Positions 1 to 64,000 of a stretch of 64,000 bases of DNA are shown here, one piece after another. This DNA is from Sphingomonas jeddahensis (lineage in GTDB: Bacteria > Pseudomonadota > Alphaproteobacteria > Sphingomonadales > Sphingomonadaceae), in assembly GCF_001981525.1 (NCBI RefSeq), contig NZ_MPSB01000002.1:124001-188000 (forward strand), written 5' to 3'. Within the stretch, counting starts at the first letter, position 1, and the number at the start of each line of letters is the position of its first letter. The translations under genes and the position numbers were made by a program. Under the pieces are notes generated by a model. It did not search any database and was not told the DNA's origin. It saw only the letters and a program-made list of their open reading frames with translations.

Positions 1-2019
1 GCCGACCTGATCGGCAGCCGCGCCGAACGTGAGGACGGCGCCGCGCACCGCGTCGACCTATCGCTGGTGCAGACCGCAGAGATCCGCGTCGGCGATACGG
101 TGATCCACGAGGATCATGGCATTGGCGTGGTCGCCGGCATCGAAGCCTTGCCCGAAAGCGAAGGGGTCGCCGGCGACACGATCAAGCTTCACTACGCCAA
201 GGAAGCGGTGCGGCTGGTGCCGGTCAGCGAAGCCGACCGCCTGTGGCGCTACGGCGCAGAGGACGATGCCGTCACGCTCGACACGCTCGACGGCAAGAGC
301 TGGCATGCCCGCCGCGGCGAGATCGCCGCAGCCATCGCCGAAACCGCGCGCAGCCTGACCGAACTCGCCGCCGAGCGCGCCGATCGCACCGCCCCCGTGC
401 TCGACCCGCCCGTCGCCGCCTATGAGCGGTTCGCCGCCGGCTTCCCCTTCTCCGAAACCGCCGATCAGCTCACCGCCATCGAAGCGGTGCGCAGTGATCT
501 CGCCTCAGGCAAGCCGATGGACCGGCTGGTGATCGGCGACGTCGGCTTCGGCAAGACGGAGGTCGCGCTGCGCGCCGCCGCCGTCGCCGCGCTCGCGGGC
601 AAGCAGGTCGCGCTCGCCGCCCCTACCACCGTGCTCGCCCGCCAGCATCTCGAAACCTTCAAGGCCCGCTTCGAGGGCACCGACATCGTCGTCGAAGGCC
701 TCTCACGCCTGACCAGCGCCGCCGACAAGAAGCGCGTCAAGGCGGGCCTGGCGGACGGCAGCGTCCACATCGTGATCGGCACCGGCGCGGTCGCCGGCAA
801 GGGCGTCGCCTACAAGGATCTCGCGCTCGTCATCGTCGACGAGGAACAGCGCTTCGGCGCCGCCGACAAGAACAAGCTCCAGGATCTCTCTGCCGGCCAC
901 CTCCTGACGCTGTCCGCCACCCCGATCCCGCGCACGCTGCAATCGGCTTTGGTCGGCCTGCGCCAGCTATCGGTGATCGCCACCCCGCCCGCACGGCGCC
1001 AGCCGATCCGCACTGCCGTCTCCCCCTTCGCGCCCGAGACGCTGCGCGCCGCGCTGCTGCGCGAACGCGCGCGCGGCGGTCAGAGCTTCGTCGTCGTCCC
1101 ACGCATTTCGGACATGGCGCCGCTCGCCGAGAAGCTGGCCAAGCTCGTCCCCGAACTCGATCTCCTCCAGGCGCATGGCAAGATGCCCGCCGAGGAGATT
1201 GACGACGCCATGGTCCGCTTCGGCCGCGGCGACGGCGACGTGCTGCTCGCCACCAACATCATCGAGGCGGGGCTGGACGTGCCGCGCGCTAATACCATGG
1301 CGATCATGCACGCCGACCGTTTCGGCCTGTCCCAGCTGCACCAGCTGCGCGGCCGCGTCGGGCGTGGTCACCGCCGCGGCCAGGTGCTGCTGTTTACCGA
1401 CGCCAACGATGCGATCGCCCCGCGCACGCTCAAGCGGCTGCGCACGCTGGAGGCGTTCGACCGGCTCGGCGCTGGCTTCGCGATCAGCGCGCGCGATCTC
1501 GACATGCGCGGCGCCGGCGATCTGCTTGGCGATACCCAGGCCGGCCATATGCGGCTGATCGGGGTCGAGCTGTATCAGCAGTTGCTGGAAGACGCGCTGC
1601 GCACCGCGCGCGGCGAGACGGTGGAGCGCTGGACGCCCGACCTGCGCCTGGGCATCGAAGGCCGCCTCCCCGCCGACTGGATCCCGGAAGAGGACTTACG
1701 CATCTCGCTCTACGCCCGCCTCGGCCGCCTGCGCAGCGACGCCGATCTCGATGCGTTCGAGGCAGAGCTGGAGGACCGGTTCGGCGAACTGCCGGGGGAG
1801 GCGCAATTGCTGCTCGCCGTCACCAGAGCCCGCGAACGCGCCCGCGCGCTCGACATTGCCCGCATCGACGCCGGCCCCGCCGCCATCGCCCTCACCCCAC
1901 GCCCCGGCAGCACCGTCGCGCTGGAAGGCCCGGAGGAAAAGGACGGCCGCTTGCTGCTCAAGGAGCCGCTCGAGGATCCCCAAGCCCGGCTGGAGCGCCT
2001 CGCGACACTGCTGGGCTGA
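1..2019 (+). CDS. mfd: Transcription-repair coupling factor Mfd, C-terminal part (5' end outside window)
   Basis: Mfd recognises RNA polymerase stalled at DNA damage, pushes it off with its translocase and recruits UvrABC. The reading frame is already open at base 1, so the N-terminal UvrB-homology part lies outside the window. What is visible, in order, is the CarD-like RNA-polymerase-interaction domain (VGDTVIHEDHGIGVV), the superfamily 2 translocase with Walker A (GDVGFGKTE) and a DEEQRFG box, helicase motifs with SATPIPRTL and the QLRGRVGRG motif VI, and the C-terminal TRCF domain. The GTG at 67 is internal and not a start. Synteny and sequence are ordinary core genome. Confidence 0.97.
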   Translation, partial: ADLIGSRAEREDGAAHRVDLSLVQTAEIRVGDTVIHEDHGIGVVAGIEALPESEGVAGDTIKLHYAKEAVRLVPVSEADRLWRYGAEDDAVTLDTLDGKSWHARRGEIAAAIAETARSLTELAAERADRTAPVLDPPVAAYERFAAGFPFSETADQLTAIEAVRSDLASGKPMDRLVIGDVGFGKTEVALRAAAVAALAGKQVALAAPTTVLARQHLETFKARFEGTDIVVEGLSRLTSAADKKRVKAGLADGSVHIVIGTGAVAGKGVAYKDLALVIVDEEQRFGAADKNKLQDLSAGHLLTLSATPIPRTLQSALVGLRQLSVIATPPARRQPIRTAVSPFAPETLRAALLRERARGGQSFVVVPRISDMAPLAEKLAKLVPELDLLQAHGKMPAEEIDDAMVRFGRGDGDVLLATNIIEAGLDVPRANTMAIMHADRFGLSQLHQLRGRVGRGHRRGQVLLFTDANDAIAPRTLKRLRTLEAFDRLGAGFAISARDLDMRGAGDLLGDTQAGHMRLIGVELYQQLLEDALRTARGETVERWTPDLRLGIEGRLPADWIPEEDLRISLYARLGRLRSDADLDAFEAELEDRFGELPGEAQLLLAVTRARERARALDIARIDAGPAAIALTPRPGSTVALEGPEEKDGRLLLKEPLEDPQARLERLATLLG

Positions 2020-2040
2020 TCTCTAACCTCTCGGTTATAC

Positions 2041-2121
2041 GTCACCCCGGACTTGATCCGGGGTCCCGCTGCCTCGTCACGTATCAGAAGAAGCGGGTCC
2101 CCGGCTCAAGGCCGGGGTGAC
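2041..2121. repeat. REP-like intergenic palindrome, copy 1
   Basis: The 81-bp element begins GTCACCCCGG and ends CCGGGGTGAC, with inner arms GGGGTCCC and GGGTCCCCGG. It fills most of the gap between mfd and the convergent SDR gene and could form a long hairpin that ends transcripts from both sides. Closely related copies occur at 6203-6296 and 63581-63662, and a divergent one at 7687-7775. Confidence 0.85.
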
Positions 2122-2138
2122 GGTGCGTCGCTAGTGGA

Positions 2139-3125
2139 TCAAGGATTCCCCCTCCCCCCATGCGCACCCACCGCGGTCCCGGTGGAGAAGCTCGCCTCGT
2201 CCGACGCCAACGCCACGAACAGCGATCCAAGCTCCGCCGGCTGCCCGGCGCGTCCCAACGGCGTATCCTGCCCGAACTCGCCCATCTTCCCCGGCAACTG
2301 CCCGCCCGCCACCTGAAGCGGCGTCCACACCGGCCCCGGCGCCACCGCATTCACGCGGATGCCCTTTTTGGCGAGCTGCTTGGCCATGCCCTTCGTCAGG
2401 TTCAGGATCGCCGCCTTGGTGGAGGCATAGTCGATCAATTCCTCACCGGGATCATAGCTGTTCACGGAGATTGTGTTGAGGATCACCGCCCCCGGCGGCA
2501 GCGACGGGATCGCCGCCTTGCTGAAACGGAACACGTGATAGACGTTAGTTTCGTAGGTGCGGACGAACTGTTCATCCGTGATCTCCAAAATGTCGGCCCG
2601 GCTCTGCTGATAGGCCGCATTGTTGACCAGGATGTCGAGCCCGCCGAGCTGCGCGATCGCCTTCTTCACCGTTTCCTCGCACGCCTTCTGGGTGCGGATG
2701 TCGGCGGGCAGCAGCACCGCCTTGCGCCCGGCCTGTTCGATCAGCTGCTTCACCTCGCGCGCGTCGGGCTCTTCGCTGGGATGATAATTGATCGCGACGT
2801 CCGCGCCCTCGCGCGCAAAGGCGATCGCCGCCGCGCGCCCGATCCCGCTGTCGCCGCCGGTGATCAGCGCGCGGCGCCCGGTCAGCTTGCCCGATCCGCG
2901 ATAGCTCGTCTCGCCATGGTCCGGGCGCGGGTTCATCTTGCTCGCCAGCGCCGGCCAGGGCTGGCGCTGCTCCGGAAACGGCTCGCGGCGATATTTGGTG
3001 CGCGGATCGCGCAGCACGGGTCGCTCGCCCGCACCGCCTTGCGCCCCCGCCGGTGTCGCCGCCGCGGCCAGGCCCAGCGCAGCACCACCCAGCACGCCCC
3101 GGCGAGAGGCCTCGAAATCGCTCAT
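2139..3125 (-). CDS. SDR family oxidoreductase with Tat-type leader
   Basis: This is a 328-residue short-chain dehydrogenase/reductase of the long 'YghA-like' group. Residues 7-12 (SRRGVL) followed by an Ala-rich hydrophobic stretch look like a twin-arginine leader, suggesting export of the folded cofactor-bound enzyme. The Rossmann motif TGGDSGIG is at 89-96, followed by NNAA and the Ser/Tyr/Lys site in SVNSYDPGEELIDYASTK. I chose the ATG at 3125 rather than the one 18 codons upstream because GGAGAC lies just ahead of it and the Tat motif then falls at the N-terminus. The substrate is unknown. It is convergent with mfd and runs in the same direction as the MFS gene upstream. Confidence 0.88.
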   Translation of the reverse strand: MSDFEASRRGVLGGAALGLAAAATPAGAQGGAGERPVLRDPRTKYRREPFPEQRQPWPALASKMNPRPDHGETSYRGSGKLTGRRALITGGDSGIGRAAAIAFAREGADVAINYHPSEEPDAREVKQLIEQAGRKAVLLPADIRTQKACEETVKKAIAQLGGLDILVNNAAYQQSRADILEITDEQFVRTYETNVYHVFRFSKAAIPSLPPGAVILNTISVNSYDPGEELIDYASTKAAILNLTKGMAKQLAKKGIRVNAVAPGPVWTPLQVAGGQLPGKMGEFGQDTPLGRAGQPAELGSLFVALASDEASFSTGTAVGAHGGRGNP

Positions 3126-3182
3126 CGCTTCGTCTCCGCTAATCTCGACCGACAACGGCCCGACGCGGCGGACGTTCACTTC

Positions 3183-4376
3183 TCAGCGACTCAACCGGCG
3201 ATCCACCAGCAGCGACAGCGCCCAGATCGCCAGCCCCCCGAGCGCCAGCCCCATCCCGACCCACCCGGTCGAGGTCCAGCCCAAGCCGGCGCTGATCGCC
3301 GCCCCGCCCAGCAACGGCCCCAGCGCATTGGCGACGTTGAACGCCGAATGGTGCAGCGCCGCCGCCAGCATCTGCGCCTCACCCGCCACATCCATCAAGC
3401 GGATCTGGAGCACGCTGCCCAGCCCGCCGCTCATGCCGATCAACGTCACGATCATCAGCATCGACCACAATTGCTCCGCCGCGATCGCGTAGATCGCCAG
3501 CATTGCCGCCCCAAACGCCAGAGTCAGCCCGGCGGTGGGCATCAGCGCACGATCCGCTCCCCAGGCGCAGATGATCGTGCCCAATGTCATCCCCACGCCG
3601 AACAGCGCCAGCGCCACCGGGATCATCCCGGGCGCGCCGGTCACCTCCGTCATCGTCGACGCAAGATAGGTGTAAACGGCAAACAGCCCGCCGAAACCAA
3701 CCGCCCCCGTCGCCAGCGCCAGCCACACGCGCAGGTTGCGCAGCGCGCCCAACTCCCGCAGCGGGCTCGCCGTGCGATCGGCTGGCGTTCGCGGCGCGAA
3801 GAACAGCACCATTACCGCCGTCGCCACCGCCAGCACCGCGACGATCGCGAAACCCCAGCGCCAGCCGAGCGCCCGCCCCACGACATTGGCGAAAGGCACG
3901 CCCGCAATGGTGGCGATCGTCAGCCCCAGCATCATGCGCGACACCGCCTGACTTCGCCGTTCATGCGGCACCATCCCCGCGGCCACCAGCGCCCCGACGC
4001 CGAAGAACGCGCCATGCGGCAGGCCGCTGAGGAAACGGAACACCAGCATCCAGCCGAAATCCGGCGCCAGTGCCGACAGTGCATTGGCCAGCGCAAAGAA
4101 ACTCATCAGCCCGATCAGCAGCTTGCGCCGCGACAGCCGCGCGCCGAGCACCGCCAGCAGCGGCGCGCCGACCACCACGCCCAGCGCATAGACGCTGATC
4201 GCATGCCCCGCGGTCGGCTCGTCCACGCCCAGCCCGGCGGCAAGCTCGGGCAACAGGCTCATCGACGCGAATTCGGTGGTGCCGATCGCAAACCCGCCCA
4301 TCGCCAGCGCGAACAGCGCCAGCTTGGTGTTGACCGGCTGTCCGGTCGCGGTGACGGGAAGCGTTGCCACGCTCAC
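3183..4376 (-). CDS. MFS transporter, DHA1 (AraJ/YdhP-like) type
   Basis: This is an inner-membrane major facilitator with about 12 hydrophobic segments, of the sugar-efflux/drug-efflux DHA1 type. The first helix reads ALFALAMGGFAIGTTEF, typical of AraJ- and YdhP-like exporters, and the loop after helix 2 carries the family Arg-rich motif (GARLSRRK). The frame stays open as far as 5000, but that extension is antisense to the CoA-transferase gene and is not protein-like. The most likely starts are the GTG at 4376 or at 4370; no strong ribosome site separates them. The substrate cannot be predicted. Its stop lies about 60 bases from the start of the SDR gene, so the two may be cotranscribed. 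Confidence 0.85.
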   Translation of the reverse strand: MSVATLPVTATGQPVNTKLALFALAMGGFAIGTTEFASMSLLPELAAGLGVDEPTAGHAISVYALGVVVGAPLLAVLGARLSRRKLLIGLMSFFALANALSALAPDFGWMLVFRFLSGLPHGAFFGVGALVAAGMVPHERRSQAVSRMMLGLTIATIAGVPFANVVGRALGWRWGFAIVAVLAVATAVMVLFFAPRTPADRTASPLRELGALRNLRVWLALATGAVGFGGLFAVYTYLASTMTEVTGAPGMIPVALALFGVGMTLGTIICAWGADRALMPTAGLTLAFGAAMLAIYAIAAEQLWSMLMIVTLIGMSGGLGSVLQIRLMDVAGEAQMLAAALHHSAFNVANALGPLLGGAAISAGLGWTSTGWVGMGLALGGLAIWALSLLVDRRLSR

Positions 4377-4661
4377 CGGTGCACCGCCGATGATGGCGCA
4401 CCCGCACGCATGCCGCGCCCAAGGCTCGGGATCATATCGTTCTCCGCTGTAAGGATGCAGCCGCTCGTGTTCGACCACTATGTCGCTGAACTCCGCCCAT
4501 CGGTCGGAGTGACAAGCGGTATTATCGTTATGCTGCGCCGCAAAATCAACGCGTGCAACGCAGCAAGAAATGCAGCGTTGGGCCGCGTCGCCCTCGACAT
4601 GGCAGACCCAAACGTCGAAAGGCAGCCTTACTGGCCATTCAACAACGTAAAGAGGAACCTC

Positions 4662-6176
4662 GTGTCCGATCGCATTGCCTGTGCCGCCCTTCGCAGCCGC
4701 ATCACCGACGCCGACACGGCGGCCGCGCTGATCAGCCCCGGCGAGACGGTCGGCATGAGCGGCTTCACCGGATCGGGTTACCCCAAGGCGGTCCCGCAGG
4801 CATTGGCGCGCCGCATGGCTGGCGAAAGCGCCGCCGGCCGCCCGTTCCGCGTCAACCTGTGGACCGGCGCTTCGACCGGCCCGGAGCTCGACGGCGCGCT
4901 CGCCGCAGTGGACGGCATCGCCCAGCGTCTGCCCTACAGCTCCGATCCGGTCGCTCGCGAAAAGATCAATCGCGGCGAGATCGACTATCTCGACATGCAT
5001 CTGAGCCAGGTCGCACCGATGGCCTGGGAAGGCGTGATCGGCACGCTCGACACCGCCGTGATCGAGATCAGCGGCATCCGCCCCGACGGCTCGCTGATCC
5101 CCTCATCCTCGGTCGGCAACAACAAGACCTGGCTTGATCGCGCCAGCCGCGTGATCCTTGAGGTCAATCGCTGGCAGAATGCCGCGCTGGAGGGCATGCA
5201 CGACATTTACTACGGCACGCGCCTGCCACCCGATCGCGTGCCGATCCCGCTGGTCAAGCCCGACGATCGCATCGGCACGCCCTATCTCGCCTGCGACCCC
5301 GACAAGATCGTCGCCATCGTGGAAACCGACGCGCCGGATCGTAACCTGCCCTTCGCCGCGCCCGACGCCACCGCGCTGGCCATCGCCGGCCACATCATCG
5401 AATTCCTCAGCCATGAGGTGAAGCGCGGCCGCCTGCCCGCCTCGCTGCTGCCGATCCAGTCGGGCGTCGGCAACATCGCCAACGCGGTGCTTTCCGGCCT
5501 GGTCGATGCGCCGTTCGACCCGATGACAGCTTATACCGAGGTGATTCAGGACGGGATGCTCGACCTGCTCGATGTCGGTAAGCTGCGCATGGCCTCGGCC
5601 ACCGCCTTCTCGCTCAGCCCCGCGGCGGCGGAGCGGCTCAACGCCGACATGGCGCATTACGCCAAGCGCATGATCCTGCGCCCGCAGGAGATCAGCAACC
5701 ACCCCGAGTTGGTCCGCCGCCTCGGCTGCATCGCGATGAACGGCCTGATCGAGGCCGACATCTACGGCAACGTCAATTCGACATTGGTGATGGGATCGCG
5801 AATCCAGAACGGCATCGGCGGCTCGGGCGATTTCGCACGCAACGCTTATGTCTCGATCTTCATGACGCCCTCCACGGCAAAAAACGGCAACATTTCCGCC
5901 ATCGTGCCGCAGGCGAGCCATGTCGATCACATCATGCAGGACGTGCAGGTGATCGTCACCGAACAGGGCCTCGCCGACCTGCGCGGCCTAAGCCCGCAGC
6001 AGCGCGCCAAGCTGGTGATCGAGCGCTGCGCCCACCCCGATTACCGGCCTTTGCTCACCGATTATGCCGCCCGCACCCGCGGCGGTTCTTACGGCCTCCA
6101 CGCCCCCTCGCTGCCGGCCGAGGCCTTGTCCTGGCACCGCCGCTTCATGGAAACGGGCACGATGCTGCCGGGCTGA
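4662..6176 (+). CDS. Acetyl-CoA hydrolase/transferase family protein (succinyl-CoA:acetate CoA-transferase type)
   Basis: Enzymes of this family (AarC, Cat1, Ach1) move CoA between succinyl-CoA and acetate or hydrolyse acyl-CoA in the cytoplasm. The 504-residue length matches the family. Visible landmarks are GMSGFTGSGYPKAVP near residue 30, PIQSGVGNIANAV near 265, Glu293 in YTEVIQDG, which corresponds to the catalytic Glu294 of AarC, and EADIYGNVNST. The frame is open far upstream, but the protein begins at the GTG at 4662, which has AGAGGA about 8 bases before it. It is divergent from the MFS gene. Acetate overflow or acyl-CoA recycling is the likely role. Confidence 0.9.
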   Translation: MSDRIACAALRSRITDADTAAALISPGETVGMSGFTGSGYPKAVPQALARRMAGESAAGRPFRVNLWTGASTGPELDGALAAVDGIAQRLPYSSDPVAREKINRGEIDYLDMHLSQVAPMAWEGVIGTLDTAVIEISGIRPDGSLIPSSSVGNNKTWLDRASRVILEVNRWQNAALEGMHDIYYGTRLPPDRVPIPLVKPDDRIGTPYLACDPDKIVAIVETDAPDRNLPFAAPDATALAIAGHIIEFLSHEVKRGRLPASLLPIQSGVGNIANAVLSGLVDAPFDPMTAYTEVIQDGMLDLLDVGKLRMASATAFSLSPAAAERLNADMAHYAKRMILRPQEISNHPELVRRLGCIAMNGLIEADIYGNVNSTLVMGSRIQNGIGGSGDFARNAYVSIFMTPSTAKNGNISAIVPQASHVDHIMQDVQVIVTEQGLADLRGLSPQQRAKLVIERCAHPDYRPLLTDYAARTRGGSYGLHAPSLPAEALSWHRRFMETGTMLPG

Positions 6177-6202
6177 CGAGCGTCCGATCCCACCAATGCT
6201 CC

Positions 6203-6296
6203 GTCACCCCGGCCTTGTGCCGGGGTCCAGTATTCCGCGAACCTAACGGCATGAGAGCACGCGGCACCCTGGATGCTGGGACAAGCCCGGCATGAC
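6203..6296. repeat. REP-like intergenic palindrome, copy 2
   Basis: This copy starts GTCACCCCGGCCTTGTGCCG and ends with a diverged arm (GACAAGCCCGGCATGAC). It sits 26 bases after the CoA-transferase stop codon and probably serves as a hairpin between this gene and the next one on the same strand. Confidence 0.8.
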
Positions 6297-6403
6297 GTAG
6301 GAAGACCCCAGCGCTCACGCGAACACGTCGGCCGCACTCGACCCCAGTGGAACGTCCGCGCCCCCAACCTGTTCGTCTGCGAAGACAAGGGTTTGGGGAC
6401 ACG

Positions 6404-7696
6404 ATGGCGACGACCACCGAAGCAAGCACTGCCGGCCACGACGCGGCAAAGCCATGGGCTATCCCACCGCGCGGCTGGAAGGACGTCGCGATGCGCGCCT
6501 GGGCGGAGGCGGGGCAGGACAATATCAGCCTGATCGCCTCGGGCGTCGCCTTCTGCGGCATCCTTGCCATGGTGCCGATGCTCGGCGCTATCGTGCTCAG
6601 CTACGGCCTGATCGCGACGCCGGAAACGGTGATCGAGAATGTCCGCTCGATGATGTCCGTCATGCCCGCCGACGCCGCGCGGCTGATCGGCGAGCAGCTC
6701 GCCAACATCGTCACCACCTCCGATGGCAAGAAGGGCTTCGGCCTGTTGATCGCACTCGGCATCGCGCTCTACGGCGCGATGAAGGGCGCCACCGCGATCA
6801 TCACCGCGCTCAACATCGCTTATGACGAGGAGGAAACGCGCGGCTTCGTCAAGCTCAACCTCCTCGCACTCAGCATTACCGCGGCTGGCGTTTTGGGCGT
6901 GATCCTGGCGGTGGCGACGATCACCGCGATGAGCTCGCTTGACACGCTCTTTCCGTGGCTCCCGGATATCGTGCTGACGATCGGCCGGATCCTGTCCCAC
7001 TTGGTCATGGCCGCGGTCGGCGCCGCGGCGGCGGCGACGCTCTACCGCTTCGCCCCCAATCGCCAGCACGCCAAATGGTTGTGGCTCAGCCCCGGTTCTG
7101 CGCTTGCCGCATTGTCGTGGGTGCTGATGACCTTCGGCTTCGGCATCTATGTCGCCAATTTCGGCAGCTATGACGCGACCTATGGCTCGCTCGGCGCGGC
7201 GGTCGTGCTGCTCACCTGGCTGTACCTGTCAGCCTACGTCCTGCTGCTCGGTGCCGAGTTCAATTGCGAGCTGGAACGCCAGACCGCGTACGACACCACC
7301 ACCGGCGCCTCGCAGCCGATCGGGCAGCGCGGCGCCTATGCCGCCGACACGGTCGCCACCGGACCGGAGCCGAAGTCAGAAAACAATCCCGGCCAGTCGC
7401 CTGCGTCGGCGGCGCCCGCCCCGACACCGTCCGCCACGCCGCCGAGCGTGCGCGCCGAGTTCGCCACCGGTCGCGGCGTCGATCGTGCGCTCCGGATTGC
7501 CGGGGTCGGCAAGGCCGGCCTCATCCCCTCGATCCTCGCCACTGGCGGCCTCACCTGCCTCGGCCGCCGCGACCGCGCTGCGCTCGGCGTCGCGCTCCTT
7601 GCTGCCTCGGGCGGCCTCAAGTGGATCACCAGCGCCAAACCGGCGGCACAGCGCGAGCAACGTCGTTCGCCCTCCCCCCTCCGGCCGTCACCCTGA
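6404..7696 (+). CDS. YihY/virulence factor BrkB family membrane protein
   Basis: This 430-residue inner-membrane protein has six predicted hydrophobic segments, including ISLIASGVAFCGILAMVPML, FGLLIALGIALYGAMKG and the family signature near residues 255-290 (YVANFGSYDATYGSLGA followed by WLYLSAYVLLLGAEFNCELE). The family was once annotated as ribonuclease BN, which is wrong; its function is unknown. The last 120 residues are a disordered Pro/Ala-rich stretch followed by a hydrophobic tail, an extension beyond the usual family core. The start at 6404 gives MATTTEAS; the 19 upstream codons are Arg/Pro-rich and unlikely to be translated. Confidence 0.9.
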   Translation: MATTTEASTAGHDAAKPWAIPPRGWKDVAMRAWAEAGQDNISLIASGVAFCGILAMVPMLGAIVLSYGLIATPETVIENVRSMMSVMPADAARLIGEQLANIVTTSDGKKGFGLLIALGIALYGAMKGATAIITALNIAYDEEETRGFVKLNLLALSITAAGVLGVILAVATITAMSSLDTLFPWLPDIVLTIGRILSHLVMAAVGAAAAATLYRFAPNRQHAKWLWLSPGSALAALSWVLMTFGFGIYVANFGSYDATYGSLGAAVVLLTWLYLSAYVLLLGAEFNCELERQTAYDTTTGASQPIGQRGAYAADTVATGPEPKSENNPGQSPASAAPAPTPSATPPSVRAEFATGRGVDRALRIAGVGKAGLIPSILATGGLTCLGRRDRAALGVALLAASGGLKWITSAKPAAQREQRRSPSPLRPSP

Positions 7697-7775
7697 ACTA
7701 GTTGCAGGGTCCACCCGTCCACCAGCCCGATCGCTGCTGTTGGCACGGTGGATGCCGAAAAAAGTTCAGCATGAC
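7687..7775. repeat. REP-like intergenic palindrome, diverged copy 3
   Basis: The element has outer ends GTCACCCTGAAC and GTTCAGCATGAC and inner GGGTCCA/GGATGCC arms. It lies between two convergent genes, so it may act as a shared terminator. It resembles the other copies in layout more than in sequence. Confidence 0.6.
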
Positions 7776-7794
7776 GTCATTGGGAAGAGCCCTG

Positions 7795-8007
7795 TCAGCC
7801 CTTCTTCAACGCGTCCGGCTTGTGCACCGCTTCCTTGCCGCTCTTGTCGCTCTTCACGCGATATTGCGGCTCGTCCTTGCTTGCCTTGGCGGTATGCCCA
7901 CCCGCCTTGGTGGTGGAGGTTTCCTTTCGCACTACCTTGCCGTGCGTCTCGCCCTGCGGCGTATCCCATTTCACATGATCGCCGGACTTGAACGTCTTCT
8001 CGGTCAT
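7795..8007 (-). CDS. DUF2945 (hypervirulence-associated TUDOR-domain) small protein
   Basis: This 70-residue basic, highly charged protein begins MTEKTFKSGDHVKWDTPQGE and contains GKVVRKETSTT and YRVKSDKSGKEAVHKPDALKK, the layout of the DUF2945/HVA1 TUDOR-like family common in sphingomonads and rhizobia. The function is unknown. Start 8007 has GGAGAG a few bases upstream, better than the start 21 codons further on. It is a cytoplasmic protein with no signal or membrane segment. Confidence 0.85.
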   Translation of the reverse strand: MTEKTFKSGDHVKWDTPQGETHGKVVRKETSTTKAGGHTAKASKDEPQYRVKSDKSGKEAVHKPDALKKG

Positions 8008-8096
8008 TGCACTCTCCATCGGCATGCCGTGCCGATGAAGCCCAACGCCTGACCCCGCGTGCGTCTCCACCGTTCCCCATCCGTTCTTGACCTGCT

Positions 8097-9209
8097 ATGC
8101 CGTGCGCGATGGAAGGCGGAGCGACTCGCAAGATCATCCATGTGGATATGGACGCGTTCTTCGCCTCGGTGGAGCAGCGCGACGATCCATCGCTCCGCGG
8201 CAAGCCGGTCGCGGTCGGCCATGCCGCCGCGCGCGGGGTGGTGGCGGCCGCCAGCTACGAGGCACGCGCGTTCGGCGTCCGCTCGGCGCTACCCTCGGTC
8301 ACCGCGCTGCGCCGCTGCCCGGACCTGATCTTCGTTCCCCCGCGGTTCGATGTGTACAAGGCCGTGTCGCGCCAGATTCATGCGATCTTCGCGGATTTCA
8401 CCCCGCTGATCCAACCGCTGTCACTGGACGAGGCCTATCTCGACGTCACCGAGAACCGCGCCGGCCTTCCCACCGCCTGGGCGACGGCCAAGGCGATCCG
8501 CGCGCGTATCCTTGCCGAAACCGGCCTCACCGCCTCCGCCGGCGTGTCGTACAACAAGTTTCTGGCCAAGCTCGCCTCCGACCACCGCAAGCCCAACGGC
8601 CAGTTCGCCGTGACGCCCGACATGGGGCCGGCATGGGTCGAGACGCTGCCCGTCGCCCGCTTCCACGGCATCGGCCCGGTCACCGCGGCGAAGATGAAGC
8701 GGCTGGGGATCGAGACCGGCGCCGATCTGCGCGCCAAGTCGCTCGCCTTTCTCGAGCAGCATTTCGGCAGTTCGGCCGATTGGTATCACGCCATCGCTCG
8801 GGGCGAGGATCACCGCCCGGTCAATCCCCACCGGGTGCGCAAATCGTCAGGCTCGGAGACCACCTTCGGTCGCGATCTCACCGAACCGGCCGAGATCGAG
8901 GCCGGCGTGCTGCGCATGGCGGACGATGTCTGGGCTTGGTGCGAGAAGGCTCAGGCGTTTGGCCGCACTGTCACGGTGAAGATCAAGTTTCAGGACTTCC
9001 GCCTGATTACTCGGAGCCGCAGCTTCGGCGGGGCGGTCAACGATCGGACGTTGCTCCACCGCACGAGCCTCGAGCTCGTTCGCTCGATCTACCCGGCCGA
9101 AACTGGCATCCGCCTGGTCGGCGTCACCGTGTCAAACTTCGAGGCAGCGGAGGAGGTTTCTGCCGCCCTGCCGCTGTTCGACGCGCCACCGCTCGCCACC
9201 TCGGCATGA
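8097..9209 (+). CDS. dinB: DNA polymerase IV (Y-family)
   Basis: DinB is an error-prone translesion polymerase. Its 370-residue length is normal. Motifs are HVDMDAFFASVE with the first metal ligand near residue 18, the SLDEAYLD active site near 110, the helix-hairpin-helix segment FHGIGPVTAAKMKRLGI near 190, and the little-finger domain ending in LPLF. The terminal ALPLFDAPPL may serve as a beta-clamp binding motif. Start could be 8097 or the ATG four codons later. It diverges from the small DUF2945 gene. No LexA box is obvious upstream. Confidence 0.95.
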   Translation: MPCAMEGGATRKIIHVDMDAFFASVEQRDDPSLRGKPVAVGHAAARGVVAAASYEARAFGVRSALPSVTALRRCPDLIFVPPRFDVYKAVSRQIHAIFADFTPLIQPLSLDEAYLDVTENRAGLPTAWATAKAIRARILAETGLTASAGVSYNKFLAKLASDHRKPNGQFAVTPDMGPAWVETLPVARFHGIGPVTAAKMKRLGIETGADLRAKSLAFLEQHFGSSADWYHAIARGEDHRPVNPHRVRKSSGSETTFGRDLTEPAEIEAGVLRMADDVWAWCEKAQAFGRTVTVKIKFQDFRLITRSRSFGGAVNDRTLLHRTSLELVRSIYPAETGIRLVGVTVSNFEAAEEVSAALPLFDAPPLATSA

Positions 9210-9600
9210 TCCTGGCTGGTCAGCGCAGCGCGTCCATCTCGTCGATCGCAGACTCCGCCGACAACTCGAGCACCGTCACTTCTAGGGCCTTGCCTCCAAA
9301 ATCAGCGCCTTGTTCCAGCGGCTCACGAGCGACTGAGGGCGTGGGACATGATCGCCGTCAACTCCAATCCGCAGCATCCCCGTCGTTGAACTGGGCCACG
9401 ATGGGCTTCAACGGTGCTGCTCAACTATCCGGTCGGCTGCGGGTAGGAAAAGAACTATGTGGCAGTCGAGTCGATCGTGGGTGGCGCCCACCGGGACGCC
9501 GTCACCCTTGATCGGCAGATGGGCGTCAGTGTCGGGCGGGTCGAGGGTGAGCGGACGCTTGCGCGGGTGCGGCGCCGGCTATGCAAGGGAACAAGGTTTA
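9210..9600. other. Intergenic stretch, possibly holding a gene remnant
   Basis: I find no convincing gene in these 391 bases. On the minus strand one frame ending near 9220 reads as plausible protein for about 40 codons (ALEVTVLELSAESAIDEM), and another further right reads GDGVPVGATHDRLDCHIVLF. They are separated by stops and shifts, so a decayed small gene is possible. No repeats or RNA genes were recognised. Confidence 0.4.
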
Positions 9601-9981
9601 ATGACGGAACAGTCGCGCTACGACCGGATCGGCGGCGCGGATGGCGTGCGTGCGGTGGTGGAGCGCTTCTATGACTTGATGGAGCATGAGCCGTTCTATG
9701 CCGCGCTGCGGGCGATGCACCAGGCGGACCTTTTCCCGCTGCGCGTGTCGCTCGCCGAGTTCCTGAGCGGATGGCTCGGCGGGCCGCGCATCTGGTTCGA
9801 TGCGCGGCCCGGAGCCTGCATGATGTCGATCCACCGCGACATGGGCATCACTCGCGAGACGGCCTCGTTGTGGGTGCATGCGATGCGCCGCGCGATGGCC
9901 GAGTGCCGCGTCGATCGGACGCTCGGCACGGAGATCCAGCAGGCTTTTCTCCATATGGCAGGCGGGATGATGCGGGAGTGA
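9601..9981 (+). CDS. Group II truncated haemoglobin
   Basis: This is a 126-residue 2-on-2 globin. Group II features are the Tyr at B10 (Tyr24 in RFYDLM), the stretch LAEFLSGWLGGPRIWF, a proximal His candidate at 78 (SIHRDMGI) and the group II Trp at G8 (Trp91 in ASLWVHAM). Such globins bind O2, NO or peroxide and are linked to nitrosative or oxidative stress. The start is the ATG at 9601 (MTEQSRYDRIGG); the frame extends upstream, but the residues there are not globin-like. It stands alone, upstream of the HAD gene. Confidence 0.9.
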   Translation: MTEQSRYDRIGGADGVRAVVERFYDLMEHEPFYAALRAMHQADLFPLRVSLAEFLSGWLGGPRIWFDARPGACMMSIHRDMGITRETASLWVHAMRRAMAECRVDRTLGTEIQQAFLHMAGGMMRE

Positions 9982-10035
9982 TGCGGGCACTCGCCATTTT
10001 GACGCAATCATCCGTGCTCGACATAGGCGCGAATC

Positions 10036-10725
10036 ATGATCGATCCGCCGCAAGCTAGCATCGCCATTTATGATCTAGATCGGACAATCACGAGGCTGCC
10101 GACTTGGACACCGTTTCTAGTGTTTGCAGCTCGGCGTATGCATCCGGCGCGACTTTGGTTGTTGCCGGCGATTGGGGTTGCTGTGGCACGCCGGATTGCG
10201 GGTCTGATGCATCGCGACCGGCTGAAAGAGGCGATGCATCGTTTGTTGCTAGGTCCGGAAGTGCCGGCGGCGAGGCTGTGCGAAGTCTCAGATGAGTTCG
10301 CTGACTGGATCGTCAGCCGTCATCTTCGCCCGGGCGCCGTCGCGCAGCTTGCGGCCGATCGCGCCGAAGGTCGGCGGATCGTCATCGCTACGGCCGCGCA
10401 CCGCTTCTACGCCGAGCCGATCGCCAGGCGACTGGGAGTGGCAGACTTAATAGCCACTGAAGCGAACCACAATCGGGCGGGAGCCCTCCTGCCGGAGCTC
10501 GACGGGCCGAACTGCTATGGCGCGGTGAAGCAGGCGATGATCGCCGCCTGGTTCGCGAGTACGAAACTGGATCGGGCGAACACACACACCCGCTTCTATT
10601 CGGATCATGTCAGCGACCGACCGACCTTCGACTGGGTCGATGAGCCGGTCGCCGTGAACCCGCACGCCAAGCTGCGCACGCTGGCGGCAGCGCGGGGGTG
10701 GCAGGTGGTGGACTGGGGCCGCTAA
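10036..10725 (+). CDS. HAD-IB family phosphatase
   Basis: This is a 229-residue haloacid-dehalogenase-superfamily hydrolase of the SerB/PSPase-like IB group. Motif I is DLDRT (Asp13, Asp15), motif II is ATAAH near residue 118, and the C-terminal FYSDHVSDRPTFDWVDEPVAVNPH carries motifs III and IV and a fixed ending seen in lipid- and capsule-associated members. A stretch of hydrophobic residues at 25-50 could let it associate with the membrane. Its position at the head of an envelope gene cluster suggests it removes phosphate from a lipid or glycerol-phosphate intermediate; that is inference. It overlaps the end of the convergent next gene by four bases. Confidence 0.85.
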   Translation: MIDPPQASIAIYDLDRTITRLPTWTPFLVFAARRMHPARLWLLPAIGVAVARRIAGLMHRDRLKEAMHRLLLGPEVPAARLCEVSDEFADWIVSRHLRPGAVAQLAADRAEGRRIVIATAAHRFYAEPIARRLGVADLIATEANHNRAGALLPELDGPNCYGAVKQAMIAAWFASTKLDRANTHTRFYSDHVSDRPTFDWVDEPVAVNPHAKLRTLAAARGWQVVDWGR

Positions 10726-11870
10726 GCCGCGCCGAACCGCTCGACGATGGCGGCGGCGGCGCGGCGCGAGGCGGGCTGGTCGGTGCGCGAGAAGGTGGCG
10801 GCGAAGGCAGCCTCCTGTGCGGCGCGGTGACGGTCGGGGTCGGTGACGGCGCCATCGAGTGCGGCGGGCAATGCCGCCACCTCGTCGATCACCTCGCCGA
10901 GGCGCCAATGCGCGAAATCGGGATCGGCCGCCCAGGCGACGCCGGCCGCGTTGAGGAAGATCGCCGGGCGCGGCCGCGCAATCCACTCGTAGATCTGGCT
11001 GCTCGCATCGCCGAGATAGATGTCGGCGGCGCGCGTGTAGGTCATGTCCACCGACGCCTCGCTGCCCATGTCGACGTGGATATGGGGCAGGTCTCGGTAT
11101 TGGCGTTCGATGTCGCGCCGCCAGTGGACGATGCGATGCTCGACCGAGGCGTGGAGGCGGCGCTTGGCCAGCATCACGTGCGGCGCGACGATTAGGTTGA
11201 CGCGTGATTGCTGCGCGAACCAGGCGAGCACGTCCTTGCCCATCGTGTACCAGGACGACAGTTTCGGATCGAAATGCGGGTTGTAGAGGACGGTGGGGCG
11301 ATCGTTCGCGAACAGCCGCGTCGGGGGCGCTTCATCGATCGTGTCGAATTTCGGATAGCCAATGATCGCGTGGTTTTCCAGCTTGATGAGGCCGGCGGCG
11401 AGCATCCGATCGCGCACCTTGGCGCCGGAGAGCAGGACGAGATCGAAACCACGCATCACCGGCCGGAAGCCGACCGAGCGGTCGCCAGCGCCGTGCGGGA
11501 TCCAGACGAACCTAGGGCCGGTAAGGCCGAAGCGGTCGCGCAGCAGGAGCGAGGTCGTCTCGGGCACCACGAGCACGTCGAGCGCGGCGAAGGCGGGCAG
11601 ATTCTCGCGCAGAGTGGCGACGCGGCGAAAGGGCGCGACGAAGCGCAGGGTCCGATCGAGCGCCTCGGCGAGACGGCCGATCCTGAGCCGGACGAAATGG
11701 ACCTGCTCGGCGGCGGGGCCGAGCAAGGCGCGGACATGCGCCTCCTGCTCGGGCGAGGAGGTCAGCACCACCGCCTGGACACCAGGAAAGCGCACGATCT
11801 CCGCTATGACGGGCGCGGTGTGGCGGATCTGGTGCAGCGCGTCATGATTGAAGAGGAAGCCGACCTTCAT
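10722..11870 (-). CDS. CDP-glycerol glycerophosphotransferase-like protein (1)
   Basis: The 382-residue protein has the two-domain GT-B-like fold of TagF/TagB enzymes, which add glycerol- or ribitol-phosphate units to a lipid-linked or saccharide acceptor. Family features are WIPHGAGDRSVGF near 140, TVLYNPHFDPKLSSWY near 200, NLIVAPHV near 230, and the nucleotide-site region DMGSEASVDMTYTRAADIYLGDASSQIYEW at 265-295. There is no signal peptide, so it acts at the cytoplasmic membrane face. It follows its paralogue with an ATGA overlap, so the two are translated together. Confidence 0.8.
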   Translation of the reverse strand: MKVGFLFNHDALHQIRHTAPVIAEIVRFPGVQAVVLTSSPEQEAHVRALLGPAAEQVHFVRLRIGRLAEALDRTLRFVAPFRRVATLRENLPAFAALDVLVVPETTSLLLRDRFGLTGPRFVWIPHGAGDRSVGFRPVMRGFDLVLLSGAKVRDRMLAAGLIKLENHAIIGYPKFDTIDEAPPTRLFANDRPTVLYNPHFDPKLSSWYTMGKDVLAWFAQQSRVNLIVAPHVMLAKRRLHASVEHRIVHWRRDIERQYRDLPHIHVDMGSEASVDMTYTRAADIYLGDASSQIYEWIARPRPAIFLNAAGVAWAADPDFAHWRLGEVIDEVAALPAALDGAVTDPDRHRAAQEAAFAATFSRTDQPASRRAAAAIVERFGAA

Positions 11871-12994
11871 GCCCGCGCCTCCTTGGTGAGGAAGGCGATC
11901 ACGGCCTCGACGGCACGGGATGCCGCGCCGGGGGTAGTGTCACCGAGGCTTGCCGCCGCCATCGCCGCCTGCCGTTCGCGATAGAGCGCGTGGCGCGCCG
12001 GCGCGGCACGGATCACGTCCATCAGGTCGGCGGGATCGTCCACCACATCGCCCAAGTGCCAATGCGCGAAGCTGGGATCGTCGCGCCAGTCGATCCCGTG
12101 CGCGTTGAGGAAGACGCAGGGGCGCGGGACGGTGAGGAATTCATACACCTGGCTGCTGACGTCGCCGACATAGATGTCCGCCGCGGCGGCATAGCTCATG
12201 TCGACCGAGCGATCGGAGCCTGGATCGACCAGCACGTTGCCGGTGCTGCGCGCGCGCCAGCGCACCCGCAGCGCCTCGCTGCGGCGGCGGAACAGCTTCA
12301 CATGCGGGGCGACGATCAGGTTCATCGACCGGTCCGCAGCGAAGCCGGCGAGCATCGGTTCGATGAAGCGGTGCCACGATGTCAGCTTCGGTTCCTTGTG
12401 CGCATTGTACAGCACGGTCGCGCGCGGCGCGTCGAAGGGCAGCGCGGTGGTGCGCGCGATCCGATCCGCCGTGTCGAGTTTCACCGACCCGGTCAGCGCA
12501 TAGCCGCCGTCGCGGATCATGCCGGCATCCAGCATGCGCGCCGCCGTCTTCTCCCCGGCGAGCAGCACCAGATCGAAGATGGCGATCTCGGGTACGAAGC
12601 CGCGCGCTCGATCGCCGACGCCGTGCGGATAATAGATCAGCTTGGGCCTTGTGATGCCCAGGCGGCGAAGCGCCGCCGCCGTGTCTTCGACGGCGATGAT
12701 CGCGTCATAGCCGTTCAGCTCCGCGATGTTGTCGCGCATCACCAGCGTCTTGAACATGCCCAGGCGTCCCAACCCGCGCTGCAAGGCGCGGGTCAGCGGC
12801 GATTTGTGCAACGCGCGCGACTCGATCGCTGGGCCGCCCCAGGCCTGCGCGATACGTGCAAGATGATGCGGCGTTTCGGGATCGTTGTAGTAATCGACCA
12901 CTGTCCAGCCGGTGCGGCGCGCCAGTTCGTGCGCGATCCCTGCGCCGTGGTAGCACTGATAGGCTTCTGCGATATAAAGGAAGGCGATCCGCAT
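11867..12994 (-). CDS. CDP-glycerol glycerophosphotransferase-like protein (2)
   Basis: This 375-residue paralogue of the next gene shares YYPHGVGDRARGF, ATVLYNAHKEPKLTSWH, NLIVAPHVKLF and DPGSDRSVDMSYAAAADIYVGDVSSQVYEF. The start at 12994 gives MRIAFLYIAEAYQCYHGAG, which matches the beginning of the paralogue; the frame upstream is antisense to the flippase. A pair of different transferases often means a primase and a polymerase, or alternation of two units, but the donor cannot be told from sequence. It is divergent from the flippase with only 40 bases between them. Confidence 0.8.
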   Translation of the reverse strand: MRIAFLYIAEAYQCYHGAGIAHELARRTGWTVVDYYNDPETPHHLARIAQAWGGPAIESRALHKSPLTRALQRGLGRLGMFKTLVMRDNIAELNGYDAIIAVEDTAAALRRLGITRPKLIYYPHGVGDRARGFVPEIAIFDLVLLAGEKTAARMLDAGMIRDGGYALTGSVKLDTADRIARTTALPFDAPRATVLYNAHKEPKLTSWHRFIEPMLAGFAADRSMNLIVAPHVKLFRRRSEALRVRWRARSTGNVLVDPGSDRSVDMSYAAAADIYVGDVSSQVYEFLTVPRPCVFLNAHGIDWRDDPSFAHWHLGDVVDDPADLMDVIRAAPARHALYRERQAAMAAASLGDTTPGAASRAVEAVIAFLTKEARA

Positions 12995-13034
12995 CCGCCT
13001 GCCCCATAGCGCGGCCGCGATTGGAAGATAGCCG

Positions 13035-14342
13035 TTGACGCCCCCCACAGACGCAATCACCCCATTTCGCCGCGCGCTGCGCAATGTCGGCTGGCTGCTG
13101 ACCGGCAAGGGCCTCGCCGCGGTGCTGAGCATCGTCTATCTGGCGCTCGCCACCCGCTCACTCGGCGTGCAGCAGTTCGGCCTGTTCACGCTGATCCTCA
13201 GCACCGCGCAGGCGGTATCGACGCTGGTCGCCTCGGACACGTGGCAGATCGTGGTGCGGTTCGGCATGCCGCATCGCGAGGCGGGACGGCAGGATTCGCT
13301 GGGGCGGCTGATCTGTTTCTGCCTGGCGCTGGACGTAGGCGGGGCGCTGATCGGCATTGGGATCGCGGGCGTGGCGCTGTGGCTGATGCAGGGGCATTTC
13401 GGCTGGTCGGCGACGCTGGTGCGTGAAGCCTTTGCTTTTTCGGTCGTGCTGCTGCTGTCGGTGCGATCGACCGCGGTCGGCGTGCTTCGCCTGCACGATC
13501 GCTTCGCGCTGGGCGCCGGCGCGGATTCGGTGACGTCGATCGTGCGGTTCACCGGCGCGGTTATCGCGGTGTGGCAGCAGGCGACGCTGACCGGTTTCCT
13601 GCTCGCCTGGGCGGCGGCCGAGGTGCTGACCGCCTTGGGTTACTGGATCGCGGCGCTGCGGGTGGCGCCGGGCACGATGCGGGGCTGGCGTGGCGCAATG
13701 GCGGCGTCGCGGGAGAATGCCGGTATCTGGCAGTTCACCTTCGTCACCAATCTGAACGCAACGCTGAACGCCGCCAGCCGGCAGTTCGTCGTCGTGCTGG
13801 TCGGCTTGCTGACCGGGGCGGCGGCGGCGGGCAATTACCGGCTGGCCTATCAGCTTAGCCAGTCGCTGGTGCGGCTGGCGGACATGTTCGCGCGCGGTGT
13901 CTTTCCCGAAGTGACCCGCGCGCATGCCGCGGCGCGGATGGGTGAGTTGCGCACGCTGATGCGACAGTCCGCGCGGCTGGCGGTCGGCGTCGGGCTGGCG
14001 ACGTGCCTGCTCGTGCCGCTGCTGGGCTGGCCGGCGCTCCATCTGATCGCGGGCGAGGCGTATCTGGGTGCCTATCCGATCCTGATCCTGCTCGGCCTTG
14101 CCGCGGGGCTCGACATCATGGCGGTGGGGTTCGAGCCGGTGCTGCTGGGCACGGGCCATGCCACGCGAGCGTTGCGCATCCGCGTGGCGGCGGTGGTGGT
14201 GCTGTTCGGCGGGGTGGTCCTGCTGATGCCGAGTTTCGGGGTAATGGGCGCCGGCGCAGCGTCGCTGATCGCCTCCGCCGTGGCGCTGATCGCGTTGGTG
14301 CGCAGTGCTTATGTGGTGACGCGGTTGGGCGAGCGAGGGTGA
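13035..14342 (+). CDS. Lipopolysaccharide/polysaccharide flippase, Wzx (MATE/MOP) type
   Basis: This 435-residue membrane protein has about 12 hydrophobic helices and the start typical of Wzx-like flippases: FRRALRNVGWLLTGKGLAAV, then YLALATRSLGVQQFGLF. Such proteins turn lipid-linked saccharides from the inner to the outer leaflet of the cytoplasmic membrane. The start is the TTG at 13035, chosen because it is the only initiator ahead of the conserved N-terminus. Its neighbours, two glycerophosphotransferase-like genes, suggest it moves a phosphate-containing lipid-linked chain. Confidence 0.85.
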   Translation: MTPPTDAITPFRRALRNVGWLLTGKGLAAVLSIVYLALATRSLGVQQFGLFTLILSTAQAVSTLVASDTWQIVVRFGMPHREAGRQDSLGRLICFCLALDVGGALIGIGIAGVALWLMQGHFGWSATLVREAFAFSVVLLLSVRSTAVGVLRLHDRFALGAGADSVTSIVRFTGAVIAVWQQATLTGFLLAWAAAEVLTALGYWIAALRVAPGTMRGWRGAMAASRENAGIWQFTFVTNLNATLNAASRQFVVVLVGLLTGAAAAGNYRLAYQLSQSLVRLADMFARGVFPEVTRAHAAARMGELRTLMRQSARLAVGVGLATCLLVPLLGWPALHLIAGEAYLGAYPILILLGLAAGLDIMAVGFEPVLLGTGHATRALRIRVAAVVVLFGGVVLLMPSFGVMGAGAASLIASAVALIALVRSAYVVTRLGERG

Positions 14343-14586
14343 GCCAGCCGCTGGATTGAATCAGGTCGCAAGGGAGAGGCGGCGGTTTGATCTCGGGCGT
14401 TCCGCCTCTCGCCCCCGCCGTTCACGCTTCGCACTGCCACCTCCCCCTCGCGCGGAGGATGAAGTTTGCGGCCAGAAAGGGTCCGTTTCATCTTCGGCGA
14501 CGGACTGGTCGCAATTTCGCCGCATCTGCTGGCAATTAGCCGATGATCCACATAAATCCTCTTTGTGACAGGTTCGTGAGGGCGTC

Positions 14587-15633
14587 GTGACAATTCATGT
14601 TCAAATGGGCGCCGCTCTCCATCCCAAGATGGGCGTGGGCGCGGATCTGCTCCACGGCCTGCGCCCGTCACGAGTGGCGCCGGTGCCCAGCCCGTCGTTC
14701 CGTTTCGCTACGGGCGCGGCACGGGTCGGGATCATCAGCAATCCGCGCAGCCGCCGCAACTGGACGGTCGATCTGGAGCTCAAGATCGGCCCGGGCGTGC
14801 TGGCCGCGGCGCCGACCACCAATGCGCAGTTGGTCGAGACGCTGCAGTCTTTTGCCAAGCACCGGCTGGAACTGCTGGTGATCGATGGCGGCGACGGCAC
14901 CGTGCGCGACGTGTTGAGCGCCGCGGCCGCGATTTATGGCGACAACCTGCCGCCGCTGGCGCTGCTGCCGTCGGGCAAGACCAATGCGCTGGCCTTAGAC
15001 CTCGGCATTCCGCTGGGCTGGTCGCTGGAGGATGCCGTGACCGCGCACAGCACCGGCCGGGTCCAGACGCGCGCGCCGATCGACGTTCGCCGCGACGACG
15101 GGGATGGTCCGCTGCGCGGATTCATCTTCGGGGCCGGCGGTTTCGTGCTGGCGACCGAACTGGCGCAGGGAACGCACCGCTTCGGCGCAATCGACGGGCT
15201 TGCGGTGGGATTATCGCTGGTCGGCGCGATCGCGCAAACGTGCTTTGGCGGATCAGCCAATCGCTGGCGCGCGGGTGAGCGGGTCGAGATTTTCAACCAC
15301 GCCACGGGCGAAACCAGCGTTCGCGAGCTATACCTGCTGCTCGGCTCCACGCTGCAGCGGCTGCCGCTGGGCATCAAGCCGCTGGGCACGACGAGCAGCG
15401 GCCTGGACGTGCTGGCGGTCGATTCGCCGCCGCGGATGCTGCCGGTAGCCGCCGCCGCAGTCGTGATGGGCAAGGAAGGTTCATGGCTGGAGCGGATGGG
15501 CTATCACCATGGCCACGACATCCCGCCGGTGCGGCTGACGCTGAAACGCGGCTTCATCCTTGACGGCGAGCTGTTCCCTGGCGGCACGATCGACGTACGC
15601 ACGGGCGCGCCAATCCGGTTCGTGACGCCGTGA
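14587..15633 (+). CDS. Diacylglycerol kinase catalytic-domain protein (DagK/YegS type)
   Basis: The 348-residue protein belongs to the lipid/sphingoid kinase family. It has the nucleotide-binding signature VIDGGDGTVRDVL (GGDGT at 101-105), LPSGKTNALALDLGI near 125, and a C-terminal half with FIFGAGGFVLA and a DGELF motif near the end. The usual SNPxSG start is varied (ISNPRSRRN at 50-58). It should phosphorylate diacylglycerol or a related lipid to the phosphatidate. It starts at a GTG and overlaps the next gene by four bases, so it is translationally coupled to the Tam41-like gene. Confidence 0.82.
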   Translation: MTIHVQMGAALHPKMGVGADLLHGLRPSRVAPVPSPSFRFATGAARVGIISNPRSRRNWTVDLELKIGPGVLAAAPTTNAQLVETLQSFAKHRLELLVIDGGDGTVRDVLSAAAAIYGDNLPPLALLPSGKTNALALDLGIPLGWSLEDAVTAHSTGRVQTRAPIDVRRDDGDGPLRGFIFGAGGFVLATELAQGTHRFGAIDGLAVGLSLVGAIAQTCFGGSANRWRAGERVEIFNHATGETSVRELYLLLGSTLQRLPLGIKPLGTTSSGLDVLAVDSPPRMLPVAAAAVVMGKEGSWLERMGYHHGHDIPPVRLTLKRGFILDGELFPGGTIDVRTGAPIRFVTP

Positions 15634-16535
15634 CCGCACTAACGAGTTTCATCGCTGGCGAGCTGAATCGCCCGGTGCCGCCTGAGGTGGTGCATGCCGG
15701 GCGCGTGATAGCCGGGCGGCTCGGCGGGGTGGCGGTGCTGTTCTACGGCTCCGTGCTGCGCACCGGAGATCTTGACGGCTTGCTCGATTTCTACGTGCTG
15801 CGCGACGGCAGCCAGGCAGGCGGCGCGATCGGCCGGCTGCTGTGGCCGGACGTCAGCTATCATGAGGTCAACATCGGCGGCGAGCTGATCCGCGCCAAGG
15901 TGGCTTCCATGCCGCTGGAAACGTTTCAGCGCGCGGCGAGCGGCACGACGCTCGACACGACGATCTGGGCGCGCTTCGTCCAGCCTGCGGCGTTGGTGTG
16001 GGCCAAGGGCGCCGTGGCCCGGCAGCGGACAATCGACGCGGTGGCCACCGCCGCCGTGACGGCGGCGAGCTTTGCCGCGCTGCATGGTCCCGAGCAGGGC
16101 GATGCCAATGCCTTCTGGCGCGCCTTGTTCCGCGCAACCTATGCCGCAGAGCTGCGCGTCGAGGCGCCGGGACGCGAGGACCAGATCCTGAGCTACGATC
16201 GGGCCCGCTATGACACGCTGCTGCCGCTGGCCTGGCATGCGGCCGGCGTGGACTTCGCCATGGGTGAGAACACGCTCTCTCCGCGGCTTTCTGACGAGCG
16301 GGTGATTGAACTCGCCAATGCTTGGTTGACCCTGGAGAATGCCGGCAAGCGGCTCAACCTCGCGCGGTTGCTGAAGGCAGCATTCACCTTCAACGGCGCA
16401 ACGCGCTATGCGGCCTGGAAGATCGAGCGGCACACGGGCCTGCGCGTGCCGGTGACGCCGTTTCGGGAACGACACCCGATCATGGCCGCGCCGGGCGTGC
16501 TGTGGCAATTGTGGCGGCACATGGTGCTGCGGTGA
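15630..16535 (+). CDS. Uncharacterised protein resembling Tam41 phosphatidate cytidylyltransferases
   Basis: I recognise no standard bacterial family from memory, but the 301-residue layout resembles Tam41, the mitochondrial CDP-DAG synthase. It has a nucleotidyltransferase-like FYGS at 38-41 followed by LLDFYVL at 51-57, then GGELIRAKVASMP at 83-95, comparable to the Tam41 segment around 'IKYGVVS', and TTIWARFVQPAALVWAKG at 110-127, comparable to 'LYIAGRLQKPV'. Tam41 converts phosphatidate and CTP to CDP-diacylglycerol. It lies directly between a lipid kinase that would make phosphatidate and a nucleotidyltransferase, which fits. This is a motif-level comparison made by eye; profile searches would decide. 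Confidence 0.5.
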   Translation: MTALTSFIAGELNRPVPPEVVHAGRVIAGRLGGVAVLFYGSVLRTGDLDGLLDFYVLRDGSQAGGAIGRLLWPDVSYHEVNIGGELIRAKVASMPLETFQRAASGTTLDTTIWARFVQPAALVWAKGAVARQRTIDAVATAAVTAASFAALHGPEQGDANAFWRALFRATYAAELRVEAPGREDQILSYDRARYDTLLPLAWHAAGVDFAMGENTLSPRLSDERVIELANAWLTLENAGKRLNLARLLKAAFTFNGATRYAAWKIERHTGLRVPVTPFRERHPIMAAPGVLWQLWRHMVLR

Positions 16536-17290
16536 TGCCGAATGCGTTGGTGCTGGCGGGATCGCGCGGCGGCACCGATCCGGTCGCGGATTATGCCGGG
16601 GTGTCCGACAAGGCGCTGATTCCGCTGGGCGGGCAGACGATGCTCGCGCGGGTGATCGGGGCATTGCACGAGGCCGGGATCGGGCGGGTAGCGGTGGCCG
16701 CCAATGCACCCGCGGTGGTGGCTGAGGCGAGGCAGCATGGGGCGCAACCCCTCGCTGCTGCCGCAGGGCCGAGCGCCAGCACCGCCGACGCGCTGGCGAT
16801 GCTTGGCGCGCCGCTGCTCGTCACCACTGCGGATCATGCCTTGTTACGCGCGGATTGGGTGCGCGACTTCGTGGCGCGGGTGCCGACGGGCGCGGACGTG
16901 GCGGTGCTGCTGGCACGGTGCGAGGCGATCGAGCGAGCGGCACCGGGTTCGCGGCGCACCTATCTTCGCTTTGCCGATGGCAATTGGTCCGGCTGCAACC
17001 TTTTCCTGTTGGCGACGCCGAAGGCCGAAGCCGCGGTGCGGCTGTGGCAATCGGTGGAGCGCGATCGCAAGCGGCCGTGGCGGATTGTGGGGCGGTTGGG
17101 GCCGGGGCTGCTGCTGCGCTATCTGTTCGGTCGCCTGTCGCTGGCGGAGGCGATCGCTAGTCTGGGCCGGCGGGTGGGCGTGACCGCGGTAGTAATCGAG
17201 GCAAGCGACGGGCTGGCTGCGGTGGACGTCGACAAGCCGTCTGACCTCGATTTCGTGCGGGAACGGGCAGAATTGGACGCTTTGGGGTGA
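16535..17290 (+). CDS. MobA-like NTP transferase domain protein
   Basis: This 251-residue cytoplasmic nucleotidyltransferase has the Rossmann-like start NALVLAGSRGG, a conserved Lys in VSDKALIPLGGQTM, LLVTTADHALL with a metal-binding Asp, and a C-terminal VDVDKPSDLDFV, the ending common in MobA-, GlmU- and IspD-related enzymes. The substrate is unknown; making a CDP- or NDP-activated alcohol or sugar for the same lipid pathway is a reasonable guess from position. The start ATG overlaps the preceding stop (TGATG), so the last three genes of the cluster form one coupled operon. Confidence 0.75.
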   Translation: MPNALVLAGSRGGTDPVADYAGVSDKALIPLGGQTMLARVIGALHEAGIGRVAVAANAPAVVAEARQHGAQPLAAAAGPSASTADALAMLGAPLLVTTADHALLRADWVRDFVARVPTGADVAVLLARCEAIERAAPGSRRTYLRFADGNWSGCNLFLLATPKAEAAVRLWQSVERDRKRPWRIVGRLGPGLLLRYLFGRLSLAEAIASLGRRVGVTAVVIEASDGLAAVDVDKPSDLDFVRERAELDALG

Positions 17291-17340
17291 ACTGAACCGG
17301 GCCGCGGCTGTTCTGACAGGGACACAGCGAGCGAGGCCCT

Positions 17341-17910
17341 ATGTCGATGATTACCGAGCGGGCCGAGGCCTTGCATCACACGGCGGGACGCGAAAGCGGC
17401 AAACGCGTCGCCGCAACGCCGATCGCCACCCTCCCCTTGCAGCTGACGATCAACGGCGAAGAGCGCGCGCTCCAGGTCGAGCCGTGGACCACGCTGCTCG
17501 ACCTGCTCCGCGAGAAGCTCGACCTCACCGGATCGAAAAAGGGATGCGACCATGGTCAGTGCGGCGCGTGTACCGTCCTGATCGATGGGAAGCGGATCAA
17601 TTCCTGCTTGAAGCTGGCGGTGACGCTGGACGGTGCCGAGATCACCACGATCGAGGGGCTGGGGCAGCCCGGCAACCTTCATCAGCTGCAGGCCGCATTC
17701 ATCGAGCATGACGCCTTCCAGTGCGGCTATTGCACGCCGGGGCAGATCTGCTCCGCGCAGGGGCTGATCAACGAAGGCCATGCGCACAGCCGCGCGGAGG
17801 TGCGCGAGCAGATGAGCGGCAATTTGTGCCGCTGCGGCGCCTACACCAACATCGCCGACGCAGTGATCGAGGTGCTCGATCGTCGGGCGAACGGGGAGAA
17901 GCAGGAATGA
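17341..17910 (+). CDS. paoA: Aldehyde oxidoreductase, 2Fe-2S subunit (PaoA type)
   Basis: This is the small subunit of a xanthine-oxidase-family molybdoenzyme that oxidises aromatic aldehydes. It is 189 residues long. The plant-ferredoxin-like cluster uses Cys69, 74, 77 and 89; the second cluster uses Cys128, 131, 163 and 165 (CGYC and CRC). It begins with a polar stretch without a recognisable Tat signal, unlike E. coli PaoA. It overlaps the next gene by four bases (ATGA). Confidence 0.92.
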   Translation: MSMITERAEALHHTAGRESGKRVAATPIATLPLQLTINGEERALQVEPWTTLLDLLREKLDLTGSKKGCDHGQCGACTVLIDGKRINSCLKLAVTLDGAEITTIEGLGQPGNLHQLQAAFIEHDAFQCGYCTPGQICSAQGLINEGHAHSRAEVREQMSGNLCRCGAYTNIADAVIEVLDRRANGEKQE

Positions 17911-18920
17911 TCCGCTTCGATTATTCGCGACCGAGTGGGGTTAACGAGGCGGTTCAGGCGGGTGCCGGCGCGCAAGTCGCCTATCTCGCCGGGGGCACGA
18001 ACCTCGTTGACCTGATGAAGGAGAATGTCGCGCGGCCACTGCACGTCGTCGACATCAACCGACTACCGCTCGATGCGATCGAAGAGATGGATGGCGGCGG
18101 GCTGCGGCTCGGCGCGCTCGTGACCAATGCCGATACCGCTTACGACGAGCGGGTGCAGCGGCGCTATCCGTTGCTGTCCTCGGCGATCCTGGCGGGTGCC
18201 TCGCCGCAGCTGCGCAATGCCGCGACCAACGGCGGCAACCTGAACCAGCGGACGCGCTGCTATTATTTCTACGACGTCGATACGCCGTGCAACAAGCGCA
18301 ATCCCGGCGAGGGCTGCGGGGCGATCGGCGGGGTGAACCGGATCCATGCGATCCTGGGGACCAGCGATCATTGCATCGCCACGCACCCGTCCGACATGTG
18401 CGTGGCGCTGGCGGCGCTGAATGCCGACATCCACGTGACTGGGCCGGCGGGCGAGCGGGTGATCCCGATCGGGGAGTATCACCGCCTGCCCGGCGACGAG
18501 CCGTGGCGCGACAACACGCTGAAAACCGGCGAGCTCGTCACAGCGATCGACCTTCCGGCGGAGGATTTCGCCAGCCACTACACCTATCTGAAGCTGCGCG
18601 ACAGACTATCCTATGCTTTCGCGCTCGTGTCAGTGGCAGTGGCGATGCGGATTGAGGATGGCGCGATCACCGAGGCGCGGGTGGCGCTGGGCGGGGTGGC
18701 GCACAAGCCGTGGCGCTCGCCGTCGGCGGAGGAGTTGCTGGTCGGCGAAGCGCCGGGCGACGCGATCTTCGCAACGGTCGCCGGCGCGATCCTGGAAGGC
18801 GCGCAGGGCCAGGGCGACAATGACTTCAAGATCGACCTGGCGCGCCGCGCGATCGTCCGCGCGTTGCACCAGGCCGCGAACGGTACGCCGCAATCGCAAA
18901 CCGACAAACGCATCGCCTGA
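17907..18920 (+). CDS. paoB: Aldehyde oxidoreductase, FAD-binding subunit (PaoB type)
   Basis: The 337-residue middle subunit carries FAD through the motif LAGGTNLVDLMKEN near residue 28 and the ATNGGNLNQRTRC stretch near 106. Cys118, 128, 137 and 156 match the extra [4Fe-4S] cluster known from E. coli PaoB and absent from xanthine dehydrogenase FAD subunits. It passes electrons from the 2Fe-2S subunit. The start ATG at 17907 has AGGA before it. Confidence 0.92.
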   Translation: MIRFDYSRPSGVNEAVQAGAGAQVAYLAGGTNLVDLMKENVARPLHVVDINRLPLDAIEEMDGGGLRLGALVTNADTAYDERVQRRYPLLSSAILAGASPQLRNAATNGGNLNQRTRCYYFYDVDTPCNKRNPGEGCGAIGGVNRIHAILGTSDHCIATHPSDMCVALAALNADIHVTGPAGERVIPIGEYHRLPGDEPWRDNTLKTGELVTAIDLPAEDFASHYTYLKLRDRLSYAFALVSVAVAMRIEDGAITEARVALGGVAHKPWRSPSAEELLVGEAPGDAIFATVAGAILEGAQGQGDNDFKIDLARRAIVRALHQAANGTPQSQTDKRIA

Positions 18921-18931
18921 GGAGCCGCTCC

Positions 18932-21205
18932 ATGAACGCACCCGCCAAGGTCGGCATCGGCACGCCGCTGTCCCGCGTCGATGGCACCGAAAAGGTGACC
19001 GGTACGGCGAAGTACGCCGCAGAGTATAACGTGCCTGACCTGCTTTACGGCGTGGCGGTTTCGTCCCGGATTGCGAAAGGGCGGATCACCGCGCTGGACG
19101 AGGAGGCAGCCCGCGCGGTGCCGGGCGTGGTGGATATCGTCAGCCATCGCAACCGGCCCAAGCAGGCCTGGTTAGACCGCAGCTGGAAGGACGAGCTGTC
19201 GATACCCGGCGAGCCGTTCAAGGCTTTCCACGACGAGCAGATCCTGTTCGCCGGACAGCCGATCGCCGTCGTGATCGCCGAGACGTTCGAGGCGGCCCGC
19301 TTTGCCGCCAGCCTGGTGGAGGTGAGCTACACGGAGGAGGCGCACAATATCGATTTCGAAGCGTCGCTCGCGGAGAAGTTCACGCCATCCCATCTGAAGC
19401 GGCGCAACAATTATCATCCGCCCAAGAACCGCGGCAACGCCGACGCTGCGTTCAAGGCCGCCAACCTGACTGTGGAGGGCGAGTATCACCTCGCTACCGA
19501 GCATCACAATCCGATGGAGATGCACGCTTCTACCGTCGAGTGGCACGGTGACGGCAGCATCACCGTTTTTGACAAGATCCAAGGACCGCAGGGCGACCAG
19601 GCCTATCTCGCCAGCGCATTCGGGCTGGGCAAGAAGAACGTGCGCGTGGTCAACAGCTATGTCGGCGGCGCATTCGGCTCCGGCCTGCGGCCGCAATGGC
19701 AGGTGCAGCTTGCGGTGATGGCGGCGATCCACCTCGAACGATCGGTGCGGGTGGTGATGACGCGCGCCCAGATGTTCACGCATGCGCATCGCCCGGAATG
19801 CAGCTATTCGATCAAGCTGGGCGCCGAACACAATGGCAAGCTGAGCGCGATGATCAACAGCGCGACGACCTCTACCTCCCGGTTTGAAAGCAACATGGAG
19901 GATATCGTCGTCTGGGGCATGATGAACTACGATTGCCCCAATGCCAGCGGCGAGTACTTCATCGCGCCTCGGGACACTTACACCTCAGCAGACATGCGCG
20001 CGCCGGGTGCCGCGACGGGCATGACGTTGTTCGAGATCGCCGTCGACGAGATGGCGTACAAGGCCAAGGTCGATCCGCTCGACCTCCGCCTGCTCAACTA
20101 TTCCAACGTGGACGCGATGAACGAAACGCCGTTCACGTCCAAGGCGCTGCGCGAAGCCTATCGCGAAGGGGCCGAACGGTTCGGCTGGGAGAAGCGCACG
20201 CCCCAGCCGCGATCGATGAAGGAAGGGCGCGAGCTGATCGGCTGGGGCGTGGCGACCGGCATGTGGGATGCACAATTTTCCAAGACGGCCGCCCGCGCGG
20301 TGCTGACCGACGATGGCCGCCTGGAGGTAGCGTCGGCCGCATCGGACATCGGCACCGGCACCTATACGGTTATGGTGCAGGTCGCCGCCGACACGCTTGG
20401 CATCACACCCGAGCATATCAGAGCCAAGCTGGGCGACAGCGACCTGCCGACCGCACCGGTGGAGGGCGGCTCCTGGGGCGCAGCATCGACCGGTGCGGCA
20501 GTCCAGCTTGCCTGCCAGTCGGTCGCCAAGCAGTTGCTGAAAGCCGCGGAGAAGATCGAGGGCAAGCCGCTCCATGGCGCCAATTCGATCGACGATCTTG
20601 TCTTCGCCGATGGCGCAATCGCGTTGAAGACCGATCCCTCGCGTATCGTGACGATCACCGACGTGATGAAGGCCGCCGGGCTGGACCGGATCGAGGTGGA
20701 GGAAACCGCCTCCCCTGGGATCAGTGGGATGATCTCGATGATGCGCAAGTCACGCAACACACACAGCGCGATCTTCTGCGAAGTGCGGGTGGACGAAGAG
20801 TTGAACCAAGTGCGGGTGACCCGCGTGGTCAACGCCGTGGCGGCGGGACGGATCATCAACCCCAAGACGGCGCGCAGCCAGATTCTGGGCGGCGTGGTGA
20901 TGGGCATCGGCATGGCGCTGCACGAGGAAACGTTCGGCGATCGGCAGCTCGGGCGGTGGATGAACCACAATTACGCCGAATATCACGTGCCGGCCCACGC
21001 CGACGTCGAGGATATCGAGGTGATCTTCGTCGATGAGCCCGATCCTGAAGTGACCCCGCTGGGCGTGAAGGGGCTTGGTGAGATCGGCATCGTCGGTACT
21101 GCCGCTGCCGTCGCCAATGCCATCTATCACGCCACCGGCAAACGTGTGCGCGCGCTACCGATCACGATCGACAAGCTGCTGGACGCGGAGCCGGACGTGG
21201 CGTGA
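18932..21205 (+). CDS. paoC: Aldehyde oxidoreductase, molybdenum-binding subunit (PaoC type)
   Basis: The 757-residue catalytic subunit binds molybdenum cytosine dinucleotide. Landmarks are the N-terminal SRVDGTEKVTGTAKYA, the pterin-binding VNSYVGGAFGSG region near 245, and the catalytic Glu717 in KGLGEIGIVG, equivalent to Glu692 of E. coli PaoC. It lies 11 bases after paoB. No XdhC-like chaperone (PaoD) or MoaB/MocA gene is nearby, so cofactor insertion depends on a gene elsewhere. The likely role is detoxifying aldehydes. Confidence 0.93.
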   Translation: MNAPAKVGIGTPLSRVDGTEKVTGTAKYAAEYNVPDLLYGVAVSSRIAKGRITALDEEAARAVPGVVDIVSHRNRPKQAWLDRSWKDELSIPGEPFKAFHDEQILFAGQPIAVVIAETFEAARFAASLVEVSYTEEAHNIDFEASLAEKFTPSHLKRRNNYHPPKNRGNADAAFKAANLTVEGEYHLATEHHNPMEMHASTVEWHGDGSITVFDKIQGPQGDQAYLASAFGLGKKNVRVVNSYVGGAFGSGLRPQWQVQLAVMAAIHLERSVRVVMTRAQMFTHAHRPECSYSIKLGAEHNGKLSAMINSATTSTSRFESNMEDIVVWGMMNYDCPNASGEYFIAPRDTYTSADMRAPGAATGMTLFEIAVDEMAYKAKVDPLDLRLLNYSNVDAMNETPFTSKALREAYREGAERFGWEKRTPQPRSMKEGRELIGWGVATGMWDAQFSKTAARAVLTDDGRLEVASAASDIGTGTYTVMVQVAADTLGITPEHIRAKLGDSDLPTAPVEGGSWGAASTGAAVQLACQSVAKQLLKAAEKIEGKPLHGANSIDDLVFADGAIALKTDPSRIVTITDVMKAAGLDRIEVEETASPGISGMISMMRKSRNTHSAIFCEVRVDEELNQVRVTRVVNAVAAGRIINPKTARSQILGGVVMGIGMALHEETFGDRQLGRWMNHNYAEYHVPAHADVEDIEVIFVDEPDPEVTPLGVKGLGEIGIVGTAAAVANAIYHATGKRVRALPITIDKLLDAEPDVA

Positions 21206-21409
21206 CGGAAGGCGGTTGGCTGTCGGTCTGCGTGTTGGATCGATTTCGCGGCTGGGCGCGCTTCGGTTGCTACAGCAGAGCGGAGCCTTGACGGCAGTTC
21301 TCAGCCGCTTGGACGCGGCACGTACTTAAACAGGCTCAACACGAACGAGGGTCGGGATTTCTCCCGGCATGTTCGACGTTGCCCGGACGAGAGGGTCGAG
21401 TCAGTGCGC

Positions 21410-21440
21410 TTGACCTTCCAACGATGGGAAGCCCCATAGC
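21410..21440 (+). promoter_or_regulatory. CueR-type operator/promoter, copy 1 (in front of decayed module)
   Basis: The -35 box TTGACC (21410-21415) is followed by a 19-bp spacer holding the dyad ACCTTCCAACGATGGGAAG, and a weak -10 CATAGC. An over-long 19-bp spacer with an internal dyad is the sign of MerR-family promoters. Nearly identical sequences stand at 46789-46819 and, inverted, at 46666-46696. Confidence 0.8.
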
Positions 21441-21474
21441 GGCGTCATCAACTGTTTTCCGGGAGAAGAACGTC

Positions 21475-21669
21475 ATGCAATTCCATGTCGACGAGATGAG
21501 CGGCGGATCGTGCGTCCGCCGTATCAATAAGGCGGTAGCGCGGGCCGATTTGCGTGCGCCGGTCGGCGCTAATATGGCGTCGCGCACCATCAACGTCACC
21601 GGTGCCGCAGCTTAGCACGCTATCGAACGGGCGCTGGCCGATGAAGGCTATCCCGCTACTGCAATCTGA
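21475..21669 (+). pseudogene. Decayed HMA-domain copper chaperone
   Basis: From ATG 21475 the frame reads MQFHVDEMSGGSCVRRINKA..., clearly a copy of the intact chaperone at 46854 ([20 protein letters not shown]). The first Cys of the CxxC metal site is Gly here, and an in-frame TAG at 21613-21615 stops translation after 46 codons. The homology continues past the stop ([17 protein letters not shown]) to TGA at 21667-21669, so the gene is broken by a nonsense mutation. Even if read through, it could not bind copper in the usual way. Confidence 0.85.
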
Positions 21670-21688
21670 CAAGTCCGAGGAGAGTGTG

Positions 21689-22087
21689 ATGACAAAGTTG
21701 TTCACCGGATGGGCGTTGGCGCTTGCCATGGGCGGGCTCGCGAGCGGTGCTTGCGCGCAGGAGCAGGCGGCCGAGGCCACGATGCAGCACCGTCAGAGTG
21801 GGCATGAGGGCCATGGCGCGGCGGCTTCGCCGGATCCGGTCACGCGCGAGTATCAGGCCGTCAACGACCGGATGCACCGCGACATGGCGGTTCAGTTGAC
21901 CGGCAATGCGGACGTGGATTTCATGCGATCCATGATCCCCCACCACGAAGGCGCAGTGGCCATGGCGCAGGTCGCGCTCAAGCATGGCAAGGACCCGGAG
22001 GTGCGCCGAATGGCCGCCGAGGTGATCGCCGCGCAGGAGCGCGAAATCGCCGAGATGAAGGCGTGGCTCGCCAAGCGCGGCAAATGA
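21689..22087 (+). CDS. DUF305 protein with signal peptide (copper-module copy 1)
   Basis: This 132-residue exported protein has a cleavable signal ([20 protein letters not shown], processed near ACAQ), a His-rich linker ([12 protein letters not shown]) and the DUF305 four-helix signature [20 protein letters not shown] with [15 protein letters not shown] before it. DUF305 proteins such as CopM are periplasmic and bind copper or silver. The start ATG 21689 has GAGGAGAG ahead. It is a paralogue of the protein at 47066 and, unlike its chaperone neighbour, is intact. Confidence 0.88.
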
Positions 22088-22511
22088 CGCGGCCGATCTG
22101 AGCGGTCCGTTCGAGGGCGCGGAGGGCTGTTACGTCAGGACAGCCCTCCCCGTCACTTGCACTTCCTTTGCCGAGCACCGGCAACGGATCGTGATGAAGC
22201 GGGCGTCAGAACCCGTCGCTACAGTCGCGATCGACGATGCGCTTTCTTGAACGGTATAAGTCGGCGACCGGGTAAGTTGCTTCTGCTCGTGAACTGATGA
22301 AGGCTCGAACCAAAGAAGGCGAGAAGGTGACGGATGGTGTGCTCACCTACGTGGCCTCGACCAATGAAGGTCAGCCTCGCAGCCTGGACGATCAGGCCTG
22401 AGAACGGCACTTATGGTCACCTCGCGAGCAAGCGAGGACATTCGCATCAGCCTACAGCCGTCACTCGTTCAGAACGCCAGGCAGCTCCCTTGCGCGGCGT
22501 ACAGGGGATGG
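22088..22511. other. Intergenic stretch after copper module
   Basis: The stretch contains a perfect 10-bp stem (see 22121-22149) and no recognised gene. A 34-codon frame on the plus strand (22297-22401, MKARTKEGEKVTDGVLTYVA...) is open but has no clear ribosome site or relative I know. Base composition is lower in GC than the core regions. Confidence 0.4.
22121..22149 (+). terminator. Hairpin after DUF305 gene
   Basis: GGAGGGCTGT (22121-22130) and ACAGCCCTCC (22140-22149) form a perfect 10-bp stem around a 9-base loop, starting 33 bases after the DUF305 stop codon. No U-run follows, so its role in ending transcription is likely but not certain. Confidence 0.65.
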
Positions 22512-22598
22512 TCAGGCACCCACGAGGGCCAGCCACGCGACCAGTGACACAACGGTCAACGATCCCATGATGAGGGTGACAAGGGCGTTTTCAGACAT
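22512..22598 (-). CDS. Possible 28-residue single-span membrane protein
   Basis: The frame ATG 22598 to TGA 22512 reads MSENALVTLIMGSLTVVSLV followed by AWLALVGA, one hydrophobic helix with a short acidic N-terminus. It lies 29 bases downstream of the DUF2384-like gene on the same strand. The ribosome site is weak. Composition and position favour a real small membrane protein, but so short a frame could occur by chance. Confidence 0.4.
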   Translation of the reverse strand: MSENALVTLIMGSLTVVSLVAWLALVGA

Positions 22599-22627
22599 CG
22601 GCTCAGGTCCGCTTACAGCGCTCGGCT

Positions 22628-22900
22628 TCATCCAAGCGCGAGGATTGCGCGTTCCATCGCGTCGGCGCCTTCGCGAGACGCGGTGGCCAATTGAATAGGG
22701 CGTCCACCGAGTACCGGGTCGGAAGTGTTCAGGAACGTGAGTGCGCCACTTACTCCAAGACGATCAAGCGCCAGGCGGACGATCCAGCCTTCACGCGCGG
22801 TCTCTTCCCTGGTCAGGGAACAGGCCGTCCGTGCGGCTCTGAAGAAGCGGCGCGGCTTCTCTGACGAGGCCGCGGAAGCCTCTTCCGGCCCGACATTCAT
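22628..22900 (-). CDS. Xre/MbcA/ParS-type (DUF2384) toxin-binding-domain-like protein
   Basis: The 90-residue protein ends with LTFLNTSDPVLGGRPIQLAT and a short helix (ADAMERAILALG). That is the layout of the DUF2384 domain at the C-terminus of Xre/MbcA/ParS antitoxins, in which FL...PnP.LGGR.P..L is typical. The N-terminal 40 residues are basic and could form a DNA-binding helix. No RES or other partner toxin is next to it. The start codon overlaps the stop of the 58-residue gene upstream (ATGA), so the two are coupled. Confidence 0.6.
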   Translation of the reverse strand: MNVGPEEASAASSEKPRRFFRAARTACSLTREETAREGWIVRLALDRLGVSGALTFLNTSDPVLGGRPIQLATASREGADAMERAILALG

Positions 22901-23073
22901 GCCGCCGCTTCCTGCACCAGCTCCACGGTGTTGTTGTCAGCTCGCAGATCCGAGATCCGGCGGGCATAACCACTCGCCAACCCCCAGTGAGCGACCTTAG
23001 CCTCTACGCTGCTGGCCATAGCTGCCCGCTCGACACATACCTGATGGCGGAAAAATAGCTCGTTCAGATCCAT
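22897..23073 (-). CDS. 58-residue conserved small protein (MDLN- type)
   Basis: From ATG 23073 the frame reads MDLNELFFRHQVCVERAAMA and continues with SSVEAKVAHWGLASGYARRI and a helical tail. Small proteins with an MDLN-LxxxHQVxxxRA start and a Y..RI ending are widespread in sphingomonads and rhizobia, of unknown function; they look like one long amphipathic helical hairpin. The stop overlaps the next gene's start by four bases. Confidence 0.65.
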   Translation of the reverse strand: MDLNELFFRHQVCVERAAMASSVEAKVAHWGLASGYARRISDLRADNNTVELVQEAAA

Positions 23074-23426
23074 GGCAACGCCTTAACATGTAAGCGAAAG
23101 CGCGATGGTCTCTCAGCCGACAACGCTACAGATCAGAACTGCCTCGATGAATTCCATGTGGGGTCAGCGATCCGCGATAGCAATGCCGGATCGCCAATGC
23201 GCCTGGGCCCGGACGTACGCGCATCGGTCATTCGGTGTTCGCCGCTCGGACTGGCCTGGCGAGTACCGTCAGCTTTTAGCCCAGCACCGACAAACCGCCG
23301 TTAGCGGTCCACCTCACGCTTACGGCCGACGGGCAAAGGGCCTCGTTCCGTAAGACGGCTCGCAGCCCCTTTCACGAGGAGATGCCCCTGCCGTTCGGCT
23401 CCGCGCGTCATTTTGACACCCGCCAG
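23074..23426. other. Intergenic stretch, nothing recognised
   Basis: No frame in these 353 bases shows family features, and no repeat or RNA gene was seen. It holds the promoter region of the small-gene operon on its left side. Confidence 0.4.
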
Positions 23427-23663
23427 TCAAGTGATCGTTACCGCATCACGAAAACGCAAGCGCGCGACCTCTTGCGCAGAGGCGTCAGCGACAGAGATGG
23501 ACCAGTTGAAGCAGAGTTTCCCCTGTCGAAGCTCGCCGATCATTACGTCACGCGCGTTGGCCCGTGCGATTTCCAGAGCCTCGTCCAGCGAAGCGCATTC
23601 AACGCCTTCAAGATCCTCCAACGCCTGCCCGCACTCATGAAGATGAAAATAATAGAGTGCCAT
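23427..23663 (-). CDS. DUF6894 family small protein
   Basis: The 78-residue protein begins ALYYFHLHECGQALEDLEGV, followed by ASLDEALEIARANARDVMIGE and ends with a beta-hairpin (FNWSISVADASAQEVARLRF). This matches the DUF6894 pattern (YFFHL..G....D.eG..l.dl..A...A...ar.im..d...G.l). The function is unknown; such genes are common near stress regulators in alphaproteobacteria. It lies 28 bases before the Crp/Fnr gene stop, on the same strand as that gene, so it starts downstream of nothing obvious and may have its own promoter. Confidence 0.75.
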   Translation of the reverse strand: MALYYFHLHECGQALEDLEGVECASLDEALEIARANARDVMIGELRQGKLCFNWSISVADASAQEVARLRFRDAVTIT

Positions 23664-23691
23664 AACAGTGGAAAACTCGATTACCGGTTAT

Positions 23692-24426
23692 TCAGGCAGC
23701 GGCGGCGTGAAGGTAGGCTTGGTTGAAACCTGCTACGCGCTGAAAACGATCCCAGTTCTGGACTTCTAGTGCTCGGCCGCTACGAGTGATCAATCCTTCC
23801 TCGGAAAGCTCGCGAAGCATACGATTGACGTGAACGGGGGTGAGGCCAGTAGCATCTGCAATCTCCTCCTGGCTGAAGGGCAAATTCATCCGCTGAGGCG
23901 TGCCCAGACCAACGGCCTCACACCGCGCGATGAATTCGCACAGCATATGAGCAATCCGCGTCCTGGCATCGCGCCGCCCCACGTTCAGAACCCACTCTCG
24001 AAAGATCGAAGCGTCGATCAGCGAGTCGCGCCACAGAGCAACCGAGATTGCCGGTCGGCGCAAAACAAGCTTGCGCAACTCTGCCTTCGATATCCAAAGT
24101 ATAGCGGCATCAGTGATTGCCTGAATGTCGTGGTCGGCTCGCTCCAGAAACAGGTGCTGGATGTCGAGAATGTCGCCCGCGATGTGAAACGAGACGATCT
24201 GTCGTCCACCGTCAAAGGCCAGCTTGCTTCTTGCCGCATAGCCTTCGATGAGAAGGCAGCATTCGTCCGGAATTGTGCCTTCGCGCACCAGGTAGCTTCG
24301 CGCACGAACGTGCTCGAGGCGATGGGGCAAGGCCAGCAGCGCGTCTTCATCTTCTTCGTTTAGGGTGGGCGCCAGAAGTCGAAGCTTCCGTATCAGCGAC
24401 GCGAAGAGCGGAGCGGCGCTACTCAT
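23692..24426 (-). CDS. Crp/Fnr family transcriptional regulator
   Basis: The 244-residue regulator has an N-terminal cyclic-nucleotide-binding-like barrel (SYLVREGTIPDECCLLIEGYA, then RQIVSFHIAGDILDIQHLFL) and a C-terminal winged helix with LPFSQEEIADATGLTPVHVNRMLREL. It lacks the N-terminal Cys cluster of FNR, so it is not an O2-sensing Fe-S type. Many sphingomonads have several such FixK/Crp-like paralogues with unknown ligands. The ATG 24426 has GAGG upstream, and the extra 63 codons of open frame above it are not protein-like. The DUF6894 gene follows it by 28 bases and is likely cotranscribed. Confidence 0.88.
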   Translation of the reverse strand: MSSAAPLFASLIRKLRLLAPTLNEEDEDALLALPHRLEHVRARSYLVREGTIPDECCLLIEGYAARSKLAFDGGRQIVSFHIAGDILDIQHLFLERADHDIQAITDAAILWISKAELRKLVLRRPAISVALWRDSLIDASIFREWVLNVGRRDARTRIAHMLCEFIARCEAVGLGTPQRMNLPFSQEEIADATGLTPVHVNRMLRELSEEGLITRSGRALEVQNWDRFQRVAGFNQAYLHAAAA

Positions 24427-24595
24427 CGGAACCTCAAAGAATGACTTATGCACGGCGAAACAATGCTCTAGGGAACGGATCGTTCCCGCAACGACTTTGG
24501 GGACGACCGGATTTTCTGCCTCGAACCATTGACCGCTTGGCCTACCAAGCTTTCGGACGGTCGCTGAACGTCCGTTTTCGGGACAGCGCCGATGC

Positions 24596-24799
24596 CTACT
24601 CGGGTGCAACACCAAGTGCGTTAACGAGATCCGGGCCGACTAGCGTGCCGCGCAGCCGCACCCGCTTCTCGACGAGATCCACCGGCGTACGCTGAAGCTC
24701 GAGCAGGTACCGACCGCCAAGGTCACGCCGCAGGTAAAAGGCGCCGCCATCGCGCACCAGCGTGCCAACCTCGTCGATGGGCGTACCTATCTGCTGCAT
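24596..24799 (-). CDS. DUF5818 family small protein
   Basis: The 67-residue protein begins MQQIGTPIDEVGTLVRDGGA and continues with YLRRDLGGRYLLEL and RVRLRGTLVGPDLVNALGVA. This is an OB-like beta barrel pattern seen in DUF5818, usually near Crp/Fnr regulators in Sphingomonas. The function is unknown. Start 24799 is preferred over one 15 codons upstream because the conserved part begins there. Confidence 0.7.
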   Translation of the reverse strand: MQQIGTPIDEVGTLVRDGGAFYLRRDLGGRYLLELQRTPVDLVEKRVRLRGTLVGPDLVNALGVAPE

Positions 24800-24918
24800 G
24801 CCTTGCTTACCTCTGACGCCCTCATCTCGCGTTCGCCCTAGCACACTTGCGGGCCGATGCAGACGTCTGAGGCGTAACGGCTACTGGGCAGCTGCGCTGA
24901 GCTTCTGATGTGGGGTTG

Positions 24919-25653
24919 TCAGAAATGGGCGAGATACCCGCCATCGACGGCAAGGACCTGCCCGGTGATGTACGAGGCGGCGTCCGAGGCGAGAAACAGG
25001 ACCGCGCCAGCGATCTCTTCCGGGCGCCCCCAACGACCGAGCGAGGTGCGCCGCGCGAGGTGCTCGGCAACCGAAGGGTCGGCGACCATCTCAGAATTCG
25101 CCTCCGTCGCGAAGAAGCCAGGCGCTACGGCGTTCACGGTGATCTGCCGACTTCCGAGCTCCGCTGCCAGTGCTCTGGTGAGACTGTCCAGCCCGCCCTT
25201 CGACATCGTGTAAGCCGCGTCGCCGGAACGAGCGATCTGGCCGGCGATTGATGTCACGTTGATGATCCGACCGCCCGGACCCATCCCGCTTGCAAGAGTG
25301 CGAGCGAGATCGAATGGCGCGACCAAGTTAGTCTCCATCAGCCGGCGAACGGCGTTGCGATCCAGGTCTTCGATAGGCCGTCGATCCCGAAGCCCCGCAT
25401 TGTTAACGAGGATGTCGATCCGGCCATGCGCGGCCAAGGCGATGGCGCTTGCAACCTCATCTTCAAGATCGAAGATAGCCAGCTCCGCTGACCCACAGGT
25501 ACTTTCGATCTCGTTCGCAAGAGCAGTGAGCTTGTCAGCGTGGCGGCCGTGAAGCAGCACATGGGCACCGGCCTGGGCCAGGCCAAAAGCGATCTCGCGA
25601 CCTAAACCGCCGCTCGCACCCGTTACAAGAGCAACCTTGTCTGTGAGCATCAC
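24919..25653 (-). CDS. SDR family NAD(P)-dependent oxidoreductase
   Basis: This is a 244-residue classical short-chain dehydrogenase. It shows TGASGGLG near residue 12, NNAG at 88, the catalytic Ser in INVTSIAGQ, YTMSK as the Tyr/Lys pair near 149, and a C-terminal ITGQVLAVDGGYLA typical of 3-oxoacyl-ACP reductase or gluconate-5-dehydrogenase-like enzymes. The substrate is unknown. It is the last intact gene before the 19-bp repeat at 25770, so it probably stood next to guaA before the island arrived. Start may be 25653 or the adjacent ATG at 25650. Confidence 0.85.
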   Translation of the reverse strand: MMLTDKVALVTGASGGLGREIAFGLAQAGAHVLLHGRHADKLTALANEIESTCGSAELAIFDLEDEVASAIALAAHGRIDILVNNAGLRDRRPIEDLDRNAVRRLMETNLVAPFDLARTLASGMGPGGRIINVTSIAGQIARSGDAAYTMSKGGLDSLTRALAAELGSRQITVNAVAPGFFATEANSEMVADPSVAEHLARRTSLGRWGRPEEIAGAVLFLASDAASYITGQVLAVDGGYLAHF

Positions 25654-25769
25654 GCCGAAACGATCCTGTGAAACACCCTGGCGCCCGCCGCCACTTCGTT
25701 CCCTGGCGATATGTTCCGTCGCGCTTAGATACCAAGCGCGGGCGCTATGTCATTGCCGCAAATTTGCTT

Positions 25770-25788
25770 TCCGTCACTCCCACTCGAT
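25770..25788 (+). repeat. Attachment-site-like direct repeat, left copy
   Basis: TCCGTCACTCCCACTCGAT is identical over 19 bases to 61235-61253, where it spans the stop codon and last codons of guaA. The copy here has no gene attached, so it is best read as the far att site created by integration into the guaA 3' end. Confidence 0.75.
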
Positions 25789-26080
25789 TATCCGCAACCA
25801 TCATAACCGGTTGATCTTCCAGAGGAAAAATATTTCTGCACCTCTGCGATACCGTCCCAGGCACCGCGGGAAAGTCGCGCTGTTGATTTCATTGGCGGAA
25901 TCCGCCGTTCTCGAAAACCGGCCTTTCCAGATCAATCGCCATCATTCGCCCCGTTCGTCGCATTTTTGCTGAATCCCGAGCTGGTCTTCGGTGGAGCAGA
26001 CGCTCAAGAAAATACCCTCGGACCATCTAACAGCTGTCTCAGCATGGCTCCATCGCCGCGCGGGTATGGCACCGGTAAAT

Positions 26081-26117
26081 CGGAATTATCACGCATTTGA
26101 GATGCGCGATAATTCCG
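26081..26117. repeat. 37-bp inverted repeat
   Basis: Arms CGGAATTATC (26081-26090) and GATAATTCCG (26108-26117) are perfect; an inner pair CGCAT/ATGCG continues the stem after one mismatch, around the loop TTGAG. It lies in gene-free DNA and no gene reads straight into it. Confidence 0.75.
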
Positions 26118-26521
26118 GAGGATGAGTGAAAAGGCCGTGAGCAGAGGCGGCACTTGGATCACCCTTCCAGGCTGCTGGCGTCGTCCTGGACCCTGAATCC
26201 GAGACCTCAGCGGCAATGCGCCCCCGCCCGACGAACTCGAGCAGATGACCACAATCGCTCAAAAGTACGATGTGGCGGAGCGCGATGCCCGCAATCGCGC
26301 TCTGGGTCGCGCCGGTGATCGACACACGAAACCGCCGTCCTGGGCGGGTTTCAGCGCACGACCGCTCCCGACCCAAAGGCGGTCTTAGCTAAGGCAAGTT
26401 TCCGATCTCGGAAGCGGACATTCTGAGCCGCGCCTAGCGCACCAAAACCTTAGAATAGCTGAAGCAGGATGCCGGCATCAAAACTGGTTGGTTGCGACAT
26501 TAGGCCGCCCACATTGTGTTG

Positions 26522-26551
26522 CGCATACGAACTACATATTACGCATACGAA
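26522..26551 (+). promoter_or_regulatory. Two direct 10-bp repeats upstream of MarR gene
   Basis: CGCATACGAA occurs at 26522-26531 and again at 26542-26551, exactly 20 bp apart (two helical turns), ending 23 bases before the MarR start. A regulator binding the same face of DNA, perhaps MarR itself, would fit. Confidence 0.45.
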
Positions 26552-26574
26552 GCGATTCGGGGTGGGTTCGATCA

Positions 26575-27036
26575 GTGGCGAGAAGTACGGGCAACAATCT
26601 TCGAACGGTGCGTCGCCCTAGGTTCATCTACTTGTTGAGCGTGGCGCAACGCCGCGTCCAAGCGGCGATCCAAGGCGACGTTGATGGGAAAACTGCGGCG
26701 CGCGCTGGGGTTCTCATGGCGTTGAGGGCGGACGGGCGGGGTATGCCGATGAAGCAGCTCGGCGCGCAGCTCGACCTCGGCGCTTCCTCGCTCTCCGGCC
26801 TCCTTGACCGGATGGGCCGTGACGGTCTGATCGAACGCCAGCCGGACCCGACGGACAAGCGCGCTTGGCACATCGTGCTCACCGATGAGGGCAAGGCGGT
26901 GCGGGCCGAAGCTGTGCGGTCCGCTCGCGTCTTAAACGACCAGCTCTGCGATGGCTTCGATGATGCCGAGCTCGCGATCGTGGCCCGATGGCTGGAAGCC
27001 GTCGGCGTTAAATTCCCAAAGGAGACAACGAAGTGA
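26575..27036 (+). CDS. MarR family transcriptional regulator
   Basis: The 153-residue regulator has the winged-helix core KTAARAGVLMALRADGRGMPM and then KQLGAQLDLGASSLSGLLDR, followed by the wing LIERQPDPTDKRAWHIVLTDEGKAV, the usual MarR signature. MarR proteins often repress a neighbouring aromatic- or lipid-catabolism operon and respond to its acyl-CoA or phenolic ligand. The start is the GTG at 26575. It overlaps the enoyl-CoA hydratase gene by four bases. Confidence 0.85.
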   Translation: MARSTGNNLRTVRRPRFIYLLSVAQRRVQAAIQGDVDGKTAARAGVLMALRADGRGMPMKQLGAQLDLGASSLSGLLDRMGRDGLIERQPDPTDKRAWHIVLTDEGKAVRAEAVRSARVLNDQLCDGFDDAELAIVARWLEAVGVKFPKETTK

Positions 27037-27794
27037 CCGACCATATCAAGATAAGCAAGGCGGACGGCATCCTAACGCTCGTCATGGACCGTGCCGACAA
27101 GAAGAACGCGCTGACCAACGACATGTACGGAGTCCTCGCCGACGAGATCGAGGCGGCGCGCACGGACGCGGCGGTCCGTGTCGTCGTGATCCGGGGTGAA
27201 GGCGATATGTTCACCGCCGGCAACGACGTTGCCGAGTTCGCGTCCGCTAAACCCGGTAGCCTGCAGAACGTCGGTCGCTTCATCCGGGCTATCGCGGAAA
27301 CCGACAAGCCGCTGATCGCCGCCGTGCAGGGTCGCGCCGTTGGCGTTGGCACTACCATGCTCCTGCACTGTGATTACGTCATCCTCGCCGACGATGCGAA
27401 GCTGACCACGCCGTTCGTCAACCTGGGCCTCGTGCCCGAAGCCGCGTCGAGCATGCTTCTCCCGACCCGCATCGGTCATCTGCGCGCCTTTTCCATGCTG
27501 GCGCTCGGCGAAGCCGTCGAGGCGCGTGATGCCGTGTCGTGGGGCCTCGCCACGGCCGTCGTGCCGGTTGAAGAGTTGGTCCCTGCCATCGAGGCGGTCG
27601 CCGCGCGCATTACAAAACAGCCACTCGGCGCAGTGAAGGCGACTAAGCGGCTCATGCGCGACAGCGAAGCGCTGACGGCGCACATGGGCGTTGAAGGCAA
27701 GGAGTTTGCTGAACGCCTGCAAAGCCCCGAAGCGCAGGAAGCCTTCATGGCGTTCGCGCAGCGCCGCGCGCCCGACTTCGCGAAGTTCGCGTGA
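27033..27794 (+). CDS. Enoyl-CoA hydratase/isomerase family protein
   Basis: The 253-residue crotonase-fold protein has the oxyanion-hole regions FTAGNDVAEFA near residue 62 and GRAVGVGTTMLLHCDYVILAD near 105, and the core TPFVNLGLVPEAASSMLLP. The Glu in LVPEAAS corresponds to one catalytic acid; the second usual acid is not evident, so isomerase or hydratase activity cannot be told. It starts with a GTG at 27033. It forms an operon with MarR and a broken SDR gene. Confidence 0.88.
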   Translation: MTDHIKISKADGILTLVMDRADKKNALTNDMYGVLADEIEAARTDAAVRVVVIRGEGDMFTAGNDVAEFASAKPGSLQNVGRFIRAIAETDKPLIAAVQGRAVGVGTTMLLHCDYVILADDAKLTTPFVNLGLVPEAASSMLLPTRIGHLRAFSMLALGEAVEARDAVSWGLATAVVPVEELVPAIEAVAARITKQPLGAVKATKRLMRDSEALTAHMGVEGKEFAERLQSPEAQEAFMAFAQRRAPDFAKFA

Positions 27795-27824
27795 TCGATC
27801 GAATTCAGCTTTGAGGAGGCGCCA

Positions 27825-28686
27825 GTGACATTGGCGGGCAAGACGCTTTTCATCACCGGCGCGAGCCGGGGCATCGGTCTCGCGATCGCGCTGCGGGCGG
27901 CGCGGACGGTGCCAACATCGCGATCGCGGCAAGACCGCCGAGCCGCATCCCAAGCTGCCGGGAACGATCTACACTGCCGCTGCCGAAATCGAGGCGGCAG
28001 GCGGGCGGGCCTTACCGCTGATCGTTGACGTGCGCGACGTGGACTCGATCCGCAAAGGCGTCGAGACGACCGCTGTGACGTTCGGCGGCATCGATATTGT
28101 CGTTAACAATGCCTCGGCGATCTCGATGACCGGCACCTTGGCGACCGACCCGAAACGCTTCGACCTCATGCACCAGGTCAACGGGCGTGGGACGTTCCTG
28201 ACTTCGCAGGCCTGCATCCCGCATCTGCGTCGGTCGGAGAACCCTCACATCCTGATGCTGTCGCCGCCCTTGGACCTGTCCCCGCACTGGTTCCAGGGGC
28301 ACGTCGCCTACTCGATGGCCAAATACAACATGAGCCTGTGCGTGTTGGGCATGGCCGAAGAGTTCCGGGGAGAGGGCATCGCGTTCAATGCTTTGTGGCC
28401 GCGCACCGCTATCGCCACGTCGGCGGTCGAGTTCGCGCTGACGGGCGAAAACACCCTGCGCTTCTGTCGTCGGCCGGAGATCATGGCCGATGCCGCCCAT
28501 CGCGTGTTCACCAAACCGGCGCGGGACTTCACCGGCCAATTTCTGATCGACGACACTTTCCTGTTCGCGGAAGGTGTGGAAGATTTCTCGGCCTACAGCG
28601 TGGAACCTGGCCAGCCGCTCATGCCGGACTTCTTCGTGCCGGCGACCAGCGTTCCACCGCCCGGCGTCACCATCGGCGGTAGCTGA
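27825..28686 (+). pseudogene. SDR family oxidoreductase (HSDL2-like), double frameshift
   Basis: The first part reads MTLAGKTLFITGASRGIGLA, and the rest (28030-28686) holds NNASAISMTGTL, YSMAKYNMSL and a C-terminal region typical of the HSDL2-like SDRs. Between them the conserved segment appears in two other frames: DGANIAIAA from 27905, then KTAEPHPKLPGTIYTAAAEI from 27931. The frame steps show two single-base deletions, one near 27901-27905 and one near 27928-27932. Repairing both gives a full-length protein of about 287 residues. It is either a recent pseudogene or a sequencing artefact. Confidence 0.8.
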
Positions 28687-29101
28687 CGCATCGACTCGCC
28701 GGTTCAGAACGACCGGGTTTGACACCGCGGACGACGGCGTTGGATCGATCCAACGTGGAAGCTGGCCGGCAGGAAAATCCCCACGAGTAGTTGGTCGGAT
28801 ACCAGCCAAGACCAGCCGATCAGCTCCCGGCTCAATTTTCCGCCGTTGGTAGATCGGCGGGGTATCCCCGAGACCGGGCGTTCTTCCAACTGGCAGCAGT
28901 CCCGTCTCCCCATTTCCCCCGGGCCTTTTCGGGAAAGTGCGATCGGGAACAGGATCTGAGAACGCGGTTTTACGCGGGGATATCGGTAGACCAATCCTGT
29001 ATGGGCTGTCCCGCTGAACCTTCCCGATCGAGACTCATCAAGCTCCGGTCACGCCCTGGCAGCACCGCCGGCAGGCGAGGAAGCACAGGCTCGGCCACTG
29101 G
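28687..29101. other. Intergenic stretch between convergent genes
   Basis: No gene was recognised in 415 bases. A perfect 18-bp palindrome, CGTTGGATCGATCCAACG, lies at 28738-28755, 52 bases after the SDR stop. It may be a short terminator hairpin or an operator left from a lost gene. Confidence 0.5.
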
Positions 29102-29890
29102 CTATTCGATGGTTTCGAAGCGGCCGGAAACTAGAAAAGCCATATCCCAAAAGATCGTCTCGGTCACCGCCCGGCGCTCATCCTCGATGCGGTGGGCGAG
29201 CGTGTCCAGGTCGATCTCGCCCTCGCGGACGACACCGTGCTCGATCATCCGCGGCAGCATGACGCGCGTGAGCGTCGGCAGGAAGGATTCCTCCCATGGC
29301 TGAATGAGCACGCCTTCGCTTCGGGCGTGCTCGATCGCGAAACCGGCTGCGCGCACCATACCCGCCAGGCGATAGCCGAGAGTCACGTCGCCCTTTTCCG
29401 CAGCGACGGTGTCCCAGGCCCTGTCGTAGCACTGCCGATGCACGGGAAGGTCGCCAGCGCCGGTGGGCAGATCGGCGCGCGCATGCTCCTGAAAAGCCAG
29501 GATCGTGCCCGGCCTGGCCAGTCGTGCGAGTCGGGTCAGCGTTGCAGCGGCATCGGGGAGGTACATCAGCACCCGCCGGCCGATGATTGCATCGAACAGG
29601 CCGAGATCGGGCAGTTCTCCGCTCAGGTCGGCGGTTCGGTAGTGGATCGGGGCGCTCCCGGGCTGGAGCGGCTCAGAGCGCGCCGATGCCAAGGCGTCTT
29701 CGCTCCTGTCGATACCTACCACCTCGCCTTCGGATCCGACCAGCGCGGCGACGACCCGGCTGAGATCACCGTTGCCGCATCCGACATCAAGCACGCGCAT
29801 GTTCGCGGCGATGCCGATATGAGGAAAGAAGCGGGCACTCGGGGCATTGGCGGGATTGGCCAGCGCGGGCTTTTGATGTAACATTGTCAC
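29102..29890 (-). CDS. Class I SAM-dependent methyltransferase
   Basis: This 262-residue cytoplasmic methyltransferase has the SAM motif VLDVGCGNGDLSRVVAALV near residue 33 and the acidic post-I VVGIDRSEDAL near 58, then LFDAIIGRRVLMYLPD. It is of the general UbiE/methyltransf_25 type and its substrate is unknown. The C-terminal third is helical and probably covers the acceptor. Start could be 29890 or the ATG two codons later. It has no obvious operon partner. Confidence 0.82.
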   Translation of the reverse strand: MTMLHQKPALANPANAPSARFFPHIGIAANMRVLDVGCGNGDLSRVVAALVGSEGEVVGIDRSEDALASARSEPLQPGSAPIHYRTADLSGELPDLGLFDAIIGRRVLMYLPDAAATLTRLARLARPGTILAFQEHARADLPTGAGDLPVHRQCYDRAWDTVAAEKGDVTLGYRLAGMVRAAGFAIEHARSEGVLIQPWEESFLPTLTRVMLPRMIEHGVVREGEIDLDTLAHRIEDERRAVTETIFWDMAFLVSGRFETIE

Positions 29891-30090
29891 ACGATAGAGA
29901 ATGGGCCTGAGGCTTACAAGGCATCATCGCCGCGTCTGAAACCCGTCGAAGCGCGGGTGCTCACTCTTCCTTTGCCGCGGCGATGCCACGTCCCCAACGA
30001 CCGCACCTTTAGCGATCCGCCGGCAACTCACCCTTGATGACTTGGGGCAGCGGATCACCATACGTCCCGGTTAGGCGAGATGCCATCGAC

Positions 30091-31896
30091 CTAGTGCGGG
30101 TTCGACGTGGAGCGCGATGGAACCCGATCGGCTTCGCGCAGGATAGGATAAGTCAGCGCATATGGGTCGGAGGGCAGGAGACGATCATGAAACCATGCGA
30201 GGCGGGCGGCAGGGTCTCGCGAGAAGGCGGGATCGCTATCCAGCTTGCGCTCGAAAGCCAGCTTCATCTCAGGGTCGGTCGCTAGACGGCGGTCGGCCAT
30301 TGCGGCGAGGACGAAATCGTCTGTCCCGGGTGCAGGCTGAAGCGCCTGATGGAAGAAACCCCACGCGAACAAGGAATCCTGGCTCTCCGGTTCCAGCAGA
30401 GCCGCGGCCAAGAGGCCGAGCGGCTGATCGGCAGGAACACGGACGGAGCCTGCCGGCAGGGTCTCTTGACGCTGATCATGCACCAGCTTGGCCTGGATCG
30501 GTATGCGGCCCTCGCTCGCGGGCTGCAACGCGGACCCCTCAATGCGAGCGACGTCCAGCGTCATTGTTCGAGCTTCATCGATGGTATCGTAGCGAATGCC
30601 GTGCAGCTTCAGCCTCTCGACCACGTCGGTATAGCCCGGGGGCACCCACCATGCCGTTGGCAGGCGGACATGCTCCGTTGCGGTCTGCCCGATGATCGGC
30701 ATTCGAAATGCGGTGGGTCTGCCAAGCCAGCGCTGCTCAAGACGCCCTGACGCGGCGGACCGATAGGTCTCGAACGCGATGCCCTTGAAGTCCTCTATCC
30801 ACCCGATCGGCTGCGCCGTCGGTTGCCAGCGGGTCATCAGGTCCGCCGGACGCGAAGCACGATCCTTCGTCTTGGCGCTCTGAATGGCAGTAGCGTCAGT
30901 GGCCGCTAGGCGCAGTGCAGCCTCCATGAGGACGTAACTGCCGAGCACGCGCTGCCGATAGGGCTTTAGATGGTGGTTCTCCACCAGCACCGTCGGCACG
31001 CTGATGAAGTCGCCATAACCTGTTGAATAGCGAGGGCCCTCTGGACTGAAGCGGATGCCCTTGGAGGGATCATGGCTGTCGATCGCGCTCGGATAGACGC
31101 CGGGGACGTGCCCGGCCTTCCGCAGCGCGTCCATTACAGCCGGGTCGAACCGTGTCTGTAGCCAGTCGGCGGTGGCGCGATGACGCGCATACTTGCCCCA
31201 GCCCGCATAGGTGAAGGTCACATCATACTGATGGTCAAAACCGTCGCTCACGTGAAAGTCGATGTAGAGCGCCGGGTCGAACCGGCGCAGCAGCGCCACG
31301 ATCGCCCGCGTCTCGGGTGCGTCCAGCTTGGCATAGTCGCGGTTGAGATCGAGGTTACGCGCATTGGCGCGGTAGCCTTTGGCGAAAGGTATGCGATCGT
31401 GCGGGCGGTTCCCTGAACTCGTCCGCTCATGCCCATCCACGTTAAGGATGGGGACGAAGACCAGATCGACTTTGTCGAGAAGGCTGGCCTTATCGCGCAG
31501 CGCGATGTCGCGCAGGAGCATGAGGCCGGCATCCTTGCCATCGATCTCGCCCGCGTGGATTCCTGCCTGCACCAGCACCACCGGTTTCCCATCCCCGCCC
31601 TTGCTGGCACGCACATAGAGCAGGTCGCGTCCCTCGGATGTCTGGCCGAACGTCTCCAGTGAGATGAGCGGCGAGGCTGCGGCGAGGTGCTCCAACCACG
31701 CACGGGTTTCCCGATACGACGGGGAAGAGGCGAAGCGAGCGCGTTCAACCGGAGTGGCCAAGGCATCGCTGGGAGGGACGATCAGCTTTTCGCTCCTGCC
31801 CGACCAAGCGACCGAAGGAGGTAGCGCATCCTGAGCAGCCGCAGGAACAGAGAAAATACAGGCGGTCGCCGCGAGAACGGCAGAGCGGAAGGTCAT
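30091..31896 (-). CDS. M14 family zinc carboxypeptidase, exported
   Basis: The roughly 600-residue protein starts with a signal peptide (MTFRSAVLAATACIFSVPAAA, cleaved near AQDA). The M14 zinc site is His/Glu in GIHAGEIDG near 115 and a His in LYIDFHVSDG near 215; the catalytic Glu is probably in TVLVENHHLK near 310. A long C-terminal region of about 250 residues follows, as in the large periplasmic M14 proteins of sphingomonads. It should release residues from peptides in the periplasm. Start 31896 is chosen because GAGGAG sits 8 bases ahead. It is divergent from the TonB receptor, with which it may be coregulated. Confidence 0.88.
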   Translation of the reverse strand: MTFRSAVLAATACIFSVPAAAQDALPPSVAWSGRSEKLIVPPSDALATPVERARFASSPSYRETRAWLEHLAAASPLISLETFGQTSEGRDLLYVRASKGGDGKPVVLVQAGIHAGEIDGKDAGLMLLRDIALRDKASLLDKVDLVFVPILNVDGHERTSSGNRPHDRIPFAKGYRANARNLDLNRDYAKLDAPETRAIVALLRRFDPALYIDFHVSDGFDHQYDVTFTYAGWGKYARHRATADWLQTRFDPAVMDALRKAGHVPGVYPSAIDSHDPSKGIRFSPEGPRYSTGYGDFISVPTVLVENHHLKPYRQRVLGSYVLMEAALRLAATDATAIQSAKTKDRASRPADLMTRWQPTAQPIGWIEDFKGIAFETYRSAASGRLEQRWLGRPTAFRMPIIGQTATEHVRLPTAWWVPPGYTDVVERLKLHGIRYDTIDEARTMTLDVARIEGSALQPASEGRIPIQAKLVHDQRQETLPAGSVRVPADQPLGLLAAALLEPESQDSLFAWGFFHQALQPAPGTDDFVLAAMADRRLATDPEMKLAFERKLDSDPAFSRDPAARLAWFHDRLLPSDPYALTYPILREADRVPSRSTSNPH

Positions 31897-32176
31897 GGTC
31901 ACTCCTCAACAATCTTCAGCCAACGGTGATCGGCATACGCGCGAGCAGCCTCGCTCCCGCCGCTGGGCACCAGCCCCCTCCCCGGTGTTCTAGGGCCGAA
32001 AGGCTCGAGCAGCGCGCGGTCGGGAATTCTTGCGCGGCATGTTGCACTGCGGCGATGTCTCTGTATGTGATAACGTATCGCGTCAAGCCTTGATGTATTT
32101 GTGGCAGGGCAGTGCCTTTGTTGCGCTGTGATCCACGAGGCACCGACGGCACGTGAATGATTCAACAGGGGCACCA

Positions 32177-34396
32177 ATGAACGTCATGAAGACCAGCGCA
32201 GGACGGCTAATCGCATTCGGCTTCCTTTCCACCGCCGTCACGGCACCAGCATGGTCGCAGCAAACGGTCAGGACGGGTGAGGCGGACCCGCAGGAGGTTG
32301 CGGATCGACCCGAAGATGACATCATCGTCTCCGGCCAGCGCCAGGCTTATGTCGGAGACTTTCCGATGCGCGACGTGCCGCAGAGTATCCAGTCGATTAA
32401 ACCGGCGACCCTTCGCGATCTCGGCATCACCCGCTTGGAGAACGCGCTCGATCTGGTGAGCGGCATTGCACACCTCAACGACTTCGGCGGATTGTGGGAA
32501 AGCTATTCGGTGCGCGGGTTCGCAGGGGATGCGAACAACGTGCCCAGCGGGTTCCTCGTCAACGGCTTCAACGGCGGTCGCGGCTTCTCCGGTCCGCGCG
32601 ACACGTCCAGCGTCGAGCGCATCGATGTGCTGAAGGGGCCGACCTCGGCATTGTTCGGCCGCGGCGAACCTGGCGGGACCGTCAACATCATCACCAAAAA
32701 GCCCGAGTTCAAGCGATCGGGCTACGCGCAACTCCAGGTCGGCAGCTTCGATAATTACCGGATCGAAGGCGATTTCACCACGCCGCTGTCCGACACCTTC
32801 GCCGTGCGGATCAACGGCGCGTACCATGATGCGAAAAGCTATCGCGACGAGGTCGAAACGAAAAAGATATTCCTGACGCCCTCGCTGCTCTGGCGACCTG
32901 CGTCCGGCACGACCGTGTCCTACGAGCTGGAATTTGCCTCGCAGGACATCGTCTTCGATCGCGGCATCCCGATCCTCGACGGAGACTTCGATCGTCTGCC
33001 TCGCTCCCGTTTCCTGGGTGAGCCAAGCGACGGGCCGTTCCGCATCGACGTGCTCGGGCACCAGTTGCAGCTTCAGCACGATTTCAGCGACCGATGGAGC
33101 TTGCTGCTGGGCGCCGGCCACCGCACCACCCACATCCGCGGCACGGGGCAGTATCCCGAGCTTGTCCGATCGCGCCAGCCGCTGTTCGTGGATGGCCGCA
33201 CCCTCGCGCGCCAGCGCCGCTACACCAATCACCGCTCGGAGAATCTGATCGGTCGTGCCGAGCTGACCGGGCGCTTCGACGTCGCCGGCCTGGGCAACAC
33301 GTTGGTGGTGGGCGCGGACTATGATTATTTCGAGCTCGATCAGCTCACCAGCCGCTCACGGCCGCCGATCTACAATCCCGCGCTAAGCCTGGAGCAGATC
33401 AACGGCATCGACATCTTCAACCCGGTTTACGGCGCATTCCCGCAGCCGGGTGATCGTCCGGGGCTGCCCGGTGCGGAAATCGTCTTCAGCCGCAATGAAC
33501 GCGATCACAGCTGGGGCACGTACTTCTACGACCAAATCGATCTCGCTCCCTGGCTGAAGGTACGAGTGGGCGGACGCTATGATGAGTTCCGCCAGCGGCT
33601 GTTCAACCGCCAGCCGCCAAACCGCATCATTCCAAATCCGGCGCGCCAGCACGTCCGGCGCTTCAGTCCTCAGGGCGGCATCGTGGTCCAACCGACCGAG
33701 ACGGTGTCGCTCTACGGCAGCTACGGGCGCGGCTTCCGCCCGAACAACGGCGCCAACTCCCGGGGCGAGACATTCTCTCCGGAACTGTCGGAGGCGTATG
33801 AGGCGGGCGTGAAGTATATCTCGCGCGACGGCCGGATCACCGCGTCGCTGGCTGCTTACACTACCGACAAGTCGAACATCCTGACTGCCGATCCCAATCC
33901 CGCCAACTCTGGCTTGGTGGTGGCGGTCGGCTCAGCGCGCAGCCGCGGTATCGAATTCGACCTGAACGCGCGCCTTCCGAATGGCTTCAACGTCATCGCG
34001 GCCTATGCGTACACCGACGCTTTCTGGACCGATGAATTCCGCGACCCGGACTTCGCGCTTCCCATCCTGCCCGGTGATCCGCTGATCAACGTGCCCAAGC
34101 ACAGCGGCAACATCCTGGTGACTAAGGATTTCACCATCGGGGAGCGCACCGCCATGATTGGTGCCGGCGTCCAGTACATCGACAAGCGCCTTGGGGAGAC
34201 GGGGACCGCGTTCACGCTGCCTGCCGCGACACTGGTGAAGGTGCTGGCTGGCGTCGATCTGACCGATCGCCTGCGGGTGAGCGGAAACATCGACAATCTG
34301 TTCAACGAGCGCTGGTTCTCCAGCTCCTATGCGGCCCTCTGGACCATGCCGGGCGCGCCGCGCACTGCGATGGCACGGCTGCACTATCGCTTCTGA
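32177..34396 (+). CDS. TonB-dependent siderophore receptor
   Basis: The 739-residue outer-membrane protein begins with a signal peptide (RLIAFGFLSTAVTAPAWSQ). The plug domain shows VPQSIQSIKPATLRDLGI and RIDVLKGPTSALFGRGEPGG, with VNIITKKP, the features of the FhuA/FpvA-like siderophore class. A long beta-barrel follows and ends in an aromatic Phe (ARLHYRF), as OMPs do. The ligand is probably a ferric siderophore. Start 32177 has AGGGG before it; a GTG eight codons upstream is possible. No fecIR-like sigma/anti-sigma pair or TonB gene is nearby. Confidence 0.9.
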   Translation: MNVMKTSAGRLIAFGFLSTAVTAPAWSQQTVRTGEADPQEVADRPEDDIIVSGQRQAYVGDFPMRDVPQSIQSIKPATLRDLGITRLENALDLVSGIAHLNDFGGLWESYSVRGFAGDANNVPSGFLVNGFNGGRGFSGPRDTSSVERIDVLKGPTSALFGRGEPGGTVNIITKKPEFKRSGYAQLQVGSFDNYRIEGDFTTPLSDTFAVRINGAYHDAKSYRDEVETKKIFLTPSLLWRPASGTTVSYELEFASQDIVFDRGIPILDGDFDRLPRSRFLGEPSDGPFRIDVLGHQLQLQHDFSDRWSLLLGAGHRTTHIRGTGQYPELVRSRQPLFVDGRTLARQRRYTNHRSENLIGRAELTGRFDVAGLGNTLVVGADYDYFELDQLTSRSRPPIYNPALSLEQINGIDIFNPVYGAFPQPGDRPGLPGAEIVFSRNERDHSWGTYFYDQIDLAPWLKVRVGGRYDEFRQRLFNRQPPNRIIPNPARQHVRRFSPQGGIVVQPTETVSLYGSYGRGFRPNNGANSRGETFSPELSEAYEAGVKYISRDGRITASLAAYTTDKSNILTADPNPANSGLVVAVGSARSRGIEFDLNARLPNGFNVIAAYAYTDAFWTDEFRDPDFALPILPGDPLINVPKHSGNILVTKDFTIGERTAMIGAGVQYIDKRLGETGTAFTLPAATLVKVLAGVDLTDRLRVSGNIDNLFNERWFSSSYAALWTMPGAPRTAMARLHYRF

Positions 34397-34463
34397 GAAG
34401 CGGCAGGTGCCTCGGCAGGTATGTTCCAGTGCAAGAGAGCGCAGCTCGTGCCATCGTCGCCGA

Positions 34464-34883
34464 TCAATGACCTTCCACAGCCGATTGCGCGATATCTGCG
34501 AGGGTAAGCTTGGCGAACTCAGTCCGGATAACGTCTTCCCCAACGCCAAATGCCGCTGTTAGAGCGGTGTTAGCGGCGCGCTCCACCGGGCAGACTGGCT
34601 GGTCGTTCGACAAGCCCGGCGCCAGTATGGGCCCTTGATCAAGCGCGTCTTGAACGTCGAGAACGGTCAATTCGGCGAGCGGTCGTTGCAACGTCCATCC
34701 GCCACCTCGCCCGCCTTCGGAATGCACGATCCCTCTTGCCTTCAGCAGGCCCATCATCCTGCGCACGACTACAGGGTTCGTGTTGAGCATGCGCGCGATC
34801 GTGTCCGAGGTTTCGCGACCGCCCAATAGCGCCATGTGAACGAGAACATGGACCATCCGCGCCAACCGTCCATCCTGTTTCAT
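34464..34883 (-). CDS. Rrf2 family transcriptional regulator
   Basis: The 139-residue regulator has the Rrf2 winged helix (ETSDTIARMLNTNPVVVRRMMGLLKARGIV, wing HSEGGRGGGWTLQRP). Only one Cys lies in the region where IscR and NsrR carry three, so an Fe-S cluster is unlikely; it resembles the YwnA/Rrf2 sensors of other signals. Its gene starts 12 bases from one arm of a perfect 12-bp inverted repeat and faces a hydrolase gene, which it probably controls. Confidence 0.85.
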   Translation of the reverse strand: MKQDGRLARMVHVLVHMALLGGRETSDTIARMLNTNPVVVRRMMGLLKARGIVHSEGGRGGGWTLQRPLAELTVLDVQDALDQGPILAPGLSNDQPVCPVERAANTALTAAFGVGEDVIRTEFAKLTLADIAQSAVEGH

Positions 34884-34894
34884 TCGTCATCACT

Positions 34895-34960
34895 TTCCGT
34901 AACAATGCATGTTGCACTTTGGCGCAGTACCGATATACCGCAACTGGGATTGTTACGGAA
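34895..34960. promoter_or_regulatory. Inverted repeat in the Rrf2/hydrolase divergent promoter
   Basis: TTCCGTAACAAT (34895-34906) and ATTGTTACGGAA (34949-34960) are perfect inverted copies 42 bases apart, one beside each divergent gene. Two such identical sites, each a possible Rrf2 dimer half or full site, suggest autoregulation and control of the hydrolase, possibly by looping. Confidence 0.7.
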
Positions 34961-35071
34961 CGGGCGATTGATGTGGATCAGCGAGCTATCTTGAAACACG
35001 GGTTTGCCGCGGCCGTCTCAGCGTCGTTTCCGCAAATGTCAAAGGCGGCAATCACGTTGCGGGGAAGCATC

Positions 35072-36055
35072 ATGAAGCAGCGCCATGTGGAAACCAGCAC
35101 GATCAAAATGAACGTGGTCGATGAAGGCCATGGGCCTGCCATCCTGCTCTGCCACGGCTTCCCCGAGACCTCTTATGCTTGGCGGCATCAGATCGAAGCA
35201 CTCGCCAAGGCTGGCTTTCGCGCGATTGCCCCCGACATGCGGGGCTATGGGGGGAGCGAGCAGCCTCGCGCGGTTGACGAATATAGCGTCTTCCACGTGG
35301 TCGGCGACATGATCGCGCTGCTCGACGTGTTGGGCGAACAACACGCTGTGATCGTCGGCAATGACTGGGGCGCTACGATTGCCTGGCAGGCCGCGCAGAT
35401 GCGCCCGGATCGCTTCCGCGGGGTAGTGGCGTTGAGCGTGCCGATCATGGGGAGGCCGCCAGTTCCCCCTACGCGCATTTTCCCACGGAGCGACGACGCC
35501 GAACTTTACACGCTCTACTTTCAAGAACCGGGCGTCGCGGAAGCCGAACTGGAGCGAGATACCCGGCGCACATTGCGTAAGCTCCTTTTCGCGGCTTCGG
35601 GTGATGCTGGCCCACGCCAGCCAGGAGACGCCACGCCAAATCCCTTCGGCATGGTCTCGCGGGATGACGGCCTTCTGGCGCCCCTTCCGGATCCCAAGGA
35701 ACTGCCTGCCTGGCTCTCCGAGGCTGATCTGGATGTCTACGCGGATGCATTCACACGGGCCGGCTTCCGTGGGGGCCTGAACTACTATCGCAACCTGGAC
35801 CGCAATTGGCAGCTTCAAGCCGCGCTGGCCGGGATCAAGGTCGAGCTGCCGGCGCTGTTTATCGCAGGCGAGCGCGATACCGGATTACAGATCCCGGGCA
35901 TGTCGGAGATCATCAAGGCCGTGCCGACGCTCGCACCCCGTATTCGCGCGCCGCTTATCATCGAGGGTGCCGGACACTGGGTTGCCCAAGAGCGTCCTGA
36001 CAGCGTCAGCGCGGCGATTATCGAGTTCGCCGTCACGACGTTCGCGGCGATGTAA
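35072..36055 (+). CDS. Alpha/beta hydrolase, epoxide-hydrolase-like
   Basis: This 327-residue alpha/beta hydrolase fold protein has the oxyanion HGFPETSYAW near residue 30, the Asp nucleophile in GNDWGATIAW near 99, and the catalytic His in GAGHWVAQE near 300. The Asp nucleophile together with HGFPE and the cap-domain Tyr (LNYYRN) is typical of soluble epoxide hydrolases and haloalkane dehalogenases. Start 35072 gives MKQRHVETSTIKMNV; the 51 codons above are not conserved and cover the regulatory repeat. It is probably under the divergent Rrf2 regulator. Confidence 0.85.
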   Translation: MKQRHVETSTIKMNVVDEGHGPAILLCHGFPETSYAWRHQIEALAKAGFRAIAPDMRGYGGSEQPRAVDEYSVFHVVGDMIALLDVLGEQHAVIVGNDWGATIAWQAAQMRPDRFRGVVALSVPIMGRPPVPPTRIFPRSDDAELYTLYFQEPGVAEAELERDTRRTLRKLLFAASGDAGPRQPGDATPNPFGMVSRDDGLLAPLPDPKELPAWLSEADLDVYADAFTRAGFRGGLNYYRNLDRNWQLQAALAGIKVELPALFIAGERDTGLQIPGMSEIIKAVPTLAPRIRAPLIIEGAGHWVAQERPDSVSAAIIEFAVTTFAAM

Positions 36056-36299
36056 CCGATAGCCTACCCCCACTTTGTCGCTCGTGAGAATGCTGGGCAG
36101 TTCCCGAGTCACCATCGTTTTCGAAACAACTGCCGGTGTACGCATGAACGACGCTGAGCAGCCGATTGTGGGTCTCAGCGGCCGGTACCCGCCGGACAGC
36201 TAACGACCCAGACTCTGACGTCCGAGCCTAACCTAGCGATTCCCGAGACCTGCCGTTCAGCTGCTAGCAGCGAGCCGGCACTCGTTTCCGAGAACGTAC

Positions 36300-37632
36300 C
36301 TACGCTGTGGTGACACGGAAGCGAGCAGGCGGAAAACGAAGTACTACGGCGAAGCCGTTCCGAAGAGTGCGGAAGTCCAGATTGCCCTCAGCCGAAGCGA
36401 TCGCCATTTGAGCGATCGGCAGGCCGAGGCCGGTACCGGTCGCACGAGCGCCGCGCCCCCTCTCGAAGCGACGGCGCACCCGATCCTCGTCCTCCGGCGG
36501 AATCCCGGCTCCGGTGTCGATCACCCGGAGTTCGAGATCGCCATCGAGCGCGCATTCGATGCGCACATCGCCAGGGCCACCGTGCAGCACCGCGTTCTCG
36601 ACGAGGTTACCCAGCGCCAGCCGCAAGGCGTCTTCGTCCAGCGCCACTTCAAGGGATGGACGGCTGCACGCCGTCGCAATCCGGCGACCGCTGCGGTGCG
36701 CGATCAGACCATAGTCCTGCTCGATCGCCGCGATCGCGTCATCGATCGACACCCATGCGCCGGCTCGGCGCTCGTGCCGTTCCTGCCCAGCAAGGTCGAG
36801 CAGCTGGCGCACCAGGCGGCTGGTCCGATCTGCAGAGGCGACGATCCGCTCCAGCGCATGGTCCCGCATCGCCGGATCGATCGCCCGCCGTGCAACCTCT
36901 GCCTGGGTCTTCAGCCCGGCCAGTGGCGTCTGCAGTTCATGTGCGGCGTTGGCTACGAAGGCGCGCTCCGCTTGTCGGGCGCGATCCAGTTCAATCAACA
37001 GCGTATCCATCGCTCGCACCAGCGGTGTAAGCTCGCTCGGCACGGGGTCGACCTTCAACGGTGCAAGGCTGTCCGGCGAACGAGCCGCGATCGCCTCGGC
37101 AATCCTTCCGAGCGGCCGCAGCCCCCGACTGACTCCAAGCCAGAGGAGAACGCCAAGGGCGACGAGTCCGGCCACTGCGGGCAGAACGAGGCCAAGCAGC
37201 AGATCGCGCACCAGCCGCTCGCGGATCGCGAGATTGTCGCCGATCATCACCCGGACACCCCGTTCGGGATCGACATGCGTGTAGACCCGCCAACGCCGCT
37301 CCCCAACAAACCGTTCCGTGAAGCCGGGCCTGCCGCCCGCCAGCGGGGCGTCAGGCGTTCCCGCGGAACGGCCAATCAACCCGCCGTCCAGAGACCATAT
37401 CTGGCACGACAGATCGCGAGAGTAGCGGATCGGGAGGGGGGGCATCTCCGGATCGTCGCGTCGCCACGTCCAGTGCGGCAACCATCCGGGCAGCCTCCAT
37501 GAGTCGCCGGTCGAGTACCCGCTCGACCTCCGCCCGTGCCGACATGCCGGTCCAGATTGCCGCGCCTGCCCACACCAGCAAGGTGACGGCAGCGACGAGC
37601 GCGAACAGGCGAAGACGAAGCGACCGCATCAT
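36300..37632 (-). pseudogene. QseC-like sensor histidine kinase, +1 frameshift in a C7 run
   Basis: Partner of the response regulator before it. The N-terminal part (MMRSLRLRLFALVAAVTLLV, transmembrane) ends in one frame, and the kinase body continues in the next: LSCQIWSLDGGLIGRSAG, a second membrane span near 36-37 kb, the H-box NAAHELQTPLAGL, the N-box NLVENAVLHGG and G-boxes DTGAGIPPEDEDR, GTGLGLPIA. Joining them needs the removal of one base from the C7 run on the coding strand (G7 at 37436-37442 on the plus strand). The start ATG overlaps the regulator's stop (ATGA). It is either a phase-variable switch, a true loss, or a homopolymer sequencing error. Confidence 0.8.
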
Positions 37633-38285
37633 CGCGACAGACGGTAGCCTTGTCCTCGTACCGTCTCGATACGTTCGCGACCGAGCTTCGCACGCAGCTT
37701 GTGAATGTGCACTTCCACGGCGTTGCTTTCCACCTCCTCCTGCCAACCATAGATCCTGTCTTCCAGCAGGCGGCGTGACAGCACGTGCCCAGGGTGCTGC
37801 GCCAGTGCATGGAGGATCGCGAACTCCCTGCGCGACAAAGCGACCGCCTGGCCGGACAGCGTCACGGTTCGCCGCGCAACGCTGATGACCAACCGGCCCA
37901 GGACGATTTCGTCCGACGCCCGTCCGCCCTGCCGCCGAAGCATGGCGCGCACGCGGGCAGCCAGTTCCGAGAGGTCGAACGGCTTGCCGAGGTAATCATC
38001 GGCACCGGCATCGAGCCCGTCGACCCGATCGGCGACGAGGTTGCGAGCGGTGAGGAGCAGGACTGGTATGGTGACCTCCGAGCGCCGCCATTCTGCCAGC
38101 AGGTCCAACCCGGAACCATCCGGCAGCCCGATGTCGAGGACCACGCCGCCGTGATCGTTGATCGACAAGCCTGCACGTGCGTCTTCGATCGAGGCGACGG
38201 CGTCGACTTCGAACCCCTCCAGGCTCAGCCCGGCGGCGATGCCGTCGCGCAGCACGTCATCGTCCTCGATCAGCAGGATCCGCAT
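37629..38285 (-). CDS. OmpR/PhoB-family response regulator (QseB-like)
   Basis: The 218-residue regulator has the phospho-acceptor site VVLDIGLPDGSG near Asp51, acidic IEDDD at the N-terminus, Lys in LGKPFDLSEL near 102, and a winged-helix domain ending VRGQGYRLSR. Its kinase is the next, frameshifted gene. It is divergent from the Scs-like thiol-redox operon across a 71-bp gap with OmpR-like repeats (38320-38345), so it probably controls both. QseB/CopR-type systems of this kind often sense copper or other metals; that is inference. Confidence 0.9.
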   Translation of the reverse strand: MRILLIEDDDVLRDGIAAGLSLEGFEVDAVASIEDARAGLSINDHGGVVLDIGLPDGSGLDLLAEWRRSEVTIPVLLLTARNLVADRVDGLDAGADDYLGKPFDLSELAARVRAMLRRQGGRASDEIVLGRLVISVARRTVTLSGQAVALSRREFAILHALAQHPGHVLSRRLLEDRIYGWQEEVESNAVEVHIHKLRAKLGRERIETVRGQGYRLSR

Positions 38286-38319
38286 CTCGCTTCAGTCAAC
38301 CTGCAAACTTATGCCCGCC

Positions 38320-38345
38320 TTAACGCCAGCTAAGGCTCTCTTAAG
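38320..38345. promoter_or_regulatory. Direct-repeat boxes for an OmpR-type regulator
   Basis: The sequence CTTAACGCCAGCTAAGGCTC and the following TCTTAAG contain three TTAA/CTAAG units with about 11-bp spacing, typical for head-to-tail OmpR/PhoB dimers. It lies between the response regulator and the tlpA-like gene. Confidence 0.55.
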
Positions 38346-38356
38346 CTGAGGGAGGA

Positions 38357-39175
38357 ATGGGCGCCAACATGGACGGCATCATCAGCCTTGGCCCCTTCAT
38401 GATTGCGACCGACCGAGCATTGGCGATCGCTGCGATCTGGGCATTTCTCGCCATCGCGACGTGGATCGCCGCCCGGACCGGAAGCAACGCCGGCCAGGCG
38501 GGCTGGACTGCGATCGGGATCGGGTTCGTCGCTGCGCGGCTGGGCTATGTGCTCGAAAACCTGCCCGCGTTTCTGCTGGAACCCTGGACAGTGATTGCCG
38601 TGTGGCAGGGCGGCTTCTCCCCTTGGGTGGGCGTTGCGGCGGCGGCATTGGCGCTGCTCGTCAAGATGGGGCGGCGTCGGGCAACCGTTCTGATGCTCGG
38701 CGCGCTGGGCGGGCTGTCGCTCACCCATGCGGCGGTGAGCGCCGCCATCGAACCGAAGGCCAAGCAGCTGCCAGAAGGACTCCAACTCACTACCCTGACG
38801 GGGAGACCGGTCGCGCTGGACGGAATGCGCGGCCACGGATTCGTCCTGAACCTCTGGGCCACCTGGTGTCCGCCGTGTCGGCGTGAGATGCCGATGGTGA
38901 TCGACGTGGCAGCGACCTCAAGCGTGCCCGTGCTTCTCGTCAACCAGGGCGAGCCGGCGGGACGAGTGAAGGCCTTTCTCTCGATCAATGACATGCCCAG
39001 CGACGCAATCTTGCTCGACGCGACCCAGCGCGTTGCCGGCGCCACGGGTGCGCGCGCGTACCCGACGACCATTTTCGTGAACGCGGATGGCGAAATCGTT
39101 CGCGTCCACGCCGGCGAGATCTCGCGAGCAGCTCTGACCTCCGGGATTCGCGAGCTGGAAAGGAAACAACAATGA
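38357..39175 (+). CDS. Lgt-like membrane domain fused to TlpA thioredoxin domain
   Basis: The first 130 residues hold four hydrophobic segments and ARLGYVLENLPAFLLEPW near 60-77 and AVWQGGFSPWVG near 81-92, which resemble the N-terminal half of prolipoprotein diacylglyceryl transferase; the second half with its catalytic Arg is missing, so it probably serves as a membrane anchor. The rest (140-272) is a periplasmic thioredoxin fold with WCPPC at 170-174. It would reduce or oxidise protein thiols, like ScsD/TlpA. The stop overlaps the ScsC-like gene by four bases. Start may be 38357 or the ATG four codons on. Confidence 0.82.
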   Translation: MGANMDGIISLGPFMIATDRALAIAAIWAFLAIATWIAARTGSNAGQAGWTAIGIGFVAARLGYVLENLPAFLLEPWTVIAVWQGGFSPWVGVAAAALALLVKMGRRRATVLMLGALGGLSLTHAAVSAAIEPKAKQLPEGLQLTTLTGRPVALDGMRGHGFVLNLWATWCPPCRREMPMVIDVAATSSVPVLLVNQGEPAGRVKAFLSINDMPSDAILLDATQRVAGATGARAYPTTIFVNADGEIVRVHAGEISRAALTSGIRELERKQQ

Positions 39176-39858
39176 AGAAAGTGACGATCTTGGGCCTGGC
39201 AGCGATTGCCCTGCTGTTGGTGGGCGCTGTTGTTGGACGTTTGGGCACCGCCGATCGCGCCCAAGCGCAGACGTTCGAGGAAACGGGCGACACCCGGCGG
39301 GCCGCCGAAGGTGCCCGAATTCGGGCGGAAATTCAGAACGATCCGCTGGCGCCGACGGTCGCGCGCAAGGGTGCCGACGTGACGCTCGTCCTGTTCTCCG
39401 ACTATCAATGCCCCTACTGCCGCAAGGTGCATCCGGCTCTCGAGCAGCTGATGCGTGAAGATCCCAAGGTGAAGGTCGTGTATCGCGACTGGCCGATCTT
39501 CGGTGCCGGATCGGTCGAAGCCGCGCATGTCGCGATCGCCGCCAAATATCAGGGCAAGCACGCCGCCTTCAACAACGCGTTGATGGAAACACCGGGCAAG
39601 GTTTCGTCGCAGACGATCCGGGCTGCGGCAAACAAGGCGGGTGTCGACTGGGCGAGGCTTCAGGCGGACCTCCAGGCGCACAAGGGCGATATCGACGCAC
39701 TAATCGACCGCAATGGCCGCTATGCCATGATGATGGGCCTGAGCGGGACGCCGGCGCTGCTGGTGGGACCCTATCTGATCCCCGGCGCGGTCCACCTTGG
39801 TGGACTTCGCAAGGCGGTCACGCTTGCCCGCACCGCTCCGGACGCGGCTGCGGACTGA
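39172..39858 (+). CDS. scsC: DsbA-family thiol-disulfide protein, ScsC-like
   Basis: The 228-residue protein has an N-terminal hydrophobic anchor or signal (ILGLAAIALLLVGAVVG), a helical neck at 35-65 like the trimerising stalk of ScsC/Com1 proteins, and a DsbA thioredoxin fold with CPYC at 80-83 (FSDYQCPYCRKVHP) and the cis-Pro region SGTPALLVG near 197. ScsC is a periplasmic disulfide isomerase kept reduced by ScsB and protects against copper stress. It lies between the TlpA fusion and the ScsB gene. Confidence 0.85.
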   Translation: MKKVTILGLAAIALLLVGAVVGRLGTADRAQAQTFEETGDTRRAAEGARIRAEIQNDPLAPTVARKGADVTLVLFSDYQCPYCRKVHPALEQLMREDPKVKVVYRDWPIFGAGSVEAAHVAIAAKYQGKHAAFNNALMETPGKVSSQTIRAAANKAGVDWARLQADLQAHKGDIDALIDRNGRYAMMMGLSGTPALLVGPYLIPGAVHLGGLRKAVTLARTAPDAAAD

Positions 39859-39863
39859 CTGCA

Positions 39864-41981
39864 ATGCTGCTCCGGCTCTTGATCGCGCTTTGCGCGGCCA
39901 TCGCTACCCTTTCGCCCGGCAATGCTCAGGGGCCCACCTCGCACATAGCTGCCGAAATGGCCGTGCGCGTGTCCGATCCACGTCCCGGGGCGGGCACACG
40001 AATCGGCATCACCATGACACCGCAATCCGGTTGGCACGCCTATTGGCAGAACCCTGGCGACAGCGGGCTTCCGCCAGAGGTGACATGGACCCTGCCGGAG
40101 GGCGTGACGATCAGTGCGCTCGAACATCCCGCACCGAGCCTGCTGACGCTGGGCGGCCTGGCGAGCTATGTTCACGAAGGGCGCTTCACGCTCCTCGCGC
40201 ATCTGCGTGTCGATTCCTCGGTGCCGAGCGGAACGCCATTGCCTGTCCGCGGGGCGCTGACATGGCTCGCATGTTCCGACAGCCTGTGCGTGCCCGAGCG
40301 GGCAAACCTCGCGATCGACCTCGTCGCAGGCGACGCGAGCTCGATCGGCAAGAACGCCGACCTGCTTCGCCGCGGCGAAGCGGTGCTTCCGCGCCCGGCA
40401 AAAGGACAGATGCGCGTCACGCGCGAGCAGGACCGGTGGGAGTTTCGGATCGATCCGGAGGCCGGAATCGATCGCGGCAAGGTCCGGCTCTATCCCGCTA
40501 CCGAGGGTTGGTTCAGCGCCGACGCCCGGCAGCGGGTCGGCGTCTCCGGCGACCAGCTTCTTATTTCGGTTGCCGCAAGCGGAAGCGCGCCGGCCGGCAC
40601 ATTCAAGGGGGTTCTGAGCGATGGACGGCGAGCCGTCGTGGTGCAGGCCCGGACCGGCATCGATGCAGGCACCGCCAAGGCACCACTCCCGCAGGTCAAG
40701 TCCGTCGGGGAGACTATTGCCGCCACTGCTCCGACCGCTCCGGCGCAGACGACGGCCGAAGCCGTATCCGACGTCCGACAAGACGAAGCTCCTTCCGTCG
40801 CCCTGGCGCTGATCGGCGCGCTGATCGGCGGGCTGCTGCTCAACCTCATGCCCTGCGTCTTTCCGATCCTCTCCCTGAAGGCGCTCAGTCTTGCGCGGTC
40901 CGGCGCAGATCAGCGCGCCGCGCGGATCGAAGGCATCGCCTATGTCGGAGGCAGCGTCCTCGCGACAACCGCGCTGGGCGCGGTGCTGCTCGGCGCGCGC
41001 GCCATGGGCCATGAGATCGGCTGGTCATTCCAGTTGCAGGATCCTCGGATCATCCTTGCCTTGGCGATTCTTGCGCTCGGTATCGCCCTGAACCTGGCCG
41101 GCCTATTCGAAGTCCACGGTCCGTCGATGAGCGGCGGCTGGCTATCACGCCGCGACTGGGTCGGCGCCTTTGGCACCGGCTTGCTCGCGGCAGTCATCGC
41201 AACGCCGTGCAGCGGGCCCTTCATGGGCGTTGCGCTGGGCGCGGCACTGCTGCTCCCGGCGCCAGCGGCACTCGCAATCTTCGCGGGGCTCGGACTTGGC
41301 ATGGCGCTCCCGTTCCTGCTGATCGCCTTCGTTCCTCGCCTGCAGCGATTGCTGCCCAAGCCGGGTTCCTGGATGGCCGATCTCCGCCGCATCCTGGCAA
41401 TCCCCATGCTGCTCACCGCGCTCGGCCTGGCATGGGTTCTCGGCCGGCAGGTCGGTGTGACCGGCATGGTGCTGGGTCTGGCGCTCGCCACGCTTGCGGC
41501 GATCGGCCTGTGGTGGGTCGGTATCCGCCAGCATCGCGGCAAGCGGGTTGCGATCGCACTCGTTCCGGTCGGGGCCGCCTTCTTCGCGACCGCAGTCATC
41601 GAGCTGCCTGCGGCGAGCGCTGCGGCCGCGTCGACGGAGTTGGCGACCGAGACGTTCTCGGAGAAGCGCTATGCGGAACTGCGCGCCGCCGGCACGCCGG
41701 TCTTCGTCGACATGACAGCCGACTGGTGCCTGATCTGCCAGGTCAACCAGCGCGTCGCGATCGATCGCCCCGCGACCCAGCAAGCCTTCCGCGCGGCGGG
41801 CGTCGTCACGCTGATCGGCGACTGGACGCGCGGCGATCCGGCGATCACGCGCTTCCTGGCGAGCAAGGGGCGCAACTCCATCCCTTATTATCTCTACACG
41901 GATGCGAGCGGGCGGACGGAGGAGTTGCCGCAGGTGCTGACGTCCGATCTGCTCGTGAAGCTCGTCTCCGCCGAGCCGTGA
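39864..41981 (+). CDS. scsB: Protein-disulfide reductase, DsbD/ScsB family
   Basis: The 705-residue inner-membrane protein moves reducing power from cytoplasmic thioredoxin to the periplasm. It starts with a signal (LLRLLIALCAAIATLSPG), then the periplasmic alpha domain with the Cys pair in LACSDSLCVPE, a CcdA-like membrane domain with the LMPCVFPIL and TPCSGPF Cys, and a C-terminal thioredoxin domain with DWCLICQVN. The large N-terminal domain and the linkage to ScsC mark it as the ScsB branch. It follows scsC by 5 bases and is the last gene of the operon. Confidence 0.88.
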   Translation: MLLRLLIALCAAIATLSPGNAQGPTSHIAAEMAVRVSDPRPGAGTRIGITMTPQSGWHAYWQNPGDSGLPPEVTWTLPEGVTISALEHPAPSLLTLGGLASYVHEGRFTLLAHLRVDSSVPSGTPLPVRGALTWLACSDSLCVPERANLAIDLVAGDASSIGKNADLLRRGEAVLPRPAKGQMRVTREQDRWEFRIDPEAGIDRGKVRLYPATEGWFSADARQRVGVSGDQLLISVAASGSAPAGTFKGVLSDGRRAVVVQARTGIDAGTAKAPLPQVKSVGETIAATAPTAPAQTTAEAVSDVRQDEAPSVALALIGALIGGLLLNLMPCVFPILSLKALSLARSGADQRAARIEGIAYVGGSVLATTALGAVLLGARAMGHEIGWSFQLQDPRIILALAILALGIALNLAGLFEVHGPSMSGGWLSRRDWVGAFGTGLLAAVIATPCSGPFMGVALGAALLLPAPAALAIFAGLGLGMALPFLLIAFVPRLQRLLPKPGSWMADLRRILAIPMLLTALGLAWVLGRQVGVTGMVLGLALATLAAIGLWWVGIRQHRGKRVAIALVPVGAAFFATAVIELPAASAAAASTELATETFSEKRYAELRAAGTPVFVDMTADWCLICQVNQRVAIDRPATQQAFRAAGVVTLIGDWTRGDPAITRFLASKGRNSIPYYLYTDASGRTEELPQVLTSDLLVKLVSAEP

Positions 41982-42009
41982 GAGGCTGCGGGCTAGGCTG
42001 GGAGCTGGG

Positions 42010-42447
42010 CTACGACCGACCAGCTCCGTCCGCGGCCCGGCGGAACAGCGCGAAGCCCGCGATCATCCCGCTACAGAAAACGAGGGCGGGGCCTGGGTGC
42101 ACCGCCAGGGCGGCGACGGCCGGGCCCGGGCACAAACCCACCAGACCCCACCCGATCCCGAACAGCGCCGCCCCCCCGATCAGCCGAAGATCGATCGGTC
42201 TGGTCGGGGGCAGGTGGAAATGGGATTCGACGAGCGGGCGGGAGCGGCGACCCACGAACATCCAGGCCAACGCCATGGGGAACAATGCGCCCCCCATGAC
42301 AAAGGCAAGCGTCGGATCCCACGCGCCGCCGACGTCCAGAAACGCCCGCACGCGTGCTGGATCGATCATCCCGGAAACCGCAAGCCCAGTGCCGAACAGG
42401 ATTCCCGAAACGGCCGAAACGATCGTCGGCGCTTTCACGCTGCCCAT
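42010..42447 (-). CDS. YeeE/YedE-type transporter half (DUF6691)
   Basis: The 145-residue membrane protein has four hydrophobic segments, with SGILFGTGLAVSGMIDPARV, FVMGGALFPMALAWMF, IGGAALFGIGWGLVGLCPGPAVAAL, as in the second half of YeeE/YedE (TsuA) thiosulfate uptake proteins. The Cys in GLCPGPA is the conserved sulfur-relaying Cys. It pairs with the upstream half, overlapping it by 13 bases, and may carry reduced sulfur species. Confidence 0.85.
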   Translation of the reverse strand: MGSVKAPTIVSAVSGILFGTGLAVSGMIDPARVRAFLDVGGAWDPTLAFVMGGALFPMALAWMFVGRRSRPLVESHFHLPPTRPIDLRLIGGAALFGIGWGLVGLCPGPAVAALAVHPGPALVFCSGMIAGFALFRRAADGAGRS

Positions 42448-42869
42448 CCGGTCATCCGCAGGATGGTCGCGGTCGCGATGCCCGTCGCCATGAAGGTCGC
42501 CGTGGCGACCAGCGAGCGCGGGGAAAGTCGTGCCATGCCGACCACGCCGTGCCCGCTCGTGCAGCCCGAGCCCAGTCTCGTGCCGAAGCCGACGACGAGA
42601 CCGGCCAATACCAGCAACGGCAACGATGTCGGGAAATGCGACTCTACCCCGATTACGACTGCAACGAGCGCCGCACCGGCGGGCAGGCCGAGCATGAAGG
42701 CAAGCGCCCCTTGCCGGGGTGCACCTTCGCGAGACAACCCGAGCGCCCGGGCGTACAAACCACTACACCCAGCCACCCGACCGTTAGCGATCAGCATCAA
42801 TGCCGCGGCGAGACCAATGATGAGGCCTCCAGCTAAGCCGGTGAGAGCAGCTCCGACGTCAAGTTCCAT
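42435..42869 (-). CDS. YeeE/YedE-type transporter half
   Basis: The 144-residue membrane protein is the partner half: ALMLIANGRVAGCSGLYAR with a conserved Cys and GLVVGFGTRLGSGCTSGHGVVG with another. Both motifs match the TsuA/YedE sulfur channel, split here in two small genes as in many proteobacteria. The start ATG 42869 has AAGGAG nine bases ahead. A 23-bp sequence just upstream is shared with the sulfide-oxidation promoter at 57613. Confidence 0.85.
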   Translation of the reverse strand: MELDVGAALTGLAGGLIIGLAAALMLIANGRVAGCSGLYARALGLSREGAPRQGALAFMLGLPAGAALVAVVIGVESHFPTSLPLLVLAGLVVGFGTRLGSGCTSGHGVVGMARLSPRSLVATATFMATGIATATILRMTGWAA

Positions 42870-42922
42870 GTTGGCCAACTCCTTGACCCTGCTTCACGCA
42901 GTCTGCGCGCCAACGAATATCA

Positions 42923-42945
42923 TGATTTAGGTAACTATGTATGTT
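42923..42945 (-). promoter_or_regulatory. Shared 23-bp motif, copy in front of YeeE/YedE genes
   Basis: On the minus strand the motif reads AACATACATAGTTACCTAAA followed by TCA. It matches 57613-57635 at 17 of 23 positions. Both copies sit upstream of sulfur genes, so a common regulator, perhaps the ArsR protein at 58334, is the simplest reading. Confidence 0.55.
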
Positions 42946-43101
42946 TCGTGCGTCAACGGAACGGATCATAGTAGCGCGACCGCAGCCGTCTTGGCATCTC
43001 TCCGCTGCAACCAAGCGGGCCGCGCGCCTGTCGCCCGGGAGTCGGTCGACCGGAGGGGACGGGCTCTTGTAGTCACTCAGGCGGGATGGAGAGTGGGTTG
43101 A

Positions 43102-43647
43102 ATGCCAAGAATATTGCTTCTGGCGGCTTCATTGATCGTGTGCATTTCTGAAGCGAGCGCCACAGCTGCCGATGATCGCCACCCGGTCGTCCAGAACTTC
43201 GGTGCAATCACCAAAGTGCCAGACGCGAAGGAGCGGCCCGATCCGTCGCTTCGCTACCGGGTGCTCTTTGACATCAGCAAGGGGGCTCCGGCCACAGGCG
43301 GGGTCAATCCAGGCTTGGAGAAGGTCGCCCGGTTCCTCAATCTGCTCGGCGGCGACGGGGTTCGTCCTCGGCCCGGCGATGTCGTTGTCGTGATCCATGG
43401 CCCCGCGACTTCGCTCGTGCTCAGCGATGCCGCCTACGCGCAACGCAACAAGGGCGGGCACAATCCCAATCTGCCTCTGATCGCGGCGCTGCGGTCCGCC
43501 GGGGTGTCGATGCGCGTCTGCAGTCAGGCGCTTCTCGGGAACCGCATTGCCAGCGCCGAGCTCGCCGACGGCATCGAGGTAGACGTCTCCGCCATGACCA
43601 CGCTTGCAACCCTGCAGCTGCGCGGATGGGCGCTCATTCCGGATTGA
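43102..43647 (+). CDS. DsrE-family protein with signal peptide
   Basis: The 181-residue protein has an export signal (LLLAASLIVCISEASATAA) and a DsrE/DsrF-like fold: YRVLFDISKGA near 52, a helix GLEKVARFLNLLG, VVVIHGPAT near 94, then the conserved Cys in GVSMRVCSQALLG near 137. Periplasmic DsrE homologues are thought to handle sulfur intermediates. It diverges from the YeeE/YedE pair, so it may be controlled by the same region. Confidence 0.82.
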   Translation: MPRILLLAASLIVCISEASATAADDRHPVVQNFGAITKVPDAKERPDPSLRYRVLFDISKGAPATGGVNPGLEKVARFLNLLGGDGVRPRPGDVVVVIHGPATSLVLSDAAYAQRNKGGHNPNLPLIAALRSAGVSMRVCSQALLGNRIASAELADGIEVDVSAMTTLATLQLRGWALIPD

Positions 43648-43681
43648 TTCTCAAGGCGTCCGCCAACGCGAGTCTGCCGCG

Positions 43682-44122
43682 TCAAGGATGCGCCTTGCGG
43701 AAGTTCAGGGCCGAAGCGACGTTCAGGAACTCGGCGGGGTCCTCGAGGTCGGCGAGGATCGGACAATCGGGACGCTCGTCGCCGGCGCAGCAGTCGATCA
43801 GCGTCTCCAGCGTGCCCGCCATCTGTTCCAGGCTCGCGATCCGCTCGCGCAGGTTGGCGATGTGCGCCTTTGCGATGCGCTTCACGTCCGCGCTCTGGCG
43901 GGAACGGTCGCGCCAGAGGTCCAGCAGGTCATTGATCTCCGCAACGGCAAAGCCCAGGTCCCGCGCACGGCGGATGAACCGAAGGACGTGCACATCCGCG
44001 GGCGAATAATCGCGATACCCGGAGTCCCGTCGTTCGGCCTTCGGGATCAGGCCGATCTGCTCGTAATGACGGATCATCTTGGCGGAGACGCCCGAGTCCT
44101 TCGCCGCTTGCCCGATGTTCAT
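43682..44122 (-). CDS. cueR: CueR-type MerR family copper regulator
   Basis: The 146-residue regulator has the MerR DNA-binding head MNIGQAAKDSGVSAKMIRHY and Cys112 and Cys120 (CCAGDERPDCPIL), the exact spacing of the Cu(I)-binding Cys pair of E. coli CueR. It activates promoters with 19-bp spacers; three such promoters with a common dyad are in the window. It lies 14 bases behind copA and is cotranscribed with it. The start ATG 44122 gives the family N-terminus. Confidence 0.93.
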   Translation of the reverse strand: MNIGQAAKDSGVSAKMIRHYEQIGLIPKAERRDSGYRDYSPADVHVLRFIRRARDLGFAVAEINDLLDLWRDRSRQSADVKRIAKAHIANLRERIASLEQMAGTLETLIDCCAGDERPDCPILADLEDPAEFLNVASALNFRKAHP

Positions 44123-44136
44123 CCTGGCTTCCCTTG

Positions 44137-46632
44137 CTACGCGCGTTCCGCTGCTGCCAACCCACCGGCCCGACGCAGGCGCAGCGCGTTGCCCAGCACG
44201 AACACGCTCGACAGTGCCATCGCACCCGCCGCGAGGACAGGTGACAGCAGCACGCCCGATATCGGCCACAACACGCCCGCCGCCACCGGGATCAACGCGA
44301 CATTGTAGGCGAACGCCCAGAACAGGTTCTGGCGGATGTTGCCGATCGTCGCCCGCGAGAGCGCGATCGCCGTCGACACGCCGTTCAGTTGCCCCGACAT
44401 GAGGACGATGTCGGCTGCCTCGATGGCGATGTCGGTCCCGGTGCCGACCGCGATGCCCACGTCCGCCTCCGCCAGCGCCGGCGCGTCGTTGATGCCGTCG
44501 CCGACGAAGGCGACCCGCCCGTGTTCGGCCTTGAGGCGGCGGATGGCATCCACCTTGCCTTGCGGCAGCACCTCGGCGACGACCGCGTCGATGCCGAGCG
44601 GGTCCGCGATTGCCTCAGCAGTGCGGCGATTGTCCCCCGTGATCATCGCGACCTTGAGGCCGAGGGCATGAAGTGCGGCGATGGCAGCCGGCGTGCTCTG
44701 CTTGACCGGGTCGGCGACGGCGATCACTGCCGCCAGTCTGCCGCCAATCGCCGCATAGAGCGGCGATTTGCCTTCGGCACCCAGCCGCGCGGCCTCTTTG
44801 GCGAACACGCCGGGGTCCAGGCCGATGTCACGCATGTAGCGGTCGGCGCCGACCTGGACGCGCTCCCCCTCTACCTCTGCCTCCACACCCAGCCCAGTGG
44901 CCGAGGAGAAGGCGGTGGCGGTCGGCAGGACGACACCCTCCTCACGCGCCGCCGCCACGATGGCGCGGGCGATCGGGTGCTCGGACTTGTCCTCAACGGC
45001 GGCGATCCGGCCGAGCACATGGCCGCGCTCGAAGCCGGGCGTCAGCACCAGATCGGTCAGCGTGGGCCGGCCTTCCGTCAGCGTACCCGTCTTGTCGAGC
45101 GCAACGACCTGCGCATCCTTCAGCAACTGGAGCGCTTCGCCCTTGCGGAACAGGATGCCCAGCTCCGCGCCGCGGCCGGTGCCGACCATGATTGCCGTCG
45201 GCGTCGCCAGCCCCATGGCGCAGGGACATGCGATGATCAGGACGGAGACAGCATTCACCAGCGCGTAGGTCAACGCGGGCGACGGTCCAAAGGCGAGCCA
45301 GGCGGCGAAGGTCAGCGCTGCGGCAGCCATGACGGCGGGAACGAACCACAGGGTCACCCGATCGACCAGCGCCTGAATCGGCAGCTTGGCGCCTTGGGCC
45401 TGTTCGACCATGCGGATGATCTGCGACAGCATCGTAGCCTCACCCACCGCCGTCGCGCGGAAGGCAAGCGCGCCCGTCTGGTTGACGGTGCCACCAACCA
45501 GTGCTGCGCCGGTGCGCTTTGCGACCGGAATCGGCTCGCCGGTGATCATCGACTCGTCCACGAAGCTTTCGCCCTCGACCACGGCCCCGTCGACCGGGAT
45601 GCGCTCGCCGGGCCGGACCTCGACCAGATCGCCCGCAACCACGTCCGCGATAGGCATGTCGACGGGCACCCCGTCGCGGAGCACGCGCGCGGTCCTGGGT
45701 TGAAGACCGACAAGCCGCTTGATCGCTTCGGAGGTTCGGCCCTTGGCACGCGCCTCCAGATAGCGGCCGAGCAGGACCAGGACGACGATCACGGCCGACG
45801 CCTCGTAATAGACGTTGACCGTGCCCGCGGGCAGACGATCGGCAGCGAAGGTCGCGACCAGCGAATAGGCGAAGGCGGCGAGCGTGCCCACCGCCACCAG
45901 CGAATTCATGTCGGGCGCAAGCCGCAGGAGCGCAGGAATTCCCTTTCTGTAGAAGCGGAAGCCCGGACCCAGCAGGACGAGCGCGGTCAGCGCGAACTGG
46001 ATGTACCAGCTCGTCTGCACCCCGATGGTGCGGGCGACGAGCATGTGGACGCCCGGGATCAGGTGCGCGCCCATTTCGAGCAGAAAGACCGGCAGCGCCA
46101 ATGCCGCCGCGACGATCAGGTCGCGCCTGAGGCCGCGGCGCTCCTCTTCCTTGCGGCCGGCTGCTTCCTCGTCCGAGGCGCCCGTCGCCCCAAGCGCACG
46201 TGCGGAATAGCCCGCGCGTCCGATCGCGGCGATGAGCGCAGCCCTGTCGGCTGCGCCCCGCACCGTTGCCCGCTCGGTCGCCAGATTGACGCTCGCTTGC
46301 TCCACGCCCGGCACCATCGCCAGTGCGCGTTCGACACGCCCGACGCAGGAGGCGCAGGTCATCCCCTCGATGCCGAGCTCGACTGTGCTGGTGGGCACGT
46401 GGTAGCCGGCTGACTGGATTGCGGCGACGAGCGCGCCCCGATCAGCGCGTTCATCCCCCTCGATCGCCGCGCGCTCGGTCGCCAGGTTGACGTTGGCTGC
46501 ACGGACGCCGGGCACTTTCCTCAGCGCGCGTTCGACCCGCCCGACGCACGAGGCGCAGGTCATGCCCTCGATCGGCAGGTCGATGGTCCGAACGCCGGGA
46601 TCAGCGACGTCATTCTTGGCGGCTAACATCAT
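44137..46632 (-). CDS. copA: Cu(+)-exporting P-type ATPase
   Basis: The 831-residue P1B-1 ATPase exports copper from the cytoplasm. It has two N-terminal HMA domains (GMTCASC twice), eight membrane helices, the transport motif [11 protein letters not shown], the phosphorylation site DKTGTLTEG and the hinge [18 protein letters not shown]. Start 46632 (or the adjacent 46629) is taken because an earlier candidate falls inside the promoter. It is transcribed from the CueR-type promoter at 46666-46696 and forms an operon with cueR. Confidence 0.95.
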
Positions 46633-46665
46633 GATTTGCTGGCACTCGATGTTCTTGACCCCGCC

Positions 46666-46696
46666 CATGTGGGGCTTCCCATCGTTGGAAGGTCAA
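46666..46696 (-). promoter_or_regulatory. CueR-type operator/promoter, copy 2 (copA)
   Basis: On the minus strand TTGACC (46691-46696) is followed by TTCCAACGATGGGAAGCCC, a 19-bp spacer identical to the other two copies, and a weak -10 (CACATG). It reads towards copA. Confidence 0.85.
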
Positions 46697-46788
46697 GGGG
46701 CGGGATGAGCAAGTGCCGCGTTCGACCGCTGCCTTGAAGCGCACGGCTAGGTCAGTTGGCGCACGATGCTCTTTTTGAGAAACCAGCC

Positions 46789-46819
46789 TTGACCTTCCAA
46801 CGATGGGAAGCCCCATCTG
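46789..46819 (+). promoter_or_regulatory. CueR-type operator/promoter, copy 3 (chaperone and DUF305)
   Basis: TTGACC (46789-46794), the identical 19-bp spacer TTCCAACGATGGGAAGCCC and CATCTG form a divergent promoter about 93 bp from the copA promoter. It drives the HMA chaperone and the DUF305 gene. Confidence 0.85.
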
Positions 46820-46853
46820 GGGTCCATCAACCCGATGGGAAAGGAAGATCGCA

Positions 46854-47048
46854 ATGCAATTCCATGTTCCGGACATGAGCTGCGGCTCGTGCGTGCGCCA
46901 CATCAACGAGGCGATCGCGACGACCGATCCGGCGGCGAAGATCGAGGCCGACACGGTGTCCCGAAAGATCACCGTGACGACCGCCGCAAGCCAGGAAGAA
47001 ATCTGCCGGGTTCTCGCGGAAGACGGCTATCCGGCTACGGCTCTCTAG
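46854..47048 (+). CDS. HMA-domain copper chaperone
   Basis: This 64-residue CopZ-like protein begins [20 protein letters not shown], with the CxxC (Cys10, Cys13) copper site, and ends with a betaalphabetabetaalphabeta pattern. It would pass Cu(I) to CopA or hold it for CueR. The ATG has AAAGGAAG ahead. It is the intact paralogue of the broken gene at 21475. Confidence 0.92.
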
Positions 47049-47065
47049 GAACGAGGAGACGAAGC

Positions 47066-47467
47066 GTGAGAAAAACCGCCAGCTTTCTAATCAGCGCCGC
47101 CGTGTTCTTCGCGTCGGCGCCATCGGCCGCCGTGGCGGCGGAGCCACAGGAGAAGGATAGGGGAATGTCGGAGCATCAACATTCGAGCCACGGCGCCGCC
47201 GGTGCGTCAGATGATCCCGCCGTCCGCGAGTTCCAGGAAATCAACAGCCGCATGCATCGCGATATGGCGGTTGAGTTCACCGGAAATGCCGACATCGACT
47301 TCATGCGGGGGATGATCCCGCATCACGAAGGCGCGGTGGAGATGGCAAGGGTCGCCCTGAAGTACGGCAAGGATCCCGAAGTCCGCCGCCTCGCTGCCGA
47401 GGTCATCGCGGCTCAGGAACGCGAGATCGCGCAGATGAAAGCATGGCTGACCAGGCACGCCAAGTGA
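47066..47467 (+). CDS. DUF305 protein with signal peptide (copper-module copy 2)
   Basis: The 133-residue exported protein starts with a signal ([20 protein letters not shown]), then a His-rich linker ([10 protein letters not shown]) and the DUF305 core [20 protein letters not shown] and [15 protein letters not shown]. It is a periplasmic copper-binding candidate (CopM-like). It begins at the GTG at 47066 after GAGGAG, 17 bases behind the chaperone, and is close in sequence to the protein at 21689. Confidence 0.88.
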
Positions 47468-47487
47468 ACACCTGCGCATAGCCGTAG

Positions 47488-48684
47488 CTAGACCGATGCA
47501 AGCGGCGGGGCGGCTGTTCGGCGCTGCCGAAAGGCGATCAGGACGATCACCGCCGCCAGTACCAGCGGGAACGCGGACGCGCAGACCACTTCCCAGCCGA
47601 ACCGCACGAGCACGCCGCCCGACAGGAACGAGCCGACCGCGACCGCACCGAACACGATGAAGTCATTCGCGGATTGAACGCGCGCGCGTTCCTCGGGACG
47701 GTGTGTCTCCAGGACCATGGCCGAAGCGCCCGCGAAGCCGAAGTTCCACCCGACTCCCAGCACGATCATCGTGGCGAGGAAGTGGGCGCTCGTCATGCCC
47801 ACCAGTCCGATCGCTGCCGCGATCGCGATGATGATGAGACCAGCGGCCGTCACGATGGTCGCGCCGAAGCGGGTGATGAGCCGTCCGACGATGAAGCTCG
47901 GAGCATACATGGCGACGACATGCCATTGCACCGCCGTGTTGGCGTGATGCTGCGCCAGGCCATGCATGCGCATGGCGAGCGGCGCCGATGTCATCAGGAA
48001 GTTCATCAGCAGGTACGTCACCAATCCGGAGATCACGGCCGTCAGGAAGAGAGGCTGGCGCGCGATCTCCCGGAACGGTCGCCCGGAGGTCGCCGGGCCG
48101 GCGATCGGCCGGTCCAGTGTCACGCGGGAGAGAAGCAGGCCTGCCAAGAGGGCCACGACCGAACTCGCAAGATAGGTGCCGAGAAAGTCGCGTCCCGGAA
48201 TCCAGTCCATCGTGAGGCTGACGAGCTGCCCGCCGACGATCCCGGCGAGAACGCCCCCCGCCAAGACCGTGGAGAGCGCCCGCGCCTTCGCCACGGGCGG
48301 AACGCATTCTGCTGCCGCGAAGCGAAACGTCAGCACGACCGCCGCATAGGCTCCCGCCAGGATCGTCGAGAGGCAAAAGGTCAGAAAGGACTGGATCGAC
48401 AACGCAAGCGCCGCGAACAGGCCTGACAGAACCCCCAGGATGTTGCCGATCAGGAACACACGGGAGCGCCCATAGCGGGTCGCGATCATGCCGGCAGGCA
48501 ATGTGCTGGCTGCCATTCCCACGACGAACAGCGAGATCGGCAAGGTCGCAAGCGCCGCCTCCGGCGCGAGATCCCGGCCGACCACGGCACCCGTGGCGAA
48601 GACGACGGTCGCATGCGAGCCCGCGAGCGCCTGCGCGGCCGACAGCTGCCATACGGTTGCGCGACCTGAACCAAAGATGCTCAT
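47488..48684 (-). CDS. MFS transporter
   Basis: The 398-residue protein has about 12 membrane helices, with GMIATRYGRSRVFLIGNILG as the loop 2-3 motif and PIAGPATSGRPFREIARQPL in the central loop, followed by WNFGFAGASAMV in the second half. It is a drug/unknown-substrate facilitator. Start 48684 has GGAG ahead. It is downstream of the luciferase-like gene by about 30 bases and could be cotranscribed with it. Confidence 0.85.
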   Translation of the reverse strand: MSIFGSGRATVWQLSAAQALAGSHATVVFATGAVVGRDLAPEAALATLPISLFVVGMAASTLPAGMIATRYGRSRVFLIGNILGVLSGLFAALALSIQSFLTFCLSTILAGAYAAVVLTFRFAAAECVPPVAKARALSTVLAGGVLAGIVGGQLVSLTMDWIPGRDFLGTYLASSVVALLAGLLLSRVTLDRPIAGPATSGRPFREIARQPLFLTAVISGLVTYLLMNFLMTSAPLAMRMHGLAQHHANTAVQWHVVAMYAPSFIVGRLITRFGATIVTAAGLIIIAIAAAIGLVGMTSAHFLATMIVLGVGWNFGFAGASAMVLETHRPEERARVQSANDFIVFGAVAVGSFLSGGVLVRFGWEVVCASAFPLVLAAVIVLIAFRQRRTAAPPLASV

Positions 48685-48717
48685 GTGAAACTCCGATCGC
48701 GGGCGAGGCGGCACTCG

Positions 48718-49839
48718 TCAGGTCGCTGCATGATTGCCACCACTCTGCGTCGCTCCTTCCAGATTGGGCATGTCGAAGGCGTCGGCGATCAGTTCCACCG
48801 AACGCCCGATGGCAGTGGGCGAATGACCGAGGTTCAGCAACATCAGTTCGTCCGCCTGGACGCGCTCATGCAGAGCGTTCAGCCTCGCGGCAACATGCTC
48901 GCCCGTGCCGCTGATGATCTTTGCGTTCCACATCTCGATGATCTGGCGTTCCGAGGCGGTGTAGGGATAGGCAGCCGCCTCCTCCGGTCCCGGCACCACG
49001 AACGACTTGCGCTGCGACATGCGCATCATCGCGTGGGAATAGGCCCAGGCCTGGCGCTTGGCTTCCTGCACATCCTCCGCCGCAAAAACACCGAAGCTGG
49101 CGATGACATAGGGCCGGTCGAGTACGGCCGAGGGCCTGAAGTTCTGCCGATAGAGCGACAGGGCCGGCATCAGGTTTTCGTCGGCAAGGTGTGCTGCGAA
49201 GGCGAACGGGAAGCCGAGATGTGCCGCGAGCTGCGCCGAATAGCCCGAGGAGCCGAGCAGCCAGACCGGCGGCCGCTCGAACGAGCGCGGCACCCCGTTC
49301 TCCCGATCCTGCCGAGGACCGGGAACGGCGTAGACGCTTCTCCCTGCCGGGTGATCTGAGGGGAAGTCGTCGTCGAGGTAGGCGATCAGCTCCAGCACCT
49401 GATTGGGAAAGTCCTCCGCGTCCAGGACGCCGCGGCGCAGCGCGGCGGCGGTGGCACCGTCCGTTCCCGGTGCGCGGCCGACTCCCAGATCGATCCGCCC
49501 CGGTGCAAGCGAGGCGAGCAGGCCGAACTGCTCCGCGACCACCAGGGGCGGGAAATTCGGCAGCATCATGCCGCCCGACCCGAGGCGTATCTGCCTGGTT
49601 TCGCCAATCAGTCGCGCCAGCAAAAGCGCCGGGGAAGAGGTGGTCACCCCCGGCATCGAATGGTGCTCGGCGATCCAGTAACGCGTGAAGCCGCGCCGAT
49701 CCGCCAGGCGAGCAAGCTCGATGCTCCCGGCAAGGCCCTCGCGCGCCGTATAGCCCTTGCCCGCCATCGCGAAGTCGAGAAGGGACAAGGGCACCGGCGC
49801 GGACCCTTGCCGTGTTCCGAAGATCGAAGACATCATCAT
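48718..49839 (-). CDS. LLM class flavin-dependent oxidoreductase
   Basis: The roughly 370-residue protein has the bacterial-luciferase-like barrel: PLSLLDFAMAGKGYTAREG, YWIAEHHSMPGVTTSSPALL, then IRLGSGGMMLPNFPPLVVAEQ and GRIDLGVGRAPGTD. It uses FMN or F420 and reduces or oxidises an unknown substrate; the MsnO8 subgroup is the closest I know. Several adjacent ATG codons make the exact start unclear. It is close to the MFS gene. Confidence 0.85.
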   Translation of the reverse strand: MMMSSIFGTRQGSAPVPLSLLDFAMAGKGYTAREGLAGSIELARLADRRGFTRYWIAEHHSMPGVTTSSPALLLARLIGETRQIRLGSGGMMLPNFPPLVVAEQFGLLASLAPGRIDLGVGRAPGTDGATAAALRRGVLDAEDFPNQVLELIAYLDDDFPSDHPAGRSVYAVPGPRQDRENGVPRSFERPPVWLLGSSGYSAQLAAHLGFPFAFAAHLADENLMPALSLYRQNFRPSAVLDRPYVIASFGVFAAEDVQEAKRQAWAYSHAMMRMSQRKSFVVPGPEEAAAYPYTASERQIIEMWNAKIISGTGEHVAARLNALHERVQADELMLLNLGHSPTAIGRSVELIADAFDMPNLEGATQSGGNHAAT

Positions 49840-49929
49840 CGTTCCTGAGGTTCTGCACGCGTCCGAGGCAGGCGCGGAAAAGGCAGGGAGGCGAGCCTCC
49901 CTGCCGCGTCTCGTTTCAGCGTCCGAAGA

Positions 49930-50478
49930 TCAGCGCGCGGTGTATTCGTCGGTCCCGACGACTTGCGCATAGGCGAAGGCAAGGGCCGACATGTTGGCGG
50001 CATGAACCTCGGCCGCCGGCACCGTCACGCCGCCGAACTCGACGTCGCGCGTGGCGCAAGCGTCGTGCACCACGACCGTCTTGTACCCGTAGTCCGACGC
50101 AGCGCGGCCCGTTGCGGCAATGCACATGTGGCTCATCGCACCGACGATCACCACTTCTTCGATGCCCTGTTCCTCGAGGTGCTGCTTCAGACCGGTGTCC
50201 TTGAAGGAATTCGGATAGTTCTTGAGGATGACCGTCTCCTCGCCCACCGGCTGTACGACCGGATGGATCTCCGAGCCCTCGGTGCCGGGATTGAAGAAGG
50301 GCATGGCAGGATCGGTGAACTCATGGCGCACGTGGATCACCTCGTCTCCCGACGCGCGTGCCGCCTCGACGACCTTGGCGGCGTTGGCCGCCGCTGCGTC
50401 GATGCCGACCAGCGGGAACTTGCCGGAAGGCCAATAATCATTCTGCAGGTCGACGACGACGATTGCTCGCTTGCTCAT
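49930..50478 (-). CDS. Cysteine hydrolase, isochorismatase family
   Basis: The 182-residue hydrolase has the Asp10/Lys/Cys triad: VVVDLQNDYW at the N-terminus, VILKNYPNSFKDTGL near 103, and GAMSHMCIAATGRAASDYGY near 135. Relatives hydrolyse isochorismate, nicotinamide or N-carbamoyl compounds. Start 50478 has AAGGAA 6 bases ahead. It is divergent from the GlxA-type regulator, which probably controls it. Confidence 0.88.
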   Translation of the reverse strand: MSKRAIVVVDLQNDYWPSGKFPLVGIDAAAANAAKVVEAARASGDEVIHVRHEFTDPAMPFFNPGTEGSEIHPVVQPVGEETVILKNYPNSFKDTGLKQHLEEQGIEEVVIVGAMSHMCIAATGRAASDYGYKTVVVHDACATRDVEFGGVTVPAAEVHAANMSALAFAYAQVVGTDEYTAR

Positions 50479-50580
50479 GGGCATTTCCTTCTGAAGCAGG
50501 TTGGTTCGATGACACTGGAATAGACCCGCAGAAGTCCGATATGGATTGGCGAGAACGACAAAATACGAGGCAATACCGAC

Positions 50581-51591
50581 ATGATGGTCGAGCAGGTGCC
50601 TGAGATCGGCATCGTCATCTATCCAGGCGCGCAGATGGCAGCCGTGCTGGGACTCACGGATGTCTTCGCCGTTGCAGAGGCGTTTGCAAGACCCAAGCGC
50701 GAGCCGAGCGACACGCCGCTGCTGCGCGTAAGTCATTGGAAAAGAACGGACCAAGGACCGACTCCGGTGCGGGTGTATGACACGCATCCTGCAGGCCAAT
50801 GGCAGCCGAATGTGCTGATCCTTCCGCCCGCACTGGGTGCTCCGATCGCGGGAGAAGTGGCGGCGCTCTACTCGGATTGGCTGAGGCAGGGGCATGGCGC
50901 CGGAACGACGCTGGCGTCAGTCTGCTCGGGCGTGCTGGTGCTCGGTGAGGCGGGCGTGCTGACCGGCCGCACCGTCACCACCCACTGGGCGTACGGCGAC
51001 ATGCTCCAGAGCCGGTTCCCGGACGTGGGCGGAGTTGAGACGGATCAGCTCATCATCGACGATGGGGACATCATAACCGTCGGCGGCGCTATGGCCTGGA
51101 CCGACCTTGGCCTGAAGCTGGTGGATCGCTTCCTGGGTCCCACGGTCATGCTGGAAACCGCACGCCACCTGCTCGTCGACCCGCCCGGGCGCGAACAGCG
51201 CTACTACAGCACCTTCTCCCCCAAGCTCACCCACGGTGATGCCGCAGTGCTAAAGGTGCAGCACTGGCTGCAGGCGACGCAGGCGCAGGATGTGAGCCTT
51301 GCCACACTGGCCGCGCAGGCCGGACTGGAAGAACGCACGTTCCTGCGGCGGTTTCAAAAGGCGACGGGACTCACTTCGACGGATTACTGCCAGCGGCTTC
51401 GCGTCGCCAAGGCGCAAGAGCGGCTCCAGTTCACGACCGATCCGGTGAACAGGATCGCATGGGACGTGGGCTATGCCGATCCAAGCGCATTCCGGAAGGT
51501 GTTCCTGCGGATCGTGGGCCTTTCGCCCAACCAGTTCCGTCAGCGCTTCAAGGCCGGGGCAGGCCCGGCGGTACAATCCGCCAGTTCCTAG
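50581..51591 (+). CDS. GlxA family transcriptional regulator (DJ-1/PfpI and AraC domains)
   Basis: The 336-residue regulator has an N-terminal DJ-1/PfpI-like domain with the nucleophile elbow [15 protein letters not shown] near 110, which may sense a ligand, and a C-terminal AraC DNA-binding domain ([20 protein letters not shown] and [20 protein letters not shown]). It starts 103 bases from the divergent cysteine hydrolase gene, its likely target. Confidence 0.88.
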
Positions 51592-51707
51592 CTCTTCAGC
51601 CAGAAACGGATCACGCCTGCGACCAGACCAAGCGTCGTGACGCTCGCCACCCAGAGCGCGGCCATCCAGAGCAGGCGCCGCCAGAATGGGACCTCATCCG
51701 GCGTCAT
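51588..51707 (-). CDS. DUF2474-type small oxidase subunit (CydX-like)
   Basis: This 39-residue protein ([20 protein letters not shown] followed by [19 protein letters not shown]) is one membrane helix and matches the DUF2474 family found directly after CioB. Such peptides stabilise the haem site of bd oxidases. The start overlaps the cioB stop by one base (TGATG), so it is translated with it. Confidence 0.85.
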
Positions 51708-52713
51708 CAATGGTACCCGTGCGTTCCGACCTTGCCGCGGAACACCCAGTACGACCAGCCGGTGTATGCGAGGATCATCGGCATGATGACGACCGTGCCG
51801 ACCAGCATGAACAACTGGCTCCTCTCCGGGGCTGCCGCATCCCAGATCGTGATGCTGTCCGGCACGATATACGGGAAGAGACTGATGCCCAGTCCCGCGA
51901 AACCAAGGGCGAAGATTGCGAGGGAGAGGAGGAAGGGCGCGACCGTCGCACCGCCTTGTAGCCGGCGGAAGAAGAGAAAGGCGATGATGATGGTCAGCAG
52001 CGGCACCTGTGCCGTGGCCAAGACGCCAGGCATGTCGAACCAGCGCTTCCAATACTCGTGATGGAGGAACGGCGTCGCCGCGCTGACCGCCGCGATCGCG
52101 GCCAAGGTGCATATTCCGGCGTACAGGGAGAGCCGGCGGGCATGTACCTCGGCCGTGCCTTCGACCTTCCAGACGAGCCAGGTGGAGCCGAGCAGAGCAT
52201 GCCGGCGACCACGCCTGCGCCCGTCAGCATCGTGAACGGGGATAGCCAGTCTACCCAGCCTCCTGCGTACGCCTGATTTTCTACGCGCACGCCCTGCAGG
52301 ACCGCGCCAAGGATTACGCCCTGGCAGAAGGCGGCGACCAGCGAGCCCAGGCTGAACGCCAAGTCCCAGAGTGGCCGATGCCGGGGGGCGCGCCAGCGAA
52401 ACTCAAACGCGACACCGCGGAAGATGAGGCCCAGAAGCATGGCGATGATCGGCGGATAGGTGGCGGGCAGGATCACGCTGTAGGCGAGCGGGAACGCCGC
52501 AAGCAGTCCGCCGCCACCCAGCACCAGCCAGGTCTCGTTCCCGTCCCAGACCGGCGCGATCGAGTTCATCGCTTGATCGCGCTCCTCGCCGACCTGGAAG
52601 GTCGGAAAGAGGATGCCGATGCCGAGGTCGAACCCGTCCATCACGACGTACATGAACACGGCAAACGCGATGATGAACGCCCACACCGTGGTGAGATCGA
52701 TGTTGATCGCCAT
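51707..52713 (-). pseudogene. cioB: bd-type quinol oxidase subunit II (CioB/CydB), -1 frameshift
   Basis: The subunit binds no haem itself but completes the membrane complex. The first part (AINIDLTTVWAFIIAFAVFM, DGFDLGIGILFPTF, APVWDGNETWLVLGGGGLLA) ends with TMLTGAGVVAG, and the rest continues in another frame from ALLGSTWLVWKVEGTA... to the C-terminus WSYWVFRGKVGTHGYH. One missing base near 52200 explains the shift; restoring it gives the usual 335 residues. It may be an error or a real break. Confidence 0.88.
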
Positions 52714-52718
52714 CGCGC

Positions 52719-54124
52719 TTACTCCCCCGCCGCCGCGCTAAGTGCGGGCGCTGGTGTGATGCCAACCGTGCGAACGAGCGCTTGGTCGGGCTCGGCTTCC
52801 TGCGGACGTGCCGGGTTGCGCATCAGGTGCAGGATGTACCAGGTGCCGGCACCGAACACGGCGAAGTAGACCAGCACGAAAGCGACCAGCGAGGTGGCGA
52901 CAGCCGGCGCCGCCAGCGGCGAGTGCGACTGCCCGGTCAGGAGGTGGCCATAGACGGTATAGGGCTGGCGCCCCACCTCCGTCGTGATCCAGCCTGCGAT
53001 CACGGCCACAAACCCGGATGGTCCCATCAGGATCGCCGCGCGGTGCAGCCACGGCCAGTCGAATAGTCGTCGCGCCAGCGGGCAACGAGGCTCCACAATC
53101 CCAGGCCCAACATGGCGAACCCCAGCGCGACCATGATGCGGAATGACCAGAAGACCACGGAGACGGGCGGCTCCCGGTCATCCGGGATCGTGTCGAGCCC
53201 GGCGAGCGGCGCATTGAGGTCGTGCTTCAGGATCAGCGATGACGCCTTCGGAATTTCCACGGCGTGGTCGATCCGCTTCTCGGCAGCGTTCGGGATACCG
53301 AACAGGATCAGCGGAGCGCCACCGGGATGGCTGTCGTAATGCCCCTCCATGGCCATGACCTTGGCGGGCTGATGTTCGAGCGTGTTGAGGCCGTGTGCAT
53401 CGCCGACGGCGATCTGCGCCGGCGCGACGATCGCCGCCATCCACATCGCCATGGAGAACATCTTGCGCGCATGCGGGTTCGTTCGGTCCCGCAGCAAGTG
53501 CCACGCCCCCACAGCGCCTACCACCAGCGAGGTAGTGAGATAGGCCGCGATCACTGTATGCACGAGGCGGTAGGGGAAGCTTGGATTGAAGATGATCGCC
53601 GGCCAGGAGTCGCCCGGCAGGAAGCGCCCTCCCGCGTCCATCACGAAGCCGGTCGGCGTCTGCATCCAGCTGTTCACGCTCAGGATCCAGAAGGCAGAAA
53701 TGAACGTGCCGAGCGCAACCATGCAGGTGGCCGCGAAGTGCAGCTTCCGCCCGACCTTCTTCATGCCGAACAGCATGACGCCGAGGAACCCCGCCTCCAG
53801 GAAGAAGGCGGTAAGCACCTCATAGGCCATGAGCGGACCGATCACCGGGCCCGCCTTGGTGGAGAACACCGACCAGTTCGTGCCGAACTGGTAGGACAGG
53901 ACGATGCCGGACACGACGCCCATGGCGAAGGCGATGGCGAAGATCTTTGACCAATAGCGGAACAGGTCGAGGTACAGATCCCGCCCCGTTCGCAGCCACA
54001 GGCCTTCAAGCACGGCCAGATAGCTTGCCAGTCCGATCGAGAAGGACGGAAAGATGAAATGGAAGCTGACGGTGAAGCCGAACTGGATGCGTGCCAGCAT
54101 CACCGGATCGAGTGAGTCGAACAT
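52719..54124 (-). pseudogene. cioA: bd-type quinol oxidase subunit I (CioA/CydA), -1 frameshift
   Basis: The catalytic subunit carries the haems. MFDSLDPVMLARIQFGFTVS starts at 54124; His in SFHFIFPSFSIG, Met in the haem b558 region and a short Q-loop of the CIO type (cyanide-insensitive) are present. The frame is lost in GLWSLVARWR, and the rest (RRLFDWPWLHRAAILMGPSG to the end) lies in the next frame. One base is missing near 53068; with it the protein has 468 residues, normal for CioA. The gene ends 5 bases before cioB. Confidence 0.88.
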
Positions 54125-54132
54125 CTGCCGTC

Positions 54133-54909
54133 CTAGAATGTCGGGGCGCTGCGCCACAGCGTATAAGCAGCCACCAGGAAGATGAGGCCGGCGAAGACCG
54201 TCGTCAGCGTACCGCCGGCGGACAGCCTCTTCGCCAGCATGGTGCCGCCGAGACCTCCCGCGATGCCGCCCGCAATGAAGACGCCCGCAAGCGGCCAATC
54301 GACCAGGCCGGACATGGCATAGTTGAGCGCAGTAGTTAGGCCGAAGGCGGTGACCGCCACGAGGCTGGTACCGACTGCATTGATCATCGGCATCCGGGTG
54401 GATGCAACGAGGCCGGGTACGATGAGGAAGCCGCCGCCGATCCCGAAGAAGCCGGAAAAGGCTCCCGTGCCGAGACCGAAACCGAGCACCTTGGACGCGT
54501 TCTCCCGGTTGCACTGTGCGCCCGCAATGCCCTGCGCGTGCCTGCCCCTGAGCATGAGCACACCAACAGCGACCATCAGCAGCGCGAAAAGGAACAGCAG
54601 TTTCTGCCCGTCGATCGCCTTACCGATCGTCGATCCGGCGAAGGCGCCAGCCACGCCGGCCGCCGCGTACATGCCGCCACAGCGCCATTTCACCGTATGT
54701 TCGCGGGCGTGGCTTGCGAGCCCGGTCGCGGCATTGGCGGCAACTGCGAGCGCCGAAGTGCCGATGGCGACATGCGGGCTCGTCACGCCCACCAGATAGA
54801 CCATCAGCGGCACGGCCAGGATGGATCCGCCACCTCCAACCAGACCCAGGGTGAAGCCCACCAGTCCCCCCGACAGGGCGCCGAGGCCATATTGCAGGGT
54901 GGAAAGCAT
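54133..54909 (-). CDS. TauE/SafE-family sulfite/sulfur anion exporter
   Basis: The 258-residue membrane protein has eight hydrophobic segments with the family motifs LGLVGGGGSILAVPLMVYLV and GFFGIGGGFLIVPGLV. It probably exports sulfite or related anions made by sulfide oxidation. Start 54909 is 1 base behind the stop of the fused DUF442-SQR gene, so they form one operon. Its end is 9 bases from cioA. Confidence 0.88.
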   Translation of the reverse strand: MLSTLQYGLGALSGGLVGFTLGLVGGGGSILAVPLMVYLVGVTSPHVAIGTSALAVAANAATGLASHAREHTVKWRCGGMYAAAGVAGAFAGSTIGKAIDGQKLLFLFALLMVAVGVLMLRGRHAQGIAGAQCNRENASKVLGFGLGTGAFSGFFGIGGGFLIVPGLVASTRMPMINAVGTSLVAVTAFGLTTALNYAMSGLVDWPLAGVFIAGGIAGGLGGTMLAKRLSAGGTLTTVFAGLIFLVAAYTLWRSAPTF

Positions 54910-54910
54910 G

Positions 54911-56632
54911 TCAGGATGCGCGGCGAACCGGTTCGCCGCAGGGATTGGCGGCTGATGCATGCGGCGTGGGGGCGTGCGGGAGCATCTCCGGCTTCGCCAG
55001 CCATTCATGTCCCTTGAGCATGCCGTTCCAATAGATCCACGGCAGCGCCTTTTCCTTCAGCAGCCAGGAAAGCCGCGACGGGCGCTCGCCATTCACCAGC
55101 CACTTGGGGAAGCTGGGCTGGAGGACCCCGCCATAGCCGAACTCGGCAAGCACGATCTTGCCGCGCTCCACGGTCAACGGGCAGGAACCATAGCCGTCGT
55201 AGATGGCGCGCGGCTCCTTGCCATCGAGCACCGCGAGCGCGTTCACGGCGACCACGGGAGCCTGTTTTCGCGCTGCGGCAGCCGTCTTGGCGTTCGGCGC
55301 ACTGCACCCGTCCCCAAGCCCAAAGACATTGCCGAAGTGGCTGTGCCGCAACGTCTGCTGGTCGACGTCGACGAAGCCGCTGGACGCGGCGAGGGCGCTC
55401 TCCGCAATGAAGTGGGGTGCGCGCTGCGGCGGTGTGACATGCATCATGTCGAAAGCGATCGTCACCTCGCCATCGGCACGGCGGAAGGTCGCCCGGCGAT
55501 GCTCCCCGTCCACCGCCACCAGCGTGGAGTTCAGCTGGAGATCGATGCCATAGGTGTCGACATACTCCATCAGCGCGGCGACATATTCCTTCACGCCGAA
55601 CAGCGCAGGCGTTGATGTGTTGAAACCGACGTCGATGCCGCCGATGCGCCCGTTTCGGCGCCAAAAGTCGGATGCGAGATACATCGCCTTTTGCGGCGCG
55701 CCAGCGCATTTGATCGGCATCGGCGGCTGCGTGAAGAGCGCCACGCCCTCACGCAGCCCCTGGATCAACTCCCAGGTATAAGGCGCCATATCGAAGCGGT
55801 AGTTGGACGTGACGCCATTCCGCCCGAGCGTCGCCTCCAGACCATCAATGGCTGCCCAGTCGAGCATTACGCCCGGTGCCGCGACAAGCACGCGATAGCC
55901 TAGCGTCGTGCCGTCCTCGAGCACGACCTCGTTCGCCTCGGGGCGGAAGCCGGCCGCGGCCGCCCTGATCCACGTGACGCCTTTCGGCATCACCGACGCC
56001 ATCGAGCGTTGGGTCCGACGTCGATCGAACACCCCACCGCCGACCAGCGTCCAGCCGGGTTGATAATAATGCTCCTCACGCGGTTCGATGATCGCGATGT
56101 CGAGCCCGCGCCGCCGGGCGAGCAACGAAGCGGCAGTCGCGATCCCCGCGGCACCTCCGCCGACGATCAGCACGTCATGCGCGCGAGCAGTCGGAGAGAA
56201 AGAGCGAACGTCGCCGTGACGCTCTTCCAGGCGATCACGAAGTTGCGACAGATCGTAGCCTGCAGTCGCCGCGGCCTTTAGCACTGCGTCGGGCGAAAGG
56301 GTCTTTGCCTCGGCGAGCGCCCACAAGGTCGCCGAGCGCGTACCGGTACGGCAATAGGCTAGCACCGGCCCTTCGAGCATGCGCAAGGCGTCGGCGAACT
56401 GCGCGATATCCTCGTCGCTGACCTTGCCGGGCGTCACGGGGATGGCAGCAACCCCCAACCCTGCGGCACCAGCGGCGTGCCGGATGGCCGCAATGGTCGG
56501 CTGATCGGGTTCTTCCCCATCAGGCCGGTTGACGATGATCGTTCGAAATCCCTGCGCCTGGGCTGCCCCGACATCAGCCAGGCTGAGTTGAGGACTGACC
56601 GACAGGCCGGGGGTGAGCTGCTTGGGAGTCAT
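54911..56632 (-). CDS. Fused DUF442 phosphatase/sulfurtransferase and sulfide:quinone oxidoreductase
   Basis: The 573-residue protein joins two enzymes. Residues 1-140 are a DUF442 (TIGR01244) domain with the PTP/rhodanese-like loop AYCRTGTRS (Cys93). From 152 on it is a flavoprotein (HDVLIVGGGAAGIATA) of the SQR type: Cys309 (PIKCAGAPQ), Cys443 (GDGCSAPNAKTA) and Cys484 (YGSCPL) are in positions of the redox-active and structural Cys. SQR oxidises sulfide to polysulfide or persulfide and reduces quinone; the DUF442 domain may receive the sulfane sulfur. It works with the metallohydrolase before it and the TauE after it. Confidence 0.9.
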   Translation of the reverse strand: MTPKQLTPGLSVSPQLSLADVGAAQAQGFRTIIVNRPDGEEPDQPTIAAIRHAAGAAGLGVAAIPVTPGKVSDEDIAQFADALRMLEGPVLAYCRTGTRSATLWALAEAKTLSPDAVLKAAATAGYDLSQLRDRLEERHGDVRSFSPTARAHDVLIVGGGAAGIATAASLLARRRGLDIAIIEPREEHYYQPGWTLVGGGVFDRRRTQRSMASVMPKGVTWIRAAAAGFRPEANEVVLEDGTTLGYRVLVAAPGVMLDWAAIDGLEATLGRNGVTSNYRFDMAPYTWELIQGLREGVALFTQPPMPIKCAGAPQKAMYLASDFWRRNGRIGGIDVGFNTSTPALFGVKEYVAALMEYVDTYGIDLQLNSTLVAVDGEHRRATFRRADGEVTIAFDMMHVTPPQRAPHFIAESALAASSGFVDVDQQTLRHSHFGNVFGLGDGCSAPNAKTAAAARKQAPVVAVNALAVLDGKEPRAIYDGYGSCPLTVERGKIVLAEFGYGGVLQPSFPKWLVNGERPSRLSWLLKEKALPWIYWNGMLKGHEWLAKPEMLPHAPTPHASAANPCGEPVRRAS

Positions 56633-56675
56633 GACGAACGGGTTCCATTCTGTCGATGCGGGCGCGCCCGCCGGG

Positions 56676-57599
56676 TCAGATCGCGTCGAGCGGGATCTTC
56701 AGGTATCGAGTGCCGTTCGCCTCGGTCGGGGGAAGCTCGCCGCCCCGCATGTTCACCTGCACGGCCGGCAAGATCAGCTTGGGCATGGAGAGCGTCGCGT
56801 CCCGCGCCGTGCGCATGGCGACGAAATCGTCCTCGCTCACGCCGTCATGCACATGGACGTTTGCAGTGCGCTGATGGCCGATCGTCGTTTCCCAGGCGAA
56901 GGTGTCGCGGCCCGGCGCCTTGTAATCGTGGCACAGGAACAACCGCGCCTCGGCGGGCAGGCTCAGCAGACGCCGGATCGAGCGATATAGCTGGCGCGCG
57001 TCGCCGCCGGGAAAATCGGCACGCGCGGTGCCATAGTCGGGCATGAAGATGGTGTCCCCGCAGAACACCGCGTCGCCGATGACATAGGCGACATCTGCAG
57101 GTGTGTGGCCCGGCAGGTGAAGGACCGCCACCTCAAGTTCGCCGATCGAGAATGTGTCGCCATCGCTGAGCAGCCGGTCGAATTGCGATCCGTCGCGCTC
57201 GAATTCGGTACCCGCGTTGAACAGCTTGCCGAAAACCTGCTGAACCGTCGCGATCTGTGCGCCAATCGCAAGCCGTCCGCCAATCTGCTCCTGCAGGTAC
57301 GGGGCCGCCGAGAGATGGTCTGCGTGAGCATGGGTTTCGAGCAACCACTCGACCTCCAGACTCTCCGACTGAACATACGCGACGATGGCATCGGCCGATG
57401 CGCGGGAGGTCCGACCCGCGGCGGCATCGAAGTCCAGAACCGAGTCGATCACCGCCGCCTTACGCGAGACAGGATCGTGAACGACGTAGCTAGCCGTGAA
57501 CGTCGCTTCATCGAAGAACGCGCGCACTTCCGGTCGGGGCCGTTCGCCCTTGCGAGCTCGTTCGACCACGGAATTGGCGCTGAAGAGAGGCTGTCCCAT
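56676..57599 (-). CDS. MBL-fold metallohydrolase, persulfide-dioxygenase-like (Blh type)
   Basis: The 307-residue protein has the metallo-beta-lactamase motif HAHADH at 90-95, HLPGHTPADVAYVI near 158, and GDTIFMPDYGTARADFPGG near 182, which resembles ETHE1/Blh proteins. ETHE1 oxidises glutathione persulfide to sulfite. Blh is usually controlled by the ArsR-type BigR. The ATG 57599 follows AGGAGAG. It is the first gene of the operon with SQR and TauE. Confidence 0.88.
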   Translation of the reverse strand: MGQPLFSANSVVERARKGERPRPEVRAFFDEATFTASYVVHDPVSRKAAVIDSVLDFDAAAGRTSRASADAIVAYVQSESLEVEWLLETHAHADHLSAAPYLQEQIGGRLAIGAQIATVQQVFGKLFNAGTEFERDGSQFDRLLSDGDTFSIGELEVAVLHLPGHTPADVAYVIGDAVFCGDTIFMPDYGTARADFPGGDARQLYRSIRRLLSLPAEARLFLCHDYKAPGRDTFAWETTIGHQRTANVHVHDGVSEDDFVAMRTARDATLSMPKLILPAVQVNMRGGELPPTEANGTRYLKIPLDAI

Positions 57600-57612
57600 T
57601 TGGACTCTCCTT

Positions 57613-57635
57613 TGATTTCAGAAACCATGTATATG
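57613..57635 (-). promoter_or_regulatory. Shared 23-bp motif, copy in front of the sulfide operon
   Basis: On the minus strand it reads CATATACATGGTTTCTGAAA followed by TCA, 13 bases before the metallohydrolase start. It matches 42923-42945 at 17 of 23 positions. Confidence 0.55.
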
Positions 57636-57701
57636 TGTAAACGACTTGAGTCAATCAGAGCGCTGCGCCACATCTGCAGCAACGTTACGTTCCGGAGGAC
57701 C

Positions 57702-58337
57702 ATGGACCCGACTTCCCGCCCCCCGACGCGCCTTGGCGACATCGCGCCAGACTTCACTGCGCGCACGACCAAGGGGCCGGTCCGCCTGTCCGACTATCGC
57801 GGGCGCTGGCTGGTGTTCTTCACGCATCCGGCGGACTTCACGCCGGTCTGCACCAGCGAGTTCGTTGCGTTCGCGCGGCTTTCCGACGCATTCGAAGGGA
57901 TCGACTGCGCCTTGCTCGGTCTGTCGGTCGACAGCCTCTTCTCGCACTTCGCCTGGGTGCGGGCGATCCATGACCGCTTTGGCGTGGAGATCGGCTTCCC
58001 AATCATCGAGGATCCGACGCTGGAAGTTGCCAAGGCCTACGGGATGGTTGCGCCGGACGCAGTCGACGCTTCGACGGTGCGCACGACAATGATCCTCGAT
58101 CCCGAAGGTGTGGTGCGCGCCATGACGGTCTATCCCGCCGAAATCGGTCGATCGATCTCGGAGATCCTGCGGATGGTGCAGGCGCTTCAGCGCGTGCACG
58201 GCGGCGGTGTGCTGGCACCGGCAGACTGGACACCCGGCGACAAGCTGCTGCGCGAGCCAAGCCAGGAGGTTGCCGAGATCGTTGCTGCTGAGGAGCCCTC
58301 CGCCTGGTTCTACCAGCCCGTCCCGGACGCGTCATGA
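57702..58337 (+). CDS. 1-Cys type peroxiredoxin (Prx6-like)
   Basis: The 211-residue peroxidase has the peroxidatic Cys50 in FTHPADFTPVCTSE and a C-terminal domain characteristic of the Prx6 group. It reduces peroxides and possibly sulfur radicals. The ATG 57702 has GGAGG ahead; a large open frame upstream is antisense to the metallohydrolase. It overlaps the ArsR gene by four bases. Confidence 0.92.
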   Translation: MDPTSRPPTRLGDIAPDFTARTTKGPVRLSDYRGRWLVFFTHPADFTPVCTSEFVAFARLSDAFEGIDCALLGLSVDSLFSHFAWVRAIHDRFGVEIGFPIIEDPTLEVAKAYGMVAPDAVDASTVRTTMILDPEGVVRAMTVYPAEIGRSISEILRMVQALQRVHGGGVLAPADWTPGDKLLREPSQEVAEIVAAEEPSAWFYQPVPDAS

Positions 58338-58693
58338 GCAAGAACGACCTCGAAGCGGAGGCCGAGTTGCTGAAGGCGCTGGCTCACCCCGTCCGACTGG
58401 CGATCCTAAGAGCCCTTGCTGGTGGCGAGCGATCGGTCGGCGACCTCGAACAAGCATCGGGCGTCGGCCAGCCCGCATTGTCGCAGCAACTCGCCGTGCT
58501 CCGCAATGCGGCGCTGGTTGAGACCCGTCGAAAGTCGAAGCTCGTCTTCTACCGGGTCAATCATGCACGTGTCTCCGATGCGAGCACCTTCCTCGACAGC
58601 CTGGGCGGCGACCTCGTCACTTTACGGAACAGTGCCGCTGGGCAGCCCCCGCCAAGCGGCCGCGGTGCAGCGATGTTCGCTCGCGTTTGCTGA
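58334..58693 (+). CDS. ArsR-family transcriptional regulator (BigR/SqrR-like position)
   Basis: The 119-residue winged-helix regulator has LLKALAHPVRLAILRALAGG and GVGQPALSQQLAVLRNAALV, as in BigR and SqrR, which sense persulfide. The two sensing Cys of BigR are not in the usual places; only the C-terminal Cys119 is visible, so the sensing mode may differ or a partner may supply the signal. Coupled to the peroxiredoxin gene, it is the best candidate for the regulator of the sulfide operon. Confidence 0.82.
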   Translation: MSKNDLEAEAELLKALAHPVRLAILRALAGGERSVGDLEQASGVGQPALSQQLAVLRNAALVETRRKSKLVFYRVNHARVSDASTFLDSLGGDLVTLRNSAAGQPPPSGRGAAMFARVC

Positions 58694-58783
58694 TACGCGA
58701 GCGGGCGACCTCCTCGAGAACGCTTCGTGCGTCAGCGTGTCGGTTTACTGCTCAGGCTATCCGTGTCGTGCGCAGCATGAATA

Positions 58784-59217
58784 TCATTCGCCGCGGATAA
58801 TCATCAGCACCGCGAAGAGCAGGAGCAGCTTCTGGCCGTCGACTGCCTTGCCGAGTGTCGAGCCAAGAAGCGCGCCGACCACGCCCGTCGTCGCGTAGAT
58901 GGCCCCATACCGCCACTTTACCGTTCCCTGTCGGGAATGACTGGCGAGCGCCGCCAAAGGCGTTAGCGGCGACAGCGAAGGCGCTAGTGCCGATCGCAAC
59001 ATGAGCGCTTTCCACGCCGACGAAGTAGACCATCAGCGGCACGGCAAGGATCGAGCCGCCACCTCCAGCCAAGCCAAGCGGCACTCGTGCCGTCGTGCAC
59101 CACGTAGCTGACGGCGGAGCTGTCGTCGTCGAAGAGTGCTTCGATGGTCGGCGCCGGCGATGCGCTTCCGGTGACGATCCCAACTGCGGTCTTCAGAGCC
59201 TGGTCCCGATCGGGCAT
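58784..59217 (-). pseudogene. Fused remnant of a metallohydrolase and a TauE exporter
   Basis: From 59217 the frame reads like the start of a Blh-type protein (PTIEALFDDDSSAVSYVVHD) and breaks off near 59085. From 59084 another frame is TauE (PLGLAGGGGSILAVPLMVYF); a frameshift near 58955 moves to a third frame (SRQGTVKWRYGAIYATTGVV) that ends at 58784. The order metallohydrolase then TauE is that of the intact operon to the left, so this is a second copy with the middle deleted and the ends decayed. Confidence 0.8.
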
Positions 59218-59243
59218 GTTGGTTGCTCCTGAAGGAGGAACCA

Positions 59244-59259
59244 GCGGCCTGCAGGCCGC
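59244..59259 (-). terminator. 16-bp perfect palindrome after DUF442-cupin gene
   Basis: GCGGCCTGCAGGCCGC is 23 bases beyond the stop of the DUF442-cupin gene. It can form a strong hairpin, but no U-run follows on the minus strand. Confidence 0.45.
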
Positions 59260-59281
59260 CGGCGGGATGGTGACGGAAGTG

Positions 59282-60109
59282 TCAGACCAGAGTGGTCATC
59301 CGGTCGTGCGTGCCGCTGAAATTAAGGAAGTAACCGACTCCATCGCTCACGTTGCGCCAGCCCCGGGGCAGATTGCCGGGAACCAGGATCACGTCCCATT
59401 TCTCGAGATAGACCTTCTGCGTTTCCTCCTCGTCGAAGAAGACAACGAAGCGGCCTTCGGCGACAAACATCAGTTCCTCGCCGGTATGATCGTGCAGCGG
59501 CGCGCCCCGGCCGGGTTCGACCAGGCCGGCAGTCAGGCGGAACTCGCTGCTGAAGGTAGCGGGCGGGACAGTGGCGCACAGGCCTGGATTATCGTTATCG
59601 GTGTACTTGTACGCGGCGAGCTGCCACGCCGGGTTGCCGCCGTTGTCGATCCGGTGGTCGGGCTGCATGGCCTTGAACTGGGCCACGCTGTCGATGGTCT
59701 TGCGGATCAGGCGGCTCGCGTCGTCTCCGACACTCATGTTGTTACCCTGCGCCATGCTATCGTTCCTCTGATTGGCGTCATCGCGCTCCGCGAGCCTGAG
59801 CAGGGCGGAGGAGCGGTTGCCCGTGCGGCAGAAGGCGACCACCTTGCCCTCGGCATCGTTGATCGCGGTGCGGAAAGCTTCCGCGTCCGCGGCAGTCTCA
59901 TGGCCGGACGACACCGGGATGTACCGGTAGGCCAGCCCATGCTTGTGCGCTTCGGCCTCCAGCACCGCCGATGTGGGCTGATCGGCGACTTCGCCGTCGG
60001 GGCGGTTGTTGATGAGCATCGTGGCACCGCGGGCGGCGAGCCCGGCCACTTCGTCCGGCATGACCTGCTCGCGTGTGACGATCTGCCGCTTGTTGGTTTC
60101 GGTGAACAT
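59282..60109 (-). CDS. DUF442 phosphatase-like domain fused to a cupin domain
   Basis: The 275-residue protein has a DUF442 domain with AFCRTGNRS (Cys94) in residues 1-110, a linker, and a cupin domain with the metal triad His206, His208 and Glu212 (PLHDHTGEEL). A second cupin His is replaced by Arg in PGNLPRGWRN. It may be a two-step enzyme for sulfane sulfur, with the cupin acting as a thiol dioxygenase-like or sensing domain; the fusion is unusual to me. GGAGG precedes the start. It follows the MerR gene in one operon. Confidence 0.8.
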   Translation of the reverse strand: MFTETNKRQIVTREQVMPDEVAGLAARGATMLINNRPDGEVADQPTSAVLEAEAHKHGLAYRYIPVSSGHETAADAEAFRTAINDAEGKVVAFCRTGNRSSALLRLAERDDANQRNDSMAQGNNMSVGDDASRLIRKTIDSVAQFKAMQPDHRIDNGGNPAWQLAAYKYTDNDNPGLCATVPPATFSSEFRLTAGLVEPGRGAPLHDHTGEELMFVAEGRFVVFFDEEETQKVYLEKWDVILVPGNLPRGWRNVSDGVGYFLNFSGTHDRMTTLV

Positions 60110-60223
60110 GATGATGTCGCCTCCGATAGCTTGAAGTGCAATCTGCGCGCTTCTTCCCCTGGCCAAGTCGCGGATCGACTTGCGGTTCAGCGCTGATGCG
60201 TGTTGCAATGATGGAGAAGGACG

Positions 60224-60613
60224 TCAGTCCTCCGACAGGACGTCCAGTATGATGCAGCCACATCGCCCACTGTGCCTGCAGCGTTCGGCGATGCTTTCCA
60301 GCAGCGCGATCATCTCCTGCAACTCCCGGAGCTGACCCTTAAGGCGCAAGAGGTGACCATCGCCGATCTCGCGCACCCGCCGGTCGTCACGCCCTTCCTC
60401 CTTTTGTTGACCGAGAAGGGTGCCGATGTCCTTGACGCTAAATCCCAGATCGCGGGCGCGGCGGATGAACTTCAACCGCGAAAGGTCCGACCGATCATAG
60501 TCGCGATAGTTCGAGTCTCGCCGCAGCGCCTCGGGGATGAGGCCGATCTTCTCGTAGTGCCGAATCATCCGGACGCTGAGACCGGTGTCCTTCGCGGCTT
60601 GGCCGATGTTCAT
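60224..60613 (-). CDS. MerR family transcriptional regulator with CueR-like Cys spacing
   Basis: The 129-residue protein has the MerR head MNIGQAAKDTGLSVRMIRHY and Cys112 and Cys120 with an additional Cys118 (CRHSGRCGCIIL). The 112/120 pair has CueR spacing, so a Cu(I)-like or another soft metal ligand is possible. It is close to the CueR at 43682 in the first 65 residues. It is followed by the DUF442-cupin gene, and its own promoter at 60691-60721 has a MerR-type dyad. Confidence 0.85.
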   Translation of the reverse strand: MNIGQAAKDTGLSVRMIRHYEKIGLIPEALRRDSNYRDYDRSDLSRLKFIRRARDLGFSVKDIGTLLGQQKEEGRDDRRVREIGDGHLLRLKGQLRELQEMIALLESIAERCRHSGRCGCIILDVLSED

Positions 60614-61238
60614 GTTTCACCTCCGCAGCCGCGGAAGATTTGGTGGTTAGGCAAGGGAGCGGCTGAGGTCTCGTGTTCGTCCATGAGCCTCAGATCGGGT
60701 CTGACACCGTGTTAGGGTCAAGGCTTTTCGCTAGTTCACGAAGAAAGACGGCGTGTCGTGTTCAATCACGCGTCATCGAATGACATTGCGCGAGCACGGT
60801 GCCCATAGCGACCCATGCTTCGCAACTTAGGTGCTCGACGCTGACTTTGGCCTTGCGCGATTCCGCAGCAGTCCAAGCAGAGCGAGCGGCAGCTATCCAC
60901 TTCGGGGCTCCCGATAGCTGACCGGCGGCTATGTCCCCATGTTGGTCTTTCCGGATCACAGCTCGGAGTTTGATGAGCGAATGGCAGGTTGCGGATCCGC
61001 GCATCGGCACGGCAGGGGGCCGGAATGGCTCGCGAACCGCCGTTTTGCGCGCCATTCTACGCCAGAGCACTCCCACCCGTTGGAGTGGCTTTACATTATC
61101 TAGGATAGGTGCGCAGATCGACCTAAGTAACAACGGAGTATAACGGTCGATCGCAGACCCAAGATGGACGAGAACTGCTCTTAGAGGACGGAGAAGACCA
61201 CGGCCAAAACTACGCTATTACCGCGCGGTTTGTATCCG
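60614..61238. other. Gene-free stretch at the right island edge
   Basis: The 625 bases next to guaA hold the MerR promoter at 60691-60721 and one minus-strand frame of 124 codons (60762-61133) without recognisable features. The place next to guaA is where an island integrase usually lies; nothing like one is visible. Confidence 0.5.
60691..60721 (-). promoter_or_regulatory. MerR-type promoter with 19-bp spacer
   Basis: On the minus strand TTGACC (60716-60721), then a 19-bp spacer with the dyad CTAACACGGTGTCAG, and a weak -10. It differs in sequence from the CueR sites and stands 78 bases ahead of the MerR gene, which probably controls itself. Confidence 0.6.
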
Positions 61239-61253
61239 TCACTCCCACTCGAT
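61235..61253 (+). repeat. Attachment-site-like direct repeat, right copy (guaA 3' end)
   Basis: This 19-bp sequence covers the last four codons and stop of guaA plus four bases beyond. It is identical to 25770-25788. Confidence 0.75.
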
Positions 61254-62792
61254 CGTGCCGGGCGGCTTGGATGTATAATCGTAGGTGACGCGGTTGATGC
61301 CCTTCACCTCGTTGACGATGCGAGTGGAAATACGTGGCAGGAACCCGCCAGGGAATTCAAACGCCTGAGCGGTCATGCCGTCGGTGGAGGTGACGGCGCG
61401 TAGGGCAAGCACGCTATCATAGGTTCGGCCATCGCCCATGACGCCGACCGAGCGAACCGGCAGCAGCACCGCGAACGCCTGCCAGATCGCGTCATAGAGG
61501 CCGGCGTTGCGAATCTCCTCGAGATAGATGGCATCGGCCTTGCGCAGGATGTCGCACCGCTCGCGAGTCACCTCACCGGGGATGCGGATCGCGAGGCCGG
61601 GCCCTGGGAACGGATGGCGACCGACGAATATGTCGGGAAGGCCGAGCTCGCGGCCGAGTTCGCGGACCTCGTCCTTGAACAGCTCGCGAAGCGGCTCGAC
61701 GAGCTCCATGTTCATGCGGTCCGGCAGGCCACCGACATTGTGGTGGCTCTTGATCGTCACGGACGGGCCGCCGGTGAAGCTGACGCTTTCGATCACGTCG
61801 GGATAGAGGGTGCCCTGCGCCAGGAACTCGGCGCCGCCGATCTTTTTCGCCTCGTCTTCAAAGACTTCGATGAAGGTCTTGCCAATGAACTTACGCTTGG
61901 CCTCAGGGTCGGTGACGCCGGCAAGGCCGTTCATGAACAGCGCCTCGGCGTTCACATGGACGAGCGGGATGTTGTAATGGCCGCGGAACAGACTGACGAC
62001 CTGTTCGGCCTCGCCAGACCGCATCAAGCCGTGATCGACGAAGACGCAGGTGAGCTGGTCGCCAATCGCTTCGTGGATCAGCACCGCCGCCACGGCCGAG
62101 TCGACCCCGCCCGACAGGCCGCAGATCACCCTGCCCTTGCCGACCTGCGCGCGGATCTCGGCGATCTTGGTCTCGCGGAACTCGGCCATCGTCCAGTCGC
62201 CGGCCAAGCCGCACACATGACGGGCGAAATTCTTGATCAGCTTCGCGCCATCGGGCGTATGCGCTACCTCCGGGTGGAACTGCATGCCGTAGAAGCGGCG
62301 GCTCTCATCCGCAGTGATCGCGAAGGGGGCGCCAGACGAGGAGGCGACCGGGGTAAAACCCGGAGCCAGAGCGGCGACGTGGTCGCCATGGCTCATCCAT
62401 ACCTGGTGCCGCTCGCCCTCCTGCCACAAGCCGTCGAACAGGCCGCATCCAGCGTCGACCTGGACAAACGCCTCGCCGAACTCGCCGGAATAGCCCTTCT
62501 CGACCTGCCCGCCGAGCTGCGCATTCATGACCTGCTGGCCGTAGCAGATGCCCAGGACCGGCACGCCGCTGTCAAACACCGACTGCGGGGCACGCGGGCT
62601 GCCCTCGTCCACGACGGAGGCCGGGCCGCCCGAGAGGATCACCCCCTTAGGCTGCATCCGGGCAAAAGCATCGGCGGCGGACTGGAACGGGGCGATCTCG
62701 CTATAAACCCCCGCCTCGCGCACGCGGCGGGCGATCAACTGGGTTACCTGGCTGCCGAAATCGATGATGAGGATGCTGTCGGGGTGTTCCAT
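61239..62792 (-). CDS. guaA: GMP synthase (glutamine-hydrolysing)
   Basis: The 517-residue enzyme makes GMP from XMP. It has the glutamine amidotransferase Cys in GICYGQQVM near 83, His and Glu in [11 protein letters not shown] near 172, the ATP pyrophosphatase P-loop SGGVDSAVA near 230, and the C-terminal dimerisation domain ending [11 protein letters not shown], normal for the family. The last codons form part of the att-like repeat. Confidence 0.98.
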
Positions 62793-62935
62793 GGCGAGCC
62801 TGTAGCGGCAGGCCGCGCCGGGCGAAAGAGTGGTCGTGGCGGACCTGAGACGGGCAGTGGCGGAGCCGCACCGGGCGTTTCCGATCCGGCGCGATCCACA
62901 CGCGGGCCGCCGTGGCCAGTCGAGCGGCGACCAAA

Positions 62936-62980
62936 CGAAAATGGCCGCCTCGTTTCCGGAGCGGCCACTTTCGTTTCTTT
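62936..62980 (-). terminator. Terminator after the rpoA-rplQ operon
   Basis: On the minus strand AAAGTGGCCGC and GCGGCCATTTT form an 11-bp stem with one wobble around a 12-base loop, followed by T-rich TTTTCGTTTGG, about 105 bases after rplQ. Confidence 0.75.
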
Positions 62981-63076
62981 CGTTTCAGTCCCACCGCGGC
63001 AACGCCGCGCCGTCGCACGGCGCTTTAGCGCCCACGGCCGAACGAGGCTGGAGCCTCGTCGCAGCCCGGCTGCGAC

Positions 63077-63499
63077 TTAGGCCGCCTCGTCGAAATCCTC
63101 GTCGTTCATCACCGGACCCGAGTCCTGGCCCTTGGCCGCTACGTCGCGGCCGACGAACTCGATGATCGCCATCGGCGATGCGTCCGACATGCGGATGCCG
63201 GCCTTGATGACGCGGGTGTAGCCGCCGTTACGATCGGCGTAACGCGGGGCGAGCGTGTCGAACAGCTTCACCAGCTGCGCATCGTCGAGCAGACGAGCGT
63301 GCGCGAGACGGCGGTTGGAGAGGCCGCCCTTCTTGCCCAGCGTGATCAGCTTCTCGATGTACGGGCGAAGCTCCTTCGCCTTGGCGAGCGTGGTGGTGAT
63401 CTGCTCGTGCTTGATGAGCGCTGCCGACATGTTGCGGAACAGCGCGATGCGGTGGGCCGAGGTCCGCTGAAGCTTACGGCCGCCTACACGGTGACGCAT
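63077..63499 (-). CDS. rplQ: Large ribosomal subunit protein L17
   Basis: The 140-residue protein begins [20 protein letters not shown], followed by the conserved [20 protein letters not shown]. It has an acidic C-terminal tail as in other alphaproteobacteria. It is the last gene of the alpha operon, 187 bases after rpoA, with a REP-like palindrome between. Confidence 0.98.
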
Positions 63500-63580
63500 G
63501 ATATTCTTCCTTCTTGTTCGTTCGGGGGCCGTGTCAGGTACCCCGGACCAGGTGGGACGTGCGGGGCCACCCAGATGTAC

Positions 63581-63662
63581 GTCACCCCGGCCTTGTGCCG
63601 GGGTCCCGATAACTACTCCCCGCTCCGGAAGAAACGGGACCCCGGCTCAAGGCCGGGGTGAC
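63581..63662. repeat. REP-like intergenic palindrome, copy 4
   Basis: It begins GTCACCCCGGCCTTGTGCCG and ends GGCCGGGGTGAC and closely matches the copy at 2041. It lies between rpoA and rplQ, within the operon. Confidence 0.85.
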
Positions 63663-63686
63663 GAGATCATGGGATGAGCCGAAGGC

Positions 63687-64000
63687 TCAGCCCATGATCT
63701 CCTGCTCGAGCTTCTTGGCCATCTCTTCGATGTTCTCAGGCGGCCAGCCCGGGATTTCCATGCCGAGGCGCAGGCCCATGGACGAGAGCACTTCCTTGAT
63801 CTCGTTCAGCGACTTGCGGCCGAAGTTCGGCGTGCGCAGCATCTCGGCCTCGGTCTTGCCGACCAGATCGCCGATGTAGATGATATTGTCGTTCTTGAGG
63901 CAGTTCGCCGAACGGACCGACAGCTCCAGCTCGTCCACCTTCTTGAGAAGGTAGCGGTTGATCTGCTGCGTGTCGCTCGCCGGCTCCGCACCAGCCGCCG
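63687..64000 (-). CDS. rpoA: RNA polymerase alpha subunit, C-terminal domain (5' end outside window)
   Basis: The frame continues beyond 64000. The visible C-terminal domain has [20 protein letters not shown], the DNA- and activator-contacting helix [19 protein letters not shown] and the tail LEQEIMG. Confidence 0.97.

What the first reader, a model, noticed from the sequence alone, without database searches (positions are those of the whole stretch)
14587..17290. Lipid operon with a Tam41-like protein
A diacylglycerol-kinase-like gene, a protein with YGS...LLDF, IRAKVAS and a WARFVQPAALVWAK region reminiscent of the mitochondrial CDP-DAG synthase Tam41, and a MobA-like NTP transferase overlap each other by one to four bases. 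DAG to phosphatidate to CDP-DAG, plus an activated head group, would be a dedicated phospholipid or lipid-anchor pathway separate from CdsA.
Basis: inference. Interest (0 to 1): 0.75.

Follow-up and report, generated by a model that had tools for sequence, protein, structure and literature searches.

The report
Bacterial phosphosphingolipid operon with Tam41-like enzyme
This operon, from a relative of Sphingomonas, looks like a ceramide kinase followed by a relative of the mitochondrial enzyme Tam41, so it probably activates ceramide, not ordinary glycerolipid, to build a charged sphingolipid, and it makes an unsolved step of that pathway testable.

Summary
The three overlapping genes are real. 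The Tam41 guess holds up; the proposed substrate probably does not. The middle protein has no Pfam match, but its confident model matches Tam41 far better than any other fold (Z 17.5, 15.5, 15.4; next 7.0). YG and one Asp are invariant in 100 of 100 homologues, the Ser in 99.

Identity and gene order make the pair cpgB-cpgC of the Caulobacter ceramide-phosphoglycerate pathway (cpgC 57% to C. segnis). There CpgB is a proven ceramide kinase, and CpgC is needed for CPG by an unidentified mechanism. The third gene is a CC_1153 orthologue (52%), not MobA. Upstream lie a CC_1166-like flippase and two TagF-like, CC_1167-related genes. The genome encodes serine palmitoyltransferase and CdsA.

Best reading: ceramide, ceramide-1-phosphate, CDP-ceramide (inferred), then head group and export. 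No clear CpgA or CpgD was found, so the head group may differ. A 2024 paper already suggested a CDP-DAG-synthase-like role for CC_1161: a new variant of a known pathway, with stronger evidence for its open step.

The parts
10036..10725 (+). HAD-IB family phosphatase; possible part of the cluster
   Evidence: PF12710 93.7 bits and TIGR01490 111.5 bits, both over cut-off; kept near the cluster in 7 of 80 named loci, L051-L057
10722..11870 (-). GT1: TagF-like GT-B transferase, CC_1167 relative
   Evidence: 40% to the Caulobacter segnis homologue; no Pfam match; model pLDDT 90.0; TagF first by VIA (Z 24.1) but tied with UDP-GlcNAc 2-epimerases (23.9), and Foldseek ranks other GT-B enzymes first; profile A4 matches TagF-like Cps3D E 0.0011 and TarL 0.04
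11867..13132 (-). GT2: second TagF-like transferase; the true start is probably near 12994
   Evidence: 38.5% to the C. segnis homologue, 40.5% to GT1; PF04464 17.2 bits, below cut-off 22.1; most homologues outside the nearest three loci align from residue 44-49
13035..14342 (+). flippase-like membrane protein, CC_1166 relative
   Evidence: PF01943 48.7 bits, cut-off 28.2; 31.6% to the C. segnis homologue; found in 40 of 80 named loci
14587..15633 (+). cpgB orthologue, predicted ceramide kinase
   Evidence: PF00781 over cut-off; 42% to C. segnis CpgB; GGDG present, CxxxCxxC absent
15630..16535 (+). cpgC orthologue, Tam41-like nucleotidyltransferase, predicted CTP:ceramide-1-phosphate cytidylyltransferase
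   Evidence: 57% to C. segnis CpgC; model pLDDT 91.8 matches Tam41; Y39 G40 D53 K90 W113 R115 E174 R176 in 100 of 100 distinct homologues
16532..17290 (+). MobA-like NTP transferase, CC_1153 orthologue, substrate unknown (ATG at 16535 also possible)
   Evidence: PF12804 over cut-off; 52% to the C. segnis CC_1153 homologue; directly downstream of cpgC in 27 of 80 named loci

Best explanation
The operon is the head-group part of a phosphosphingolipid pathway. Ceramide is made by serine palmitoyltransferase, CerR and CerS (encoded on another contig). CpgB (14587-15633) phosphorylates it to ceramide-1-phosphate. CpgC (15630-16535), a Tam41-type nucleotidyltransferase, then transfers CMP from CTP to give CDP-ceramide. 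A head group is attached to this activated lipid by an enzyme not yet identified. The CC_1153-like NTP transferase and the two TagF-like transferases probably add a further phosphate-linked unit, and the flippase and LptF2/LptG2 move the product to the outer membrane. Shown in Caulobacter (published): the kinase activity of CpgB and the genetic need for CpgC and, for CPG2, CC_1153. Shown here: orthology, a predicted Tam41 fold and gene linkage. Inferred: CDP-ceramide, the transferase roles, the transport and the head group.
For: Structure: the AlphaFold2 model (pLDDT 91.8, pTM 0.89) has Tam41 chains (three entries) as the first five Foldseek matches, TM 0.50-0.57, and Z 17.5, 15.5 and 15.4 against 7.0 for the next fold. 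D53 is invariant and the residue two further on is Tyr or His, not acidic (100 of 100); Tam41 is said to keep only one of the three acidic residues of the fold (PMC11646218, passages). The distant homologue L138, beside a kinase homologue, matches PF09139 at E 2.2e-4. Pathway: 57% identity to C. segnis CpgC; kinase-CpgC-SPT order in Caulobacter, with L088 anchored by an exact cpgD primer match; this genome encodes SPT over its NCBIfam cut-off plus CerS, CerR and LptF2/G2 relatives. Logic: Caulobacter mutants in CC_1152 (CpgD by gene order) or CC_1153 still make CPG, while CC_1160 (CpgB) and CC_1161 (CpgC) are needed for it (PMC11324152, PMC12275187). So the first head group does not need these two nucleotidyltransferases, which fits activation of the lipid by CpgC.
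Against: The window protein has no Pfam match, and PF09139 does not ring in this genome even at E<=10; 1 of 60 close homologues matches it at E 0.21, among other chance-level hits. The structural match leaves about the last 47-69 residues uncovered. No enzyme is known that would join CDP-ceramide to glycerate; the genome has three CDP-alcohol phosphotransferases, none tested. Caulobacter CpgB phosphorylates diacylglycerol in vitro as well (PMC10331486). The organism's sphingolipids were not examined, and sphingomonads are best known for sugar-bearing, phosphate-free sphingolipids (PMC6445935, passages). Clear CpgA and CpgD orthologues were not found, so the product need not be CPG2; AasR was not seen beside SPT and not sought elsewhere. 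At least 18 genomes of the same genus lack the gene. The kinase neighbour was not found in 2 of 80 loci (L077, and L087 on a short contig) and 1 of 27 phylum genomes.
Confidence: 0.68

Rival explanations
1. A second glycerophospholipid route: DAG kinase makes phosphatidate and the Tam41-like enzyme makes CDP-DAG for a special lipid.
For: Caulobacter CpgB also phosphorylates DAG in vitro (PMC10331486); the solved structures matched are CDP-DAG synthases.
Against: SPT within the flanks in 25 of 80 named loci; deletion of cpgB leaves Caulobacter phosphatidate unchanged and removes ceramide-1-phosphate (PMC10331486); a CdsA-type gene is present.
Confidence: 0.12
2. CpgC joins glycerate or phosphoglycerate to ceramide-1-phosphate directly, the nucleotide serving only to drive or regulate the reaction.
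For: Published schemes draw C1P to CPG as one CpgC step of unidentified mechanism (PMC12275187, PMC13228409).
Against: The predicted fold is that of a nucleotidyltransferase whose best match, 7ecd, was solved with CTP-Mg; PMC11324152 (Conclusions) calls direct glycerate attachment energetically not very favourable.
Confidence: 0.12
3. The MobA-like gene belongs with the xanthine-dehydrogenase-type operon that starts about 50 bases downstream and serves its molybdenum cofactor; only the first two genes are lipid genes.
For: Position, and the PF12804 domain.
Against: MobA model score 21.7 against cut-off 151.85; 52% to the CC_1153 homologue; it lies directly downstream of cpgC in 27 of 80 loci, while the 17341-17910 dehydrogenase gene was found only in the window's own locus among 50, 30 of which have flanks of just 1.5 kb.
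Confidence: 0.04

Closest known systems
Caulobacter crescentus ceramide-phosphoglycerate pathway (CpgB/CC_1160, CpgC/CC_1161, CC_1153, CC_1166, CC_1167)
   Same: Orthologues by identity and order of kinase and CpgC; CC_1153, CC_1166 and CC_1167 relatives in the window; SPT, CerS and CerR relatives in the genome.
   Different: Here split from the ceramide genes; no clear CpgA or CpgD in the genome and no CC_1158 relative in the window; two CC_1167-like genes instead of one.
Tam41/TAMM41 mitochondrial and Firmicutes CDP-DAG synthase (6ig4, 6ig2, 7ecd)
   Same: Predicted fold over residues 1-254; conserved Lys, Trp, Arg-Phe and Pro positions align with 6ig2 in the weak L138 alignment; one acidic residue at the catalytic pair. 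That Tam41 itself bears a YGS motif is recalled, not from a call.
   Different: 10-13% identity over the structural match; no PF09139 match for the window protein; likely lipid substrate ceramide-1-phosphate.
TagF/TarL polyol-phosphate polymerases (PF04464)
   Same: GT-B fold; profile match to TagF-like Cps3D.
   Different: Below the Pfam cut-off; as close in fold to UDP-GlcNAc 2-epimerases.

Membership tests
Tam41 CDP-DAG synthase (PF09139) | Tam41 fold: NTase domain plus winged-helix region (domains as in PMC7018664, passages) | tested here: met
   Predicted model matches 7ecd Z 17.5 (222 residues, rmsd 3.1), 6ig4 15.5, 6ig2 15.4; next fold 7.0
Tam41 CDP-DAG synthase (PF09139) | Score over the PF09139 curated cut-off | tested here: not met
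   No match for the window protein; distant homologue L138 21 bits against cut-off 24. Neither genome search had a control genome over the cut-off
Tam41 CDP-DAG synthase (PF09139) | Only one of the three NT-fold acidic residues kept (PMC11646218, passages) | tested here: inconclusive
   D53 in 100 of 100 distinct homologues, position 55 Y (98) or H (2), so the second is lost; the third acidic position was not mapped
Tam41 CDP-DAG synthase (PF09139) | CTP-dependent CDP-DAG synthesis from phosphatidate | not testable with these tools
   Needs an enzyme assay
CpgC (CC_1161) | Orthology: high identity, kinase neighbour, SPT neighbour in Caulobacter | tested here: met
   57% to C. segnis; kinase found in 78 of 80 loci; SPT within the flanks in 25 of 80. 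In the window's own genome SPT is on another contig
CpgC (CC_1161) | Required for ceramide phosphoglycerate | not testable with these tools
   Needs a deletion and lipid analysis
CpgB ceramide kinase | DAGK_cat domain with GGDG, without the eukaryotic CxxxCxxC | tested here: met
   PF00781 49.8 bits; GGDG present and CxxxCxxC absent; 42% to C. segnis CpgB
CpgB ceramide kinase | Phosphorylates ceramide | not testable with these tools
   Needs an enzyme assay
CC_1153 nucleotidyltransferase | Orthology | tested here: met
   52% over 246 residues, against 28% over 87 residues to CpgD
MobA molybdenum cofactor guanylyltransferase | Score over the TIGR02665 cut-off | tested here: not met
   21.7 against 151.85
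PF04464 TagF-type glycerophosphotransferase (GT1, GT2) | Score over the PF04464 cut-off | tested here: not met
   GT2 17.2 against 22.1; GT1 no match
PF04464 TagF-type glycerophosphotransferase (GT1, GT2) | TagF-like fold | tested here: inconclusive
   GT1 model: TagF first at Z 24.1, tied with 2-epimerases at 23.9

The most novel reading that the evidence does not exclude
CpgC is a CTP:ceramide-1-phosphate cytidylyltransferase, so bacteria build phosphosphingolipids through a sphingolipid liponucleotide, CDP-ceramide, made by kin of mitochondrial Tam41. In this Sphingomonas group CpgA and CpgD have been replaced by the CC_1153-like transferase and paired TagF-like enzymes, giving an undescribed phosphate-bearing head group in bacteria best known for sugar-bearing sphingolipids.
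Probability: 0.4. Interest if true: 0.75.

Novelty: new variant of a known kind. Interest (0 to 1): 0.52.

Why it matters
How CpgC turns ceramide-1-phosphate into ceramide phosphoglycerate is stated as unidentified in 2025 and 2026 papers (PMC12275187, PMC13228409). A strong Tam41 fold match turns this into a one-tube assay. If right, sphingolipids get a CDP-activated intermediate like glycerolipids do; the term CDP-ceramide returned no paper in the held open-licence library. The linkage also argues that CC_1167, set aside in print as probably unrelated (PMC11324152), belongs to the pathway: it has two relatives beside cpgB-cpgC in the window, where no ceramide-synthesis gene was matched, and one lies between a CpgD and a CpgA homologue in L054-L057. 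And cpgC in 208 of 296 sampled genomes of the window's order suggests that charged phosphosphingolipids are widespread there.

Tried and rejected
Sequence routes to Tam41 were weak. No Pfam or NCBIfam match for the window protein. PF09139 was absent from this genome and found in 1 of 398 phylum genomes, below the cut-off; in the 14 control genomes it rang once, below the cut-off, and not at all, so these searches had no good positive control. In A3, 1 of 21 members matched PF09139 at E 1.4e-4; the call does not name it, but it is presumably L138. PDB profile searches with A1, A2 and A3 gave no Tam41; A1 and A3 gave a small nucleotidyltransferase-domain protein at E 0.12 and 0.16. Only phmmer with L138 listed 6ig2, at E 1.6, which alone proves nothing. 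A profile-profile comparison with a Tam41 alignment was not made, because no Tam41 set was at hand.

Rejected: a MobA role for the third gene (neighbour not conserved). Rejected as CpgD orthologues: the two hits in the genome (29% over 3-234, and a partial one at 35%); the first lies in an apparent inositol-lipid locus. CpgD homologues in L054-L057 are themselves only 34-36% identical to the Caulobacter query, so 'no clear CpgD' is a judgement. The TagF reading of GT1/GT2 rests on weak profile scores and a fold tie.

Limits of the counts. Presence counts come from tblastn in fetched loci; 65 of the 80 named loci are longer than 18 kb, so absences in the shorter ones mean little. (CpgA) warned that an empty answer without a known match shows nothing; the same query matched 41 of 80 loci elsewhere. 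CerS and CerR in Caulobacter are named by position; the CerS GNAT match is below cut-off. Of the 100 homologues, up to 60 came from the close set A2. The one with YGA instead of YGS is L172, which also has no kinase beside it.
Full report
OBSERVATION. The three frames, their 4-base and 1-or-4-base overlaps and the quoted motifs are as described. The outer two match DAGK_cat and the MobA-like NTP transferase domain above Pfam cut-offs; the middle one matches nothing at E<=1. Homologues of the middle gene occur in 208 of 296 genomes sampled from the order and in 27 of 398 from the phylum: 14 in the order, 11 elsewhere in the class, 2 outside it. At least 18 genomes of the window's own genus lack it, so it is accessory there.

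PATHWAY. In these, tblastn finds a homologue of the kinase in 78 of 80 loci, on the same strand and at most about 200 bases away; the NTP gene in 47, directly downstream in 27; the flippase in 40; the TagF-like gene in 26; and serine palmitoyltransferase in 25. Pieced together from L066 (Caulobacter segnis) and L088 (C. vibrioides DSM 9893), the Caulobacter order is CpgD, NTP, CerS, LptG2, LptF2, CC_1158, CpgA, kinase, middle gene, SPT, CerR, AasR, flippase, TagF-like, LptC2, small or unlabelled genes left out. L088 carries an exact match to the cpgD primer of PMC12275187 at the start of that gene. The CC_ numbers are assigned by this order against PMC11324152 (abstract, sections 8, 9 and 13, and passages seen). 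So the window genes are relatives of cpgB (42% to C. segnis), cpgC (57%), CC_1153 (52%), CC_1166 (32%) and, twice, CC_1167 (38.5-40%).

GENOME CONTEXT. The same genome encodes SPT (NCBIfam equivalog, 829 bits against cut-off 670), CerS, and CerR, LptF2 and LptG2 relatives in one region of contig 5, and one CdsA-type gene on contig 1. No CpgA match was found; CpgD only at 29% and a partial 35%. In the 65 loci over 18 kb the window's pattern (NTP, GT and flippase, no CpgA or CpgD) recurs in 7 (L051, L052, L053, L109, L116, L128, L129), while L054-L057 carry CpgD, GT and CpgA homologues side by side. In 18 of 65 none of SPT, CpgA, CpgD, NTP, GT or flippase was found.

TAM41. An AlphaFold2 model from an alignment of 60 sequences is confident (pLDDT 91.8, pTM 0.89). 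Foldseek's first five PDB matches are all Tam41 chains, TM 0.50-0.57. VIA-align gives 7ecd (Firmicutes Tam41 with CTP-Mg) Z 17.5 over 222 residues, 6ig4 15.5, 6ig2 15.4, then an aminoglycoside nucleotidyltransferase at 7.0. Among 100 distinct homologues Y39, G40, D53, K90, W113, R115, E174 and R176 never vary and S41 varies once. A distant homologue (L138), next to a kinase homologue, matches PF09139 at E 2.2e-4, 21 bits against cut-off 24. Membership in PF09139 by its own cut-off is therefore not met; a shared fold and probable common descent are well supported. PMC11646218 (passages) says that Tam41 keeps one of the three acidic residues of the fold; this family has D53 with Tyr or His two residues on, the third position being unmapped.

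MECHANISM. CpgB of Caulobacter phosphorylates ceramide, and DAG in vitro, but its loss removes ceramide-1-phosphate and does not change phosphatidate (PMC10331486, part 1 of 4 and section 7). CC_1160 and CC_1161 are needed for CPG; CC_1152, CC_1153 and CC_1159 are needed for CPG2 (PMC11324152; PMC12275187, parts 1 and 2 of 4). Because CPG is still made without CC_1152 (CpgD) or CC_1153, activation of the lipid is the simpler account of CpgC. PMC11324152 (Conclusions) already proposed, from an InterPro domain, that CC_1161 might make an NDP-ceramide. Papers of 2025 and 2026 still call the mechanism unidentified (PMC12275187 part 2; PMC13228409 passages). What is added here is the predicted fold, the residue pattern, the direct if weak PF09139 link and the gene linkage. 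CDP-ceramide itself, the next transferase and the head group remain inferred.

TRANSFERASES. GT1 has a confident GT-B-like model. TagF ranks first by VIA but ties with UDP-GlcNAc 2-epimerases, and Foldseek ranks other GT-B enzymes first. The family profile matches TagF-like Cps3D at E 0.0011. With CpgD making CDP-glycerate, a TagF-like enzyme is an obvious candidate user, and CC_1167 shows cofitness with spt (0.57, PMC11324152) although set aside there as probably unrelated.

LITERATURE LIMITS. Searches: in an open-licence PMC library. 'CDP-ceramide' returned no paper; none of the 10 listed (of 17) papers held both Tam41 and Caulobacter. PMC7018664, PMC11646218, PMC6445935 and PMC13228409 were seen as passages only. 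Jiao 2019, Kimura 2022 and the first Caulobacter CPG paper (Zik et al., author name as cited in PMC11324152) were not read, only seen cited.

Noticed in passing
L145:6503-9323 (G000 contig 5, about 132.5-135.3 kb): A CpgD-like NTP transferase, a myo-inositol-1-phosphate synthase and, on the other strand, a CDP-alcohol phosphatidyltransferase sit together: an apparent inositol-lipid locus in the same genome.
   Followed up: partly
window 17341-21205: Xanthine-dehydrogenase-type genes (named by reading the sequence, no family search made) start about 50 bases after the NTP gene; the first of them was found in only the window's own locus among 50 loci.
   Followed up: partly
L031, L032, L033, L035, L038, L045: In other families of the order a more divergent cpgB-cpgC pair (cpgC 35-41% to the window) sits beside LptF/LptG-type and SPT-type genes, in most also DUF2141 and AasR-type genes: a second subtype.
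   Followed up: partly
window 10036-10725: HAD-IB phosphatase kept near the cluster in 7 of 80 named loci; it could act on a phosphorylated head group.
   Followed up: no
L136:13396-15318: A CHASE3 sensor histidine kinase with receiver domain lies between the SPT and LptF2-like genes of this genome.
   Followed up: no
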